A stretch of DNA of 64,000 nt from Spirochaetaceae bacterium bin103 (GTDB lineage: Bacteria; Spirochaetota; Spirochaetia; SZUA-6; Bin103). Below, in pieces: positions 1-64,000 of the stretch. The notes under the pieces were generated by a model, which did no database searches, was not told the origin of the DNA, and saw only the letters and a program-made list of their open reading frames with translations. The position numbers and the translations under genes are program-made. The stretch is taken from positions 1 to 64,000 of the forward strand of contig MPNH01000004.1 in the NCBI GenBank assembly GCA_002238925.1. The letters are read 5' to 3'. The number at the start of each line of letters is the position of its first letter. Position 1 is the first letter of the stretch.

Positions 1-101
1 CCCGCGGTCAGCGGCTCGCCGCAGCCGTCGCACTCGGCGCGCACCCCCAGCCGGGCGCCGCCGCCCGCGCCGCCGCGGCCGCGACCGCGCATCGCCTTCA
101 C
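1..101 (-). CDS. Start of an unidentified protein with a CxxC motif (runs off the left edge)
   Basis: Only the first ~33 codons are inside the window. Reading leftwards, a GTG at 101 is followed three codons later by an ATG at 92; both are in frame and an AAGG lies just before the ATG. The product starts with an Arg/Gly-rich stretch and then shows CDGCGEPL, a CxxC pair that may be half of a zinc ribbon. It lies 47 bp downstream of the membrane protein gene on the same strand and may be last in the lipid operon. The family cannot be named from this fragment. Confidence 0.4.
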   Translation of the reverse strand, partial: MKAMRGRGRGGAGGGARLGVRAECDGCGEPLTA

Positions 102-110
102 AGGACCCTA

Positions 111-154
111 ATCATCAGAGGATGCCCATCATCAGAGGATGCCCATCATCAGAG
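111..154. repeat. 17-bp tandem repeat, 2.6 copies
   Basis: The unit atcatcagaggatgccc occurs at 111-127 and 128-144, with a 10-base partial copy at 145-154. The partial copy contains the stop codon of the membrane protein gene (149-151), so the array lies directly after that gene and before the next start. No hairpin or T-run is evident. Confidence 0.8.
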
Positions 155-964
155 AACCACGCCGTAACGCAGCAGGAAGAACCGGTAGGAGAAGTCGCCG
201 ATGATGGCCGCCACCACCACCACGTACAGGATGCCGGTAGCGGCCTGCGTGGACTTGGCGCGCAGGGTGCGCTGCACCAGCACATTGGCCACCAGCGGGA
301 ACAGCACACCGAAGAACACCGCCACCACCACCAGGAAGCCGTCCAGGGTGGCCACGAACGCATGCAGCGGCAGCGGGTAGCCCTGGTACGGAACCGTTCC
401 GGCGGCCAGCCCGACCGCGTCCCACACCAGGCGCAGCGCCAGCAGCGCCGTGTACACCGTAACCGCGCGCGCCAGGATGGCGATCGGCAGGCGCTCCACG
501 TTCAGATACCAATGGCCGAGCACCATGCAGTACAGCGCCATGCCCAGCGTAAGTCCGCCCAGCAGGGTCAGTGCGGCGGCCCCGAACGGCGCGGCGGCGG
601 CCGGGCTGCGCGCCACGGCCGCCGCCGCGGTTACGGCCGCGCCGAGCACCGACGGCAACGCCACCAGCAGCAGGTTGGGCCGCGGGCGTTCCCACTGGCT
701 CCAGGTTACCGCCAGCAGTGCAACCAGCCACACTCCGGCCAGCACCGGCAGCACGGCGGGAGGCAGCGACCCGGCGCCGCGCGCCCCGGCCCGCGGCCCG
801 GCGAACAACATGGCGAACAGGCCGAGGCTGAGAATGAAGCAGGCCACCCCCAGGTTGAACCGGTAGAAGCCGCGGTCGATGGCGGCGCCGGCATTGGCCA
901 GGAAGCACAGCGGATAGGCCATCGCGAAGGCCAGAAACCCGCTCAGAGAGAGTTCGGTCAGCAC
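149..964 (-). CDS. Polytopic membrane protein of unknown function
   Basis: A 271-residue protein starting at GTG 964, 10 bp after the stop of the acyl-activating fusion gene, so probably co-transcribed. I count seven or eight hydrophobic segments spread over the whole length, with short loops. A GHWYLNVERLP stretch in the middle is the most distinctive motif. There is no recognisable catalytic or nucleotide-binding site. Its position behind desaturase and acyltransferase genes suggests a role in membrane lipid or envelope metabolism, but that is only context. I do not recognise the family. Confidence 0.7.
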   Translation of the reverse strand: MLTELSLSGFLAFAMAYPLCFLANAGAAIDRGFYRFNLGVACFILSLGLFAMLFAGPRAGARGAGSLPPAVLPVLAGVWLVALLAVTWSQWERPRPNLLLVALPSVLGAAVTAAAAVARSPAAAAPFGAAALTLLGGLTLGMALYCMVLGHWYLNVERLPIAILARAVTVYTALLALRLVWDAVGLAAGTVPYQGYPLPLHAFVATLDGFLVVVAVFFGVLFPLVANVLVQRTLRAKSTQAATGILYVVVVAAIIGDFSYRFFLLRYGVVL

Positions 965-974
965 GCTGCGGCGC

Positions 975-3527
975 TCACAGCGCCTTTACGGCGGCCTCGA
1001 TCTGCCGCGTGGCGTCAAGGTAGGAGGTGCCGGGGGGAAACGTGAGCGGCGCCCCGAAGCGCACCGCCACCCGGGTGCGGAAACGGCGCCGGCGCGCCTC
1101 GCAGACCAGGTGCACCGGCACCACCGGCGTGTGCGACTCCACCGCAAGCATGCCGGTGCCGCTCTGGAACGGCAGCATCGGCCCGCCGATGCGCTGCTCG
1201 CCCTCCGGGAAGATCACCACGCTCCAGCCCTCGTCCATCAGCCGTCCCATGTGCTCGAGGCTGGCGCGAATGGCGTTCTCGCGCGACAGCGGGAACGCGT
1301 TGGCGATCAGCGCCGCGAAGATGCCGGTCAGCCGCTTGCCAAAGGTAACCTCCGCGGCCGCCGCGAACGAGAGATGGCGCCGCCACGCCCGCGGCGTGAC
1401 CTTGGCCAGCACCATGCTGTCGCCGCGCACCGCATTGTGGTTGGCGGCGAACAGCAGCGGGCCGCCGGGGTTGGCGGGCAGGTGCTCGAGGCCGGTGGCG
1501 CGCGCGCGGTAGCGAACGCTGAACAGGGGGAACACCACGATCTTGTGCAGCACCTCGCGCAACAGCGAGAACCACATGCTCAGCGGCCAGGTGTAGAACG
1601 GCGGCAGCGCCGCCCTGGCCTGCACCTGGGAGTCCAGCAACTCCTGCAGCTCCGCGAAGGTGGTGTGCGAGCCCACCAGCGATTCGTCGATATACACGCC
1701 CATTTCCTGCTCGATGATCGACAGCATCTCCACCCGCTTCAGGGAGTCGAGGTTGAGGTCGCCGCCGACGGTGTGCTCCGGCAGCACCTGCTCCTGGGCC
1801 AGCCCGCTCACCTCGGAGACCAGCCGTACCAGCCGCTCCTTGGGGTCGGCGGGGGGCGCGGGCGGGGCGGCGCTCCCGCCGGCAGCCCCCCGCGCTCCCA
1901 GCCGCTCCTGGGGGTCGGCGGCGGCCGCGGCCGGTGCGTGCGCTCCGGCGGCCCCGGCAGCCCCGGCCGGGCGCGGCGGGCCGGTGCTCAGGGCGTCGAT
2001 CAGCACCGCCTTCTTCACCTTGAGCGTGTGGGTACGCGGAAAGTCCGCCTCCGGCCATACGGTGAAGCCGCGGATCTGCTGATGCTCGGCCAGGTCGCGG
2101 TTGGCCCGAGCCACGATTTCCGCCGCCCGCGCCGGCTCCTCCAGCAGGAACACGGCGTGTACCTGGGTATCCTGGCCCTGCTGCAACCCGACCACCGTGG
2201 CGTCGGTCAGTGCCGGGTTGCGGTGCAGCACCGCCTCCACATCTTCCGGAAACACGTTCTGGCCGTTGGCGAGCACGATCATCTCCTTGACCCGCCCGCG
2301 GATGTGCAGGTGCCCGCCGTCGTCGATGAAGCCGATGTCCCCGGTCCGGTACCAGTTGCCGTCGAACGCGGCCGCGGTCTGCTCCGGCCCCTGCCAGTAC
2401 CCCTGGGTGACGTTGGCACCGCGCACCTGTATTTCGCCAGCCTCGGAGATGCGCACGTCGACGCCGGGCACCGGGCGGCCCACCGAGTCGAAGCGCGCCT
2501 CGGTCAGCGAGTGGCAACTGATCACCGGCGACGCCTCGGTAGCGCCGTAGCCCTGCAGCACGCTTACCCCGAGCAGCCGCCACTTCTCGCCAAGCGACGG
2601 GTCGAGCGCGGCGCCGCCCGAAACCACGATGCGCAGGTGGCCGCCAAAGCGCGCGTGCACCTGGCGGAACAGGACGCGGCGCAGCGCCACCGGCAGCCGC
2701 CGCGCCAGCTTCATGAGCAGGTCCCATGCGTGCTGCTTGCCGCGGTTGGCCACTTCGCGCTCGATGCTCTTCATGAACAGGTCAAGCGCCTGCGGTACCA
2801 GCAGCATCATGTTGACGCGCCGCTCCTGCATCGTCTTGAGCAGGATCGCCGGCTGCCGGCTGGTTGCGAAGGTGATGTTCGCACCGCAGCCGAGGCCGGC
2901 GAACAGCGACCCCATCTGCTCGAACATGTGGCTCATCGGCAGCAGGCTCAGCATGCGGAACGAGACGTCGCCGGGAATTACCTGCTGCACCGAGTGCAGG
3001 TTGGCCATCAGGTTGCCGTGCGTGAGCAGCACCCCCTTGGCATCGCCGGTGGTGCCCGAGGTGAACATGATCTCGGCCAGGTCTTCGCCGGCGAGCGAGG
3101 CCGGCTCGGCCGCCGGCAGGTCGTAGATCAGACCCTCCAGGTCCTCGAACAGGATTGTCGGCAGCCCGAGCGCCGCGTCGCCGCCGGTGGCGCGCGAGGT
3201 GAACGCCAGCACGGGCGCCGTCTTGGCCACCACCTGGCGCACGAAGTCGGCGGTAGAGCGCAGGTCCAGCGGCACCAGAATGGCGCCGACACGCAGGCAC
3301 CCGAAGAAAGCGAACGCCCAGTGCGGCGCGTTCGGACCCCACAGGATGACGCGGTCGCCCTTGCCGACGCCGCGCTCCCTCAGCAGCGCGGCCACCTGCG
3401 CGGCGGTGTCGCGCAACCCGCGGTAGCTCCATACCCGGTAGCGGAAGCCCGGCTTGAACAGGAGCGCCGGGCGGTCGCCGAACCGGCGCACGATATCGTC
3501 GAGGAAGTCGTTAACCGTCAGGTGCAT
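975..3527 (-). CDS. Acyl-activating enzyme / acyl carrier / PlsC-type acyltransferase fusion
   Basis: An 850-residue three-part protein resembling Aas-type acyl-ACP synthetase/acyltransferases. Residues ~1-520 form an AMP-dependent synthetase (P-loop-like SGTTGDAKGV near 156, YRTGDIG further on). After an Ala/Pro linker comes a phosphopantetheine-binding domain with the Ser of LDSLKR near 591. The C-terminal part is a glycerolipid acyltransferase with NHNAVRGD near 697 (one residue longer than the usual NHx4D spacing) and FPEGEQ near 775. It would activate a fatty acid, load it on its own carrier domain and transfer it to a lysolipid. The linker contains an imperfect duplication of a DPxERL-bearing segment. 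It overlaps the AcpS-like gene upstream by 17 bp. Confidence 0.85.
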   Translation of the reverse strand: MHLTVNDFLDDIVRRFGDRPALLFKPGFRYRVWSYRGLRDTAAQVAALLRERGVGKGDRVILWGPNAPHWAFAFFGCLRVGAILVPLDLRSTADFVRQVVAKTAPVLAFTSRATGGDAALGLPTILFEDLEGLIYDLPAAEPASLAGEDLAEIMFTSGTTGDAKGVLLTHGNLMANLHSVQQVIPGDVSFRMLSLLPMSHMFEQMGSLFAGLGCGANITFATSRQPAILLKTMQERRVNMMLLVPQALDLFMKSIEREVANRGKQHAWDLLMKLARRLPVALRRVLFRQVHARFGGHLRIVVSGGAALDPSLGEKWRLLGVSVLQGYGATEASPVISCHSLTEARFDSVGRPVPGVDVRISEAGEIQVRGANVTQGYWQGPEQTAAAFDGNWYRTGDIGFIDDGGHLHIRGRVKEMIVLANGQNVFPEDVEAVLHRNPALTDATVVGLQQGQDTQVHAVFLLEEPARAAEIVARANRDLAEHQQIRGFTVWPEADFPRTHTLKVKKAVLIDALSTGPPRPAGAAGAAGAHAPAAAAADPQERLGARGAAGGSAAPPAPPADPKERLVRLVSEVSGLAQEQVLPEHTVGGDLNLDSLKRVEMLSIIEQEMGVYIDESLVGSHTTFAELQELLDSQVQARAALPPFYTWPLSMWFSLLREVLHKIVVFPLFSVRYRARATGLEHLPANPGGPLLFAANHNAVRGDSMVLAKVTPRAWRRHLSFAAAAEVTFGKRLTGIFAALIANAFPLSRENAIRASLEHMGRLMDEGWSVVIFPEGEQRIGGPMLPFQSGTGMLAVESHTPVVPVHLVCEARRRRFRTRVAVRFGAPLTFPPGTSYLDATRQIEAAVKAL

Positions 3528-3729
3528 GGTTCACCAGCGCCGCCACCGACGCCGCGGCGTGCCCGCCGGCGTGGGTAATGCTCAGATCGCAACTCACGAT
3601 GTGCGAGCCATCATACTCGGGAACGAAACGGATGACAGGGCGTCCGGCGGCGTTGTGGGCAATTTCCTGTACCAGCCAGTCACCGGCTGGCAGTTGCAGC
3701 GCCTTGAAGGCGGCTACCACGCTCACCAC
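3511..3729 (-). CDS. AcpS-like phosphopantetheinyl transferase domain, truncated and missing catalytic residues
   Basis: About 72 residues from GTG 3729 (GTG 3726 or 3720 also possible), ending inside the start of the acyl-activating fusion gene. The end, SITHAGGHAAASVAAL, matches the C-terminal SISH region of holo-ACP synthases, and VVAAFKAL aligns with the KEAxxKAL helix, but the catalytic Lys-Glu pair reads Val-Val. Family members are about 120 residues, and the N-terminal part with the metal-binding Asp is absent. The placement next to a carrier-domain protein would suit a phosphopantetheinyl transferase, yet this copy looks inactive. It may be a relic or a diverged domain; moderate confidence in family, low in function. 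Confidence 0.5.
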   Translation of the reverse strand: MVSVVAAFKALQLPAGDWLVQEIAHNAAGRPVIRFVPEYDGSHIVSCDLSITHAGGHAAASVAALVNHAPDG

Positions 3730-3802
3730 CCGCCGGCGCCGCGTTCCGGCAGCGCGCGGCAAGAACCGGCCCGCACTCGGCGGGGATCGTTGCGGCCGCG
3801 CC

Positions 3803-4852
3803 TCAGGCGGGCGCCTGCGCGGCGCCGGCACGGTGCGCGCGGCGCAGACCTTCCCGGAATCCCACCATCTGGCGGCTGGTCTCGTCGTACAGCCGCATCG
3901 ACAGGCAGCGCAGCGTATGGCGGATGCGCAGCACCGGCACCGTGTGCATCGCCGGCACCTCGCGGTGAGCGCGTTCCAGGTAGTAGTTGGGAATGCGCGG
4001 GTCCAGGTGATGGATGTGGTGGAAGCCGATGTTGCCGGTGAACCATTGTAGCACGCGCGGCAGCGCCAGGTAGGAGGACCCTTGCAGCGCGGCGCTCGCG
4101 AAGTCCCAGCTCTCATGACGGCGCCAGTACACGCCCTCGAACTGATGCTGGACGTAGAACAGCCAGGTTCCCACCGCCGAGGCAAGCACGAACACCGGCG
4201 TGAACACCACCAGGAAATTGACGAAACCGAACGGCAGCGACATCGCCACCACGAACAGGGCGGTGCCGACGTTGGTCCAGATGATGGCGCGCAGCGAGCG
4301 GGCGCTGACCCGCTTGCGCGGAAAGCGGTGGTTCAACAGGAACCCGATAGGGGCAACCAGGAAGAACAGCACGAACGGGTTGCGAAACACCCGGTAGGCG
4401 ACCCGCAGCTTGCGCGGGGCGGCCACGAACTCCCGCACGGTCATGGTCCACACGTCGCCGAGGTCGCGGCGGTCCAGATCGCCGGCGGTGGCGTGGTGCC
4501 GGGCATGTTCGTGCGACCAGTGCTGGAACGGGGTAAAGGTCAGAAACCCGGCAAGGTAGCCGATCACGCGATTCCAGCGGCTGCGCCGGAACAACGACCC
4601 GTGTCCAGCGTCGTGAAAGAGAATGAACACGCGGATCAGGAACCCGGCGGTGGGCAGGGCGAGGAGCAGGCTGAGCAGGTAGGAAACCTGCGCCAGCGCT
4701 CCCATCAGGATCAGCCCGCCGATATAGGGTACGAATGAGGTAACGATTTGACCCATGCTGCGGCCGGCCGACGGCGTACGGAACTGCTTGAGTTCCCGCT
4801 GCAACGCGCGGGAATCGGCCGGCGCGCTCTGCGCTCTTTCACTCACGGACAT
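3803..4852 (-). CDS. Membrane fatty acid desaturase (omega-6/delta-12 type)
   Basis: A 349-residue di-iron desaturase. All three histidine boxes are visible: HDAGH at 80-84, HARHH at 116-120 and HHIHH near 278, followed by a DPRIPNYYLERAH segment typical of DesA/FAD2-like enzymes. Four hydrophobic segments flank the boxes. The enzyme introduces a double bond into membrane acyl chains and needs an electron donor that is not seen here. It is the first gene of a minus-strand group continuing into the AcpS-like domain and the acyltransferase fusion, so the group probably makes or remodels unsaturated lipids. Confidence 0.9.
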   Translation of the reverse strand: MSVSERAQSAPADSRALQRELKQFRTPSAGRSMGQIVTSFVPYIGGLILMGALAQVSYLLSLLLALPTAGFLIRVFILFHDAGHGSLFRRSRWNRVIGYLAGFLTFTPFQHWSHEHARHHATAGDLDRRDLGDVWTMTVREFVAAPRKLRVAYRVFRNPFVLFFLVAPIGFLLNHRFPRKRVSARSLRAIIWTNVGTALFVVAMSLPFGFVNFLVVFTPVFVLASAVGTWLFYVQHQFEGVYWRRHESWDFASAALQGSSYLALPRVLQWFTGNIGFHHIHHLDPRIPNYYLERAHREVPAMHTVPVLRIRHTLRCLSMRLYDETSRQMVGFREGLRRAHRAGAAQAPA

Positions 4853-5050
4853 GCTCTCCTTCCCCGACCTGGGGGCTTGTTCGTTGTCACATTGCGCCGA
4901 GGTCGGTAAGGTCCGTCAGCGAATAGGTACCCCGAAAGCATCGCGCGCCGACGCCTCCAGGTCAAGCGTCTGTGCAATTTCCGGTTATTGCCGGGATTGC
5001 CGGGCAGGATTTGACCGTGGCCAGCCCCCGGCCATAGATTGTCCGCCGCC

Positions 5051-6052
5051 ATGAGCGAGCCGTTGATCGAGGTTGCCGGACTTACCAAGCGGTTCCGCGT
5101 TTCCGCCGGCGGCTCCGGCACCACGGGCGGCAGCCGCACGCTGCGGGCGCTGGTGGCGCGGCGCAAGGTCGTCACCGCGCTGGACGAAGTCTCATTCCGC
5201 ATCGGCGCCGGCGAGCTGGTCGGGTATATCGGCCCCAACGGCGCCGGCAAGAGCACCACGGTCAAGATCCTGTCCGGCATCCTGGTGCCCGATGCCGGCC
5301 GTTGCGTGGTGGCCGGGCGCGTGCCGTGGCGTGAGCGCGTGGCGCACGTGGCGACCATCGGCGTGGTGTTCGGACAGCGCAGCCAGCTCTGGTGGGACCT
5401 GCCGGTAATCGAGTCGTTCGACCTGCTGCGCGACATCTACCGGCTGCAGCCCGCCGCCTACCGCGAAACCCGCGACGAACTGATCGAGCTGCTGGCCATT
5501 GCCCCGCTGCTGGCGGTGCCGGTGCGGCAGCTCAGCCTCGGCCAGCGCATGCGCTGCGAACTGGCCGCCGCTCTGCTGCACCGTCCGCGGCTGCTGTTCC
5601 TGGACGAGCCCACCATCGGCCTGGACGCGGTGGCCAAGCTGGCGGTGCGCGACATCATCCGCCGCCTGCAGGGGCGCGGCGTCACCACCATCCTCACCAC
5701 CCACGACCTGGACGACGTGGAGGCGCTGTGTCCGCGCGTACTGGTAATCGGTGCCGGATCGATCCTGTTCGACGGCTCGGTGGCCGACCTGCGTGCCGGC
5801 GTCGACCGCGAGCGGATTCTGACCGTCGACCTGGAGCACGAGGTGGGCAGCTTCGCCACCTCGTCGGCGACGGTGGTGTCCGCGGCCGGACGGCGGGTGG
5901 TGCTGCGCTACGACCCGACGCGCATTCCGACACCGCGCATCATCGAGGAGGTGGCGCGCGACAACGACGTGCGCGACCTGTACATCGAGCCGCAGCCGAT
6001 CGACGAGCTGGTAGCGCGGCTGTACCGCAACCTGGAACTGGAGGAAGCATGA
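5051..6052 (+). CDS. ABC-2 type exporter ATP-binding protein (COG4586-like)
   Basis: A 333-residue ATPase; ATG 5051 is preferred to an in-frame TTG at 5039. Walker A GPNGAGKST lies at about 61-69, the signature LSLGQRM near 161 and Walker B LLFLDEP near 183. The stretch VFGQRSQLWWDLPV is characteristic of the COG4586 group, which always works with two six-helix permeases. Its stop overlaps the start of the first permease (ATGA). The substrate is unknown; relatives are annotated as daunorubicin-type or viologen exporters. Confidence 0.9.
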   Translation: MSEPLIEVAGLTKRFRVSAGGSGTTGGSRTLRALVARRKVVTALDEVSFRIGAGELVGYIGPNGAGKSTTVKILSGILVPDAGRCVVAGRVPWRERVAHVATIGVVFGQRSQLWWDLPVIESFDLLRDIYRLQPAAYRETRDELIELLAIAPLLAVPVRQLSLGQRMRCELAAALLHRPRLLFLDEPTIGLDAVAKLAVRDIIRRLQGRGVTTILTTHDLDDVEALCPRVLVIGAGSILFDGSVADLRAGVDRERILTVDLEHEVGSFATSSATVVSAAGRRVVLRYDPTRIPTPRIIEEVARDNDVRDLYIEPQPIDELVARLYRNLELEEA

Positions 6053-6885
6053 CGCTCGCCCTGCGCCTGGCGCCCTACCGAGGCGTGCTGCGGGCGCGCT
6101 GGCGGGAGACGCTGCAGTATCGGCTGGCGGCGCTGGCCGGGTTCGGTACCCAGTGCTATTGGGGCCTGCTGCGGCTGATGATCCTGGCCGCGTTCTACCA
6201 GTCGGGCCCCGCGGACGCCACCGACTTCAGCTTTGCCCACGCGGTGCCCTACGTGTGGCTGGGGCAGGCGCTGCTGTCGCTGTTCCCGTTCCGGCTCGAC
6301 GCCGACCTCGCCGACAGCGTGCGCACCGGCTCGGTGGCGAGCGAACTGTTGCGCCCGATCGATCTCTATTCCTATTGGTTCTGGCGCATGGCGGCGTGGC
6401 GGCTGGCGCAGGCCGCGCCGCGCTGCCTGCTGATGGTGGTGGTGGCGGCGGTAATCCTGCCGCTGGTGGGACTGGACGAGTGGGCGCTGACCGGACCGGC
6501 GGGTGGCGCCGCCGCCGGCATGTACCTGCTGGCGACCGCGCTGGCGCTGCTGTTGGGAGTGGCGGTGACCGCGGTGCTGATCAGCCTGATGTTCTGGACC
6601 GTCTCGTCGGAGGGCGCCCGCTACATCCTGCCGGCGATCGTCTGGTTCGGCGGTGGCCTGGTAATCCCGCTGCCGCTGCTGCCGGACGGCCTGGCCGCCG
6701 TGCTCGGCTACCTGCCGTTCGCCGGCCTGATGGATATCCCGTTCCGCATCTACGTCGGCCACCTGGCCGGCGCCGAGGCACTTGCCCGCCTCGCCCTGCA
6801 GGTGGGCTGGCTGGTGTTGCTGGTGCTGCTGGGCAGGCTGCTGCTGGCGCGCGGCCTGCGCCGGGTGGTAATTCTTGGCGGCTAG
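6049..6885 (+). CDS. ABC-2 exporter permease, first subunit (COG4587-like)
   Basis: A 278-residue integral membrane protein starting at ATG 6049, sharing four bases with the ATPase stop. About six hydrophobic segments are seen, with a cytoplasmic loop rich in Asp/Arg (RLDADLADSVRTGSVASELL) that is typical of this permease family and likely contacts the ATPase. It pairs with the next gene to form a heterodimeric channel. Confidence 0.85.
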   Translation: MTLALRLAPYRGVLRARWRETLQYRLAALAGFGTQCYWGLLRLMILAAFYQSGPADATDFSFAHAVPYVWLGQALLSLFPFRLDADLADSVRTGSVASELLRPIDLYSYWFWRMAAWRLAQAAPRCLLMVVVAAVILPLVGLDEWALTGPAGGAAAGMYLLATALALLLGVAVTAVLISLMFWTVSSEGARYILPAIVWFGGGLVIPLPLLPDGLAAVLGYLPFAGLMDIPFRIYVGHLAGAEALARLALQVGWLVLLVLLGRLLLARGLRRVVILGG

Positions 6886-6910
6886 TCGCGGCACGTTGCG
6901 CACGGTGCCG

Positions 6911-7717
6911 ATGGCGAGCGGCGCGGTGTGGCTGTACCTGCGCTTCGCGGCTACCCACTTCCGTGCGCAGATGCAGTATCCGGGCGCGCTCGCACTGCAG
7001 ATCATCGGCAGCGCGTTGTTCACTGCCATCGAATTCGCGGGCGTTTGGGCGCTGCTCAACCGGTTCGGCAACGTGCGCGGCTGGGAGCTGGCCGAGGTCG
7101 CGGTGCTATACGGGCTGGTGATGGTCGGTTTCAGTGCCGCCGAGGCGACCGGGCGCGGCTTCGACACGTTCCATCGGCAGGTGCGCGGGGGCGGCTTCGA
7201 CCGCGTGCTGCTGCGCCCGCGGCACACGGTGCTGCAGGTGGCAGGCGCCGACTTCGCCTTTCACCGCGCCGGCCGCTGGCTGCACGGCGCGGCCATCCTG
7301 GTCTGGGGACTGTGCAACGCCGGCATCGCCTGGAACCCGGCACGGGTAATCCTGCTGGCAGAGACCATTGCCGGGGTCACCGTGCTGTTCCTGGGCGTGT
7401 TCGTGGCCGTCGCCGCGGTCACCTTCTGGACCGTGCAATCCCTGGAGCTGTTCGCCATCGTCAGCAACGGCTCGGTGGATGCCGGCAGCTACCCGGCCAC
7501 CGTCTACCGCCGCTTCATGCGCCACTTCCTGTTCTACCTCGTGCCGATCGGCACCGTGACCTACTTCCCGGTGGCCGCCCTGCTCGGCCGCCCCGACCCC
7601 CTCGGCACACCGCCGTGGTTCGGCTGGATCGCCCCCGCCGCCGCTCCCCTGTTCCTGGCCGCCGCCCTGCTCCTCTGGCGTCTCGGCACCCGTCATTACA
7701 GCTCCACCGGGAGCTGA
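6911..7717 (+). CDS. ABC-2 exporter permease, second subunit (COG3694-like)
   Basis: A 268-residue membrane protein. The ATG at 6911 is taken as start; a TTG at 6875 overlapping the previous gene and a GTG at 6905 are alternatives. Hydrophobic segments and the loop GFDTFHRQVRGGGFDRVLLR match the partner permease class of COG4586/4587 systems. It is the third and last gene of the exporter operon. The next 146 bp up to 7863 hold no recognised gene. Confidence 0.85.
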   Translation: MASGAVWLYLRFAATHFRAQMQYPGALALQIIGSALFTAIEFAGVWALLNRFGNVRGWELAEVAVLYGLVMVGFSAAEATGRGFDTFHRQVRGGGFDRVLLRPRHTVLQVAGADFAFHRAGRWLHGAAILVWGLCNAGIAWNPARVILLAETIAGVTVLFLGVFVAVAAVTFWTVQSLELFAIVSNGSVDAGSYPATVYRRFMRHFLFYLVPIGTVTYFPVAALLGRPDPLGTPPWFGWIAPAAAPLFLAAALLLWRLGTRHYSSTGS

Positions 7718-7863
7718 CAGGCGGCCTCTCGCGGCGCGAAAAAAGCACCTGGACATAGCGTCCATAAAAGCGCGGCGGGGCCGGTACACTCTAGACAGAC
7801 GGGCTAGTGACGGGCAGGGTCGACAGCCTGCCCGCCAGGTCGACTGAAGCGGAGGTGGTACTC

Positions 7864-8064
7864 ATGGATACCCCGGAAGACGTCACCATGGATCAACTTA
7901 GGGAGCGCCTGAGAGAGAGTCAGGTCGCTATCATCGAAGCCCTGCGGCAGGCGAACGTATCGTGGACGATCATCGAACGTGCCACCGGCATTGACGAGAT
8001 CTCCTTCAACCTGCTGAAACAGAGCCTCGCCCCGCCGGACAACGGAGAAATGGCCTGCTGCTGA
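7864..8064 (+). CDS. Small hypothetical protein, 66 residues
   Basis: ATG 7864 follows a GGAGG at about 7850-7856. The product is short, mostly helical and polar, with the sequence ALRQANVSWTIIERATGIDE, which could be a helix-turn-helix: a helix, a turn at the Thr-Gly and a second helix. It ends in Met-Ala-Cys-Cys. It stands alone between the exporter and menH. The good ribosome site is the main support; no family is recognised. Confidence 0.5.
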   Translation: MDTPEDVTMDQLRERLRESQVAIIEALRQANVSWTIIERATGIDEISFNLLKQSLAPPDNGEMACC

Positions 8065-8158
8065 AGCGGCTCTGCTCCGTACCGGCGGGCGCACTGCGCC
8101 GCGTTTAGCGGCGGCGCGGTGCGCGGCGGTCCGGCCCCGTGCTACCTTCGGCGCTGCA

Positions 8159-8962
8159 ATGCCAACGCGTGCCGCTCCGCCGCTCCTGTTCGTGCACGGC
8201 TTTCTGGGCGAGGCCGCGGACTGGCACCGGTTGCGCGGTCTGCTTCCCCCCGAGGTTGCAAGCGACTGCTTCGAGCTGCCCGGCCACGGCACGGCGCCGC
8301 CGCTTACGGACACTCCGGCAGACTGGTTTCCGGACGCGGCCCGGCGGCTGTCGCTGGCGTGCCGGAAGCAGCCGGCGCTGCCGGTGGTGGTCGGCTACTC
8401 CATGGGCGGGCGGCTGGCGCTGTACACGGCGGTGCGCCACCCCGGCGCGGCAAGCGGACTGGTGGTGCTGGGCGCCGACCCCGGCATCGGCGATGCGGCG
8501 TTACGCGCCGAGCGCGGCGCCCGCGACGAGGCGCTGGCGCGCTCCCTGGCCGCGGCCCGCGACGAGCCGGCATTCGCGGCGTGGCTGCGGCGCTGGTACG
8601 CGGCGCCGCTGTTCGGCGCTCTGAACCGCCATCCGGCATTCGCAGCGCTGCTGAAACGGCGGCTGCGGCAACGCCCGGGGTCGCTCGCCGCCGCGCTGCG
8701 AGGGCTGTCCGTGTCGCGGCAGCCGGCGCTCTGGCACGCATTGCAGGCGCTGACCATCCCCGCCCTGTTCATCGCCGGCGCCGAAGATGCCAAGTACCGA
8801 GCCGTCGCGGGTCGCATCGCGGAGCTCGGCTCGCCCTGGCAGGCCGCCGTCTGCCCAGACGCCGCCCATGCCGCGCACATCGAGCAGCCGGAGGCGGTGG
8901 CCGCTCTGATCCGTTCGTTTGCGGAGTCCGTCTCGGCGGGCCGGGGCCGGACGGCGGGTTAG
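8159..8962 (+). CDS. menH: Alpha/beta hydrolase, probable MenH (SHCHC synthase)
   Basis: A 267-residue alpha/beta hydrolase. FVHGFLGEAADW near the N-terminus supplies the oxyanion region, and GYSMGGR with nucleophile Ser80 is the form typical of MenH, which eliminates pyruvate from SEPHCHC in menaquinone synthesis. A late Asp (GAEDAKY, about 208) and His (near 235) could complete the triad. The following gene is menB, which supports the assignment. The other men genes are not in the window. Confidence 0.75.
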   Translation: MPTRAAPPLLFVHGFLGEAADWHRLRGLLPPEVASDCFELPGHGTAPPLTDTPADWFPDAARRLSLACRKQPALPVVVGYSMGGRLALYTAVRHPGAASGLVVLGADPGIGDAALRAERGARDEALARSLAAARDEPAFAAWLRRWYAAPLFGALNRHPAFAALLKRRLRQRPGSLAAALRGLSVSRQPALWHALQALTIPALFIAGAEDAKYRAVAGRIAELGSPWQAAVCPDAAHAAHIEQPEAVAALIRSFAESVSAGRGRTAG

Positions 8963-9095
8963 CAGCCACCCCGCCCCGCCCATTGCCACCGTGGCCGCGG
9001 CGTCCGTCGCGGCGGGGGGGGACCGGACCCGGGATTAGCCGCTACCCAGCCGCGCCGATTGCCAGGGTGGCGGCGGCGGCGGCACATTGCTGACC

Positions 9096-9917
9096 ATGAA
9101 CGACGTCAACTGGACCGCGTGCGGCGACTACCGGGACATCCTGTACGCCAAGACCGACGGGATCGCCAAGATCACCATCAACCGTCCCCACCGCCGCAAC
9201 GCCTTCACCCCGCTCACCGTCGAGGAGATGATGCATGCCCTCGACGACGCCCGCCGCGACCACGAGGTGGGCGTAATCATCCTCACCGGCCAGGGCGACC
9301 TGGCCTTCTGCTCCGGCGGCGACCAGAAGATCCGCGGCGACGCCGGCTACCGCGACACCGGCGGCGACGACCGCCTGAACGTGCTGGAGTTCCAGCGCCA
9401 GATCCGCACCTGCCCGAAGCCGATCGTGGCGATGGTGGCCGGTTACGCGATCGGCGGCGGCCACGTCCTGCACGTGATGTGCGACCTGACCATCGCCGCC
9501 GACAACGCCATCTTCGGCCAGACCGGCCCCAAGGTGGGCTCGTTCGACGGCGGCTACGGCTCCGCCTACCTGGCGCGCATCGTGGGCCAGAAGAAGGCGC
9601 GCGAGATCTGGTTCCTGTGCCGCCAGTACGACGCGCAGCAGGCGCTGCAGATGGGCTTGGTCAACGCCGTGGTGCCGCTCGCCGACCTGGAGCGCGAGAC
9701 CGTGCAGTGGTGCCGCGAGATGCTGGTCCACTCCCCCACCGCCCTGCGCTGCCTGAAGGCGGCCATGAACGCCGACTGCGACGGCCAGGCCGGTTTGCAG
9801 GAACTCGCCGGATCGGCCACCATGCTGTTCTACCAGACGGCGGAAGCGCAGGAGGGCCGCGACTCGTTCGTCGAAAAGCGGCAGCCCGACTTCGCCAAGT
9901 TCCCCCGCCACTTCTGA
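9096..9917 (+). CDS. menB: 1,4-dihydroxy-2-naphthoyl-CoA synthase (MenB)
   Basis: A 273-residue crotonase-fold enzyme that closes the second naphthoquinone ring from o-succinylbenzoyl-CoA. The start is ATG 9096; a TTG at 9087 is in frame but weaker. MenB hallmarks are present: [10 protein letters not shown] near the N-terminus, [11 protein letters not shown] for CoA/oxyanion binding, [10 protein letters not shown], and [15 protein letters not shown], which carries the family's conserved Asp. The C-terminal [14 protein letters not shown] is also typical. Together with menH it shows that the organism makes menaquinone. Confidence 0.95.
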
Positions 9918-9933
9918 GGGTATCCCACTCGGC

Positions 9934-11118
9934 ATGCTGACCACCGATCAACTGCTCGCCCTGCTGGCAGATCACGAGTCCGATGCGGTGGAGTTCACGA
10001 CCTCCACCAAGAACACGGACAAGTTCTGCGAAGCGATCTGCGCCTTTGCCAACGACTTCCCCAACCGGCGCCAGCCGGGGTACCTGTTCGTGGGAGTTAA
10101 CGATGATCGATCCGCCAGCGGGCTGAACGTCACCGACCAACTACTGCGCCGGCTGAGCGATCTGAGATCGAACGTTAACCTTGAACCGCTCCCGGCCATG
10201 AGTGTGCACAAGCACACGTTACCGGAAGGAGAGATCGCCGTGGTCGAGGTGTTGCCGTCCGATCTGCCGCCAGTCCGATACAAGGGCCGGGTATGGATTC
10301 GGGTCGGCCCCTCCCGGCGTGGCGCCAACCAGCAAGAGGAACGCAATCTGGTCGAGAAGCGGACCGCCCTGCAACGCACGTTCGATGTACGCCCCTGTTA
10401 TGGCTGTACCCTGGACGATCTGGTCCTGGACCTGTTCTCGGTCACCTATCTCCCTGCGGCTGTGGATCGCGAGGTACTTGCAGAGAACCAGCGCAGCATT
10501 CGCGAGCAGATGGCATCATTGCGCCTTTACGATCTGGCTGGCGATTGCCCGACGAACGCCGCCGTTTTGCTGTTCGCAAAGGACCCCAGGCGCTGGATCG
10601 CCGGGTCCTACGTCCAATTCGTCCGCTGGGCGGGGACGACACTTGTCGCTGACCCGGTCAGCGACAAGGCGTTCTCCGGTGATTTGGTCACGGTGCTGCG
10701 CGAGTTGGAGACGTTCATCAAGCACTCGATAGAATCCTATCCGGTGGAGGATTCGGCGCTCCGTGAGCGCTCCGAGATTGACTATCCACGGATTGCTGTC
10801 CGGGAGATCCTCCTGAACGCGATTATGCACCGCTCCTACGAGTCGAACGCGCCGGTCCAGTTTTATTGGTACGAGGACCGCATCGATATCCAGAATCCGG
10901 GCGGTCTGTACGGGATGGCAGCGCCGGAGAACTTCCCGCGACAGACCGACTACCGCAACCCGGTAGTCGCCGAGGCAATGGCTACGCTGGGATACGTCAA
11001 CCACTTCGGCCGCGGCGTCATCCGCGCGCAGGAAGCGCTGCGCCGGAATGGCAACCCGGAGGCGAGATTCGCGTTTGAATCCTCGCACGTACTCGCAACG
11101 ATTGAGAGCAAACCGTGA
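9934..11118 (+). CDS. AlbA_2 (Schlafen-type) protein with GHKL ATPase-like domain
   Basis: A 394-residue protein of the group often annotated as putative transcriptional regulator. Residues ~10-135 carry the AlbA_2 domain (DAVEFTTSTKN..., GYLFVGVNDD near 50). Around 289-306, AVREILLNAIMHRSYESN resembles the N-box of GHKL ATPases, followed by DRIDIQNPGGL as a G1-like box. The gene starts 16 bp after menB, and its TGA overlaps the GTG of the ParA-like gene, so the two are translationally coupled. AlbA_2 proteins act as nucleic-acid binders or nucleases in several defence and regulatory systems; the role here is not known. Its codon and base use look less GC-rich than the neighbouring core genes. 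Confidence 0.8.
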   Translation: MLTTDQLLALLADHESDAVEFTTSTKNTDKFCEAICAFANDFPNRRQPGYLFVGVNDDRSASGLNVTDQLLRRLSDLRSNVNLEPLPAMSVHKHTLPEGEIAVVEVLPSDLPPVRYKGRVWIRVGPSRRGANQQEERNLVEKRTALQRTFDVRPCYGCTLDDLVLDLFSVTYLPAAVDREVLAENQRSIREQMASLRLYDLAGDCPTNAAVLLFAKDPRRWIAGSYVQFVRWAGTTLVADPVSDKAFSGDLVTVLRELETFIKHSIESYPVEDSALRERSEIDYPRIAVREILLNAIMHRSYESNAPVQFYWYEDRIDIQNPGGLYGMAAPENFPRQTDYRNPVVAEAMATLGYVNHFGRGVIRAQEALRRNGNPEARFAFESSHVLATIESKP

Positions 11119-12104
11119 CCGCCATCGCGTTCTTCAACAACAAGGGCGGCGTAGGCAAGACCACCCTCGGATACCATCTCTCTTGGATGTACGCCGACCT
11201 CGGCCTGTCGGTTGTTGTCGTCGATCTCGACCCGCAAGCGAACCTCACGGCCATGTTCCTGAGTGAGGACCGGATGGAGGATCTGTGGCCCGACGGTGAC
11301 CACCCGCATAGCATCCTCGGTTCAGTTTCGCCGATCCTGCGCGGTCTTGGCGACATTGCGGAACCACATGTAGAAGAAGTCGACGACAACCTGGGCCTGA
11401 TCGTCGGCGATCTGGGCTTGTCCCGCTTCGAAGCGCGGCTCTCCGCTGCTTGGCCGAGCTGCCTGGACGGCGATGAGGCGGCATTTCGGACCGAGTCCGC
11501 GTTCTATCGCACGATTCTCAGGGCCGCCGAGATGCGCGAGGCGGACGTGGTGCTGATCGACGTGGGTTCCAACCTGGGTGCAATAAACAGAGCGGCGATC
11601 ATCGCAGCCAATTTCGTGGTCTTTCCGCTGGCTCCCGACCTATTCTCCCTGCAGGGACTACGTAACCTCGGCCCCACGTTTCGTGAGTGGCGCATGGAGT
11701 GGAGAGACCGGGTAGATCGATGGCCGGACGGATCGAGCCTGTCGCTGCCTTCAGCCGCCATCACGCCCGCCGGATACATCGTGATACAGCATGCCGTACG
11801 AGCGGGGAGACCCGTCCAAGCCTACCGGAAGTGGCTGCGCAGAATTCCCGACGTCTACCGCGTGGAAGCACTGGGCGAAACGAATGGCGGCACCGTGGCG
11901 GCGGACGAAGACCTGCACTGTCTGGCGACGCTAAAACACTACCGAAGCCTGATGCCGATGGCTCAGGAAGCGCGCAAGCCGATATTTCACCTCAGGGCCG
12001 CAGATGGAGCGCTCGGCGGACACATCCACGCGGTGCAGGACTGCCACGATGACTTCATGCGCCTCGCGATCGCGATCGCCGACAAGTGCGGCATCCCGCT
12101 ATAG
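11115..12104 (+). CDS. ParA-family ATPase (AAA_31)
   Basis: A 329-residue P-loop ATPase starting at GTG 11115 inside the stop of the AlbA_2 gene. The deviant Walker A KGGVGKTT is at 10-17, the next motif VVVDLDPQANLT follows, and VVLIDVGSNLGAINRAAI supplies the Walker B region. ParA proteins dimerise with ATP and move cargo over DNA, or act as switches. There is no ParB gene or visible centromere-like array, so ordinary plasmid partition is unlikely. The gene converges with ileS, 17 bp away. Its coupling to an AlbA_2 partner suggests a two-component module. Confidence 0.85.
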   Translation: MTAIAFFNNKGGVGKTTLGYHLSWMYADLGLSVVVVDLDPQANLTAMFLSEDRMEDLWPDGDHPHSILGSVSPILRGLGDIAEPHVEEVDDNLGLIVGDLGLSRFEARLSAAWPSCLDGDEAAFRTESAFYRTILRAAEMREADVVLIDVGSNLGAINRAAIIAANFVVFPLAPDLFSLQGLRNLGPTFREWRMEWRDRVDRWPDGSSLSLPSAAITPAGYIVIQHAVRAGRPVQAYRKWLRRIPDVYRVEALGETNGGTVAADEDLHCLATLKHYRSLMPMAQEARKPIFHLRAADGALGGHIHAVQDCHDDFMRLAIAIADKCGIPL

Positions 12105-12121
12105 CCCAGTACGCTCCTGCT

Positions 12122-15412
<3,291 letters not shown>

Positions 15413-15490
15413 GGTGGAGCGAACCTATCGCCGCCCCCGCCGCCCGGTCAAGGCGACCGGACACCGGCCGCTACCGGGTGCCGCGCCCGG

Positions 15491-16237
15491 TCAGGCGGCG
15501 TCGTAGGGGGTGAGCGGGCGCAGCCAGATGTTGCGGAAGCGGGTCGGGTTGCGGTGGTCCTGCAGGCGCAGCGGCCCGGCCGGCGGATGCGGCGTGTCGT
15601 AGTCGGCCAGGATGCGGTTGCCGGTCGGCCCGAGCGACGCCTGCCGGTGGTGGATCAACACACCGTTGAGGATCACCGTCAGGCTGGTGGGGCTGACCAG
15701 GCGGCCGCCGTCGAAGCGCGCCGACTCGAACACGATGTCGTAGCTCTGCCACTCGCCGGGTGGGCGGCAGGCGTTGACCAGCGGCGGGTACTGGCCGTAG
15801 ATGGCGCCGGAGTGGCCGTCCGCGTAGGTGCGGTTGTCATAGCCGTCGAGCACCTGGATCTCGTACAAGCCGATCAGGAACACGCCGCTGTTGCCGCGCC
15901 CCTGGCTGCTGCCCTCCACCCTGGCCGGACAGGCGAACTCCAGGTGCAGCTGGCAGTCGCCGAAGTGCGCGCGGGTCTGGATGTCGCCGCTGCCCGCCAC
16001 CGCCTCCATGAACCCGTCGCGCACCTGCCAGCCGGCGGCGCCGCCGTCCTTGCCCTGCCACTGCTCCAGGCCGCTGCCGTCGAACAGCACCACGGCGTCG
16101 GCGGGCGGCGCGCCGGGGGTGGCGCCGGGAGTCACGACCCGAGGTTGCGGGCGGTTCGCGTCGTGTACCCGCCACTTGCCGCCGGGAAGAAACGGGGTGT
16201 CGTCGTAGCCGAGCACCGGCTGTTTTCGTTCTGCCAT
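15491..16237 (-). CDS. DUF1080 / 3-keto-disaccharide hydrolase-like protein
   Basis: A 248-residue protein with the DUF1080 concanavalin-like fold: VVLFDGSGLEQWQGKDG in the first third, GNSGVFLIGLYEIQVLDGY in the middle and LRLQDHRNPTRFRNIWLRP at the end, all family hallmarks. DUF1080 members cleave oxidised (3-keto) disaccharides or glycosides. No signal peptide is seen, so it may be cytoplasmic. It lies 14 bp after the hydroxyacid dehydrogenase on the same strand, which suggests a shared sugar-catabolic role. Confidence 0.85.
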   Translation of the reverse strand: MAERKQPVLGYDDTPFLPGGKWRVHDANRPQPRVVTPGATPGAPPADAVVLFDGSGLEQWQGKDGGAAGWQVRDGFMEAVAGSGDIQTRAHFGDCQLHLEFACPARVEGSSQGRGNSGVFLIGLYEIQVLDGYDNRTYADGHSGAIYGQYPPLVNACRPPGEWQSYDIVFESARFDGGRLVSPTSLTVILNGVLIHHRQASLGPTGNRILADYDTPHPPAGPLRLQDHRNPTRFRNIWLRPLTPYDAA

Positions 16238-16251
16238 CGTGTTGTCTCCTG

Positions 16252-17280
16252 CTACCGGAAGCTGCTCATGTCGACCATCGCGCGGGTCTGCGGATTGAGG
16301 AGCGGCGCGCCGGCGAACAGGCGCGCCACCTCGTCGAGCACCCAGCGCAACTGGTAGCGGCCCGAGCCTTCGATCGACCCGGCCACGTGCGGCGACAGGG
16401 TCAGGTGCGGGCAGCCGAACAGCGCCGAATCGGGCGGCGGCGGCTCCGGGTCGGTGACGTCGATGAACGCCCAGATGCGGCGCCGGTGCAGCTCGGCGAC
16501 CAGCGCATCCTGGTCGACCAGCGGGCCGCGCGAGGTGTTGATGAAGATTGCCCCGTCGCGCAGCAGCGCCAGCCGTTCGGCGTTCACCATGTGGCGGGTC
16601 TGGTCGTTGTTGGGAGCGTGCACGCTGACCACGTCCGACTCGGCGAACAGCTCCTCGAGTTCACGTTTCTCGGCGCCGAGCGCGGCCGCCTGGTCCGCGC
16701 TGACGAACGGATCGGCGAGCAGCAGGCGCACCTGGTAGTGGGCGAGCAGCGCCAGCACGCGGCGTCCCACCTCGCCGGCGCCGATGATGCCGACCGAGAT
16801 GCCGCGTACGTCGGACGACGGGCGGTGCAACTGTACGTCGCGCCACCTGCCCTGCGCGGTCTGCGGGGCCAGCTCCATGAGCGAACGACGCCCGACCACG
16901 ACCAGCGCGGCGGTGTACTGCGCCACCTCCTCGGCAATGGCGCCGGCGGCGCTGACCACGGCGATGTCGCGCTCCCACACCGCCGGCGTCAGGTACGGGC
17001 GCAGGGTACCGGCGGCGTGCGCGACGATGCGCAGGCCGGGAGCGGCGGCGAGCAGCTCGGCGCTGATCGGCGGTGAGCCCCAGCAGGTGATGCAGCCGTC
17101 GGCGCCGGCCATCAGTTCCTTCGCCATGGCGGTGTCGACCGCATTGCGCGCCTCGGATGCGCGGGCGGCGGCCGGCGGGTGGCGGAACTGCAAGCGGTCC
17201 TCGTAGCGGGCGAACTCGTCCGGAAGCATGACCCGCGAATTGGTGTTGAGCACGGCAATGAGCGGCCGTTCTGAAGCCAT
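16252..17280 (-). CDS. D-2-hydroxyacid dehydrogenase family protein
   Basis: A 342-residue NAD-dependent oxidoreductase; ATG 17280 (MASERPLIAVLNTN) fits the family start better than upstream in-frame codons. GIIGAGEVGRRVL is the dinucleotide-binding motif. Catalytic Arg sits in INTSRGPLVD, Glu in DVTDPEPP and His in LSPHVAGS. The substrate is not evident. It is followed closely by the DUF1080 gene. A second, distinct member of the family lies at 52 kb. Confidence 0.9.
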   Translation of the reverse strand: MASERPLIAVLNTNSRVMLPDEFARYEDRLQFRHPPAAARASEARNAVDTAMAKELMAGADGCITCWGSPPISAELLAAAPGLRIVAHAAGTLRPYLTPAVWERDIAVVSAAGAIAEEVAQYTAALVVVGRRSLMELAPQTAQGRWRDVQLHRPSSDVRGISVGIIGAGEVGRRVLALLAHYQVRLLLADPFVSADQAAALGAEKRELEELFAESDVVSVHAPNNDQTRHMVNAERLALLRDGAIFINTSRGPLVDQDALVAELHRRRIWAFIDVTDPEPPPPDSALFGCPHLTLSPHVAGSIEGSGRYQLRWVLDEVARLFAGAPLLNPQTRAMVDMSSFR

Positions 17281-17389
17281 CGCCGGCAACCTACCCGTCG
17301 TCCGCTCAGCGTGACAAGGACTGACGACGTGCGCACGCAAGCCGACGAAGCGCGCAGCCAACGGAAGCCCGAGCGCGTCGTCGGCGCCG

Positions 17390-18610
17390 TCAGAAGATCC
17401 AGTCGAAGTGCGGCACCGGCAGCGCGAGGGCGTTGTCGATGGCGGCGAGAAGGTCGGGCGGGCCACTGAGGTCGTCGGTCACCGCCAGCGACACGGCCGG
17501 CCTGACGCCGAGCCAGAGGCGGGTAAAGGCACCGACACCGGCGCTGAGCACGGGCAGGTCGGGGGCGCTGCCCGGCTCCGCGCTGGAGGCAGCGCCGAGG
17601 CGCACCACGTACTCTCCTCCCACGCCCTGCCAGCCATCCTCAGGCAGGTAGCGCGCCACCGGGTCATGCAGGTTCAGGTTGAACGCCGGTTCGCCGCGCG
17701 CCCGCACCGCGGCGATGCACGCCGGCAGGTTGAGGATGCGCGCCTGCGAGTCGGCGTTGCTCCACATGCGGTGCTCGTGCTCGGCGCGGCTGCTGCGCGA
17801 GCGGTTGCGGAACGGCCACTCCAGGAGATCCTGGACCTGGATCTGCGCCGGCTCCTTCATGTGCAGGTGGTGTACCTGGTCGGAAAGATCGTGCAGCAGA
17901 GCCAACAGCTCCACGAGCTGATCGGTGCTCTCGTAGGCGAGCCACCAGACGTTATACGGGCCGCTCTCGCCCTTTGCCTCCGCCCAGAAATGGTGGCTGA
18001 TGCGGCCGCCGTCGCGGTAACCGAGTCCGAACCCGTTGTCCGCTTCCTGCATGGCCGTCCGGGTGAACGTGTCGTCGTGGAAGTTCACGCCGCCGTGCGG
18101 GCGCAGGCGGGCCAGGCGCCCGGCATGCACCGCCGCCGCGTCCTCCGCACTGATGCGCACCGGTGGGCGCGCCCGCACCGGCACGCGCAGCGTCGCCGGA
18201 TCGAAGGTCACCCAGTGGTCGTAGGCCATGGTCCCGAAACCGAGCTGGTTGTAGTAGCCCTGGTCGAACATGCCCAGACCGGCCACCGCCGCGCCGCGCA
18301 AGGCGGCGTCGGCAAGCGCGGTGGCCGTGGTGCGGCCGGCCAGGCCCTGGCGCCGTGCAACCCGGCTGGTGGTGACCGAGGCCACGCCGGCAAACGGCAA
18401 CTCGCCGTCCTGGAAGCGCATCGTGGCGCGGTACATCAGCACGCCGCACTCGGCGGCGCCGTCCTGCTCGGCCACGAAGCCGCGGCTGGCGCTGACGAAG
18501 CTGTCGAAGAACGGCTCCTTCTCCTTCTCCTTGCCGACCCAGCCGACTTCGCGGAACACGCGCAACAGGCTGTCCCGGTCGCGCTGGTGGTCGTAACGGC
18601 GGATGATCAT
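17390..18610 (-). CDS. Eis-like GNAT acetyltransferase
   Basis: A 406-residue protein with the Eis layout: an N-terminal GNAT domain (VASVTTSRVARRQGLAGRTT is the acetyl-CoA loop), a second GNAT-like middle domain and a C-terminal sterol-carrier-like domain ending in HFDWIF. Eis proteins acetylate amines such as aminoglycosides or protein lysines; the C-terminal carboxylate is normally catalytic. The start ATG 18610 overlaps the MATE gene stop, so the two are co-translated. A drug-modification/efflux pairing is plausible but inferred. Confidence 0.85.
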   Translation of the reverse strand: MIIRRYDHQRDRDSLLRVFREVGWVGKEKEKEPFFDSFVSASRGFVAEQDGAAECGVLMYRATMRFQDGELPFAGVASVTTSRVARRQGLAGRTTATALADAALRGAAVAGLGMFDQGYYNQLGFGTMAYDHWVTFDPATLRVPVRARPPVRISAEDAAAVHAGRLARLRPHGGVNFHDDTFTRTAMQEADNGFGLGYRDGGRISHHFWAEAKGESGPYNVWWLAYESTDQLVELLALLHDLSDQVHHLHMKEPAQIQVQDLLEWPFRNRSRSSRAEHEHRMWSNADSQARILNLPACIAAVRARGEPAFNLNLHDPVARYLPEDGWQGVGGEYVVRLGAASSAEPGSAPDLPVLSAGVGAFTRLWLGVRPAVSLAVTDDLSGPPDLLAAIDNALALPVPHFDWIF

Positions 18611-20130
18611 GGGTGCTGACTCCTGGTTGATTGATTGGCCGCAACGTGCGGCTTGCCGGCGGCGGCCAATGCGTCACCAGCCGCTCGAGATGAGGTGCCG
18701 TCCGAGGCGCCATCCGGCGAGGCGCCGTCCGGCGAGGATCCCGGCGGCTTGCCGGGCGGGCCGCCCCATGCCGGCGCCGGCGCGGCCAGCACCTGGCGGA
18801 ACGTGCGCCTGAGCAGCAGGTACCCGAACACGAAGGGAACCAGGTTGGCGATCACGATGGTCCACCACACGCCGGTAATCGAGGCACCGGAAGCGACCGC
18901 ACGGGTTACGAGCAGGGTGCCGCCGACCAGGATCGTCATGCGCGTCGCCGAAACCGCAAACCCGCGCCACGACTTGCCCAGCCCCTGAAACGAGCTCACC
19001 ACGACGAACAGGGCAGCCACGATGCCGTAGGTGAGCGGGATCATCGCCAGGTAGGAGCGGGTATAGCCGATCACTACCGGGTCGTCGGTGAACACCCCCA
19101 CGATGGGGACGCGGGCGAGCATCGCCGCCAGGCCCACAACCGTGCCGATGCCGAACGCGAACAACAGCGCGGTGTGATACGACGTGCGGGCGCGGTCGGG
19201 GCGGCCGCCGCCGATGTTCTGGCCGATCATCGCCATCGCCGCGACCCCGAACCCGATTGCCGGCAGGAACGAAAAGAACTCGATGCGAAAGCCGATCGAC
19301 AGCCCGACTACGCCAGCTTCCAGAAACGCCACCGCAACCAGCGCGTTGAGGGCGGCCAGTCCGGCCGGATTGAGCAGGTTGGTCAGTGCCGCCGGGAACC
19401 CGATCGCCAGCACCTGGCGGACGGACTTGAGCCGGAACACCAGGTTGCGAAAGCGGAACTTCACCATCATGTTGCGCTGGTGGAGCAGGGTGATGCCGGC
19501 GACGACCAGCAGGACCTGGGAAATGATGGTAGCCAATGCGGCGCCGCGCACGCCGAGGGCGGGAATGCCCAGGCCGCCGAAGATCAGCAGCGGATCAAGC
19601 CCGGCGTTGATGGTGGTGGAGATCGCGAACAGCCAGGTCACGGTGCGGTTGTCGCCCTGCGAGTTGAACCCGAAAATCACCGCGAAGAAGATGAACATGA
19701 GCACCGATCCGCCGGCCACGATGGTGAAGTAGTCGATCGCCAGCGGCAGGATCTCGCCGGTCGCGCCAGTCAGGGACAGGAGCGGGCCGCGCAGGCTCAA
19801 CGAGACGGTGGTGAACACGGCGGCGGCGATGAAGTTGAGCACGAACGACTGCCCCATTACCCGCTCCGCCTCGGGGATGTCGCCCCGCCCGATGCTCATC
19901 GCCATCACCACCCCGGACCCGACGGTGATGCCGATGGTGAGCGAGATCATCACGAACAGCGTGATCTGCGACACCGTGACCGCGGCCATGGCGTGGTCCG
20001 ACACGCGGCTCACCCAGAATGCATCCACCAGTTGGTAGAGGGTCTGGAACAGGATGGACAGCATCACCGGCCACGCCAGCGACCAGCTCAGGGAGGGAAT
20101 CGACCCGGTGGTGAGGTTGCGGCCGCGCAT
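18607..20130 (-). CDS. MATE-family efflux transporter
   Basis: A 507-residue protein with about twelve membrane helices and the MATE halves visible: PVMLSILFQTLYQLVDAFWV near the start and the matching FPAALTNLLNPAGLAALNAL in the second half. These proteins export cationic compounds with H+ or Na+. The C-terminal ~55 residues form a low-complexity Pro/Gly/Ser tail with repeated SPDGA units, encoded by a short repeated GC-rich stretch. The stop overlaps the acetyltransferase start. Confidence 0.92.
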   Translation of the reverse strand: MRGRNLTTGSIPSLSWSLAWPVMLSILFQTLYQLVDAFWVSRVSDHAMAAVTVSQITLFVMISLTIGITVGSGVVMAMSIGRGDIPEAERVMGQSFVLNFIAAAVFTTVSLSLRGPLLSLTGATGEILPLAIDYFTIVAGGSVLMFIFFAVIFGFNSQGDNRTVTWLFAISTTINAGLDPLLIFGGLGIPALGVRGAALATIISQVLLVVAGITLLHQRNMMVKFRFRNLVFRLKSVRQVLAIGFPAALTNLLNPAGLAALNALVAVAFLEAGVVGLSIGFRIEFFSFLPAIGFGVAAMAMIGQNIGGGRPDRARTSYHTALLFAFGIGTVVGLAAMLARVPIVGVFTDDPVVIGYTRSYLAMIPLTYGIVAALFVVVSSFQGLGKSWRGFAVSATRMTILVGGTLLVTRAVASGASITGVWWTIVIANLVPFVFGYLLLRRTFRQVLAAPAPAWGGPPGKPPGSSPDGASPDGASDGTSSRAAGDALAAAGKPHVAANQSTRSQHP

Positions 20131-20184
20131 GACCGGCGTAACCTACCAAGGAACAGGTAGGCGGGCAATGAAACGCGCCGGCTC

Positions 20185-20790
20185 TTACCGCGCGGCGACG
20201 CCGGCGGATTCCAGCACGGAGCGGAGCGCGGGCCGGAACTGGATGCCGCCCGCGGCGCCGCGGGCGGCGGGCGACATCTTGCGCCACGTCTTGGTGAGGA
20301 TGTCGGCAACCTTGGCGGGCGGATGCTTGTCGGCGAACGGCCCCAGGTAGTGCGCCAGGAACACCAGGCAGGCGCAGTCCTCCAGCGCCTGCACGTCGCT
20401 GTCCGGAGCGGCGCGGGCCAGCCCCTCCTTGCGCAGCAGCGCCGCCACGGCGGTAATCGTGTCGCCGTCGAAGCCGGTCTCCCGCATCAGTTCGCCGGTG
20501 CGCTCGGCGTGATGCGCGCCCAGGGCGGTACGCCAGCGCAGGTACCCCGTCCGCCCTGCCGGGAACCGGTCGCGCGGAATCGCCCACCGCTCCAGGTGCT
20601 GCGCCCGCGCCGCGATCCGCAACGCCGTCGACGCATCCGGCCGCAGCCGCTCCAGCCACGCGCTCATACGCCGCGCGTAGAGCAGTTCCTTGGGATGCTC
20701 CGCGCCGCCCTCATACTCGGTATGCGGGTCCTTGCGGTTCGCCTCGTCGATCCTGGCCAGTACGTCCTGCAGACGCGCCGCCGCCTTCAT
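20185..20790 (-). CDS. DUF4202 protein
   Basis: A 201-residue protein beginning at ATG 20790 (MKAAARLQDVLARIDEANRK). The family pattern is clear: PKELLYARRMSAWLERL, AARAQHLERWAIPR, TGYLRWRTALGAHHAE, EDCACLVFLAHYLGPFA and KTWRKMS. The repeated His/Glu/Asp positions resemble an HD-like metal site, but the function of DUF4202 is unknown. It is divergent from the ThuA gene, with a 133-bp shared intergenic region. Confidence 0.85.
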   Translation of the reverse strand: MKAAARLQDVLARIDEANRKDPHTEYEGGAEHPKELLYARRMSAWLERLRPDASTALRIAARAQHLERWAIPRDRFPAGRTGYLRWRTALGAHHAERTGELMRETGFDGDTITAVAALLRKEGLARAAPDSDVQALEDCACLVFLAHYLGPFADKHPPAKVADILTKTWRKMSPAARGAAGGIQFRPALRSVLESAGVAAR

Positions 20791-20923
20791 CGCGCACAGC
20801 CTACCAAGCATCGGCGCCGGCGTGCACAGTCGCGCCGGTTGCCAACGGGCACGGGCGCGCACTACTGTCGGGCCTACGTACCGGCAACAGCTTCCGGGAC
20901 GCACTGGAATTGGAGTAACAGGC

Positions 20924-21583
20924 ATGGCAGACAAGCCCGTGAAGACGGCCGTGGTAACCGGCGGCCACCCGTTCGACGTAGTGAACTTTCATCACTTGTT
21001 CGAGGAGTTGGAGGGTGTGCGCGCGTACGTTCAGCACATGGACGACTTCGCGACTACCTCCGAACAGGAACGCGATTCCTACGAGTGCGTGGTGTTCTAC
21101 ACCATGCTGCGGAGCGAACCGCGCGACGAGGGGCTGCCGGGATATGCCGGCAAGCCGCGGACGGCGCTGGAGCACCTCGGCGACACCAAGCAGGGCATCC
21201 TCCTGCTCCACCACGCGATCCTGGGCTCCGCCAACTGGCCGCCGTGGAATGAACTCGTCGGCATCCGCGACCGTTCGTTCGGCTATCACCACGACCAGTC
21301 GGTTCGCGTCGAGACGGCCGGCGGTGCGCACCCGATTACCCGCGGCATCGCGGCATGGGAGATGATCGACGAGACCTACACCATGGCCGACGCCGGGGCG
21401 GACAGCGAGATCCTGCTCACCACCCGCCACTCCAAGAGCATGGGCACGCTGGCCTGGACCCGCACCCACAAGAACGCGCGCGTGTTCTGCTTCCAGTCCG
21501 GCCACGACAACCAGACCTGGGTGAACGGTGAGTTTCGCGAGGTCCTCCGACGCGGCATCCACTGGTGCGCGCGCAGAATCTGA
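20924..21583 (+). CDS. ThuA-like domain protein
   Basis: A 219-residue protein starting at ATG 20924 behind GGAGTAACAGGC. It has the class I glutamine amidotransferase-like ThuA fold: VVTGGHPFDVVNFHHLF at the start, ECVVFYTM, GILLLHHAILG in the nucleophile-elbow position and RVFCFQSGHDNQTW near the end. The usual Cys nucleophile is not present, as is common in ThuA proteins. ThuA is linked to trehalose and related sugar use in rhizobia. It converges with the PfkB gene. Confidence 0.85.
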   Translation: MADKPVKTAVVTGGHPFDVVNFHHLFEELEGVRAYVQHMDDFATTSEQERDSYECVVFYTMLRSEPRDEGLPGYAGKPRTALEHLGDTKQGILLLHHAILGSANWPPWNELVGIRDRSFGYHHDQSVRVETAGGAHPITRGIAAWEMIDETYTMADAGADSEILLTTRHSKSMGTLAWTRTHKNARVFCFQSGHDNQTWVNGEFREVLRRGIHWCARRI

Positions 21584-21645
21584 TCCGATTCCGCGGTGGC
21601 CGCCCGCCGCACGGCATCCACGGCGCCGCGAGGAATCGGCTCGGC

Positions 21646-22662
21646 TCAGACGGGTGTCTCGGTGATGGTGACCTTGGCGTGCAACTCCTTGGTCGCCGCG
21701 CGGGTAACCGAGCCCGGTGTCGCGGTCAGGCAATTGGCGCTTCCGCACGCCACCGCCAGGCGTGCCGCGACCGCCAGATCGGCATCCTCGACCCGTAGCG
21801 GGGCAAACGCCGCGCCGGTTGCGCAAACGCCGGGCCACCCGAGCAGCGACGCCGCCACGCCAGCCGCAGCGGCGTCGCCGCTGCCGATCGGGTTGACTAC
21901 CGGCACGGCGGGAGCGAACGCCCGCAACAGCCGCTTGCCGTCGCACGCTTCGATTCCCTCGCCGCCGGCGCTCACCATGACCCACTGCACGCCATGCCTC
22001 TCGCACAGGCCGCGGTAGGCGGCGGCGCGGGCCGCTTCGGTATCCACCGCCGTTCCGGCCAGTTCGGCCAGTTCGGCGCGGTTGATCTTGACGATCTCCG
22101 GCGCCGCCGCCAACGCCGCGCGACCGTGGCCGTGGTAGGCATCGAGCAGCGTCGGCACGCCGCGGCGGCGGGCGCGGCGCACCATTTCCGCGTACACCTC
22201 GCGGTCAGCGCCGCCGATCGCGCTGCCGGCAATCACCACGACGTTCGCCTGCTCCAGCAGCCGGTCGTACGCGGCGGAGAAACGCGCCTGCTCGGCTGCA
22301 TCTGCGACGACCGCCGGCTCTACCAGCTCGGTAACCTGCTGCGTTTCGCCAACCGCGCCGGGTGGGGAAGTGCCGGTCTCCAGCAGGGTGACGCAGGTGC
22401 GCGTGTCGGCGGCGGTGTCGATTACCTCGGCGGCAATACCCTCTGCGGCCAGCGCCTGCCGCACGCGCACGCCGTTGGGGCCGCCGAGGTAGGCGAGCAG
22501 CATCGCCGGCACCTCCAGCGCGGCAAGCACGCGCGCCACGTTCACGCCCTTGCCTGCCGCCGTGCGGTGCACCTCCCGCACCCGGTTCACGGCGCCGCGG
22601 GTTACGGCATTGAAGCGGTAGGTGAGTTGCCAGGCGTTATTGTGGCCGCACACCAGGATCAT
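21646..22662 (-). CDS. PfkB-family sugar (phosphate) kinase, 1-phosphofructokinase-like
   Basis: A 338-residue ribokinase-fold kinase. The N-terminal AAGKGVNVARVLAAL is the substrate-binding motif shared by 1-phosphofructokinase and tagatose-6-phosphate kinase; the C-terminal PIGSGDAAAAGVA supplies the anion hole and catalytic Asp (usually G-A-G-D). The absence of a neighbouring fructose PTS leaves the substrate open. It is divergent from nfo, with 60 bp between starts. Confidence 0.85.
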   Translation of the reverse strand: MILVCGHNNAWQLTYRFNAVTRGAVNRVREVHRTAAGKGVNVARVLAALEVPAMLLAYLGGPNGVRVRQALAAEGIAAEVIDTAADTRTCVTLLETGTSPPGAVGETQQVTELVEPAVVADAAEQARFSAAYDRLLEQANVVVIAGSAIGGADREVYAEMVRRARRRGVPTLLDAYHGHGRAALAAAPEIVKINRAELAELAGTAVDTEAARAAAYRGLCERHGVQWVMVSAGGEGIEACDGKRLLRAFAPAVPVVNPIGSGDAAAAGVAASLLGWPGVCATGAAFAPLRVEDADLAVAARLAVACGSANCLTATPGSVTRAATKELHAKVTITETPV

Positions 22663-22722
22663 CTTCTTGTCCTCCCTTGCGCCGCCGGCGCCTGCCTCCC
22701 TACCCTACCGCACACTGCTGCC

Positions 22723-23568
22723 ATGAAACTGCTCGGCGCTCACGTATCCACCGCCGGCGGCGTGCACACCGCCCCGGAGCGGGCGCGCGCCCTCAGCGCC
22801 ACTGCATTTGCGATCTTTACCCGCAACCAGCGGCGCTGGGCCGCCAAGCCGCTCACCGACGACGAGGCCGCCGCCTTCCGGGACCAGTGCGCCGCCTGCG
22901 GCTTCCCGCTGCACCACGTGCTTCCGCACGCCGGCTACCTGATCAACCTCGGCGCCCCCGACAAGGAAATCGTGCGCAAGTCGCAGGCCGGCTTCCGGGA
23001 CGAATTCGAGCGCTGCCGGCGGCTCGGGCTACGCTACCTGAACTTCCACCCGGGCAGCCACCTCGGCAGGATGAGCGACGCGGCGTGCACCGAGCAGATC
23101 ACCACGTTCCTGAATCGTGCGCTGGCCGAGATTCCGGACGTGATCGCCGTCTACGAGAGCACCGCCGGCCAGGGCAGCCACCTCGGCCACACCTTCGCCC
23201 AACTCGCGGCCCTGATCGACGGCGTCGACGACAAGGCGCGCATCGGCGTGTGCCTGGACACCTGCCACCTGCACGCCGCCGGCTACGACCTCACCAGCGC
23301 GGCGTCCTACGAGCGCACCATGCGCGAATTCGAGCGGGTGGTCGGCCTGCGCTACCTGGTCGGTGCGCACCTGAACGACTCCAAGACGCCGCTCGGCAGC
23401 CGCGTCGACCGCCACGAGAGCCTCGGCAAGGGCACCATGGGCTGGGAGCCGTTCCGGCTGCTGATGAACGACCCCCGCTTCGACGGCAAGCCGCTGATTA
23501 CCGAGACCGTCGACCAGGAGCTTTGGGCCGACGAACTTGCCCAACTCAGAGCGCTCGCGGGGGCCTGA
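22723..23568 (+). CDS. nfo: Endonuclease IV (AP endonuclease)
   Basis: A 281-residue TIM-barrel DNA repair enzyme that cuts at abasic sites. The metal-site motifs are intact: GAHVSTAGG at the start, HVLPHAGYLINLG, LNFHPGSHLG, YESTAGQGSHLGHTF, GVCLDTCHLHAAGYD, HLNDSKTPLGSRVDRHE and ITETVDQE near the end. Starts at ATG 22723. A strong hairpin lies 22 bp after the stop. Confidence 0.95.
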   Translation: MKLLGAHVSTAGGVHTAPERARALSATAFAIFTRNQRRWAAKPLTDDEAAAFRDQCAACGFPLHHVLPHAGYLINLGAPDKEIVRKSQAGFRDEFERCRRLGLRYLNFHPGSHLGRMSDAACTEQITTFLNRALAEIPDVIAVYESTAGQGSHLGHTFAQLAALIDGVDDKARIGVCLDTCHLHAAGYDLTSAASYERTMREFERVVGLRYLVGAHLNDSKTPLGSRVDRHESLGKGTMGWEPFRLLMNDPRFDGKPLITETVDQELWADELAQLRALAGA

Positions 23569-23590
23569 CCACGTCGACGTCTACGAACCA

Positions 23591-23619
23591 GGGAGCCTGC
23601 CGCGATTCGGCAGGCTCCC
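23591..23619. terminator. Perfect 12-bp hairpin between convergent genes
   Basis: gggagcctgccg (23591-23602) and its exact complement (23608-23619) enclose a 5-base loop. It sits between the stop of nfo and the stop of the RTX lipoprotein gene, which point toward each other. No long T-run follows on either side, so it may be a bidirectional or factor-assisted terminator. Confidence 0.7.
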
Positions 23620-23635
23620 TGCTACCGGTAGACTA

Positions 23636-25456
<1,821 letters not shown>

Positions 25457-25536
25457 TTCTGAACGTGTGTTCCAAATGATCCGGCAACTGGACCTCCAAA
25501 GCGCGTATGGACTCATCATGCCTATCCTCTTCTTAT

Positions 25537-26787
25537 CTACCGCGACCCGATACCGACCGGAGTCCTTGCAACTCCGACCGGTCCGCGGCGGGTGTCGTCG
25601 CCAACGTACAACATGACCGAACCTTCGTTCAAGACCGATTGGGTCCGGCCAGGAAGCGCGAATGACTCGGCGTGGGTGTAGTCCACGTCGTAACCCAGGT
25701 CGGCCAGCGCCGCGAGGGTCACCCTGCTCAGCGGCTGCTCGCTGGAGCTGGCAGATAGTCTCGGCGTCATCAGTTCCGTGGCGAACACCGCCTCGCGCCA
25801 GTGGCTGTCCACGCTGCTTGAGCCGTACACCTGGACGTCGTTCTCGACCGGCACCTTGCCGCCAGCATGGGAGGCCCCGCCGACGTCGTCGAATGCGGTG
25901 ACCGCTTGCTGTCCGGTGAAGTGGGTATCGGGCAGAGCCATCGGCATCGGCATCGCGCCGGAATTGCGGTGCCCAGCCGCATTCTCAAGCAGGTCGCCCC
26001 ACCGCCCGATGGTGCCGAATCCCAGCGCGTGCGCCAGTTCGTGAACGACCAGCTTGCGGAGTACTGCGTCCCCGAAACTCAATCCGTCGGCGAACAGCGT
26101 CACCTCGCTGATCAGCGGCAGTCCAGCCTCACGCTGCCAGCACACGCCGGACACGGCCAGCCCCCGGTCGCGTTCCTCCGGCTTCAGGCGGAGGTAAACC
26201 CGCAGGTCGTCAATGTGCTCGCCGAACGGCGACGGATCCTGTTCCTCGCACTTCCAGGACGAAGACAGCACCGGCGTGTCCGGCAAGCCGCGGATGATGG
26301 CATCCTGCCAAACCTGCGCGGCCTCCCCGATGATCTTGCGCTGCTGCGCCGTCGGTTCCGCTCCGACAAATACCAGCTCGATGGTGAACGGTTCCGACTC
26401 GGTTCGTTCGATCAACCAGACGGCGAGGTCGTATCGGGCGGAGGATGCTCCCGACACCCGCACGTAGACATCCACCGGCCTGCCTGGTCCGGGATCGACA
26501 GTGAGCGCGGCGTGGAACGTGCCGCCTGGTGAAGAGTGCGACGCGGATTCGATGCTCACGTCGACGTCCCGGGACCGGGAAGCGGCGTATACCGTGCCGG
26601 GCGACCTCACCACGAGCGTGAAGGAGTCGACGTCGGCGGCGGTCTCGAGATGGCCGGAGACGCGCGTCACGGGCGCGGGCGAAATGGGGGTTGCGGTTGT
26701 TCGCGTGTCGCCGTGGTCGTCGTCCGTCTGCACCACCTGGCAGCCGGCCATGGCCAGCGCCAGGACAACAAGGAAGAAGCTGTTCAA
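25537..26787 (-). CDS. Leishmanolysin-like zinc metalloprotease lipoprotein
   Basis: About 416 residues if translation begins at TTG 26787, which gives a clean lipoprotein signal (NSFFLVVLALAMAGC). The HExxH site is VVHELAHALGF, with the Gly after the second His as in metzincins. The pattern TIELVFVG...WQDAIIRGLPD upstream and LMTPRL...SRVTLAALADLGYDVDY downstream matches peptidase M8-like bacterial proteins. A region after the signal resembles a pre-peptidase beta domain (SGHLETAADVDSFTL). No ATG lies near the start, so the start is uncertain. It precedes the RTX lipoprotein gene; both products should be surface or periplasmic. Confidence 0.8.
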   Translation of the reverse strand: MNSFFLVVLALAMAGCQVVQTDDDHGDTRTTATPISPAPVTRVSGHLETAADVDSFTLVVRSPGTVYAASRSRDVDVSIESASHSSPGGTFHAALTVDPGPGRPVDVYVRVSGASSARYDLAVWLIERTESEPFTIELVFVGAEPTAQQRKIIGEAAQVWQDAIIRGLPDTPVLSSSWKCEEQDPSPFGEHIDDLRVYLRLKPEERDRGLAVSGVCWQREAGLPLISEVTLFADGLSFGDAVLRKLVVHELAHALGFGTIGRWGDLLENAAGHRNSGAMPMPMALPDTHFTGQQAVTAFDDVGGASHAGGKVPVENDVQVYGSSSVDSHWREAVFATELMTPRLSASSSEQPLSRVTLAALADLGYDVDYTHAESFALPGRTQSVLNEGSVMLYVGDDTRRGPVGVARTPVGIGSR

Positions 26788-26942
26788 CCGCCGCCGTCCG
26801 AAGCGATCAGTTCGGTCCCACGCCGGCGGCCGGTCGACCCAGGCGCGGGTGCACGCAGCGCTGGTTGCAGCGAGGCGAACCGTGCTCAGAAGGACAGGCC
26901 CAGTGCTTCGGTGACGAAGCGCATGAACGGAGTGGTGTGCGA

Positions 26943-27560
26943 TCAGCGTTCCTCCAACCGGGCCGGGAAGTCGGCGGCGCATGCCTCGCGCGGGCCGAAC
27001 GCGGCGGTCAGCGTGAAGTCCTTGCGCTTGAGGTCGTCGATCAGTGGGTGGTCGGCGGCATAGCCGCGCGGCGGGCGCTTCAGCGAGTTGCCGCTCGCGG
27101 TGAACCCACCGGCGGCGGCGGCGGCGCGGGCGGCCAGCCAACCGGACTGGTCGCGGTCGATGGCGGCACGCACCTGCTGGGCCCCGGCGGTGGCCGGCAT
27201 CCATATGCCGCACGCCACGAAGCACGCCGCCGGTTCCAGGTGCAGGTAGTAGCCGGGCGCGTGCACGTCCTTGGCGCGCTCATGGCGGAAGTGGATGCCG
27301 GCGGCGGTCTTGTACGGCGACTTGTCCTTGGCGAAGCGCACGTCGCGGTAGATACGGAACATCGAGCCGCCCACCGGGCGCGGGTCGGCCACGAAGTGGG
27401 GACTGAGGCGCTGCAGGCGCTCGTCGAAGCCGCCGATGAAAGCCAGCAGCGGGCTCTTCACCTGCTCCTCGTAGCGGCTCTTGTTGGCCTGGAACCAGGT
27501 GCGGTCGTTGTTGTCCTTCAGCTCTTCCAGGAAGCCGAACAGTTCCGGCGGCAACGCCAT
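26943..27560 (-). CDS. DUF2461 family protein
   Basis: A 205-residue protein from ATG 27560. It shows the DUF2461 hallmarks FGFLEELKDNNDRTWFQANK, FRIYRDVRFAKDKSPYKTAA, GYYLHLEPAACFVACGIW and HPLIDDLKRKDF. Function of the family is unknown; it is widespread. Gap of 8 bp to the VOC gene upstream suggests an operon with it. Confidence 0.9.
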   Translation of the reverse strand: MALPPELFGFLEELKDNNDRTWFQANKSRYEEQVKSPLLAFIGGFDERLQRLSPHFVADPRPVGGSMFRIYRDVRFAKDKSPYKTAAGIHFRHERAKDVHAPGYYLHLEPAACFVACGIWMPATAGAQQVRAAIDRDQSGWLAARAAAAAGGFTASGNSLKRPPRGYAADHPLIDDLKRKDFTLTAAFGPREACAADFPARLEER

Positions 27561-27568
27561 TGTTGCCA

Positions 27569-27961
27569 CTACTCGTCCAGCAAAGGCTTGGCGCGGGCCA
27601 CGATCTGAAACGCCAGCCCCCACGGATCGCGCATGAACTGCAGCACGTCGCCGTCGTCGTTGTGCACCGGCTCGCCATCGAGGGTGGCGCCGGCGGCGAG
27701 CAGGCGGTCGCGGTCGGTGTCCAGGGCATCGGTCAGGAACGCCAGGTGCAGTTGCACGCGATCGCGATCGCGCCAGGCCGGCGGCGCCGGATCCTCCCAA
27801 GTGTACAGTTCCAGCATGCTGCGGCCCGCCGAGTCGGTCACGAACGTGGCGTACGGCGGCTTGGCGCTGCTGCTCGCCACCTTCATGCCGAGGTGCTCGA
27901 CATACCAGGCGGACATGGCATGAACATCCGGAACGTTCAGTGCAATATGCTCCATTCTCAT
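27569..27961 (-). CDS. VOC (glyoxalase/bleomycin resistance) family protein
   Basis: About 130 residues from ATG 27961 (ATG 27955 two codons later is equally possible). It has a single VOC fold: MEHIALNVPDVHAMSAWYVE, then SMLELYTW, HLAFLTDALDTDRDRLLAAG and FMRDPWGLAFQIV. His near the start and Glu at ELYTW are likely metal ligands. Substrate unknown. It is divergent from the Phd/PIN TA genes. Confidence 0.85.
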   Translation of the reverse strand: MRMEHIALNVPDVHAMSAWYVEHLGMKVASSSAKPPYATFVTDSAGRSMLELYTWEDPAPPAWRDRDRVQLHLAFLTDALDTDRDRLLAAGATLDGEPVHNDDGDVLQFMRDPWGLAFQIVARAKPLLDE

Positions 27962-28022
27962 GCCGCCCAAGCTACCCCGCATGCCACCCGCGGCGCCAGA
28001 CCGCTTCCGCGTGCCAAGCCAC

Positions 28023-28062
28023 TTGACAGGCGCTCGTTTTCGTCCATGGTATGCGTCCATGG
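28023..28062 (+). promoter_or_regulatory. Candidate promoter/operator of the Phd-PIN operon
   Basis: TTGACA at 28023-28028 is a perfect -35 hexamer. The 9-base direct repeat cgtccatgg occurs at 28041-28049 and 28054-28062, the second copy overlapping the antitoxin start codon. No good -10 is seen at standard spacing. Such repeats near the start are common binding sites for Phd-type autorepressors; binding here is inferred. Confidence 0.4.
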
Positions 28063-28331
28063 ACGTACCAAGGGAGACGATCGCCGCCGGAGAATTCAAG
28101 CAAAAGTGCTTGGCGCTCATCGATCAGGTCGCCGCCACCGGCGCCCCGATCATCATCAGCAAGTACGGAAAACCGGTCGCCCGGCTGATGCCGCTGGAAA
28201 CTCCCGAACAAGCCGAGAACCGGATCCTCGCGGCGCTCCGATTCGGACATGGGGGCATGCTCGTCGATGAGGCAACATTCCTGGCTCCCTCCTCGGAGAT
28301 CGCCGGCTGGCCCTCGGACGCGGCTACGTGA
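28059..28331 (+). CDS. Phd/YefM-type antitoxin
   Basis: A 90-residue protein from ATG 28059. The N-terminal AAGEFKQKCLALIDQVAATGAPIIISKYGKPVARLMPL is the classic Phd DNA-binding/dimer fold, followed by a variable tail that would wrap the toxin. Its TGA overlaps the GTG of the PIN gene. Expected to repress its own operon and neutralise the toxin. Confidence 0.9.
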   Translation: MDVPRETIAAGEFKQKCLALIDQVAATGAPIIISKYGKPVARLMPLETPEQAENRILAALRFGHGGMLVDEATFLAPSSEIAGWPSDAAT

Positions 28332-28714
28332 TTACCCTCGACACGCACGCCGCCGTTTGGTGGACGCTATCGCCGGAGCACCTCAGCACGCCGGCGGCGG
28401 AGGCCATTCACCGCGCGGACCGGATCCTGATCCCGGCGATCGTGTTTTGGGAGGTGTCGCTGCTGGTGCGCAAGGAGCGAATGCGATTGAACGACGACCA
28501 GCCAGTCGGCACTTGGGCGCGGCAGGTTCTTGCAATCCCTCGGGTGGAGGAAGTTCCGCTTACTGTCCGTGTCGCCCTCGCCGCCGATGCGGCCGACATG
28601 CATCCCGACCCGGCAGACCGGTTCATCGCCACCACCGCACACCAGCTCGATGCCCCCCTGGTGACCAAGGACCGCCTGCTGCGCGACCTCCCGTGGTTGG
28701 CGACGACTTGGTAA
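28328..28714 (+). CDS. PIN-domain toxin (VapC-like)
   Basis: A 128-residue PIN RNase starting at GTG 28328, coupled to the antitoxin. Acidic residues are in place: Asp5 (TLDTHAAVWW), Glu42 (IVFWEVSLL), and DPADRFIATTA and VTKDRLL further on. These toxins typically cut tRNA or rRNA. The stop is one base before a 52-bp direct repeat. Confidence 0.92.
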   Translation: MITLDTHAAVWWTLSPEHLSTPAAEAIHRADRILIPAIVFWEVSLLVRKERMRLNDDQPVGTWARQVLAIPRVEEVPLTVRVALAADAADMHPDPADRFIATTAHQLDAPLVTKDRLLRDLPWLATTW

Positions 28715-28715
28715 G

Positions 28716-28767
28716 CGGTCAGAGGGTGTGGGATTCGAGCCAGCCCAAGGTGGCTTCGATGCCGAAG
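28716..28767. repeat. 52-bp direct repeat, left copy
   Basis: Bases 28716-28767 are identical to 29932-29983. The right copy contains the stop and last codons of the racemase/dehydratase gene; this left copy is a detached duplicate of that gene end. It begins immediately after the PIN toxin gene. Confidence 0.97.
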
Positions 28768-28821
28768 ACGTTACATCCGAGGAGTCAGCCTTCACGGACA
28801 CCGGGTGTACCCAAATCGATT

Positions 28822-28870
28822 GCTTGTTTCACAAGCTGGGTTGGCGATCCGACCGAATTGCCGCTATTCT
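28822..28870 (+). promoter_or_regulatory. Candidate sigma-70 promoter with upstream inverted repeat
   Basis: TTGGCG (28841-28846) and TATTCT (28865-28870) are spaced by 18 bases, about 50 bp before the start of the 105-residue gene. Just upstream, gcttgt and acaagc form a 6-bp inverted repeat around ttc (28822-28836), a possible operator. Confidence 0.45.
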
Positions 28871-28923
28871 AGGGTCGAGTTTGGGCAGCTACACCCGCAC
28901 CACCACTGGCAGGAGGACCCTCA

Positions 28924-29241
28924 ATGCGTATCTGGCTATCTTTCGACCTCGGCGTCTCCGGCGACTACGAGGGTATGTACCAATGGCTTGACGACAAGGA
29001 TGCGCAAGAGTGTGGTGCGACCGTCGCGAGTTTCCTCTGTTCCGAGGAACACGATCTCCTACCGTCACTGAGGTCTGAGATTGAAGAGGCAGTGACTCTT
29101 AACAAACGGTCCAGGGTTTACGTAGTGTATAAGGACGACGAAGGGAAAGGCAAGGGGCGTTTCTTGATCGGTGGACGCAAGCGTGCTCCTTGGGACGGAT
29201 ATGGAACACACGAGGAACCGGACGATGACGAGGATCTCTAG
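28924..29241 (+). CDS. Hypothetical 105-residue protein, likely partner of the PIN protein
   Basis: ATG 28924 follows GGAGGA at good spacing. The product is acidic, especially at the C-terminus (EEPDDDEDL), with a compact middle: SRVYVVYKDDEGKGKGRFLIGGRKRAPW. No family recognised. Its stop abuts the ATG of the PIN gene, the usual antitoxin-first arrangement, so it may be an unusual antitoxin or immunity partner. Base composition is clearly lower in GC than the surrounding genes. Confidence 0.7.
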   Translation: MRIWLSFDLGVSGDYEGMYQWLDDKDAQECGATVASFLCSEEHDLLPSLRSEIEEAVTLNKRSRVYVVYKDDEGKGKGRFLIGGRKRAPWDGYGTHEEPDDDEDL

Positions 29242-29661
29242 ATGCAACGCCTACTCGTCGACTCCGGATTCTTCTTCGCGCTCTTCAACGCGCGAGATCG
29301 AAATCATGTCGATGCCAACGAAAAGCAGGAATGGTTGGAGATCTTTTCCGTCACGATTCCTTGGCCCATTCTCTATGAGACAATCAACACTCGACATACT
29401 CGTAGACCTCACTGGATAGCAAGATTGGAGAGCATAGTTCGCTCTCCCGACACCGAGCTTATCGACGACATTCCTTATCGTCTTGATGCATTCGACGACG
29501 TCATTGAGCGAGGCAAGACCCAGCGTAACGCCATGAGCCTCACAGACGCCGTACTGCACTCAATCCTGGCTGATCCGAAGATCAGAGTGGACGCGATGTT
29601 GACGTACAATCACCGCGACTTCTACGCAATTTGTAGTTCCAAGGGCGTGGAGTTGCTGTAG
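29242..29661 (+). CDS. PIN-like domain protein
   Basis: A 139-residue protein starting directly at the stop of the preceding gene. Candidate acidic residues: Asp7 (LLVDSGFFFALF), Glu46 (WPILYETINT), Asp in SLTDAVLHSI and a late NHRDF. This is a diverged PIN layout, distant from the VapC-like copies elsewhere in the window. Low GC relative to neighbours points to recent acquisition. Confidence 0.75.
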   Translation: MQRLLVDSGFFFALFNARDRNHVDANEKQEWLEIFSVTIPWPILYETINTRHTRRPHWIARLESIVRSPDTELIDDIPYRLDAFDDVIERGKTQRNAMSLTDAVLHSILADPKIRVDAMLTYNHRDFYAICSSKGVELL

Positions 29662-29712
29662 GCCATCCTCATAGGAGTTCTCAAAGCTTGCCACGATGGC
29701 GAGGACGGAACA

Positions 29713-29928
29713 GTGCGAATGATGAGTAGCCCATCATCTACAGGAAACGACAAGTTCCGTACTCGCAAACACGAACTATCCATTGCCGTCGCCCGGAATT
29801 CGCAAAAGATCGAAGGGCCTTACCAGGGTGTCCTCACATGGGCGCGGGGGATAGGCTCCCACGCCGTCTTTTTTCGCCGGATCGATCGGGCCGTCCTCGA
29901 ACAGAAACTTGCGGGCGAGAATGGGTAG
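29713..29928 (+). other. Possible small open frame, 71 residues, weakly supported
   Basis: A GTG-initiated frame contains RKHELSIAVARNSQKIEG, reminiscent of short antitoxin-like helices (ARNSQxIEG). There is no strong ribosome site and no stop-coupled neighbour. It lies between the PIN-like gene and the right 52-bp repeat. It may be a real small gene or a decayed remnant. Confidence 0.25.
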
Positions 29929-29931
29929 CCC

Positions 29932-29983
29932 CGGTCAGAGGGTGTGGGATTCGAGCCAGCCCAAGGTGGCTTCGATGCCGAAG
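29932..29983. repeat. 52-bp direct repeat, right copy
   Basis: Identical to 28716-28767. It spans the stop codon (29935-29937 on the minus strand) and the last 15-16 codons of the enolase-superfamily gene, so the intact gene uses this copy. The 1164 bp between the copies holds the low-GC two-gene unit. Confidence 0.97.
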
Positions 29984-31143
29984 CCGGGGGCGTCGCTGGG
30001 AACCAGGTGGCCGTCGCGGATCACCGGGGTGCCGGGTACGTAGACCATCTCCTGCAGCGGCACGCCGGGCGGGGAGACGCCCTCGGAGCGCTCGCCCCAC
30101 TGCACGGCGGGCATGGCGAAGGAGAGGTGCTGGCCGAACGGGGTGTTCATGCCGGCGTGGGCGATCACGGTGAGGCCGGCGGCGTCGGCCAGGTGGCAGA
30201 TGCGCACCGCGTTGCTGAGGCCGCCGCACCACTGCAGGTCGGGCTGCAGGATGTCGACCAGGCGGCGCTGCACGGCGCTCGCGAAGCTGCCGATGCCGTA
30301 CCAGTGCTCGCCCGAGGCCAGCGTGATGCCGGGCAGCCGGCTACGCACCGCCGCGTAGCCCTCCAGGTCGTCCGCCGGCAGGAAGTCTTCCAGCCACTTG
30401 ATGCGGTAGGGACGCAGCAGCTCGCCGAGCCGTACCGCGTACTCGACGTTCGGGTTGAGCCAGGCGTCCACCGCCAACTCGACGTCGTCGCCGACCAGTT
30501 CGCGGGCGCGCGCCACGCGATCTTCGGTCTCGCGCAGGCCGGGCAGGTTCTGCTCCGGGCCGGTGGTCAGGAAGATCTTCACCGCGCGGAAGCCCAGCTC
30601 CAGGAACCACTCCAGGCTGTGCTCCATGCCGTAGGAGAGGTCGGTGTTGCTGGCGTAGCAGAAGATGCGCTCCTTCTGCGGGCCGCCGAGCAGCTCGTAC
30701 ACCGGGCGGCGCAGCAGCTTGCCCTTCAGATCCCACAGCGCCAGGTCGACGGCGCTCATCGCGTAGCTGGCCAGGCCGGAGGCGCCGTAGGGGGCGGTGG
30801 CGCGGTGCATCAGGTCCCACGCCTTCTCGGTGGCGGTGACCGGCTGGCCGGCGAGCAGCGGGCCGAAGTGGTCGTTGATCACCGCCGCCACCGGGGCGCC
30901 GTGCAGGGTGAGGCCGAGCCCCCAGGTGCCGTCCTCCGCCGTGGCCACGCACGCCACCCGCGGCCAGCCGGTTCCCGTGTGCGGCAGGCCGGGATAGCGG
31001 TCCACCGGATGCCGGAAGCGGCGCGGCGCTGCGACCCCGGCAGCGTTTCCCGTGGTGCCCACCGCGGAGGCTGGTACACGCGGCGGGGTGGTGGGTCGCG
31101 GCGCCAGGTCGACGCAGGCGGCATGAATCTTCTTGATGCGCAC
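29935..31143 (-). CDS. Enolase-superfamily dehydratase (L-rhamnonate dehydratase-like)
   Basis: A 402-residue mandelate racemase/muconate lactonizing family member. SYAMSAVDLALWDLKGKLL is the family signature. Metal ligands are likely Asp in AVDAWLN, Glu in WLEDFLPADD and Glu in ASGEHWYG; the catalytic His is in AHAGMNTPFGQH. VKIFLTTGPEQ and the WLEDFLPADDLEGY segment resemble L-rhamnonate dehydratases, which remove water from sugar acids. Substrate is an inference. Its 3' end is duplicated at 28.7 kb. Confidence 0.88.
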   Translation of the reverse strand: MRIKKIHAACVDLAPRPTTPPRVPASAVGTTGNAAGVAAPRRFRHPVDRYPGLPHTGTGWPRVACVATAEDGTWGLGLTLHGAPVAAVINDHFGPLLAGQPVTATEKAWDLMHRATAPYGASGLASYAMSAVDLALWDLKGKLLRRPVYELLGGPQKERIFCYASNTDLSYGMEHSLEWFLELGFRAVKIFLTTGPEQNLPGLRETEDRVARARELVGDDVELAVDAWLNPNVEYAVRLGELLRPYRIKWLEDFLPADDLEGYAAVRSRLPGITLASGEHWYGIGSFASAVQRRLVDILQPDLQWCGGLSNAVRICHLADAAGLTVIAHAGMNTPFGQHLSFAMPAVQWGERSEGVSPPGVPLQEMVYVPGTPVIRDGHLVPSDAPGFGIEATLGWLESHTL

Positions 31144-31231
31144 GGGGTTGCCTCCTTGGAGCGACGGTCCGCGACAGCGCGACGGGTTACGAGCGGCTTG
31201 CCGGGCACCTCACCGCGGTTAGAATGTCGGT

Positions 31232-31474
31232 ATGACCCCTCGTGCGCAACAGCTTCTCCGCGAAGCCCTGACGCTGCCTGCCGAAGAACGCGCCGATGTG
31301 GCTACCGAATTGCTCGCCAGCGTGGACGAGACCGAAGGCGCCATGCAGGCTGTCGAGACAGGTTGGGCCGCTGAAATCGAGCGGCGGGCTCGGCGGGTTC
31401 TCGCCGACCAAACAGCCGGAACTCCCTGGGAAGATGTGAGACGGCGAGCCGAAGACGAGTTGCGCCGGCGGTGA
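31232..31474 (+). CDS. Addiction-module antitoxin component (PF09720-like), orphan
   Basis: An 80-residue protein: LLREALTLPAEERADVATEL, SVDE, VETGWAAEIERRARR and TPWEDVRRRAEDEL follow the family consensus closely. Such antitoxins are normally followed by a RelE/ParE-type toxin. Here the next 50 bp lead straight into the convergent DUF4340 gene, and no toxin frame is present. It may act in trans or be a leftover. Confidence 0.85.
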   Translation: MTPRAQQLLREALTLPAEERADVATELLASVDETEGAMQAVETGWAAEIERRARRVLADQTAGTPWEDVRRRAEDELRRR

Positions 31475-31524
31475 CCTGAGCGGTGATCCCCGGACCGGCG
31501 GGCCGGAAGCCCTTCCGCGGTGCG

Positions 31525-32454
31525 CTACTGCTGCTCCTCGGGCGGGCCGGCGGTAGTGAAGGCTTCCAGGAAGCCGTTGACCATCCATACGAACAGCAGG
31601 AACGGGTAGTCGGAGCCGGTGGAGGTGGCCGGGTAGCTGTTGCCGGAGCGGGCGTACACGGTCAGCGTGTGGGTGGCGCCCACCTCGGTCTTGAGGGTTA
31701 GCGCCAGCACCTCGCCACCCAGCTCTGGCGGCGCCTCGGCGAAGCGGAACGTGCTCAGGTTGGCCAGCCGCTGCAGCGACTCCGCCACCTTGGCGGAGTT
31801 CCACTCGCCGCCGTCGGCGGTGACCCATTCGGGGGCGGCGCCCTCCTCCAGCGGCGGGCGCTTGCGCAGCACCAGTTCCTCGCCGGGGCTGCGCGCCACG
31901 ATCTCGCCCACCGTTTCGATGTCCACCTGCAGCACCAGCTTGTCGCGCAGCACGTCGCCGACCACCGGGAAGTAGTTGCCGAGGTCGCCCTCCGCCTGGT
32001 AGACGCGCTTGTCGCCCTCCACCTTGACGTAGGTGTGCTGATAGGTGCGCGCCTCCTTGCCCAGCTCCACGGTGCGCAGCACGGAATCGCCTCCGAACGC
32101 GGTCACCCGCAGCGCCGACTCGGGATCGAGCTCGAAGCGGCTGTAGGCAGCGTGCTCCGACACCAGGTCGGTGATCTGCAGCGTGGCCAGCGTCCGCACC
32201 ATGGTGTCCACCTGGGCGGTGGCGGCCGGGAAGTCGCCCGGCTCCAGCACCCACCCGTCGCCTACCTTGCGCACGGCCACGCGCTGGCCGCCCTTGACGA
32301 TCTCGAAGCGGTCCACCTCTTCGGCCGCCATCTCGGGGAGTTGCGGCAGGTCGTACAGGAGGCGGTCGCGGTTGCGCAACCCCAGGTAGAGGGCCAGTGA
32401 CACGATGATCAGGGCCGGCAGTGCGTACCGGATCAGGATCCGATCCAGGCTCAT
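31525..32454 (-). CDS. DUF4340 protein, last gene of Gld-type operon
   Basis: A 309-residue protein from ATG 32454, which shares one base with the GldG-like stop (TGATG). One N-terminal membrane anchor (IRYALPALIIVSLALYLGL) is followed by a large extracytoplasmic region with several beta-rich DUF4340 repeats. DUF4340 proteins regularly accompany GldF/GldG ABC genes; their role is not established. Confidence 0.85.
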   Translation of the reverse strand: MSLDRILIRYALPALIIVSLALYLGLRNRDRLLYDLPQLPEMAAEEVDRFEIVKGGQRVAVRKVGDGWVLEPGDFPAATAQVDTMVRTLATLQITDLVSEHAAYSRFELDPESALRVTAFGGDSVLRTVELGKEARTYQHTYVKVEGDKRVYQAEGDLGNYFPVVGDVLRDKLVLQVDIETVGEIVARSPGEELVLRKRPPLEEGAAPEWVTADGGEWNSAKVAESLQRLANLSTFRFAEAPPELGGEVLALTLKTEVGATHTLTVYARSGNSYPATSTGSDYPFLLFVWMVNGFLEAFTTAGPPEEQQ

Positions 32455-34685
32455 CACGACGCACCTCCCGCTTCGCGTTTGCCCGGTGCCTTCGACCCGC
32501 CAGCGCGGGTGCCGCCACCGGCCGGCCCAACAGTGCCGTATTCCGCGCGGATGCGGCCCTGGCGCAGGCCGCCGAGAATCCACACCAGGATGCCGACCAC
32601 GATCACCAGCGCCGGCAGGCCCGCCACCGCGAACGTCTTGATGGCGGTGCGCGCCGGCGGTTCGATCTCGCGTAACGGCCGCACCCGGCGCCCCATGCTG
32701 CGCATCTCGGCGCGTTCGTCACGCCCGTTCATGGCGTCGATCAGGTTGAGCACGAACAGCGAGTTGGGGTTGTGGCCCTGCACGTCGATGAAGCCGCTGC
32801 CCAGGATGGCCGAGGTGCCGACCACGAACAGCCGGCCCTCGCCCGCCGCCGTGAAGCTCGCCCCGGCTTGCAACTCCTCGGCGGAGATCAGCGGCGCCGC
32901 CTCCTCTTCGTCATCCTGCGCACTCGGCTCGTCGCGCGGCGGCTCCGGCACCTCGCGGTCGGCGAAGTAGCTGGTAAAGGTGCCCTCGGCCAGGACCGCC
33001 AGCGGAAACGAGGTACGCACGTCGTCACCTGGCGGCTGCGCGTTCATCAGGTCGATCTGGCCTTCCATCTCCCAGGCGGTCGGCGAGGTACGCAGCGCCA
33101 CGGTGTAGTCCACGCCGGGCTGGCCGCCGCCCACCACCGTCAGCGGCGACGCGTTGAGCATCACCAGTTCCTCCAGGCCGGCCAGGAACGGCACCCCGCG
33201 GTCGATCTCGTCCTCCTTCAGCAGCGGCGCGAAGTAGATCTCGCTCTCCACGTAGCCGCCGCGCTGCGACGGCTGGCGCTGCACGAACGCCTGCTCGTCC
33301 AGCACGTAGGACTGCTCCAGGCGGACGCCGTAGTGCTGCAGCATCGCCTCCAGGCCGGTCTCGCGCGGCAGGTGGAAGGCGCCGCCGCCGCCGAAGCCGC
33401 TGCCCTGGCTAATCCAGATGTGGTGCGAGTCGAGAAACAGCATCAGCGAGCCGCCGCGCAGCAGGAACTGGTCAATCTGGAATAGCGCCCAGTCGTTGAA
33501 CGGCTCCTGCGGACCCACCACCAGCATGCTGCGCACCCCCTCCGGCACGAAGCGATCCTCCAGCAGCAGGCCGCGGTAGGTGTACTCCCCGGACACCAGT
33601 TGGAACAGGTTGGACAGTTCCGCCTCCACCATGTCGGTAGGGGTGGTGGCGTTGGCGCGCCCGCGGTAGGGCGGCGTCTCGAAGTCGGCCAGGTAGCCCA
33701 TCTCCTCCTGGGTGCCGAGGATGTTCTTCAGAGTGTCGTCCAGGGAGCGGCGGATGGTATCCAGGTCGGCGAGCTGGTAGCCCATGACGCTGCTCTGCAG
33801 CAGGTTCATGGTGATGGTGGTGCCCTCCGAGGTCACCGACAGGCCGGCGTAGGCCAATTCGGCGCCGCCGTCCGGCCCCTGCAGCTGCAACGGCGCCAGC
33901 CGCAGCCGGCGGCCCTCGTCGAGCGGCACCGTCTCCTCGTTCGCATCGACAACCTCGAACTGCAGGCGGTCGAAGTAGCTGGCGTTGAGTTCCTTGACCA
34001 GGGTCTCGATTTCGCCCGGCACCTGGTCGACGCCGGGCGCCAGCGCCGCCAGCGGCGACGAGAAGTAGAGCGTTACCTGGATGTCTTCCTCCAGGGCAAC
34101 GAGCCGGCTGACGCGCTCGGTGAGCTTGGTGATCGCCTCGGTAATGGTCAGCTCCAACTGGCTGGTATCGGTGATCGACGGGATGGTCTCGATCAGGTCG
34201 CCGTGGATCAGCGCCATGCCGGTGTAGGCGGTGCTCAGCGTTACCTCATCGCGGTCGAGCTGCTCGATCTGGATCGGGTAGATCAGGTACTGGCGGGCCA
34301 GCTCCTCGTTGGCGATCGCCTCCTCCTGGCCCACCTCCTCGGCGCCCATGGAGACAAACTGGAAGTTGAACAGGTCGCCGCCGTGCACGGCGTACTCGTC
34401 GAGCAGGTCGCGCACCGCCTGCTCCACCGTGTTGTAGGGGGCGGGCAGGTTGGGCGTGAAAAAGGCGCGGATGGTGAGCGGCTCGCGCAGCGCGCTGACC
34501 GCGTCGATGCTCGGCGGTGACAGCTTGTACAGCCCCGTCTCGGTAACGTCGAAGCGCTGGAACAGCCCCGACGCCGAGGACACGTTGATCATCACCAGCG
34601 CGCCGACGAACAGCACGACCTCGACCAGGCGCAGGCCGGTGCGCAGCGGTGTCCGGGCGCCGCTGCCGCTCATACCGCCGCTCAT
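32454..34685 (-). CDS. GldG-like ABC transporter auxiliary protein
   Basis: A 743-residue protein from ATG 34685 (coupled to the permease stop, ATGA). N-terminal helix VVLFVGALVMINVSSAS, then the characteristic FDVTETGLYKLSPPS segment of the ABC_transp_aux family, a large extracytoplasmic domain (LVVGPQEPFNDWALFQIDQF, then LMLFLDS) and a C-terminal membrane helix near FAVAGLPALVIVVGILVWIL. In Bacteroidetes GldA/F/G serve gliding, but in other phyla the operon has unknown cargo. Confidence 0.88.
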   Translation of the reverse strand: MSGGMSGSGARTPLRTGLRLVEVVLFVGALVMINVSSASGLFQRFDVTETGLYKLSPPSIDAVSALREPLTIRAFFTPNLPAPYNTVEQAVRDLLDEYAVHGGDLFNFQFVSMGAEEVGQEEAIANEELARQYLIYPIQIEQLDRDEVTLSTAYTGMALIHGDLIETIPSITDTSQLELTITEAITKLTERVSRLVALEEDIQVTLYFSSPLAALAPGVDQVPGEIETLVKELNASYFDRLQFEVVDANEETVPLDEGRRLRLAPLQLQGPDGGAELAYAGLSVTSEGTTITMNLLQSSVMGYQLADLDTIRRSLDDTLKNILGTQEEMGYLADFETPPYRGRANATTPTDMVEAELSNLFQLVSGEYTYRGLLLEDRFVPEGVRSMLVVGPQEPFNDWALFQIDQFLLRGGSLMLFLDSHHIWISQGSGFGGGGAFHLPRETGLEAMLQHYGVRLEQSYVLDEQAFVQRQPSQRGGYVESEIYFAPLLKEDEIDRGVPFLAGLEELVMLNASPLTVVGGGQPGVDYTVALRTSPTAWEMEGQIDLMNAQPPGDDVRTSFPLAVLAEGTFTSYFADREVPEPPRDEPSAQDDEEEAAPLISAEELQAGASFTAAGEGRLFVVGTSAILGSGFIDVQGHNPNSLFVLNLIDAMNGRDERAEMRSMGRRVRPLREIEPPARTAIKTFAVAGLPALVIVVGILVWILGGLRQGRIRAEYGTVGPAGGGTRAGGSKAPGKREAGGAS

Positions 34686-35389
34686 ATGCGCCGCTCCACC
34701 ACCAGGTTGGTGGCATACAGGCCGACGAAGGTGGCGCTCAGGAAGTACACCACGTCGCGCGAGTCGATAACCCCCTTGGCCACGTTGCCGAAGTGGTAGT
34801 CGGCGCCCAGGTACTGCAGCACGCCGGTGAGGCTCGGTGGGATGAAGAACAACACCTTGTCGATCAGCACCAGGAAGGCGCACAGCGCCAGGCCGATGAT
34901 GAACGCCACGATCTGGTTCTTGGTCAGCGCCGAGGCGAACAGTCCCACCGAGCAGTACAGCGCCGCCAGCAGGATGGTGCCCAGGTAGCCGCCCACCACC
35001 GGTCCCGGATCCAGGTCGCCGAGCGTCGCCACGATGATCGGATAGGCCAGCGTCGGCACCAGCATCAGCAGGATGAACAGCAGGCTGCCGGTGAACTTGC
35101 CGAGCAGCACGTCGAAGCGGGTCATCGGCAGGGTGGTGAGCACCTCGTAGGAACCGGTGCTGAACTCCTCGGCGAACACCCGCATGGTCACCGCCGGCAC
35201 CACCAGTCCGAGGGTCATCGGCAGCAGGCGGAAGAACTCGCGCAGGTCGGCGCGCCCGTTGAGGAAGAACGGCGTGAAGAAGAACCATCCGGTCACGGTG
35301 AGGAAGATCACGGTGACGATGTACGCCACCGGCGAGCCGAACGCGGCACGCAGCTCGCGCCACACGACGCGAAAGAAGGCACTGCTCAT
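34682..35389 (-). CDS. ABC-2 permease (GldF-like)
   Basis: A 235-residue membrane protein with about six helices. FFRVVWRELRAAFGSPVAYIV at the start and VFAEEFSTGSYEVLTTLPMT in the first loop are typical of the GldF/NosY permeases. Start and stop overlap the neighbouring ATPase and GldG-like genes by four bases each, so all are translationally coupled. Confidence 0.9.
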   Translation of the reverse strand: MSSAFFRVVWRELRAAFGSPVAYIVTVIFLTVTGWFFFTPFFLNGRADLREFFRLLPMTLGLVVPAVTMRVFAEEFSTGSYEVLTTLPMTRFDVLLGKFTGSLLFILLMLVPTLAYPIIVATLGDLDPGPVVGGYLGTILLAALYCSVGLFASALTKNQIVAFIIGLALCAFLVLIDKVLFFIPPSLTGVLQYLGADYHFGNVAKGVIDSRDVVYFLSATFVGLYATNLVVERRI

Positions 35390-36378
35390 GCGCTCTCCTC
35401 CCCCGCTTTGCCGTCCGCGCCCGCTGCGGCGCCGTCGCCGGCGGCGCCGGTCAGCTCGCGGAACGTGTCCTCCAGCGAGTGGCCTTCCGAGTTGAGCCCC
35501 ACCACCACCCAGTCGCGCGCCTTGATGGCGGCGTACAGCTCGCGCAGGTTCTGGCCGCTGCAGGACACCTCAACCAGCAACGCGCCGGCCACCGGCAGCG
35601 GCGCATCGAGCACGCGCACCACGCTGTTCACGCCGTGCACCGCCATCAGGTGGCGCTGCACGTCATCGAGCGGCGCGTCCAGCAGCGCCAGCCGCACCGC
35701 CGTGCCGGACAGCGCGCGCGCCTTGACCACATCGGCGGTGCCGTCGGCCGCCACCCGCCCGCGGTTGATGATCACGATGCGGTCGCAGGTGGTCTCCACC
35801 TCGCTCAGGATGTGGGTGGAGAAGATCACCGTCTTCTCGCGCCCCGCCTCCTTGATGATGGAGCGGATCTCCACGATCTGGTTGGGGTCGAGGCCGGAGG
35901 TGGGCTCGTCCAGGATGAGGATGTCGGGGTCGCTGAGCATGGCGTGCGCCAGGCCGACGCGCTGCTTGTAGCCGCGCGACAGCTCCCGGAACGGACGGTG
36001 GATCACGTCGCCCAAGCCGCACAGCTCGGTCATGGCGCGGATGCGCCCGCCGCGCCGCCCGGGTTCGATGCGGCGCACGGCGGCCACGTACTGTAGGTAA
36101 TCGTGCACCACCATGTCGGCGTACAGCGGGGCGAACTCCGGCAGGTAGCCGATCAGCCGCTTCACCTCGAGCGGATTGTCGGCCACGTCCATGTCCTGCA
36201 CCTCGACCGAGCCGGCGGTCGGGGTGAGGTAGCCGGTGACGATCCGCATGGTGGTCGTCTTGCCGGCGCCGTTGGGGCCGAGCAGCCCGAGGATCTCGCC
36301 CCGGTTGACCGAGAAGCTCACGCCGTCGAGGGCACGGGTAGCGCCGTAGTCTTTGGTGAGGTTGTTGATTCGGATCAT
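35386..36378 (-). CDS. ABC transporter ATP-binding protein (GldA-like)
   Basis: A 330-residue ATPase, first gene of the operon. Walker A GPNGAGKTT, signature ELSRGYKQRVGLA and Walker B ILILDEPTSGLDP are intact, with switch His in STHILSE. A C-terminal ~90-residue regulatory domain follows, ending in an Ala/Gly/Asp-rich tail. It drives the permease at 34.7-35.4 kb. Confidence 0.92.
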   Translation of the reverse strand: MIRINNLTKDYGATRALDGVSFSVNRGEILGLLGPNGAGKTTTMRIVTGYLTPTAGSVEVQDMDVADNPLEVKRLIGYLPEFAPLYADMVVHDYLQYVAAVRRIEPGRRGGRIRAMTELCGLGDVIHRPFRELSRGYKQRVGLAHAMLSDPDILILDEPTSGLDPNQIVEIRSIIKEAGREKTVIFSTHILSEVETTCDRIVIINRGRVAADGTADVVKARALSGTAVRLALLDAPLDDVQRHLMAVHGVNSVVRVLDAPLPVAGALLVEVSCSGQNLRELYAAIKARDWVVVGLNSEGHSLEDTFRELTGAAGDGAAAGADGKAGEESA

Positions 36379-36460
36379 TTGGGATTACGAGGACCGCCGC
36401 GGCAGCGGCCGCCGTCTCCCTATACATGTACTACAAACCCTCCGCCAAAGGGAAGATCCG

Positions 36461-36600
36461 TCAGCGGATCCAATCCTCCACGTCGAGCCCGCTGATGTTC
36501 GCGAAGTGCTCTCGGTTGCCGGTTACCAGGATGCAGCCGCTGGCCACGGCGCACGAGTAATCGCGCCGCACGGCGCCGCACGCGTCGCAGCGTCGCTGGG
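36461..36600 (-). pseudogene. C-terminal fragment of a PIN toxin
   Basis: On the minus strand, ILVTGNREHFANISGLDVED followed by WIR and a stop at 36461 matches the end of VapC-type PIN proteins. The upstream part, including the first catalytic Asp and Glu, is missing. It lies between the GldA-like gene and the AAA ATPase and marks another eroded TA locus. Confidence 0.6.
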
Positions 36601-36842
36601 AACGGGCAGCGGGCAAGCGGGCGCCGGCGTTCTATTTCGAGCAGATTTCAGATGAGTCGACGGCCGATGAAGCGGCGGCCGATGCGCATTGCATCCACCG
36701 GATCCGCATGCGGCTTGTCGGCGCCATCGAAGCCGCTATCCTCTCGGTCGGTGTGACGCCGGCGCGGATCAACGAGATCGTGCAGGGTGCGCGTCGTCGT
36801 GCGCGTCTGTATGCGCTGATGCGGTGGTCTGATATACGTTAG
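36558..36842 (+). other. Open frame without start codon, possible gene tail
   Basis: After a TAA ending at 36557 the plus strand stays open to a TAG at 36840-36842 and encodes FYFEQISDESTADEAAADAH, then a helical MRLVGAIEAAILSVGVTP segment. Composition looks protein-like, but no initiation codon is seen before MRL, so it may be the 3' end of a lost gene. No family recognised. Confidence 0.3.
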
Positions 36843-36852
36843 GTTGGTCGAC

Positions 36853-38034
36853 ATGAAGACAGACATGAAGACAATGGAGCAGCGCCTGTTCACTCCCGGC
36901 GACGGCGCCACGCCGCCAGCCCTCACCGGACGCGAGCGGGAGGAGGCGGTGCTGACGCGGTGCCTGGGTGACCTGCTCGGCGGCCGGGCTCCACCGCACA
37001 ACGTCGTCCTGACCGGCCCGCGCGGCACCGGCAAGACGGTGCTGCTCAACTGGTTCGAGCGCGCCTGCCGCAACTACGTATCGGACGTTGACGTACGAAA
37101 ACTGACCCCGGACGACATTCCGACCCGGGATGCGCTGATCGAGGTTCTGGCGCCGCCCTCCGGGATAGCGAAGCTGGTGCCCCGGAAACTGGGCGTGGCA
37201 GCGGTGGGCTCGGTCGAGTGGGCTCCTCCGGCCGGGGGCATGCGCAACCTGCGGGAGGAGTTGACCGCCCGGTGCCGCAGGAAGCCGCTGGCGGTACTAC
37301 TCGACGAGGCGCACACGCTCGACCTGGAGGTGGGGAGAGCGTTGCTCAACGCCAGTCAGCAGGTGCGTGCCGACGCGCCGTTTCTGCTGGTGCTGGCCGG
37401 CACGCCAGGCTTGGCTGCGCATCTCGGCGCCATGAACGCGTCCTTCTGGAGCCGCCTGGGAGAGGGGCGCCTGGGCATCGGACTGCTGAGCGACGCGGCG
37501 GCCCGCGCCGCCCTGGTCGAGCCGCTCGCCGCCCACGACGAGGGAATCGACGCCGACGCCCTCGCCACGGCGGTCGACGGCAGCCAGCGCTATCCCTATT
37601 TCATCCAACTCTGGGGCGAGGCCCTCTGGGAGCGGCGTTTGGCCACCGGCGCGACCCAACTCACCATCGCCCACGCAACTGCCGCGCGGCCCGGCGTGAC
37701 CGCCAGGATCACCGACTATTACGAGGATCGATACCTGGAGTTGGATCGATCCGGCTGGTTGGCTGTTGCCGAGCGCGTGGCCGCCGGCTTTCAAACCATG
37801 CCGACGCTGACCTACGAGCAGTTGAAGCCCGCGGTGGCCGCCGGTCTCGCTGCGAGCGCGGACCCGCAGCAGGTGCATACGGCCCTGACCGCCCTGCAGC
37901 GCCTGGGTTTCGTCTGGCGCCCACCCGGCCAGCTTCCACCGGTTCGCTACGAGCCCGGAATTCCCTCGCTGATGGCCCACGTACTCGACCATGCCGCACC
38001 GTCGCATGGAGAAGCACTTCCCGAGACCAGATAG
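36853..38034 (+). CDS. AAA ATPase (AAA_16-like)
   Basis: A 393-residue protein (ATG 36853; a TTG at 36844 is in frame). It has PALTGREREEAVL at the start, Walker A LTGPRGTGKTVLL and Walker B LAVLLDEAHTLD, then a sensor-like LVLAGTPGL and a winged-helix-like C-terminus. Proteins of this type are often solitary regulators or parts of STAND-like NTPases, and some lie next to TA loci. The last ~30 codons and downstream DNA are partly duplicated at 47.3 kb. Confidence 0.8.
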   Translation: MKTDMKTMEQRLFTPGDGATPPALTGREREEAVLTRCLGDLLGGRAPPHNVVLTGPRGTGKTVLLNWFERACRNYVSDVDVRKLTPDDIPTRDALIEVLAPPSGIAKLVPRKLGVAAVGSVEWAPPAGGMRNLREELTARCRRKPLAVLLDEAHTLDLEVGRALLNASQQVRADAPFLLVLAGTPGLAAHLGAMNASFWSRLGEGRLGIGLLSDAAARAALVEPLAAHDEGIDADALATAVDGSQRYPYFIQLWGEALWERRLATGATQLTIAHATAARPGVTARITDYYEDRYLELDRSGWLAVAERVAAGFQTMPTLTYEQLKPAVAAGLAASADPQQVHTALTALQRLGFVWRPPGQLPPVRYEPGIPSLMAHVLDHAAPSHGEALPETR

Positions 38035-38119
38035 CTCTGCTCGTCCCCCGGCATGGTCCTGTCAAAGGACGCGGCAACCCATAGCCGATCAACTGACGGC
38101 CAAACCGCGCACCTCACCA

Positions 38120-38191
38120 CGTGCAGGACGGTGACGCTGCAGCTACGCCCGGTTACCGTTTGCACGTATACAACTCCACGTCATGTAAACG
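38120..38191 (-). pseudogene. Relic of a UPF0175-type antitoxin start and operator
   Basis: A GTG at 38165 begins Met-Gln-Thr-Val-Thr on the minus strand, and the DNA around it closely matches the promoter and start of the UPF0175 gene at 49395. CGTATACA (38165-38172) and TGTAAACG (38184-38191) reproduce that gene's operator with one mismatch. The coding similarity fades after a few codons. Confidence 0.6.
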
Positions 38192-38273
38192 GTGCCGTGC
38201 CCAACGTCAACCGGCGTGGTCGGTCGGCAGAGTCACTTGACTTCGGCGCTGAGCCACGGCACACCATCCATCT

Positions 38274-39392
38274 ATGCCACCTGTCACTGGACCCGCCGAC
38301 GGGCCGGTCGCCGTTACCGGCGCCTCGGGCTACATCGGATCGCACGTCGTCAACAACCTGGTCGAGGCGGGCTACGCGGTGCGCGCCAGCGTGCGCGACG
38401 CCAGCCGCCGGGACAAGACCGAGTTCCTGCTGGCCATGAACGGCCTCGGCGCAGGCAGCGTCGAGATCTTCCAGGCCGACCTGCTGCAGGCCGCCAGCGG
38501 CGCCTACGACGAAGTGTGTGCCGGCTGCTCGGCCCTGTTTCACGTCGCCGCCGACCTGCGCACCGATGCCGCGTACGGAGCAGGCAGCGCGCAACGCACC
38601 TACGACGCCATCATGGACGGCACCAGGGGCGTGCTGGAGTCGTGTCGCAAGGCCGGCAGCGTCAAGCGCGTGGTGTACACCTCATCGTGCGCGGCGGTGT
38701 GGAGCGGGTGGCGGGGTGGAGCGGACCCGAGCGGCTACGAGTTTACCGAGCAGGACTGGGGCGGCCACGGCACCGCCGAGCACCTGTGGAACGTCGACAA
38801 GGCCTCCTACGCCAAGGGCAAGGTGGATGCCGAGAAGTATGGCTATGCCTGGGGTGAGGAGACCGGCATCGACGTGGTCTCCAACATGCCCAGCCACGTG
38901 CTCGGTCCGGTGCTCAACAAGACGCAGAACAACGTGTGGCAGAAGAAGATCGGCCAAGCGCTGTCCGGGCAGAGCGGGCAGGACGCCTCCGGGAATTGGA
39001 TCGGCCTGGGCTTCGGGCCGGCCATCGCGACTCTGGCGGGCGCGGCGCCCGGCTTCCTGTGGAACGTCATCGACGTGCGCGACATCGGCCAGGCGCAACG
39101 CCTGATGGCAACCAGCGGCGTCGCCACGAATGGATCCAGGTACATCCTGGGCGCCACCGACGAGTCCGGGGAGCTCACCGCGCGGCAGATGCGCGATGCG
39201 CTCAGCGGGCTGTATCCCGATGTCGCGGTGGGCGGCGCCTGGCGGACGCCGGACACGCCGGACTTCTGGCACGCCAAGTGCACCAAGGCCATTCGCGAGC
39301 TGGGGCTGAAAACCCATCCCGTGTTGGACACGCTCCGGGCCACGGGTGATTCGCTGGTGGAGCTTGGCGCCATCGAGCTGGCCAGCAAATAG
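38274..39392 (+). CDS. NAD-dependent epimerase/dehydratase (dihydroflavonol reductase-like)
   Basis: A 372-residue extended short-chain dehydrogenase. VTGASGYIGSHVV is the nucleotide-binding motif; YTSSCAAVW supplies the catalytic Ser region and SYAKGK the YxxxK pair. The layout resembles dihydroflavonol-4-reductase-like or cinnamoyl-CoA reductase-like enzymes; substrate unknown. The 3' end (from 39102) has a decayed copy at 47.4 kb with a 63-bp in-frame deletion. Confidence 0.88.
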   Translation: MPPVTGPADGPVAVTGASGYIGSHVVNNLVEAGYAVRASVRDASRRDKTEFLLAMNGLGAGSVEIFQADLLQAASGAYDEVCAGCSALFHVAADLRTDAAYGAGSAQRTYDAIMDGTRGVLESCRKAGSVKRVVYTSSCAAVWSGWRGGADPSGYEFTEQDWGGHGTAEHLWNVDKASYAKGKVDAEKYGYAWGEETGIDVVSNMPSHVLGPVLNKTQNNVWQKKIGQALSGQSGQDASGNWIGLGFGPAIATLAGAAPGFLWNVIDVRDIGQAQRLMATSGVATNGSRYILGATDESGELTARQMRDALSGLYPDVAVGGAWRTPDTPDFWHAKCTKAIRELGLKTHPVLDTLRATGDSLVELGAIELASK

Positions 39393-39471
39393 CGGGCACG
39401 GGCAGGCTCCAGCCGCGCGGCGATGCCGCCTCACGCGCCTGCTGCCGACAGCCGCGCGTCAACGGCTCGAC

Positions 39472-39720
39472 TCACTCGTAGCGCGTCCACATTCGGAGCA
39501 CCTTGACGACGTGTTCGCGTTCAAGGACTTGGTACACGAGGCGGTGCTGGATGTTGATCCGGCGCGAAAACGCTCCGGTCAGATCGCCAATCAGTTTCTC
39601 GAACGGTGGCGGGCTGCGCCAAGGATCCTCACGGAGCACCTGGAGGAGGCGCTCCACGTTCGCACGGAGCCCGGACGCAGCCAGCTTCTGGGCGTCCTTT
39701 CGGGCCTGTCTGGTAAACAC
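39472..39720 (-). CDS. yoeB: YoeB/Txe-family mRNA interferase toxin
   Basis: An 82-residue toxin from GTG 39720. Nearly the whole sequence follows YoeB: RKDAQKL, DPWRSPPPFEKLIGDLTGAF, SRRINIQHRLVYQV and VKVLRMWTRYE. The C-terminal residue usually His-Tyr reads Arg-Tyr, so one catalytic residue (His) is changed. YoeB cuts mRNA at the ribosome. It follows the antitoxin by 10 bp. Confidence 0.92.
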   Translation of the reverse strand: MFTRQARKDAQKLAASGLRANVERLLQVLREDPWRSPPPFEKLIGDLTGAFSRRINIQHRLVYQVLEREHVVKVLRMWTRYE

Positions 39721-39730
39721 CAGTCGATAG

Positions 39731-39964
39731 TTACCACCCGGGCTCTGCGTCGCACTCCTCCACGGGGGTTACAAGTCCCTTCCGAATCGAATCGGTCATG
39801 CCGGGGATGGCGGACAGGTACAACGTCTCTTGTATTGCATTCCAGTCCTCCTCGCTCACCAGGACCGCCGACCGTTGTTTCCCCGTGATCGTGACCGGAG
39901 CATGGGACTCATTCACTTCATTGATCAGCCGGTACAGGTTCTTCCGTGCGTTGGTGACATTCAA
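39731..39964 (-). CDS. yefM: YefM-family antitoxin
   Basis: A 77-residue protein beginning at TTG 39964 with GGGAGG upstream. ARKNLYRLINEVNESHAPV is the DNA-binding fold, and the C-terminal MTDSIRKGLVTPVEECDAEPGW is the toxin-binding tail typical of YefM. The usual first few residues (KTVSYSE-like) are absent, so either the start is shortened or the N-terminus is eroded. Expected to repress its own promoter. Confidence 0.9.
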   Translation of the reverse strand: MNVTNARKNLYRLINEVNESHAPVTITGKQRSAVLVSEEDWNAIQETLYLSAIPGMTDSIRKGLVTPVEECDAEPGW

Positions 39965-40071
39965 GGTCGCCAGGGCAGCCTCCCATACGTTATACCGTAC
40001 GCTACGGACTGCTCAGGGTCAAGTCGAGCCGGGGAAGAGGCGACGACCCCCGACGACCCGGCTGCTGTTGA

Positions 40072-40290
40072 CTGAAGGCAACACTGAGCGCCGAGTTGCG
40101 GCGCGTCCGCGCGGGGGAGCTGGTTACGGTCCTCGATCGCACCACGCCGGTGGCGCTCCTCGCGCCGGTTCCGCAGGCGGTCCGCGTGGTGCGGGCAGCG
40201 CAGGCGCCCTACGCCTACCGGACTCTGACGCCTCTGATGGCGCGCGACCCGTTGCCCTACCTGGACGAGGAGCGCGGCGAAGCTTGGTAG
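40072..40290 (+). pseudogene. Phd-type antitoxin lacking its N-terminus
   Basis: Directly after a TGA, the frame reads LKATLSAELRRVRAGELVTV and continues through DRTTPVALLAPVPQ to a full antitoxin tail ending DEERGEAW. The first ~8 residues that should precede LKA (typically ...VRE) are replaced by the stop, and the first ATG is only at 40096. Likely a 5'-truncated antitoxin gene. Confidence 0.65.
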
Positions 40291-40508
40291 CGTACCTCAG
40301 GTTCACGATCTGCACGCCGGCCGATCAGCGTCACCACCGGGACCTGTACCTGGCCAAGGTGCGCGACCGGATCGGCGAACGCTTGTCCGCCGTAGCCCTC
40401 TATGGCTCGGTGGCCCGCGCGCACCCGAGCGCCTATCGGAAAGCTCGAAGCGGCTGCTGCGACTACGGCGGTGGTGACAGGATCACCGAGCCGACGCGGC
40501 CGATGTAG
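40284..40508 (+). pseudogene. VapC start fused to a nucleotidyltransferase-like remnant
   Basis: Overlapping the antitoxin stop, TTG 40284 begins Met-Val-Ala-Tyr-Leu, the usual opening of a VapC toxin, but the next residues (RFTICTPADQ) are not PIN sequence. Further on VRDRIGERLSAVALYGSVAR resembles a MNT-type nucleotidyltransferase, without its acidic residues. This looks like two broken genes joined. Confidence 0.45.
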
Positions 40509-40864
40509 GCAAAGTGGCCGTCGGTGGTGAGCACGGTGGCGCCCTCGCGCGCCGCGAGGGCCGCGATCCAGATGTCGTTCGTGGGAATTGGCTTCCCGTG
40601 ACGGCGCAGCTCGACCACGATGTCGGCGTAGTGCGATGCCGCTTCGTCGTCGACGTTCAGGATTGCAACCGCCGATTCCTCGATGAACTGCCGGAGCCGC
40701 TCCTCGTTCTCGTTACGGCGCGTGCCTAGGCGGAATCCCACCCTGAGTTCGCCCAGGACGATGGCCGGCACCAACACCGTCCGGGCCCGGGTCACGGTTC
40801 GCACCGCCTCCGGCATCCCTCGCCTGAAGTGGCTGTAGCCGGAGGTATCCAGACAGATGCGCAT
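40463..40864 (-). CDS. PIN-domain toxin (VapC family)
   Basis: A 133-residue PIN RNase from ATG 40864. Asp6 (RICLDTSGYSHF), Glu in VLGELRVGF, Asp in PTNDIWIAALA and Asp in LTTDGHFAYI form the acidic site. Start overlaps the antitoxin stop by one base (TGATG). Confidence 0.92.
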   Translation of the reverse strand: MRICLDTSGYSHFRRGMPEAVRTVTRARTVLVPAIVLGELRVGFRLGTRRNENEERLRQFIEESAVAILNVDDEAASHYADIVVELRRHGKPIPTNDIWIAALAAREGATVLTTDGHFAYIGRVGSVILSPPP

Positions 40865-41115
40865 CAGCGCCAGAGTTCCTCGTCGACCTGTTGGAACATC
40901 CCGGTGTTGGCCTCGAATTCCTGCAGATCCGCCTCACTCCAGTCGCCCGCATGGCGGGCAAGACCGTTGTCATACGATGCATCCGGAGCGACTCCGAGCG
41001 CGCGGCGCAGCAGATCGATCACGGTCGCGTTCAGGGATCCGCCGCGGCGCGTTTTCTCCGCCATCAGAGCCTCCGCGAGTTCGGACGGAACATTGCGAAC
41101 GGTGAGGTGTGTCAT
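40864..41115 (-). CDS. FitA-like ribbon-helix-helix antitoxin
   Basis: An 83-residue protein. MTHLTVRNVPSELAEALMAE is the N-terminal ribbon and helix of FitA-like antitoxins, followed by GGSLNATVIDLLRRAL and a C-terminal toxin-binding tail (WSEADLQEFEANTGMF). It precedes and overlaps its PIN toxin, completing a normal VapBC-type operon. A promoter presumably lies in 41116-41218. Confidence 0.88.
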   Translation of the reverse strand: MTHLTVRNVPSELAEALMAEKTRRGGSLNATVIDLLRRALGVAPDASYDNGLARHAGDWSEADLQEFEANTGMFQQVDEELWR

Positions 41116-41218
41116 GCGCCCTTCCCTCCTGCGTTCACTGACTACACTACTTGAACGCGTCGCCCTGCGTCAACCACGCGACCCGCAGACATGCATTGGC
41201 TCTCGCCGTTCAGGCGCT

Positions 41219-41360
41219 TCAGGCGGGCGCAGGCAGGACGTTCACCGCGTATTCGTGGATCATCGCGTCGGTCGTGACCAGCGTGAGCCCCAGCGCCTGT
41301 GCCTGCGCGATCAGGAGCCGGTCGAAGGGATCGCGATGCAGCCTAGGCGTACCGTACCAT
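41219..41360 (-). pseudogene. C-terminal fragment of another VapC toxin
   Basis: LHRDPFDRLLIAQAQALGLT and the closing TTDAMIHEYAV match the last third of VapC proteins that carry HRDPFDR. The first two thirds, with Asp and Glu, are missing; upstream is the 3' end of the peptide permease gene. The junction suggests a deletion that removed both the toxin N-terminus and whatever followed the permease. Confidence 0.75.
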
Positions 41361-41403
41361 CGTGGGGACGTGTAAGACCAGACCAGATCTGGCCAGATCG
41401 CGG

Positions 41404-42336
41404 TCAGAGGCGGCCGACGCTGCCGCGCAGCCTCGGGTCGAGCAGGTCGCGCAGCGCGTCGCCGAACATGTTGATGCTGTACACCACAATCGTCAGGCAC
41501 AAGCCCGGCCAGATCGCAAGCCGCGGCGCCATCTCCATGTACTGGCGGCCTTCCCGGCTCAGCATCCCGCCCCAGCTCGGCACCCCGGGCGGCAGGCCGA
41601 ATCCCAGAAAGCTCAAGGACGCCTCCGCCACGATGATGCCGCCGATGGTAATCGAGAAGATCACGATGATCGGCGCCATGATGTTGGGCAGCACGTGCCG
41701 CACCAGGGTCCCGAAGGTGCGCTCGCCAATGGCCTGCGCCGCCTGAAAGTAGTCGTTCTCCTTGATGCCGATGACCGCGCCGCGCACCACCCGCGAATTG
41801 CTGATACCGGAGGATATCCCCAGAATCACGATGATCTGCAGCAGACCCTGCCCCGCGATCGACATGATGGTGAGCAACAGCAGCAGGCCCGGGAATGACA
41901 TCCAGGCATCCACGAACCGCTGCACCAGGAGGTCCAGTTTGCCGCCGATGAACCCCGCGCTGCCGCCGATCAGCACCGCAACCACCACGTGCAGCGTGGT
42001 CGCCGCCAGGCCGACAAACAACGAGATGCGGGCCCCGTAGATCAGCCGGCTCAGATAGTCCCGCCCAAGCTGGTCGGTGCCCAGGGGATACTCGGCCGAC
42101 GGGCCTTGCAGCCGATCGGCCAGCGTCATCTGGTTGGGATCGTGCCCCGCCAGGAACGATGCGAAGATGCTGACCAGGACCAGCGCAAGCAGCACCACTC
42201 CGCCGAACGCGCCCAGCGGCTGCTCCTTGATGAATCGTCGCGGCAACCCGCCCAGGAACAACCGTCGCTCCGCTCGCCTGGTCGCCGCGGCGGCTGCTCC
42301 TTCGACGGCTCGTTCGTCCGGCACTCGTTCGGCCAT
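41404..42336 (-). CDS. Dipeptide/oligopeptide ABC permease, DppC/OppC-like
   Basis: A 310-residue permease from ATG 42336, sharing one base with the DppB-like stop. N-terminal EQPLGAFGGVVLLALVLVSIFASF, then YPLGTDQLGRDYLSRLIYGA and the EAA-loop region (AQAIGERTFGTLVRHVLPN) are typical. ATPase genes (DppD/F) would be expected next but are absent. Confidence 0.92.
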   Translation of the reverse strand: MAERVPDERAVEGAAAAATRRAERRLFLGGLPRRFIKEQPLGAFGGVVLLALVLVSIFASFLAGHDPNQMTLADRLQGPSAEYPLGTDQLGRDYLSRLIYGARISLFVGLAATTLHVVVAVLIGGSAGFIGGKLDLLVQRFVDAWMSFPGLLLLLTIMSIAGQGLLQIIVILGISSGISNSRVVRGAVIGIKENDYFQAAQAIGERTFGTLVRHVLPNIMAPIIVIFSITIGGIIVAEASLSFLGFGLPPGVPSWGGMLSREGRQYMEMAPRLAIWPGLCLTIVVYSINMFGDALRDLLDPRLRGSVGRL

Positions 42337-43295
42337 CAGCGGTACCCGACCCGCGGATCCAGAACGGCGTAGATCACGTCGACCACCAGGTTGATTGCCA
42401 TCACCGCGGCCGCGAACGTCAGGTTGACGCCGGAGACCACCGGGTAGTCGCGGTCGTTGAGTGCATCGAGCATCAGGCGACCGAGCCCCGGTATGCTGAA
42501 GATGCTCTCCATGATTACCGAGCCGCCGATCAGGATCGGCATCTGCAGGCCGATCAGCGTCACCACCGGGATGAGGGCGTTCTTGATCGCGTGTCTGACG
42601 ATCACGACCCGCTCCTGCAGGCCCTTGGACCAGGCGGTCCTGACGTAGTCCTGCCGGAGCACCTCCAGCATCATGGTGCGCGTCATCCGCATGGTGGCCG
42701 CGGCCAGGTAGGTGCCCAGAATCAGGCTGGGCACGATGAACACGGCGATGCTGCCCAGCGGGTCGGTGCGGAACGGCACCAGCGTCAACGGCGGCGCCCA
42801 AGCCCACCAGATGGCGGGGAAGGTCAGGATCAGCGTCGCCAGCCAGAAGTTGGGGGTCGCCAGGCCGATGATGGCGACCGCCCGCCCGACGTAGTCGGCG
42901 GCCGTATTGCGGCGCATCGCCGAGTAGATGCCGACCGGCAGCCCGATCAGCAGCCCGATCACGATCGCCATCACTCCCAGTTGGACGGTTGCCGGTAATC
43001 TGGCGAGTATCTTCTCCTCGACCCGCCAAGCGCCCAGGAGGGAATCGCCCAGCGTGCCGTGCAGGAAGATGCCCCCCACCCAGCGTCCATACTGCACGTA
43101 CATCGGCTGATCCAGTCCCAACATCCGCTCCAGCTTTTCACGGTCTATGTCGGGGTCCATGAAACTCGCCATTTGAGCCGCCAACGCATCTATGGCGTCG
43201 CCCGGGAGGAAACGCAGCGACAGGAACACCAGGATCGACAGCAGCAGGAAGGTGGGTATGAGAAGCAGAACGCGGCGGATGATATACGCTCTCAT
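42336..43295 (-). CDS. Dipeptide/oligopeptide ABC permease, DppB/OppB-like
   Basis: A 319-residue permease with six helices. RRVLLLIPTFLLLSILVFLS begins the protein; YVRTAWSKGLQERVVIVRHA is the EAA coupling loop, and the end SGVNLTFAAAVMAINLVVDV then YAVLDPRV is conserved. Operon partner of the DppC-like gene and the upstream binding-protein gene. Confidence 0.93.
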   Translation of the reverse strand: MRAYIIRRVLLLIPTFLLLSILVFLSLRFLPGDAIDALAAQMASFMDPDIDREKLERMLGLDQPMYVQYGRWVGGIFLHGTLGDSLLGAWRVEEKILARLPATVQLGVMAIVIGLLIGLPVGIYSAMRRNTAADYVGRAVAIIGLATPNFWLATLILTFPAIWWAWAPPLTLVPFRTDPLGSIAVFIVPSLILGTYLAAATMRMTRTMMLEVLRQDYVRTAWSKGLQERVVIVRHAIKNALIPVVTLIGLQMPILIGGSVIMESIFSIPGLGRLMLDALNDRDYPVVSGVNLTFAAAVMAINLVVDVIYAVLDPRVGYR

Positions 43296-43378
43296 GTCTT
43301 CCTTTCAAAGAGGGCGCCGAGATCGGCGAGGATCCCAGCGCCCATTCTCCGCGAGCAGGGGGCTCCCGTAGCGATTCC

Positions 43379-45159
43379 TTAGAATCCCATCTCCCGCTTC
43401 AGATCCTGGTCGACCCAGACGCGGGTCAAGACCGTCGAGTATTGGCCATTTATGCTGATGGCGACCTCGCCGTTGTACCCCTTGATCCACGGCTGGGCGA
43501 CGTTGAATTGCGGGGACACGGGACCAGTAAGGACCCAGTGCAGTTCCGAGAGGCGCATATTCATCCTGTTGAACGCCTGGTTCTGTTCCTCGATCGTGGC
43601 CGCGAACTCGGCACGCTCCCAGAGTTCATCAAGTTCCGGGTCGCTGCCCGCGGACCCGTTCCACGTGGCCCCGGTGGTCCATTGTTCCAGACCTGCGGCG
43701 CTATACGTCATGGCCGTGGTCCCGCCGATCATTCCGTCTGAAGTATTGTCTTTCCAGAACACGGTGTTTTGCGTAGCGTCCACCGTGTGGATCTCGACTT
43801 CCACGCCAATCTCACGCCAGTAGTTCGCGATCAATTCCGCGTAGCTCGTATCGGCGCGCACGTCGTAGTCCAAACGGGTCTTGAAGCCATCGGGATGGCC
43901 CGCATCGGCCAGCAATTGCTTCGCCCCTTCCGGGTCATACCGGTAGTATGGCTTGATCTCTTCGGTCCACTGGTCGAACGACGTGCCAACCCCCGCCTTG
44001 GAATTGGCATACAATCCGTTCGGAGTCGGATCTCCCAAACCGCCGAAGAAGGTCGCATTGATCGTCTCCAGATCCAGCGCCATCTGCATGGCCCGGCGCA
44101 CGCGAATGTCATTGAACGGCGGGTTGTTGACGTTGTTGAACACGAAACCTGTGCCGGCCCGAAAATCGAACGTCCACACGTTGATCTCGGGATTTTTCTC
44201 CTGCAGGCTCTTCAACTGATCGATCGACCTGATTTGAGAGTCGCCGGCCGTCCCGAGGATGTCAATCTTCCCGGAGCGCAAGGCCGCCAGCCGCGCCGCC
44301 ATATCGGTCATGATGACGGCGTTGATCTCGTCGACGTAGGGCAAACGGTTTTGTGGGAACTTCTCATCGAAGCCCCAGTAGTTGGGGACCCTGGTCCACT
44401 TCATGGACGTCGCATCGACATACTCCGTGAGCTCCATGGGGCCGGTCCCGACCATATTCCGCCAGTCCTTGACGTCGCCGTGTTCCCGGATCACCTCCGG
44501 CGCGTGGATGAACGCCTCCCAGGGGTCGAATAATTTGTCCAGGGCGAGAAGGTCAGGCTGCTTCAGCTTGAAGACCACCGTCCATTCGTCGGTGGCCGTT
44601 ATGGATTCGATGTTCTCTTCTTTCCCACCACACACGGGGCACGATTCGGTGAAGCCGCTGCCTATCCCATAGAGACGATGATAGTTGAACTCGATATCTT
44701 TTCGGTCAGCTCCCTACCGTTCATCGGTGCCTTGTCGTGCCAGTGAACGCCCTGTCGGATGTGGGCGATAATCGTGGTTGGGTCAGGCGTTTCCCAGCTC
44801 TCCGCCAATGCCCCTCGATTGATGGAAAAGGGCTGGTCGTAGGTGCGCAAGTGATTCACGCTCCTGTCTATCGCCCAATCGCCGATCACGAGCTTCTCGA
44901 GGACCTCGCTGGTGAAGTGGCTCGCCCAGCCGCCGATGTACCAGGCATCCGTATGTTCGCCATGGTTGGGCCGGCCATAGGTGATGGTCCCGCCGTAGCG
45001 TGGCGCCTCCACCATCTCGCCGGTGGATGGGTCGAGCACCATCTCTTTCTCCATTGCCGCGGCCGGCTCCTCCTCTGCCGCGGCCGCCCAGAGGCCGGTT
45101 GCGGCCAAGCTGAGCACGAGCACAAACACGAAGGGGTGTGCAATTCTCGGAAGATTCAT
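43379..45159 (-). pseudogene. Family 5 peptide-binding protein, frameshifted
   Basis: The start ATG 45159 has GGAGAGAT upstream and a signal peptide (HPFVFVLVLSLAATGLWAAA). The frame runs to a stop near 44662, but continues in another frame to 43379. At 44699-44702 the minus strand has four A where five would read through: with one more base the junction becomes TEKDIEFNYHRLYG, as in the family. So one base is missing in a short homopolymer. The rest is a full-length SBP_bac_5 protein of about 590 residues. It may be a sequencing error or a true null allele. Next to DppB/DppC-like genes. Confidence 0.85.
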
Positions 45160-45788
45160 ATTGATCTCTCCAGATTCTGAGAGTGCTTCGGGTGCGAGTT
45201 GCCGTCCCCTGCCCACTCTCGCGCCCGCAATTCAGGCAGCGAAGCAGAGAGGGCAATCTCAGGTGGTCACGCGCGCGATATGAGCGTCACGAACTCAGGC
45301 CGCGCGCGTGGTACGGTTCTTTGAGTATCAGTCTGCACCTCCCTGTTGCGCGGATTTCGGAGTTCGACGCCGAGTGCGCGGCCACGCGGGCCGCGCAGGG
45401 CGCCGGCTGTCGTTGTTCTGATACGTTGATGGAGTGGTGCCGAAGGCGAGGACGCGCGCACGAGCACACGCACGAGCGGCGTGGCCGCTCGGTCGCCGGA
45501 GGGGTTTAGCTACTTCGAGGGGCTGAGGGGCTGAACATGCCTTGTCCTGAAAAAAATCCTATCACGACCCTGCAACCCATGTCAAAGTTCGCAACGCGTG
45601 CGTGCGTCGCAGCGTCGAGATCAGAGTAGCCGGATAGCAGGATAGCCTGAGACAGACGGCGCCGTGGCGGCTCGGCCAACGCCTGCGAGATAGCGTGCCA
45701 CTGCCGAACCAGGCGCGCCACGCTTCATCCCGGAGGTCGGGAACCGGTTTACGTCTCTCGCCCATGGTGCACGCGCTCCTTACGACTC
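45160..45788. other. 629-bp intergenic region, no confident gene
   Basis: Divergent upstream region of the binding-protein gene and the AAA/DUF4143 gene. Minus-strand frames between 45506 and 45765 carry protein-like pieces (AISQALAEPPRRRLSQAILL) broken between two frames, perhaps a dead gene. No RNA gene or strong promoter was recognised. Confidence 0.4.
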
Positions 45789-47207
45789 ATGTCGCGGGCG
45801 GATATGACTCGAATCATGGGGACGGTCCGTCCCGGTGGCCGGATTTACCTTAACGAGAGGACAGATATTATAGATACTGTCACTGGCAAAGTGACAATAT
45901 CCCGTGCCCTCCTGCGTGCCAAGCTCGACGAGTCCCTGGCCGTCCCACCCCCGCACCTTACCCGACGCGACGTGCGGCTCCCCGCCATCCCCGGCAAGGC
46001 GTTAGCCGTTATCGGTATGCGTCGCAGCGGCAAGACCTCGTTTCTCGCCGAGTACCGCGCCAGGCGGTTGCACGCCGGCGCGCCCGCCGAATCGCAGTTG
46101 CTGCTTCTGCTCGAGGACGAGCGGCTCGCCGGCATCACCGTCGCCGACCTCGGCTGGCTGCTCGAAGAACACGCCCGGCGCTTTCCTCTGTGGTCCGGAA
46201 GCGGCCGCGGCGCCACCCTGTATCTCGATGAGGTGCAATACGTTCCGGGATGGGAGGGTGTGCTGCGTCGAGTGATCGACGCCGGCGGCATCCAGGTGTT
46301 CGTCACCGGCTCCTCTGCCCGCCTGCTGAGCCGGGAGGTCGCGACCAGCCTGCGCGGCCGGGCGATGGAGGTGCTGATCCATCCCTTCAGTTTCCGGGAA
46401 ACGCTCCGCCACGCCGGCGATGAGCCGCCACATCCGGTGCCGGACACGGGGCCGGCGGCAGCAGTGCTGCATCAGCGGCTGCAGCGCTACCTGGTCGAAG
46501 GGGGCTTTCCCGAGGCGCAGGGCGCGGAGCCGAGAGACCGCGCGGCGTTGCTGACCGGTTATGTGGACGTGGTCGTGCTGCGCGACGTGATCGAGCGGTA
46601 CGCGGTAACCAATCCGCTCGCTTTGCGTTGGTTGCAGCGGCAGTTGCTGGCCAACCCCGGAGGGGCGTTCTCGGTGAACAAGCAGTACGACACCCTGCGC
46701 TCGCAGGGCGTGCGCGTGGGAAAGGACACCCTGCACGAGTACCTCGGACACCTCGAGGATGCCTTCCTGGTGCGGACGGTCTCTCTGCATACCGCCTCCG
46801 AGCGGCGCCGCATGGTCAATCCCCGCAAGGCGTATCCAGTGGACCCCGGGTTGATCTCCCTGTTTTCGCGCAGCGGTCGCAGCCACCGCGTCCGTGCCCT
46901 GGAAACCGCCGTCCTGCTGGAGCTGGAACGGCGCGGCTGGGAAGTCTCCTACGTGCGCACCACCGAGGGCTGGGAGGTCGACTTCTTCGCTCACCGCGCC
47001 GGAGACCCTCCGATGCTGGTCCAGGTCTGTCTCGAATCCGCCCAGGACGCGACCTGGGAGCGCGAACTGCGCGCCCTGCAGGCGGGCGGTGAGGCGTACC
47101 CGGATGCGACACGCTGGCTCGTCACGCTCGACTCCTCCCCGCCGCGGCGCCTGCCGGATAGCGTCACCTGGGCGTCCGCGCCCAGTTGGCTGTTGGGAGA
47201 CTGGTGA
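45789..47207 (+). CDS. AAA_14/DUF4143 ATPase
   Basis: A 472-residue protein. Walker A VIGMRRSGKTSFL and Walker B TLYLDEVQYVPGWE belong to the AAA_14 domain; GSSARLLSREVATSLRGRAM is the sensor region; LVEGGFPEAQ and LRDVIERYAV lead into the DUF4143 domain, which ends in a PD-(D/E)XK-like ...EVDFFAHR...LVQVCLE. Function is not established; members often sit in accessory DNA. The start is uncertain (ATG 45789 or 45804), because the first ~35 codons are less GC-rich and contain an inverted repeat. Confidence 0.85.
   Translation: MSRADMTRIMGTVRPGGRIYLNERTDIIDTVTGKVTISRALLRAKLDESLAVPPPHLTRRDVRLPAIPGKALAVIGMRRSGKTSFLAEYRARRLHAGAPAESQLLLLLEDERLAGITVADLGWLLEEHARRFPLWSGSGRGATLYLDEVQYVPGWEGVLRRVIDAGGIQVFVTGSSARLLSREVATSLRGRAMEVLIHPFSFRETLRHAGDEPPHPVPDTGPAAAVLHQRLQRYLVEGGFPEAQGAEPRDRAALLTGYVDVVVLRDVIERYAVTNPLALRWLQRQLLANPGGAFSVNKQYDTLRSQGVRVGKDTLHEYLGHLEDAFLVRTVSLHTASERRRMVNPRKAYPVDPGLISLFSRSGRSHRVRALETAVLLELERRGWEVSYVRTTEGWEVDFFAHRAGDPPMLVQVCLESAQDATWERELRALQAGGEAYPDATRWLVTLDSSPPRRLPDSVTWASAPSWLLGDW
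45878..45896. promoter_or_regulatory. Perfect 7-bp inverted repeat in a low-GC patch
   Basis: tgtcact and agtgaca enclose ggcaa. The surrounding gatattatag patch is AT-rich and lies about 90 bp inside the assigned gene start, so this could be an operator/promoter if the true start is downstream. Confidence 0.35.
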
Positions 47208-47271
47208 TCCTGATTACGCCACCCACGTTGATGGACGATGATCTGCAGCATGCCGCGCCCGGCAATCGACA

Positions 47272-47703
47272 TTCCACCGGTTCGCTACGAGCCCGGAATT
47301 CCCTCGCTGATGGCATACGTAGTCGACCACGCCGCACCGTCGCATGGAGAAGCACTTCCCGAGACCAGATAGCTTGCCCGTCCCCCGGCATGGTCCTCTG
47401 ATGGCAACCAGCAGCGTCGCCACGAATGGATCCAGGTACATCCTGGGCGCCACCGACGAGTCCGGGGAGCTCAGCGCGCGGCAGATGCGCGATGCGCTCA
47501 GCGGGTTGTATCCCGATGTCGCGGTGGGCGGCGCCTGGCGGACGCCGGACACGCCGGACTTCTGGCACGCCAAGTGCACCAAGGCCATTCGCGAGCTTGG
47601 CGCCATCGAGCTGGCCAGCAAATAGCGGGCACGGGCAGGCTCCAGCCGCGGGCGATGCCGCCTCACGCACCTGCTGCGCCGACAGCCGCGCGTCAACGGC
47701 TCA
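47272..47703. repeat. Decayed second copy of the 37.9-39.5 kb region
   Basis: 47272-47397 matches 37934-38060 (end of the AAA ATPase gene and following DNA); 47398-47703 continues with a match to 39102 onward (end of the epimerase gene). Thus about 1.04 kb present in the first copy is deleted here. A further 63-bp in-frame deletion lies between GAGCT repeats. The remaining frame 47344-47625 stays open and would encode a 93-residue chimera, probably not functional. Confidence 0.95.
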
Positions 47704-47735
47704 TCGTATTGACGTATTGACGTATTGAACGCCCG
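47704..47735. repeat. Short 8-bp tandem repeat (attgacgt units)
   Basis: The stretch around 47704-47735 reads cgtattga three times in a row, then diverges. It is part of about 45 bases present in this copy and absent from the 39.5 kb original. Confidence 0.7.
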
Positions 47736-47750
47736 ACTCTACTCCTCGAC

Positions 47751-47852
47751 TCACTGGTAGTGCGTCCACATTCGGAGCACCTTGACGAAGCGTTCGCATT
47801 CAACAACCTGGTACACGAGGCGGTGCTGGCTCTTGATCCGACGCGAAAGAGG
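47751..47852 (-). pseudogene. C-terminal fragment of a YoeB toxin
   Basis: The minus strand reads SRRIKSQHRLVYQV, then VKVLRMWTHYQ and a stop at 47751, clearly YoeB, and aligned with 39472-39570. The N-terminal half is missing. This relic keeps the catalytic His-Tyr that the intact copy lacks at one position. Confidence 0.85.
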
Positions 47853-47868
47853 CGTGGGCGGGATCGCG

Positions 47869-48528
47869 CTATTGGCGACTGGGGGTCGTGCTCCGGGGAC
47901 CGAACGTGCGCGGCGTGAACTCGTCCCGGTTGGTGATGCTGGCGCTGCTGCCGGTGGCGCGAATCACGAACAGGCCAAGCCGCTCGGCACGTACGTCCGA
48001 CTCCTGGTGTGCCTTCAGATAGGCGACCGCGCCGTAGACCCGGCGCGAAGCGTACTCGGGCATCAATTCCGGAAACTCGTTCAACCGCGTGATGAAACGA
48101 TCGACGTCGGGCACCCTGAGGGTGGTCTTGACCTCCACCACGACGACCTCTTCGCCGTTGACGGCCACGATGTCCAACTCCCAGCGCCGCTCACCGTAGT
48201 TCTGGCGCGGGTTGGTTACCGTGTGCTGCACCGCGATGCCGCGCTGGCGAAGGAGCCCTACGAGATCGCCTTCCACCAGGGATTCCATCAGCTTGCCCCA
48301 CTGTCCGTTGAACAACCTGTCCAGCTCGACCATGCGCCGGTCGGCGGCCCTTGTCTGCCGCGTGATCAGTTCATCGGTCGCCTGCAACCGGCGGTCGGTC
48401 TCTTGCATCTGGCGGTCGGTCGCCTGCATGCGCCGCTCAGTCTCCTGCTGCGCTGAGGAGATCTCGCGCAGAATCTCCCAGATCTCCTGCGGGGTCGCTG
48501 GATCGCGGTGTGGGCTGCCGTCGGTCAT
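47869..48528 (-). CDS. DUF3782-like PD-(D/E)XK nuclease-fold protein with coiled coil
   Basis: About 219 residues from ATG 48528 (ATG 48549 is an alternative). The first third is a coiled coil of 7-residue repeats (ETERRMQATDRQMQETDRRL). The second part has the nuclease core: RRWELDIVAVNGEEVVVVEV, then Lys, giving the D...ExK pattern. DUF3782 proteins are common in filamentous or accessory genomes and unstudied. It lies between relics, with no clear partner. Confidence 0.75.
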   Translation of the reverse strand: MTDGSPHRDPATPQEIWEILREISSAQQETERRMQATDRQMQETDRRLQATDELITRQTRAADRRMVELDRLFNGQWGKLMESLVEGDLVGLLRQRGIAVQHTVTNPRQNYGERRWELDIVAVNGEEVVVVEVKTTLRVPDVDRFITRLNEFPELMPEYASRRVYGAVAYLKAHQESDVRAERLGLFVIRATGSSASITNRDEFTPRTFGPRSTTPSRQ

Positions 48529-48812
48529 CGGTACGCTCGCTCGTCTCATAGTAACGCCGACCGTCCGTTCCGGTAAAGCGCTCTACACCTCCTTCGCCCC
48601 GCTCGTCGCCACCCGCGAAGCGCAGCCGCTCGAATTCGTGTGCCCCACGTGGGAAGCGAAATGCTCGCTGGTGCAATCCCTGCATCGCAGGCTCTCGCCG
48701 ATATCGACTGATTGCAGCGGGCCATGTTGGCATGAGAGTCCAAAGCTATGCCGCCGGGGAGTTGGAGCGCCGACCGACCCGCCCGCGTAGTCCTGAACGA
48801 CGACGAGGGCTG

Positions 48813-49099
48813 TCAGGATGTCTCCCGGGCGGCGCCGTCAGTGAGCAGCAGGTCCGCTTGAGTCGGACGGCCAGCGTCATGGCCGCGTTGTCGGCGCGGC
48901 TCATGCCGGCGGCAAAGACTCGCGGGCTGTCGACACGTTCCATGCGTACCGCCGCCAGGAACCGATGCAGTTCATCCGACTCGGCGTCTCGAACCTGCTG
49001 CGGCACGACGACGTCGCCTCCCAGGACGCGATCAATCAGGGCAAGCCGCCGGACCTTGCCCAGAAATATCAGCGGACTTGCATCGGCAACGAGGGTCAA
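48813..49099 (-). pseudogene. DUF3368 (PIN-like) toxin, frameshifted and truncated
   Basis: MTLVADASPLIFLGKVRRLA and VVPQQVRDAESDEL match DUF3368 proteins. After AVRLK the frame is lost; adding one base gives ADLLLTDGAARE, the expected continuation, but a stop follows at 48813 about 60 residues before the usual end. Start overlaps the UPF0175 stop, the known antitoxin/toxin arrangement. Confidence 0.75.
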
Positions 49100-49395
49100 A
49101 GCTGCTGCAGGTCCGCCGCCAGATCCTCGGGACCGTAGTTCAACACCAGATCCTGGTCGCGCAACCGGAGAATCATGTCACGGAGGCTCAGACCTGCAAT
49201 CTCGGCGGCGTGCGAGAGGGTTACTTCCCCACGCCGGTACGCGTCGCACGCACGTTCGAGCAGGAGCGCGCCTGTGCCTCGTCTGACCGCCCACCGCAAC
49301 AGGGTGGAGCGGTCGACCCCCATAGCCTGAGCGGTGCACTCCAGTCGAGACACCTCGCATTCCGGCAGTCGCAGCGACACGGTTACCTTTTGCAC
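49096..49395 (-). CDS. UPF0175 family antitoxin
   Basis: A 99-residue protein from GTG 49395 with GGAG 8 bases upstream. The C-terminal part, AYRRGEVTLSHAAEIAGLSL, is the UPF0175 hallmark; the N-terminal VSLRLPECEVSRLECTAQAM region resembles a ribbon-helix fold. UPF0175 and DUF3368 genes form TA-like pairs. The start codon lies within an inverted-repeat operator, suggesting autoregulation. Confidence 0.88.
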   Translation of the reverse strand: MQKVTVSLRLPECEVSRLECTAQAMGVDRSTLLRWAVRRGTGALLLERACDAYRRGEVTLSHAAEIAGLSLRDMILRLRDQDLVLNYGPEDLAADLQQL

Positions 49396-49421
49396 GTATA
49401 CAACTCCATATCATGTATACG
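49395..49421. promoter_or_regulatory. Inverted-repeat operator CGTATACA-N11-TGTATACG
   Basis: Two perfect 8-bp half-sites (49395-49402 and 49414-49421) flank 11 bases containing the ribosome site of the UPF0175 gene. The first half-site includes the GTG start. Half-site spacing of 19 bases fits binding of a dimer on one DNA face. A near-identical element is at 38165-38191. Confidence 0.6.
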
Positions 49422-49487
49422 CGGCCCCTGCGCAACGTCAACTGGCACCGACGCAGCACCAACGCTGGGAACGGCTCACGCCGCCTA

Positions 49488-51314
49488 CTAACGGCGCGCG
49501 GCGGTGCGGCGCTCCTGCGCCGAGAAAATGGCCTTGCGCATGCGCAGCGACTTGGGTGTTGCCTCGACCACTTCGTCGTCGCGGATGAACTGCAGCGCCG
49601 CCTCCAGGGTGAGGGGCGTAACCGGCGTGAGGGTTACCGCATCGTCCTTGCCGGCCGCGCGCACGTTGCTCAACTTCTTTGTCTTGCAGGGGTTCACGTC
49701 CAGGTCGTTGTCCCGCGTGTGTTCGCCGACCAGCATGCCCTCGTAGACCGGATCGCCGGGCACCACGAACATCCGGCCGCGCGGCTCCAGGTTGTAGATG
49801 GCGTAGGGAACCGCCGCTCCGGTGCGATCGGCCACCAGCGAACCGGTCGGTCGAGCCACGAAGTCTCCCTGATAGGGCTCATAGCCGACCACCCGCGCGT
49901 GCATGATGCCGGTGCCGCGGGTATCGGTAAGCATCTCGTCGCGATAGCCGATCAGGCCGCGGGTCGGCACCCGGAAGTGCAGTTCCACTCTGCCGGAGGC
50001 ATGGTGTTTGATGTCCAACAGCCGCGCCTTGCGGCGGGACAGCTTCTCGGTCACCAGCCCGGTGTACGCGTCCTCGCAGTCGATGGTGACCTCTTCGATC
50101 GGCTCGGTGCGCTTGCCGTTCGCGTCCTGATGAAAAATGACCCGCGTCCGGCCAACGCACAACTCGAACCCTTCGCGGCGCATGGTTTCGATGAGGATCG
50201 CGAGCTGGAACTCGCCGCGGCCTTTCACGATGATACTGTCGTCGGCTGCATCCTCTATCTGGATGGACACGTTCTGCAGCGTCTCGCGATGCAGGCGTTC
50301 GCGGATCTTGCTCGCCTGCACGATCTTGCCTTCCCGGCCGGCCAGCGGCGAGGTGTTCTTGGCGAACCGCATCGCCACGGTTGGCTGGTCCACCTGGATG
50401 CGCGGCAGCGGCGCGGTATCGGCCGATGTACCGATGGTATCGCCGATCTGCACGTCGTCGACGCCGGCGAGCACCACGATGTCGCCCGCGGCCACCGCAT
50501 CGGCGGTCACCAGGGCAGGGCCCTCGTAGAGCTGGATGCGCGTAACGCGCAGCGGCTGGCTGTCGGCGGCGCCCAACCGCATCAGTTGGTCGTTGGAGGC
50601 CACCCCGCCGCGGTAGATCTTGCCGATCGCCAGGCGACCGAGGTGATCGGCGTAACCGAGATCGGACACCAGCATCTGAAACGGCGCATCCGGTGCGCCG
50701 CTGACCGCCGGCCCGGGCACCTCCCGAACGATGGTATCCAACAGCAGGTCGAGGTTCTGCTCGCCGCCGTTCGGGGCAGCCCTGGCCACGCCCTCGCGGC
50801 CTATCGCGTACAACGTCGGTGGTTCGAGGTGGTCCTCGTGCGCGTCGAGCTCCAGCAGCAATTCGAGCACGTCGTCCGCGGTCTGCGCCGGGCGCGCGTC
50901 CGATCTGTCGATCTTGTTGATGACCAACACGATCTTCAACTCCAGCTCGAGCGCCTTGGCCAACACGAAGCGGGTTTGCGGCAGCGGCCCTTCGGCGGCG
51001 TCCACCAGCAGGATGGCGCCGTCGACCATGGACAGCGCCCGCTCTACCTCGCCGCCGAAGTCGGCGTGGCCGGGGGTGTCGACGATGTTGATCTTGACGC
51101 CGCGCCAGCGAATGGCGCAGTTCTTGGCGGCAATGGTGATGCCGCGCTCGCGTTCGAGATCCATGCGATCCATGGCGCGATCGACCGTGGCCTGGCCGGA
51201 CCGGTAGATTCCGGACTGCCGGAACATGGCGTCGACCAGGGTGGTCTTGCCGTGGTCGACGTGAGCGATTATGGCGACGTTGCGGACGTGTTCGTTGCGG
51301 GTGTGTGCGTACAT
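49488..51314 (-). CDS. typA: Translational GTPase TypA/BipA
   Basis: A 608-residue ribosome-associated GTPase from ATG 51314. G1 AHVDHGKTTL, G2 RGITI, G3 DTPGHADFGGEV and G4 NKIDR are intact, followed by domain II, EF-G-like domains and the TypA-specific C-terminus (GMLVGEHTRDNDLDVNP). TypA helps ribosome assembly and stress responses. Divergent from the Nudix gene. Confidence 0.95.
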   Translation of the reverse strand: MYAHTRNEHVRNVAIIAHVDHGKTTLVDAMFRQSGIYRSGQATVDRAMDRMDLERERGITIAAKNCAIRWRGVKINIVDTPGHADFGGEVERALSMVDGAILLVDAAEGPLPQTRFVLAKALELELKIVLVINKIDRSDARPAQTADDVLELLLELDAHEDHLEPPTLYAIGREGVARAAPNGGEQNLDLLLDTIVREVPGPAVSGAPDAPFQMLVSDLGYADHLGRLAIGKIYRGGVASNDQLMRLGAADSQPLRVTRIQLYEGPALVTADAVAAGDIVVLAGVDDVQIGDTIGTSADTAPLPRIQVDQPTVAMRFAKNTSPLAGREGKIVQASKIRERLHRETLQNVSIQIEDAADDSIIVKGRGEFQLAILIETMRREGFELCVGRTRVIFHQDANGKRTEPIEEVTIDCEDAYTGLVTEKLSRRKARLLDIKHHASGRVELHFRVPTRGLIGYRDEMLTDTRGTGIMHARVVGYEPYQGDFVARPTGSLVADRTGAAVPYAIYNLEPRGRMFVVPGDPVYEGMLVGEHTRDNDLDVNPCKTKKLSNVRAAGKDDAVTLTPVTPLTLEAALQFIRDDEVVEATPKSLRMRKAIFSAQERRTAARR

Positions 51315-51464
51315 CGGAGACGGCGAGAATGTGCAACCCGCGGAGGCCATTCGCCAAGCGCCGGGCGGCACTTTGTGGCTCTGTGTGCCGTTCGGCGTGT
51401 TTCGCGGGTGTTCGCTCGCCGGCCCGGTGGTCGCGGTCGGTGGCCCCGGCTATGCTCCGTGACG

Positions 51465-51938
51465 ATGGTGATCGACGCGAGTTGGTATGAGCGTCCGCCC
51501 GGCACGCCGGAGCGGCTGACCGCCGGGGGATTGGTGTGCGCGCTACGGGACGGACGCGCGGTCGTGGCGCTGGTCCGCGAGGGCGACTGGCCGGCCTACC
51601 TCATTCCCAAGGGCGGCGTGGAGGCCGGCGAGGCAATCGAGGCGGCGGCGCGGCGCGAGATCGCCGAGGAGGCGGGGTTCACCCGGCTCACGCTCCTCGG
51701 CAAGATTGGCGTGCTGGAACGCCTTACCTTCGATCGGGCGTCCTGGACCGTGACCCACCTGTTCGCCTACGCCACGAGCGAACGCGACGCCACGCCGACC
51801 GACCGCGGCGCCCATCCCCATCCGCCGCGCTGGTTCCCGATCGACGCGCTGCCCGACATGCTGTGGCCCGATCAGCGGCGGCTGATCGAACGCAACCACG
51901 ACCAACTGCGCCGCTGGCTGTCCGAGGCACATGGCTGA
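51465..51938 (+). CDS. Nudix hydrolase
   Basis: A 157-residue protein from ATG 51465. The Nudix box spans about residues 45-67 with the G...E...REIAEEAG pattern complete, and IPKGGVEAGE precedes it. Relatives act on diadenosine polyphosphates or NDP derivatives. The substrate cannot be told from sequence. Confidence 0.9.
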   Translation: MVIDASWYERPPGTPERLTAGGLVCALRDGRAVVALVREGDWPAYLIPKGGVEAGEAIEAAARREIAEEAGFTRLTLLGKIGVLERLTFDRASWTVTHLFAYATSERDATPTDRGAHPHPPRWFPIDALPDMLWPDQRRLIERNHDQLRRWLSEAHG

Positions 51939-52014
51939 TCAGGAGCCGACCTGATAGCACCTCGGCTTCGCCAGGCGCCCCTGATGGCCTTGCCCAACGC
52001 GGAGGAGGCCGGTC

Positions 52015-52959
52015 TCAGTACCCGAGTTTCTTGTCGACGACGTTGTCGAGCGGTTCGCCGGCCAGGTAGTGGGCCAGGTTGCGCCGCATGATGGTGGTGA
52101 CCAGCTCATTGGTACGGGCCGATACGGGCGAGGAGTGCGGGCTGATCAGGATGTTCGGCGTGTCCCACAGCTCGCTGTCGGCGGGCAGCGGCTCGACCGC
52201 GGTCACGTCCAGACCGGCGCCCGCCAGCGAACCCTTGCGCAGCATGCGCGCCAGCGCCGGCTCATCGACGATGCCGCCGCGCGACAGCACCAGCAGGTAG
52301 GCGCCCGGCTTCAGCAGGGCCAGCCGCTCCGGGCTCAGCATGCCGCGCGTGGCATCGGTGATCGGCACCGCCACCGCCACCACGTCGGCACGGCGCAGCA
52401 GGTCGTCCAGGCCATCGAGCAGGCCCAACTCCGCCACGTACTCCGGCTGCGCCACCGGGTGCGCGTCAACGGCGATCACCCGCATCTCGAACGCGTGCGC
52501 CCGCACCGCGATCGCACGCCCGATGTTGCCGAGTCCGATCACGCCCATGGTCAGGCCGGCCAACGCCACGGTGGGTTGCGGCGGCGGGCGCATCCACACC
52601 TTGTCGCGCTGCGCCTGGCGCAGGTCCTCGAACCGCCGCGCCAGGTATACCAGCATCCCGAAGCCGTGCTCGGCGATGGTCGACGCGTGCGCCCCGCGCG
52701 TGTTGGTAACCACGATGTCGGTGGCGGCCAGCTCGGCCGGCATCCACTCCACACCCGCGCTGGCGGCGTGCACCCACTTCAGGCGGGGGGCGGCTGCCAG
52801 CAGTTCGGCGGTGACGCTCCCGAACGCCACCTCGGCGTCGGCCGCGGCGGCGATCATGTCCGCGTCGGCGTCCGGAATCACGAACTCGACGGCGGGAAAA
52901 TCACCCCGGATCTCCTCGACGTGACGGGCGATCCAGCTATTGGTTACCAGGATTTTCAT
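52015..52959 (-). CDS. D-2-hydroxyacid dehydrogenase
   Basis: A 314-residue NAD(P)-dependent enzyme from ATG 52959 with GAGGAG upstream. GVIGLGNIGRAIA binds the nucleotide; Arg of VLSRGGIVDE, Glu in TAVEPLP and His in ISPHSSP form the active site. Family members reduce 2-oxo acids. Paralogous to the 16 kb gene but clearly different in sequence. Its upstream region is next to an insertion sequence. Confidence 0.92.
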   Translation of the reverse strand: MKILVTNSWIARHVEEIRGDFPAVEFVIPDADADMIAAAADAEVAFGSVTAELLAAAPRLKWVHAASAGVEWMPAELAATDIVVTNTRGAHASTIAEHGFGMLVYLARRFEDLRQAQRDKVWMRPPPQPTVALAGLTMGVIGLGNIGRAIAVRAHAFEMRVIAVDAHPVAQPEYVAELGLLDGLDDLLRRADVVAVAVPITDATRGMLSPERLALLKPGAYLLVLSRGGIVDEPALARMLRKGSLAGAGLDVTAVEPLPADSELWDTPNILISPHSSPVSARTNELVTTIMRRNLAHYLAGEPLDNVVDKKLGY

Positions 52960-53046
52960 GGTGCTCCTCAATCAGCGGTCCGTGGCAAGACCTCTCGCAT
53001 GCGGCGGGGGTGGCAATGCCAAAAGCGGTAACCGGGGTTGACACGA

Positions 53047-54351
53047 TCAGGCGGCTGCGATCTCGCAGTCGGCTGAAGGACTGAAGTAGCGCTTGAGATC
53101 GCCGTTCAGGAGAGCCAAGCGGGTGCGGAGCACGCACCGGTTGTCGTGCGGGCGCCATCTCATGCCGTTGCCCTTGAAGCGCCGCGCCACGAGGAACTTG
53201 CACTGCCCCTCAACCAAGCCACTGCCAATCGGCCAGCCGGCGTCCCGGTAGCGCCCGTAGTCCATGCGGTGCTGATTGTTCGTGAAGTAGTTGATCTGCT
53301 TCCATGCCGCGTCGGTGTCGGTGACCTGGGCCAGCGACTGCTTCAGCTCAACGATCATCTGTAACACTTCGCCGTTCCACATCAGCGTCCGCCAGCGCCG
53401 GTGCCGCCCGGCGCGCAGTGCTGCTGGCAGCAGATCGCAGTAATCGGCCAAGTGCTCGGTCGCGTGGTAGTAGTCCAGAATCGGTACCGACCCGGGAAAG
53501 TGGGTCTCCTGCATGTCCCAGTTGTGGCGTGCGCCATCGGCGAGGAACACGCTCTCGGGAGCTTGCAGATACCCCATCCGCAGCCCTGCCTGCTCGGCGT
53601 ACTCGACAAACTCCCGGCGCGGTCCATAGCGCGCACCGGTCCACCGGTCTACCACCTTCTCGCCACTGCGCTTCTCGATCACCACCAAGTTGCACTCCTT
53701 GTAGCAGGTCCCCGCACGCAGGCTGGCACGGCCAGTAATCCCTTCCAGCTCCTTGATCTGCGGGCTCGTCGTCCCATCCACCTCGACCACCATCAGCGAG
53801 CACGGCTCCTGCTGTCGCTGCTCTCCGATCACCTCCTCCGGGTCGTCCGGTATCCGCTCCCCGGTCTTCTCCGTGGTGCGCTGCACCGCCGTCGAACTCA
53901 CCTTGAACCCGAGCGTCGCCGCCAGTTTGTCCGCCGCTCCCCCATACGATTCGTCCGCCCCCAGCATGCAGATCAGGTACGTCATCAGCGGCGAGAATCC
54001 GAAGCATCCATCGATCCCCAGCTTTGCATCCAATGGCGCCACTCCGCCGGCACGGTCCCGGTACCGGTAGCAGCGCCGCGGGCGCACCACCTCTTCCCCA
54101 AACCGGTTGATGAACCTCAGATTCCTTACCCGCTCGAACACCGCCACCTCGCCCCCGATCGTGATCTGGTTGGCACTCGTCGGCTCAGCCAGACCCGCTA
54201 CCACCTCCTGCACCATCGTGTCCCCGATCCAGTTCACCATCTCCAGGATCTGCCCTTCCGCCTCGTCCAGCCCCATCCCACCGCCGTTGATGCGCCCCCG
54301 CAGCTCCTTGACCATCCTCTGCGCGTCCGCTATAAGTTCTTCCGTCCTCAT
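53047..54351 (-). CDS. ISKra4-family transposase
   Basis: A 434-residue protein. Acidic residues likely to be the DDE triad: VEVDGTTSPQ, VFLADGARHNW and PIGSGLVEGQCKFLVARRFK. A Cys/His-rich or helical N-terminal DNA-binding part (EEVVRPRRCYRYRDRAGGVA) precedes the core. No frameshift, so the element may still be active. Confidence 0.9.
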   Translation of the reverse strand: MRTEELIADAQRMVKELRGRINGGGMGLDEAEGQILEMVNWIGDTMVQEVVAGLAEPTSANQITIGGEVAVFERVRNLRFINRFGEEVVRPRRCYRYRDRAGGVAPLDAKLGIDGCFGFSPLMTYLICMLGADESYGGAADKLAATLGFKVSSTAVQRTTEKTGERIPDDPEEVIGEQRQQEPCSLMVVEVDGTTSPQIKELEGITGRASLRAGTCYKECNLVVIEKRSGEKVVDRWTGARYGPRREFVEYAEQAGLRMGYLQAPESVFLADGARHNWDMQETHFPGSVPILDYYHATEHLADYCDLLPAALRAGRHRRWRTLMWNGEVLQMIVELKQSLAQVTDTDAAWKQINYFTNNQHRMDYGRYRDAGWPIGSGLVEGQCKFLVARRFKGNGMRWRPHDNRCVLRTRLALLNGDLKRYFSPSADCEIAAA

Positions 54352-54399
54352 GGTCTACCTCCCCATGGTTTGGTTTCTACGGGGTAGGTAGACCTTTTT
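54352..54399 (+). terminator. Hairpin plus T5 at the transposase 5' side
   Basis: ggtctacctcccc (54352-54364) pairs with ggggtaggtagacc (54381-54394, one extra base), followed by ttttt (54395-54399) on the plus strand. It could block plus-strand transcription through the IS, or be a terminal structure used in transposition. Confidence 0.55.
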
Positions 54400-54499
54400 C
54401 TTGCCCCAACGTCAATGATTTCCTACCGCTTTCGGCGTTCGCACCCACCGGCTCCCGCGGATAGGCAGGGGCGGTCGCGATCGGGTACCCTGCGCCGAC

Positions 54500-54877
54500 A
54501 TGTCCGACGAAACTGCAAGCGGCGCCGCCAGTAGCGGCGACACCATCAGCGACACTATCAGCATTGACGATTTCGCCCGCGTCCAGTTGCGCGTGGCGGA
54601 AGTGATCGCCGCCGAGCGGGTGCCCAAGACCGACAAGCTGCTGTGCCTGACCCTGCGTCTCGGCGAGGCCGAACGCACCGTGGTGTCCGGTATCGCCGAA
54701 TATTTCGAGGCCCAGGACCTGGTCGGCAGGAAACTGATCGTGGTAGCCAATCTGAAGCCGGCCAAGCTGCGCGGGATCGTGTCCGAGGGTATGATCCTGG
54801 CCGCCGAGGACGATTCCGGCCGGCTCGCGCTGGCCGAGGTTCCGGGCGACTTCCCGTCCGGCAGCACCGTCAGGTGA
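54500..54877 (+). CDS. tRNA-binding domain protein (MetG C-terminal/CsaA type)
   Basis: A 125-residue stand-alone OB-fold: [59 protein letters not shown]. The same domain is the C-terminus of many MetRS proteins or the chaperone-like CsaA. It may bind tRNA in trans. Overlap is absent; the next gene starts 8 bp later. Confidence 0.9.
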
Positions 54878-54885
54878 CCGGGACC

Positions 54886-55923
54886 ATGCCAGCCCCCAAT
54901 CGTCCAGCCCCCATTCGTATCGTGATTGTTGGCGCCGGACGCGGACGCTCGCACCTGCGCAGCGTGCGGACGCTCGGCGACCGGTTCGAGCTGGCCGGCG
55001 TGGTCGACCTGGATGCCGCGCGGTTGGCGCAGGTGTGCGCACAGGAGCAGGTGGCGCCTGGCCTGGCGTTTGGCTCGCTCGACGACGCTCTCGCCGCCGG
55101 CGGCTGCGACGCGGTGATGGTGGCGACCTGGGCGCGCACCCACGAACCGCTGGTGGCCCAGGCGCTCGCGGCCGGCGCCCACGTGCTGGTGGAGAAGCCG
55201 TTCACGCTGACCGTGGCCTCCGCCCGCCGCCTGCTCGCCATCGCCGAGGAGCGTGGCCGCAAGATCGTGGTCACCCAGCAGTGGCGTTACTTGCCGGGCC
55301 AGCGCACCATGCGACGGCTGCTGGCCGAGCGCCGCTGGGGGCAGCCGCAGGAGGGCCACCTGGTATCCTACAAGGCACGCGGCGGCGAGTACCCCGACTC
55401 CGAGCACTCCCAGCTCTGGCAGATGACGGTCCACGAGGTGGACTCGCTACTGGCCATGATGGGCGAGCCGGTGGCGGCGGTAAGCGGCCATTCGTTCCGG
55501 CCACCGGCCACCACCTGGCGCCGCGAATCGACCGCTACCGCCGAGCTCACGCTGGACAGCGGATGCCGGATCGTCCTGCTGTCCACCTCCGATGCCCGCA
55601 TCAATACGCTCGAACTGCGCGTGGAGTGTGAGCGCGGAGCGCTGCGCTACGAAAATTCCCGTTCATTCGGCGGTGACGAGAGGATCGCGGTGGCAACCTC
55701 CCCGGACGAAGGTTGGCAGCCGGTACCGATCGACGCGCCGCATCCGTTGTCGCTCGACGCGCAGGTGGCGGCCGGGTTTGCCGACTGGATCAACGGCGGA
55801 CCGGAGCCGGAAACCAGCGGGCGCCAGAATCTGCAGGTGCTGGGGGCGCTCGATGCACTGCTCGAATCGGGATTGACCGGACGCCAGGTGCCAGTGCAAC
55901 ACGCCGGCGGCGCGCCGGACTAG
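54886..55923 (+). CDS. Gfo/Idh/MocA family oxidoreductase
   Basis: A 345-residue sugar dehydrogenase-like protein. Rossmann motif VIVGAGRGRSHLRS, EKPFTLT is the family EKP, and QQWRY corresponds to the second substrate site region. The C-terminal domain follows. Substrate unknown; likely a cyclitol or sugar derivative. Confidence 0.9.
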   Translation: MPAPNRPAPIRIVIVGAGRGRSHLRSVRTLGDRFELAGVVDLDAARLAQVCAQEQVAPGLAFGSLDDALAAGGCDAVMVATWARTHEPLVAQALAAGAHVLVEKPFTLTVASARRLLAIAEERGRKIVVTQQWRYLPGQRTMRRLLAERRWGQPQEGHLVSYKARGGEYPDSEHSQLWQMTVHEVDSLLAMMGEPVAAVSGHSFRPPATTWRRESTATAELTLDSGCRIVLLSTSDARINTLELRVECERGALRYENSRSFGGDERIAVATSPDEGWQPVPIDAPHPLSLDAQVAAGFADWINGGPEPETSGRQNLQVLGALDALLESGLTGRQVPVQHAGGAPD

Positions 55924-55932
55924 CGCGCCGGA

Positions 55933-56333
55933 CTAGCGGGACGGACGCCACTCATCGCTCTGTACGACGCGGCCGCCGCCGATACTGCCGCCATACTCGC
56001 CGACCTCCGGTACGTCTACCACCAGCGGCTCATCGGGCAGCCGCTCGTCTACCGGAGGCAGTTCGCCCGCCTCCACCCGTTCGCGCAGCATCGGCGCTTC
56101 CTGGTATCGGCTGGGGGGCGGCCGGGCGGTCGCCCCCCGGCCGCCGGCGGGGGGGCGCGCCCGCCCCCCGCCTCCACCCGTTCGCGCAGCATCGGCGCTT
56201 CCTGGTATCGGCTGGCGGCAGCCTGGTCGTCCGCTCCGCGCCGGCAGGCGGTGGCGAGCCCGGTGAGCGCGGCGGCGGTCAGGGCGCAGGCGAGCAGTCT
56301 TCGCACGGTGCGGCGGGCTGCAGAGTAGGGCAC
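55933..56333 (-). pseudogene. N-terminal remnant of a family 5 binding protein, broken by an insert
   Basis: GTG 56333 starts a lipoprotein signal (RRLLACALTAAALTGLATAC), then SRYQEAPMLRERVEAG. A 101-bp insertion (a duplicate of 49 bp plus 52 bp) then shifts the frame. Removing it restores ELPPVDERLPDEPLVVDVPE, VGEYGG, and a stop at 55933. Family 5 proteins are over 500 residues, so this is only the start of one; the rest has been lost. Confidence 0.75.
56066..56215. repeat. 49-bp direct repeats flanking a hairpin-rich spacer
   Basis: 56066-56114 and 56167-56215 are identical. The 52-bp spacer is almost only G and C and contains a perfect 10-bp stem (56117-56126 with 56136-56145); a second 9-bp stem (56146-56154 with 56164-56172) reaches into the right repeat. 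Confidence 0.95.
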
Positions 56334-56404
56334 GGCACAATGCTACCGGCAGCACCGTGCGTTGTCACCCACGCCGCCGCGGGTAAGGCATAATGGAGAT
56401 CGGT

Positions 56405-57391
56405 ATGGCTTGCCACGCTGCAGCGCATCAGCAGACGCGCCGGCCGCGCCGAGCCCTGGGCCGCGCCGCCACCGCCACCGCCATTGTGGCCATCGCCCTT
56501 GCGGCGCTGGCCACCGGTTGCGTTTCCCGTGACCTGACCCGCGAGCAATTCGCGGACGAGTATTACAGCCTCGGCACCGGCTTCCTGGAGGCGGGCGACC
56601 ATGAACGCGCCATTCGCTATTTGCAGCGCGCCGTGGCGTTGCGGCCCGCCGCCGTCGCTGCACGCTTCAACCTGGCGGCGGCGTTCCTGGAGTCGGGCGA
56701 CACGGTGGCCGCGAGCGACCATCTGGGGCAGCTGCTGGCCTCCGACCCCGACAACCGGAGGGTGCTGGAGCTGCAAGCGGAGAGCCACCGCCGCGGCGCC
56801 CGCTGGGGCGATGCACTGGCGGTATATGGCCGGCTGCTGGAGGTGCAGCCGCGCCACCCCGCGGCGCGCTTCAACAGTGCGATACTGCTGTGGACGCTGG
56901 GCGACCGGAGCGCAGCGGCGGTTCAACTGCGCGCGCTGTTGAACGAGTACCCCGACGATCACGATGCCCGCCTGCACCTCGGGTTGCTGATCGCTGACGC
57001 CGGCGACCCCGTGGTCGGTGCGTTCGCGGAGGCGTCCACCCTGCTGCGGGACTACCTGGAGGAGCATCCCGACGCCGCCGACGCCGTGCTGGCGCTGGCC
57101 CGGGTGGAGAGCGCTCAGCGCCGCTACGACGCCGCCCTCGACCTGTATACCGAAGCCGAACAACTGCTGCCGGAGGATGACCCCGAGCGCGCGGCAGCTG
57201 CATTCGAGCGCGCCGTGATTCTGCTCACCGCGGTGGAAGATCCGATCGCGGGGCTGGTGGCGCTCAGGACGGCTTTGCAGGGCGGGTTTCGCGATGAGGA
57301 TCGGCTGGCTTCACTGCTGGCCCGCGACGACCTGCTCTACCGCCCCATGGTGCTCGATACGGTGGCCAACCACGGCGCGTCCGGCGAGTAG
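56405..57391 (+). CDS. TPR lipoprotein
   Basis: About 328 residues; ATG 56405 is favoured by a GGAG 6 bp upstream over ATG 56393. A signal peptide ends at LATGC, a lipobox. The rest is at least five tetratricopeptide repeats: YYSLGTGFLEAGDHERAIRYL, FNLAAAFLESGDTVAAS and others. Likely an outer- or periplasmic-side scaffold. It converges with adk. Confidence 0.85.
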   Translation: MACHAAAHQQTRRPRRALGRAATATAIVAIALAALATGCVSRDLTREQFADEYYSLGTGFLEAGDHERAIRYLQRAVALRPAAVAARFNLAAAFLESGDTVAASDHLGQLLASDPDNRRVLELQAESHRRGARWGDALAVYGRLLEVQPRHPAARFNSAILLWTLGDRSAAAVQLRALLNEYPDDHDARLHLGLLIADAGDPVVGAFAEASTLLRDYLEEHPDAADAVLALARVESAQRRYDAALDLYTEAEQLLPEDDPERAAAAFERAVILLTAVEDPIAGLVALRTALQGGFRDEDRLASLLARDDLLYRPMVLDTVANHGASGE

Positions 57392-57406
57392 CGCGCGGGC
57401 GCGGCC

Positions 57407-58147
57407 TCAGGCTCCGGCGGCCAGCGGGCGGGCGCCGCGAGTTGGCAGGTGCGCAAGGATCTGGTCGCGAACCTGTATCGCGGGTAAACTGCCGTCGACG
57501 CCGAGCAACAATGCGCGCCTGGCGTAGAACTCCACCAGCGGAGTGGTCAGGCGATGGTACACCTGCAGGCGATGGCGCACGGCGGCGGGGCGGTCGTCGT
57601 CACGCTGAATGAGCGGTCCGCCGCACCGGTCGCAGACGCCGGCAACGTGCGGCGGGCGGTTGGCGAGATGGTAGATTTCACGGTCGGCCGTGCACACGCG
57701 GCGACCGGAGATACGCAGCACGGCCAGGTCGTCTGACACGTCGAGGTTGATGACGGCGCTCACCTTGCTGAGCGCCTGCAGCGCCTCGGCCTGGGCGATG
57801 GTGCGCGGGAAGCCGTCGAGCAGATAGCCGCCTGCCGCATCCTTGGCGGCGAGCCGCTCGCGGATCACCGCCACGGTCACCTGGTCGGAAACCAGTTCAC
57901 CGCGCTTGATGGTGGCGGCCACCTCCCTGCCCAGTCCGGTGCCGGCGCGGATGGCGGCGCGGAACATGTCCCCGGAGGAAATGTGCGGCACGTCGAGCCG
58001 CGTTACCAGCAGTTCCGCCACCGTGCCCTTGCCCGCACCCGGGGGGCCCAACAGCACCAGGTTGGACGGTCCGTGGTGGGCGTCCTCCACGACTGCCTCC
58101 GGTGCCTTCGGTGCTCTGCGCGATTGTGTGCCGGTTGCCGGATTCAT
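57407..58147 (-). CDS. adk: Adenylate kinase
   Basis: A 246-residue enzyme from ATG 58147, with a longer N-terminus than usual (~27 residues). GPPGAGKGT is the P-loop; SSGDMFRAAIRAGTGLG, DGFPRT, and the LID with a Cys pair (GVCDRCGG) and another Cys/Asp (VCTADREIYH) as the likely zinc site. Balances ATP, ADP and AMP. Start and ahcY stop share one base. Confidence 0.95.
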   Translation of the reverse strand: MNPATGTQSRRAPKAPEAVVEDAHHGPSNLVLLGPPGAGKGTVAELLVTRLDVPHISSGDMFRAAIRAGTGLGREVAATIKRGELVSDQVTVAVIRERLAAKDAAGGYLLDGFPRTIAQAEALQALSKVSAVINLDVSDDLAVLRISGRRVCTADREIYHLANRPPHVAGVCDRCGGPLIQRDDDRPAAVRHRLQVYHRLTTPLVEFYARRALLLGVDGSLPAIQVRDQILAHLPTRGARPLAAGA

Positions 58148-59403
58148 CACGTGCCCTGCGAATAGTCCTGCAGGTAGCCCTGCTGCGCGGGCGACAGTTC
58201 ATCGATGCCGACGCCCATGGTGCGCAACTTGATGGTCGCAATTTCCCGGTCTTGCTCGCCGGAAATCGAATACACCTTCCGGTCTCGTGCGCAACCGTCC
58301 ACGGCCAGCGACACCATGCTCAGGAACTGATTTGCGAACGACATATCCATCACTTCCGACGGGTGCCCCTCGGCTGCAGCCAGATTGATCAGCCGGCCCT
58401 GCGCCAGCAGGTAGATGCGCCGCCCGTCGGCGAGCACAAACTCCTGGTTGTTGTCTCGCACCTCGGTCGGCGGCGCTGCCATCTCGTTCAGGTCGTCGAG
58501 GTTCAGTTCACAGTCGTAGTGACCGGCGTTGCAAATCACCGCGCCATCCTTCATCACCATAAAATGTCGGCGTGTTATCACGTCGCGCATACCGGTGGTG
58601 GTTATGAACACGTCGCCGTGTGCCGCGGCCTCCGCCATCGGCAACACCTCGAAACCGTCGAGTATGGCCTTCAGGGCGGCGATCGGGTCAACCTCGGTAA
58701 TCACCACCCGCGCCCCCATGCCGCGGGCGCGCACCGCGGTGCCGCGGCCGCAGTGGCCGAACCCCGCCACTACCAGCGTCTTGCCGGCCAACAGGATGGA
58801 AGTAGCGCGCAGAACGCCGTCGAGTGCCGATTGTCCGGTGCCGTACACATTGTCGAAGTCCCACTTCGTTTCCGCGTTGTTGACCGCAACCACCGGGTAC
58901 AGCAGCTTGCCGTCGTTGGCCATCGCCTGCAGGCGTTGCACGCCGGTAGTGGTTTCTTCGGTGCCGCCGAGGATCCCGTCGGCCAACTCGGGAAAGCGCG
59001 AATGGACGCGGAAGATGAGATCCGCACCGTCGTCAAGCGTCAGCGTGGGGCGGCACTTCAGGGTGGCGTCGATGCACCAGTAGAACTCGTCGACGCTCAA
59101 CCCGTGCCAGGCAAAGATGCTGACGCCGTCCGCGGCCAGAGCGGCCGCCACGTCATCCTGCGTGGACAGCGGATTGCAACCCGACCACGCCACCTCCGCG
59201 CCCGCCGCGCGCAATGCGCCGATCAGGACCGCGGTTTCCTTGGTAACATGCAGGCAGCCCGCTATGCGGTGCCCGGCCAGCGGCTTGCTGGTCTCGAACC
59301 GTCGCTGCAGGTGCGCCATGACCGGCATTCGCGACTCTGCCCAGCGGATTTTCAGAGCGCCCCGATCTGCCAGGGAGGGATCTCGAATCTTGTGTTTCGC
59401 CAC
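58147..59403 (-). CDS. ahcY: S-adenosylhomocysteinase
   Basis: A 418-residue NAD-dependent enzyme splitting SAH into adenosine and homocysteine. GCLHVTKETAVLI, DDGADLIF, VAGFGHCGRGTA (NAD site) and CNAGHYDCEL are conserved. The C-terminus ends LQDYSQGT rather than the long KxDHYRY tail, and FDNVYGTGQS replaces FDNLYGCRES, as in the short archaeal/Thermotoga-like class. No SAH riboswitch was recognised upstream. Confidence 0.95.
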   Translation of the reverse strand: MAKHKIRDPSLADRGALKIRWAESRMPVMAHLQRRFETSKPLAGHRIAGCLHVTKETAVLIGALRAAGAEVAWSGCNPLSTQDDVAAALAADGVSIFAWHGLSVDEFYWCIDATLKCRPTLTLDDGADLIFRVHSRFPELADGILGGTEETTTGVQRLQAMANDGKLLYPVVAVNNAETKWDFDNVYGTGQSALDGVLRATSILLAGKTLVVAGFGHCGRGTAVRARGMGARVVITEVDPIAALKAILDGFEVLPMAEAAAHGDVFITTTGMRDVITRRHFMVMKDGAVICNAGHYDCELNLDDLNEMAAPPTEVRDNNQEFVLADGRRIYLLAQGRLINLAAAEGHPSEVMDMSFANQFLSMVSLAVDGCARDRKVYSISGEQDREIATIKLRTMGVGIDELSPAQQGYLQDYSQGT

Positions 59404-59551
59404 GGGGATTGCTCGTCAATATAGAGCGCAGCGCACGATTTGTGCAAAGGGTAACCGCCTTGATGTGGTCGCGCGCCTCGCTCTAGGCGTACATTGCTAT
59501 TGGGCCGATCATTCAACGACGCCGCTCGGCGCGGCGCAGGAGGGATGTTTC

Positions 59552-59908
59552 ATGAACCTTTGGAATCGAATCGAGAAGGCAGTGGGGCAGGGTCTCGACG
59601 TCTCGCGCGACGTGCTGGACAAGGCGCGCCTGGGCGCCAAGGACCTGAGCGAGAAAGGTGTGCTCAAGTTCGACATCATGCAGCTTGAGAGGCAGTCGAT
59701 GAAGGTGCTGTCCCGCCTCGGCCAGGATGTCTACGACGCGTTCAGCGTGCGCAATCAGCAATCCGTATCGCGCGATACGGTGGGAGTGAAGGAACTGGTC
59801 GCCGAACTCGGCGACATCGAGCGCCGCATCGAGGAGAAGGAGCGCGCGCTGGCGCGCCTTGCGAGCCACGAAGAGAAAGCCGGAACCGACAACGGCAACA
59901 CCCCGTAG
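59552..59908 (+). CDS. Small coiled-coil protein, 118 residues
   Basis: ATG 59552 with AGGAGG upstream. Amphipathic helix at the start (LWNRIEKAVGQGLDVSRDVL), KGVLKFDIMQLERQSMKVLS, then a C-terminal coiled coil with IERRIEEKERALARL. No signal or membrane segment. It resembles small conserved hypothetical proteins from spirochaetes; I recall the pattern but cannot prove it. Divergent from ahcY. Confidence 0.7.
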   Translation: MNLWNRIEKAVGQGLDVSRDVLDKARLGAKDLSEKGVLKFDIMQLERQSMKVLSRLGQDVYDAFSVRNQQSVSRDTVGVKELVAELGDIERRIEEKERALARLASHEEKAGTDNGNTP

Positions 59909-59993
59909 CGCGGCCCCTGGCAGCGCAGCAAGATTGCCGTTGACAGGAGTCGGTCCGCCCGCCATCATTGGGGCCCCGCGAGGCGATTCCTTG

Positions 59994-60067
<74 letters not shown>

Positions 60068-60072
60068 CTTCC

Positions 60073-60110
60073 CCGTCCGCATCGGACAGGCCACCGTTCG
60101 ATGCGGACGG
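60073..60110 (+). terminator. Hairpin downstream of tRNA-Ile
   Basis: ccgtccgcatc (60073-60083) and gatgcggacgg (60100-60110) form a perfect 11-bp stem with a 16-base loop, six bases after the tRNA. There is no T-run, so it may stabilise or help release the transcript. Confidence 0.45.
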
Positions 60111-60187
60111 CTGATATTCGATTCGTAGGTCAACGCGGTCGATCACGGCGAAGGTGCCGGGGCTGGCGTCGACGAGGAGGACTTTCA

Positions 60188-60403
60188 GTGTCGAGAGCAT
60201 ACGTGGAGACGTCGGAATACCTGCTTGAGGGACTCGATGAGATGATTCAACAGGGGTTCTATCGCGACCGCAGCGAGGCCGTGAACGACGCAATACGCGT
60301 GCTGCTGAAGAACTACAAGATATCCAAGCTCCATCTCAAGGATGCGCGCGAGCGTGACCCCAGCCCCGTTCCGCTTCGACCCGCCACCAATCCGCTCGGC
60401 TAG
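60188..60403 (+). CDS. Ribbon-helix-helix protein, ParD/antitoxin-like
   Basis: A 71-residue protein from GTG 60188 with GAGGAGG upstream. YVETSEYLLEGLDEMIQQGF and YRDRSEAVNDAIRVLLKNY match ParD-type RHH folds. No toxin follows; the next gene is the DegT-like protein. It may be a stand-alone regulator. Confidence 0.75.
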   Translation: MSRAYVETSEYLLEGLDEMIQQGFYRDRSEAVNDAIRVLLKNYKISKLHLKDARERDPSPVPLRPATNPLG

Positions 60404-60445
60404 CGCGGCCGCCCGCGCCGCCCGCGGTGCCAGTGCGGTCACTCC

Positions 60446-61765
60446 GTGACGCCTGACACAAACCACCAAAACGGTCGCGCAGCGGCCGCCGGCCGGCAGG
60501 TCCGGGGCCGTGCCGCGGCGCCCGGCAAGGCGCGCCGCGAACCGGTCGCGACCAGGGTCCCGCTGTTTCGGCCCACCATTCACCGCCGCCAGATGCATGC
60601 GGTCCTGGAATGCCTGGTGTCCGAAGACATCGGTCCCGGCCCCATTACCAAGCAGTTGACCGGCGAGTTGGCGGCCGCGCTCGATTGCCGGGGCGGCCTG
60701 GCCTTGGCCGACTACCAGGCGGCGGCCGCGGCGGCCCTGTACCTGGCCACCGAGACGGCCGCCGGCGGCGAGGATTCGGCGCCCGGCGGACCACGGCCCG
60801 TGCTGCTGTCGGCGCTGGTTCCGCTGACCTACGTATACGCGGCCCGGGGCGCGGGATTGCACCCGCTGCTGGTCGATGTCGACCCGGAGACCGGTGCCCT
60901 GGATGGGGAGTCGCTGCAGCGCATGCTCGCGCATCGCCCGTGCGCGCTGGTAATCGGCCATGCGCTAGGCGCGAGCGAGCCGCTCGACGAGGTGCGCGCC
61001 GCCGGCGTGCCGATTGTCGAGGACATCTCGGCTGCGCTGCCGGGGATGGTGCCCGAGCCGGCAGGTCCGGCGCCCGGCAACGCGGCGCGCGCCGGCGCCA
61101 CCGGTGCGGCAGACGGCGGCGCGGACCAGACGCCGGGCAAGCCGCCGGAATCGGCGCCGGTCCGGGCGCCGGTGGGCGACGTGCTGGTGATCGGTCTGCA
61201 GGCGCCGGGCGTGTTGGTGGCCGGCGGCGGCCTGGCCCTGGCGCGCAGCCCACGGGGACGCCGGTTGCTTGCCGGCTGCCGGACGCGCTTCGGCTGGGCG
61301 GAACTGGCCGATGTAAACGCCGCGCTGGCGCTGGCGCAGTGGCACGATCTGGCGGCCGGGCGCCGGCGCTGCGCCGACCTTGCCGCCCGCTTCCGCGACG
61401 CCGTGGCGCGCAGCCGCCACCGCACCCTGGCGCCGGCAGCCGCGCCAGGTACGCTGTTCCCGGTCGTGGTCGAGGACGGGCTGCGTGCGGTGCAGCGCTA
61501 CGCGACCCGCCACCACGTGGAGGCCCGGCTCGGCTGCGAGGGGGCCGCCATAACCGGCCTGCTTCCCGCCGAGGGCGATCAGGCTGACGGCGGCCAGCCG
61601 CCGGCGGCGCCCGCGCCGGCCGACCCGCCGGCCGGTGCCGCGGCCGAGGAACGGCTCACCGGAGCCCAGGAACTGGCTCGCCGGTGCCTGTTGTTCCCGC
61701 TCTATCCCGAGCTTCGTGACGCCCAGGCCGGTCAGGTCGCCCGGGTGTTGGCCACCCTGCCGTAG
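60446..61765 (+). CDS. DegT/DnrJ-like protein without the PLP lysine
   Basis: A 439-residue protein from GTG 60446 that follows the DegT/DnrJ/EryC1 aminotransferase fold: FRPTIHRRQMHAVLECLVSE with the GPGPITKQLTGEL segment, then PLTYVYAARGAGLHPLLVDV. Where the cofactor-binding Lys is expected (S-x-x-K motif), the sequence is VIGLQAPGVLVAGGG with no Lys. Two Ala/Pro/Gly-rich insertions (about 205-240 and 375-400) break the fold. It is probably a non-catalytic or re-purposed member. Confidence 0.65.
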   Translation: MTPDTNHQNGRAAAAGRQVRGRAAAPGKARREPVATRVPLFRPTIHRRQMHAVLECLVSEDIGPGPITKQLTGELAAALDCRGGLALADYQAAAAAALYLATETAAGGEDSAPGGPRPVLLSALVPLTYVYAARGAGLHPLLVDVDPETGALDGESLQRMLAHRPCALVIGHALGASEPLDEVRAAGVPIVEDISAALPGMVPEPAGPAPGNAARAGATGAADGGADQTPGKPPESAPVRAPVGDVLVIGLQAPGVLVAGGGLALARSPRGRRLLAGCRTRFGWAELADVNAALALAQWHDLAAGRRRCADLAARFRDAVARSRHRTLAPAAAPGTLFPVVVEDGLRAVQRYATRHHVEARLGCEGAAITGLLPAEGDQADGGQPPAAPAPADPPAGAAAEERLTGAQELARRCLLFPLYPELRDAQAGQVARVLATLP

Positions 61766-61830
61766 TTCTAGTAGTTCGACCAGCCCGTGGCGGCGGGGTA
61801 CGGGGCTGCGCTATACTGGTGTCTGGTCCG

Positions 61831-62739
61831 ATGACAATCGGTACAGGGAAGCCGGCCGAGACCGGCGCAGGAAATGAGTCGCGGCCGCGAACGGTTCGCC
61901 GCGTGTTCGTGTTGCTCAACAGGGCTCGCGCCAGCGACCGGATCATCGCCGAGGTACGCGAGTTCTTTCAGCGCCGGCACGTCGAGGTGGTGGAGGCGGA
62001 GGTGGGCGGCTCGGCCGCCGTTCCGGTCGCGCAACTCGACCGCATCGACCTGGCGGTGTCGCTCGGCGGCGACGGGACGCTGCTCGGATGCGCACGCCTG
62101 CTTGCGGGCAGCGACATCCCGATCCTGCCGGTCAATCTCGGTACCGTGGGATTCATCACCGAGATACCGGTCGGCGAATGGCAGCAGGCATACGATGCCT
62201 ACGCCGCCGGATCGCTTGGCATCAGCACCCGGGTGATGGTGCGCGCCGAAGTACTGCGGTCGGGCAACCGGGTTGCCCGCATCGACGGTCTCAACGATGC
62301 CGTGATTGCCGCCCACGGGCGCTCCAAGATCGTGCGCCTGCGGGTACACCTGGCCGGCACCTGGGTCGCCAACTACCGCGCCGACGGGATGGTATTCGCG
62401 ACGCCGACCGGCTCGACGGCGTACTCGATGGCGGCCGGCGGGCCGATTGTCCACCCCGAGATGGACGCCTTCGTGATCACCCCGATCTGTCCGTTCACCC
62501 TGGCCAACCGGCCGCTGCTGGTCCCGGCCGCGGAGCCGGTCCGAGTCGAGATCGAACTGAACCAGCGCACCGAAATCACCCTCGCCGTCGACGGTGTGGA
62601 TGTCGTGGGGCTGCAGCCTGGCGATCAGATCGACTTCTCGCGTTCCGTGCATCAGACCCACATTGTGCGTTCCGGGAAGCGCAACTTCTACCAGGTGCTG
62701 AGGTCCAAGCTGGACTGGGCCGGGGAGCCGCGTGCTTGA
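61831..62739 (+). CDS. nadK: NAD kinase
   Basis: A 302-residue enzyme that makes NADP. GGDGT at about 79-83, LGTVGFITEI, LNDAVI and TPTGSTAYSMAAGGPIV are family motifs; DGVDVVGLQPGD closes the active site. A TATACT at 61812-61817 could be a -10 box. Overlaps recN by eight bases. Confidence 0.95.
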   Translation: MTIGTGKPAETGAGNESRPRTVRRVFVLLNRARASDRIIAEVREFFQRRHVEVVEAEVGGSAAVPVAQLDRIDLAVSLGGDGTLLGCARLLAGSDIPILPVNLGTVGFITEIPVGEWQQAYDAYAAGSLGISTRVMVRAEVLRSGNRVARIDGLNDAVIAAHGRSKIVRLRVHLAGTWVANYRADGMVFATPTGSTAYSMAAGGPIVHPEMDAFVITPICPFTLANRPLLVPAAEPVRVEIELNQRTEITLAVDGVDVVGLQPGDQIDFSRSVHQTHIVRSGKRNFYQVLRSKLDWAGEPRA

Positions 62740-64000
62740 GTCGCTGACGGTGCGCAACTATGCGCTGATCGAGCACGTGGAACTGAGCTTCGGCGCCCAT
62801 CTGAACGTACTCAGCGGCGAGACCGGCGCCGGCAAGTCAATCATTATCGGCGCCCTCGGCCTGCTGCTCGGCGCGCGCGCCACCGCGGCCGACGTTCGTA
62901 CCGGTGCCGACCGCGCCGAAGTGACCGGCGTGGTCCACCTGCAGCACCGCGACGGCGCGGTGCGCGCCTGGCTGGCCGAGCGCGATTTCCCGGTCGACGA
63001 CGACAGCCTCATCGTGCGCCGCGTGGTGCGCCGCAGCGGGCGGTCGGGCAGCTTCATCGGCGGCGTGCCGGTGCCGACCGCGCAGCTCGGCGAACTGGGC
63101 GAGCGCCTGTTCGACCTGCACGGCCAGCACCGGCACCAGAGCCTGCTGCGCGAGGCCGAGCATCGCCGCCTGCTCGATCACTTCGGCGGCCTGGTGCCGC
63201 TCGTCGAGCGGGTGCGGGAGCTGCATCGCCAACTCGCCGCCGCCCGTGCGCGCGTTGCGGAGCTGGCGGCGGGAGGCGAGCGCCGCACACGGCAGGCGGA
63301 GCTGTTGCGGCACGCCGCGGACGAGATCGACGCGGCCGACCTGCGCGCCGGCGAAGAGGAGGAGCTGGACCAGGAGCGGCTCCGCCTGACTGCCTTCGAG
63401 CGCATCTCGGAGGCGGCACAGCGCGTCTACGAGGCCACCGCCGAGGCGCGCGGGGGCGCATTGGCGGCGGTGCGCGGCGCCCTCGACGATCTGCGCACAC
63501 TGGCCTCGTACGACGCCGCGTTCGAGCCGCTCGGCGCCCGCGCCGAGAGCGCGTTCTATGAGCTTGAAGATGTGGCCGAGGAGGTGCGCCGCTATCGCAG
63601 CGGCCTGTACTTCGACGCCGCGCGGCGGGCGGCCGTGGTCGAGCGCCTGGAGCAGATCCACTCCCTGCAGCGCAAGTACGGCGCCACGGTGGCGGCCGTG
63701 CTGGAGCACGCCCGGCAGGCGCGCAGCGAGCTGGCCGGCCTCGAGGACGCCGCCGGCGCCCATGCCGCTGCCGGCGGCGACGTGCAGCGGCTCGCCGCCG
63801 GGCTGAGCGAGCAGGCGAGCGACCTGAGCGAGCGCCGCGGGAACCGCCGCCCGCCTGCGCGGTCTGGTCGAGGCCAACCTGCACGAACTCGGCATGCCGA
63901 AGGCGCGCTTTGCCGTGCAGTTGCAGCCGCGGCAGGAGCGCGGCGAGCCGGCGATCGGCCCCGCCGGCGCCGAGGCGGTGACCTTCCTGGTCTCTGCGAA
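62732..64000 (+). CDS. recN: DNA repair protein RecN, cut by window end, with internal frameshift
   Basis: Starts at GTG 62732 (GGGGAG upstream). LTVRNYALIEHVELSF and the Walker A SGETGAGKSIIIGAL are typical, followed by a long coiled coil. Near 63839-63841 the reading frame changes: reading ERRG then TAARLRGLVEANLHELGMPK requires one G fewer in a GGG run. The C-terminal half (ATPase signature region) runs off the window. RecN is an SMC-like protein in double-strand break repair. Confidence 0.9.
   Translation, partial: MLESLTVRNYALIEHVELSFGAHLNVLSGETGAGKSIIIGALGLLLGARATAADVRTGADRAEVTGVVHLQHRDGAVRAWLAERDFPVDDDSLIVRRVVRRSGRSGSFIGGVPVPTAQLGELGERLFDLHGQHRHQSLLREAEHRRLLDHFGGLVPLVERVRELHRQLAAARARVAELAAGGERRTRQAELLRHAADEIDAADLRAGEEEELDQERLRLTAFERISEAAQRVYEATAEARGGALAAVRGALDDLRTLASYDAAFEPLGARAESAFYELEDVAEEVRRYRSGLYFDAARRAAVVERLEQIHSLQRKYGATVAAVLEHARQARSELAGLEDAAGAHAAAGGDVQRLAAGLSEQASDLSERRGNRRPPARSGRGQPARTRHAEGALCRAVAAAAGARRAGDRPRRRRGGDLPGLCE

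Follow-up and report, generated by a model that had tools for sequence, protein, structure and literature searches.

The locus described here lies in a 64,000-nucleotide stretch of contig MPNH01000004.1 of Spirochaetaceae bacterium bin103, referred to as the window, and is delimited by an exact 52-nt direct repeat whose copies occupy 28716-28767 and 29932-29983 of the forward strand. When the left copy is extended to 28716-28770, 54 of 55 nucleotides match, and a 22-nt piece of the repeat is found at only these two sites in the 4.78-Mb genome with up to three mismatches allowed. The repeat consists of the final 49 nt of an enolase-superfamily gene together with 3 nt past its stop codon. This gene (29935-31143, minus strand) is an open frame of the MR/MLE dehydratase-like type that matches PF13378 (E 2.8e-46) and PF02746 (E 3.2e-13), with a match to the L-rhamnonate dehydratase model falling below the model cut-off, and the right repeat copy is its present 3′ end. 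The left copy begins one base past the stop codon of a vapC gene (28328-28714, plus strand; VapC-type PIN toxin, PF01850, E 6.2e-16), which forms a canonical pair with the Phd/YefM-type antitoxin gene at 28059-28331 (plus strand; PF02604, E 1e-9). This pair, directly left of the repeat, had been overlooked in a preliminary description of the DNA. Because of its position 1 nt from vapC, the left copy is probably the original enolase-gene end, now displaced. Past the enolase gene, away from the insert, lies an orphan addiction-module antitoxin gene (31232-31474; PF09720, E 1.9e-10).

The 1,164 bp between the repeat copies (28768-29931) have a GC content of 0.542, compared with 0.675 for the window, and form its lowest-GC stretch of that size, with only one of 1,257 sliding 1,164-bp windows reaching so low a value. 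The two genes of this segment have a third-position GC of 0.61 and 0.63, as opposed to 0.94 in the enolase gene. The first gene (28924-29241, plus strand) encodes a 105-residue protein with a pI of 4.5, hereafter P105, and directly abuts the second (29242-29661, plus strand), which encodes a 139-residue PIN-domain protein. The preliminary description thus holds in its account of the exact 52-bp duplication, which repeat comparison within the window confirmed, of the repeat as an enolase-superfamily gene end, of the lower GC between the copies, of an acidic protein abutting a PIN-like one, and of the lack of an integrase or transposase, since no such family is matched by the three ORFs tested in the insert. 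It fared less well on two points: no sigma-70-like site turned up when 28650-30000, where a promoter-like element had been proposed, was scanned for promoters, and the small third frame (71 aa, 29713-29928) matches no family and is probably not a gene. That frame falls in the tail of the insert (29662-29931), which has no clear similarity among 20 related loci, apart from one weak tblastn row (E 0.01). At the DNA level, the insert has no match among plasmids or elsewhere in its own genome.

Neither of the two encoded proteins has a meaningful match in Pfam, NCBIfam or PADLOC. The PIN protein, for which a single-sequence search returned 111 homologs, models as VapC; its nearest structure is VapC20 (5wzf), which, going by the title of that entry, cleaves the sarcin-ricin loop. 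Although PF01850 does not match the window's own protein, it is matched by 12 of the 34 members of its alignment (best E 1e-4). Residues D7, E46, D102 and D126 are all kept in 13 of 13 PIN proteins, and D102 is nearly invariant across the 34-member alignment. We therefore predict, on the strength of the model, that this protein is a VapC-like PIN ribonuclease toxin. P105 has 47 homologs by single-sequence search and 1,278 by profile, and none of the best 120 of the latter has a Pfam domain or a functional name. Its AlphaFold2 model (pLDDT 80) has Cas2 as top match in both Foldseek and VIA-align, and hhalign aligns it to Cas2 proteins, so that a Cas2/VapD-like fold is predicted. At the level of families, none of 26 P105 members matches PF09827 (Cas2) or the known type II antitoxin models of Pfam and NCBIfam at E ≤ 0.1. 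An aspartate in strand 1 (Asp8) is kept in all 26 members, and the next motif has a serine in 21 of them and a threonine in the window protein; these positions are putative equivalents of the catalytic Asp and Ser of the Cas2/VapD-like fold.

P105 occurs at 16 loci in genome contigs and on one conjugative plasmid, under record titles that include Binatota, Entotheonella, Latescibacteria, Rhodobacter, Sedimentisphaerales, Gammaproteobacteria, Deltaproteobacteria and others. With the window counted, both genes are full-length neighbours at 12 of 18 loci. Beside P105, no PIN gene was found at three (L030, L038 and L042) and a broken one at two (L028 and L039), and the remaining locus (L040) has a frameshifted P105 beside a full PIN frame. 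At L028 (Entotheonella), a truncated second P105 copy (5811-6017) lies upstream of the intact one, beside the frame-disrupted PIN gene. At L042 (Desulfamplus; 5986-8388), P105 stands directly before an ORF that resembles a urocanate hydratase gene.

Since these 18 loci were found mostly through P105, and the set is biased toward it, the reverse search starting from the PIN protein matters. In 47 + 148 + 341 genomes searched with the PIN profile at E ≤ 1e-15, all ten full-length unbroken matches have P105 directly upstream, four of them in genomes that had not been chosen beforehand by P105. This count excludes the PIN fragments of G641 and the broken PIN gene of G405 (partial P105 at two of these three places). 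Broken PIN genes stand beside partial P105 at L135 and L152, and L151 is a PIN fragment with no P105 found beside it; all of these lie outside the count. Also excluded were a distant match in G022 (E 6.6e-12), which lies behind a different small gene, and matches with no P105 found beside them, namely a fragment at L138, L140, and the weak matches L141, L142 and L144-L146; thirteen further weak profile matches (E 1e-7 to 1e-3) fell outside the neighbour check. The upstream gene and the PIN gene form a conserved pair that recurs in distant bacteria. The distance matrices of the two proteins across 12 loci are correlated (Mantel r 0.859, reached by none of 10,000 permutations), to which shared species history alone could contribute.

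In PIN pairs of the usual kind, the acidic first gene is the antitoxin and the second an RNA-cutting toxin. The preliminary suggestion that this pair is an undescribed toxin-antitoxin type is plausible, and the best reading is that of a predicted type II family composed of a PIN toxin and a Cas2/VapD-fold antitoxin. P105 would bind and inactivate the PIN enzyme, which, when free, would cut an essential RNA and thereby halt growth; loss of P105 would free the toxin. The role of antitoxin is assigned to P105 because of the gene order, because decay tends to spare P105 (five loci versus one, in a set biased toward P105), and because VapW offers a precedent of a Cas2/VapD-fold protein acting as antitoxin to VapD (available text of PMC11980593).

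Conversely, P105 might be an active Cas2/VapD-like nuclease. Instead of serving as antitoxin of the PIN protein, it would then be the toxin itself or cooperate with the PIN protein as a second nuclease. The predicted fold and the retained residues (the strand-1 aspartate in 26 of 26 members, the serine in 21 and a threonine in the window protein) speak for this, VapD proteins are themselves toxins according to the available text of PMC7180214, and at one locus P105 is broken while the PIN frame is full. Yet the PIN partner keeps its four acidic residues in 13 of 13 proteins, and P105 persists without an intact PIN neighbour at 5 of the 18 loci. Moreover, PIN proteins are usually the toxin in such pairs. 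We consider this arrangement of roles unlikely, although, given the conservation of Asp8, P105 may itself cut nucleic acid. We lean, with some reservation, toward the window holding a recently acquired two-gene module of a VapC-like PIN toxin and P105 as its Cas2/VapD-fold antitoxin.

Comparison with a relative lacking the segment, which the preliminary description had proposed as a check, bears on the age and origin of the module. In a genome of the same genus (G002), a 56-nt vapB remnant, 84% identical to 28251-28306 of the window, abuts an enolase end that is 94% identical over 410 nt, and the site has no vapC, no insert and a single repeat copy. This supports the earlier view of an insertion, in the sense that the segment is an insert relative to the vapB-enolase adjacency seen in G002. 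The remnant beside the enolase gene implies either that the adjacency predates the insert or that G002 lost everything between. Over the 55-nt region, the copy in G002 is 85.5% identical to the left copy of the window, whereas the two window copies are identical over 52 nt, and the duplication is therefore likely younger than the split from G002. The PIN profile has no match in the three nearest relatives (G001-G003), and in a sample of 394 genomes from the class its top match is the window's own protein (E 2.3e-69), with G022 next (6.6e-12). Of 392 genomes sampled across the phylum, the P105 profile has a match only in that of the window. The module was thus likely acquired horizontally, and likely recently. 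G002 has also lost much of the enolase gene, and beside this truncated gene the end of the gene matching window 31525-32583 is partly doubled (L023, 5673-5700 and 5756-5783; 24 of 28 nt by eye). This is a second duplication of a gene end nearby, and the neighbourhood thus looks prone to rearrangement. The stretch corresponding to 31232-31474, the orphan antitoxin gene, is absent from G002 as well.

How the module reached this site can be proposed from the geometry of the repeat. The duplication is probably an accident of repair or recombination, and the integration event probably an ordinary one. A staggered break would have opened the end of the enolase gene, and the module, arriving as linear DNA, would have been captured there. 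Fill-in of the break would copy 52 bp, the enolase gene would regain its full end from one copy, and the displaced original would stay beside vapC. Such fill-in would give the geometry of the window without any enzyme of the module's own. Such breaks would come to notice only where the bases that were copied restore the gene.

The preliminary description had likened the insertion to integrative elements that duplicate the end of their target gene. On a mobile-element reading, the 52 bp would be a crossover site at the 3′ end of a gene, and either the recombinase would act in trans or the segment would be the remnant of a larger element. A direct repeat at a gene's 3′ end, a restored gene and foreign GC fit this idea, as do 12 matches to PF00589 in the genome. 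However, no recombinase is seen in the insert, and none of the ORFs tested, in the insert or beside it, matches an integrase, the nearest tyrosine recombinases of the contig (C26; PF00589 was the family sought) lying about 43 kb off at 73398 and 75572. The core is absent elsewhere in the genome, and the pair was not found in viral contigs or phages.

The same duplication around other inserts had also been suggested as a test. Within 4 kb at 16 related loci, exact flanking repeats did not exceed 20 nt. Imperfect direct repeats do flank two of the 16, both P105-only loci, and the exact search had split them into pieces that a gapped comparison showed whole: at L038, 90 nt at 89%, 2.1 kb apart (5680-5769 and 7789-7878), and at L030, 135 nt at 76%, 1.6 kb apart (4750-4884 and 6370-6503), and 244 nt at 81%, 4.5 kb apart (3746-3989 and 8197-8440). 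At the other 14, nothing above 40 nt at 82% appeared in the gapped comparison of 5-kb flanks, which were shorter at several of these loci. The imperfect repeats at L038 and L030 speak weakly for an integrase-type element targeting gene ends and are the reason we keep it as a rival, though a doubtful one. It was rejected as the main reading because long exact repeats do not recur at the 16 related loci, the core is unique in the genome and no recombinase is seen in the insert. A phage origin was likewise rejected, as neither gene was found in viral contigs or phages. With respect to transposons and insertion sequences, no inverted repeat of at least 15 nt bounds the insert, and thus no terminal inverted repeat of such an element is seen; 52 nt also exceeds the usual length of a target duplication.

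One-sided recombination, that is, homology-facilitated illegitimate recombination, offers another route, with conspecific DNA that carries the unit beside its enolase gene being anchored by the enolase end and its other side being joined by chance. Such events have been proposed as the source of displaced gene remnants in Vibrio effector-immunity arrays (available text of PMC5361080), and the same neighbourhood is rearranged in G002 too. But this route needs a donor with the unit beside enolase, none of which was seen in the searched genomes, and we regard it as a rather unlikely rival of the staggered-break capture that we favour. That the assembly fused two strains is very improbable: the genome does comprise 96 contigs with an estimated contamination of 2.47%, but a single contig of 139,852 bp has the insert flanked left and right by host-like DNA, and the protein cluster holding the window's PIN protein, whose representative is 99% identical to it, has four sequences on three apparently different contigs, none longer than 2,197 bases.

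Exact direct repeats of at least 24 nt and at most 8 kb apart were also sought across the genome, in 426,829 bases including the window. The others among those listed are a CRISPR array, tandem or close repeats (at most 285 nt apart) and one 103-nt duplication. The latter (contig C68, L121, 3724 and 7505) has its copies 3.8 kb apart and is accompanied by a 26-nt piece; it derives from the N-terminal region of a long ORF of repetitive sequence, and the same contig has a tyrosine recombinase gene. Within the window, an exact 49-nt repeat (56066-56114 and 56167-56215) surrounds a 52-nt spacer with a GC content of 0.98, and similar short repeats surround GC-rich spacers (0.82 to 0.93) at C26 100548, C1 22703 and C6 9922; these represent either an assembly oddity or a small element.

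Beyond this locus, P105 tentatively points to a widespread unnamed family in which a Cas2/VapD-fold protein, with its metal-binding aspartate kept, has turned into the antitoxin of an unrelated PIN ribonuclease, a generalization about which we are slightly doubtful. Toxin-like nucleases are the presumed ancestors of Cas2. If the generalization is true, toxin control would have recruited the Cas2/VapD fold on more than one occasion, relatives of Cas2 would serve both sides of toxin-antitoxin pairs, the origin of CRISPR adaptation would be tied in a directly testable way to toxin-antitoxin modules, and a family of more than 1,200 proteins would gain a function. No description of a Cas2/VapD-like partner of a PIN toxin was found in mostly open-access literature, as far as the available text of PMC3506569, PMC7180214, PMC4963859, PMC12737573, PMC10491678 and PMC11980593 goes.

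Among known systems, the pair resembles VapBC of type II in its small acidic first gene, its abutting PIN toxin gene, its four conserved acidic residues and its nearest structure, VapC20, but P105 falls outside the VapB families known to Pfam and NCBIfam and has a predicted Cas2/VapD-like fold. It shares that fold and the strand-1 aspartate with the Cas2 of CRISPR systems, yet differs from it in lacking a PF09827 match among 26 members and in being paired with a PIN protein. The module's contig also carries, about 96 kb away, a separate Cas2 gene and a CRISPR array (C26, 125367-128640). Solitary Cas2 homologs are likewise Cas2-fold proteins outside CRISPR in mobile contexts, and the present pair occurs on one conjugative plasmid; in the available text of PMC3506569, however, those homologs adjoin DNA enzymes, resolvases or relaxases, instead of a PIN gene. 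Finally, the VapXD, VapYD and VapWD systems also contain one component with the ferredoxin-like fold of Cas2 and VapD, but there, in the available text of PMC11980593, VapD is the toxin, VapX, VapY or VapW is the antitoxin, and no PIN partner is described, whereas here the partner of the Cas2/VapD-like protein models as a PIN protein.
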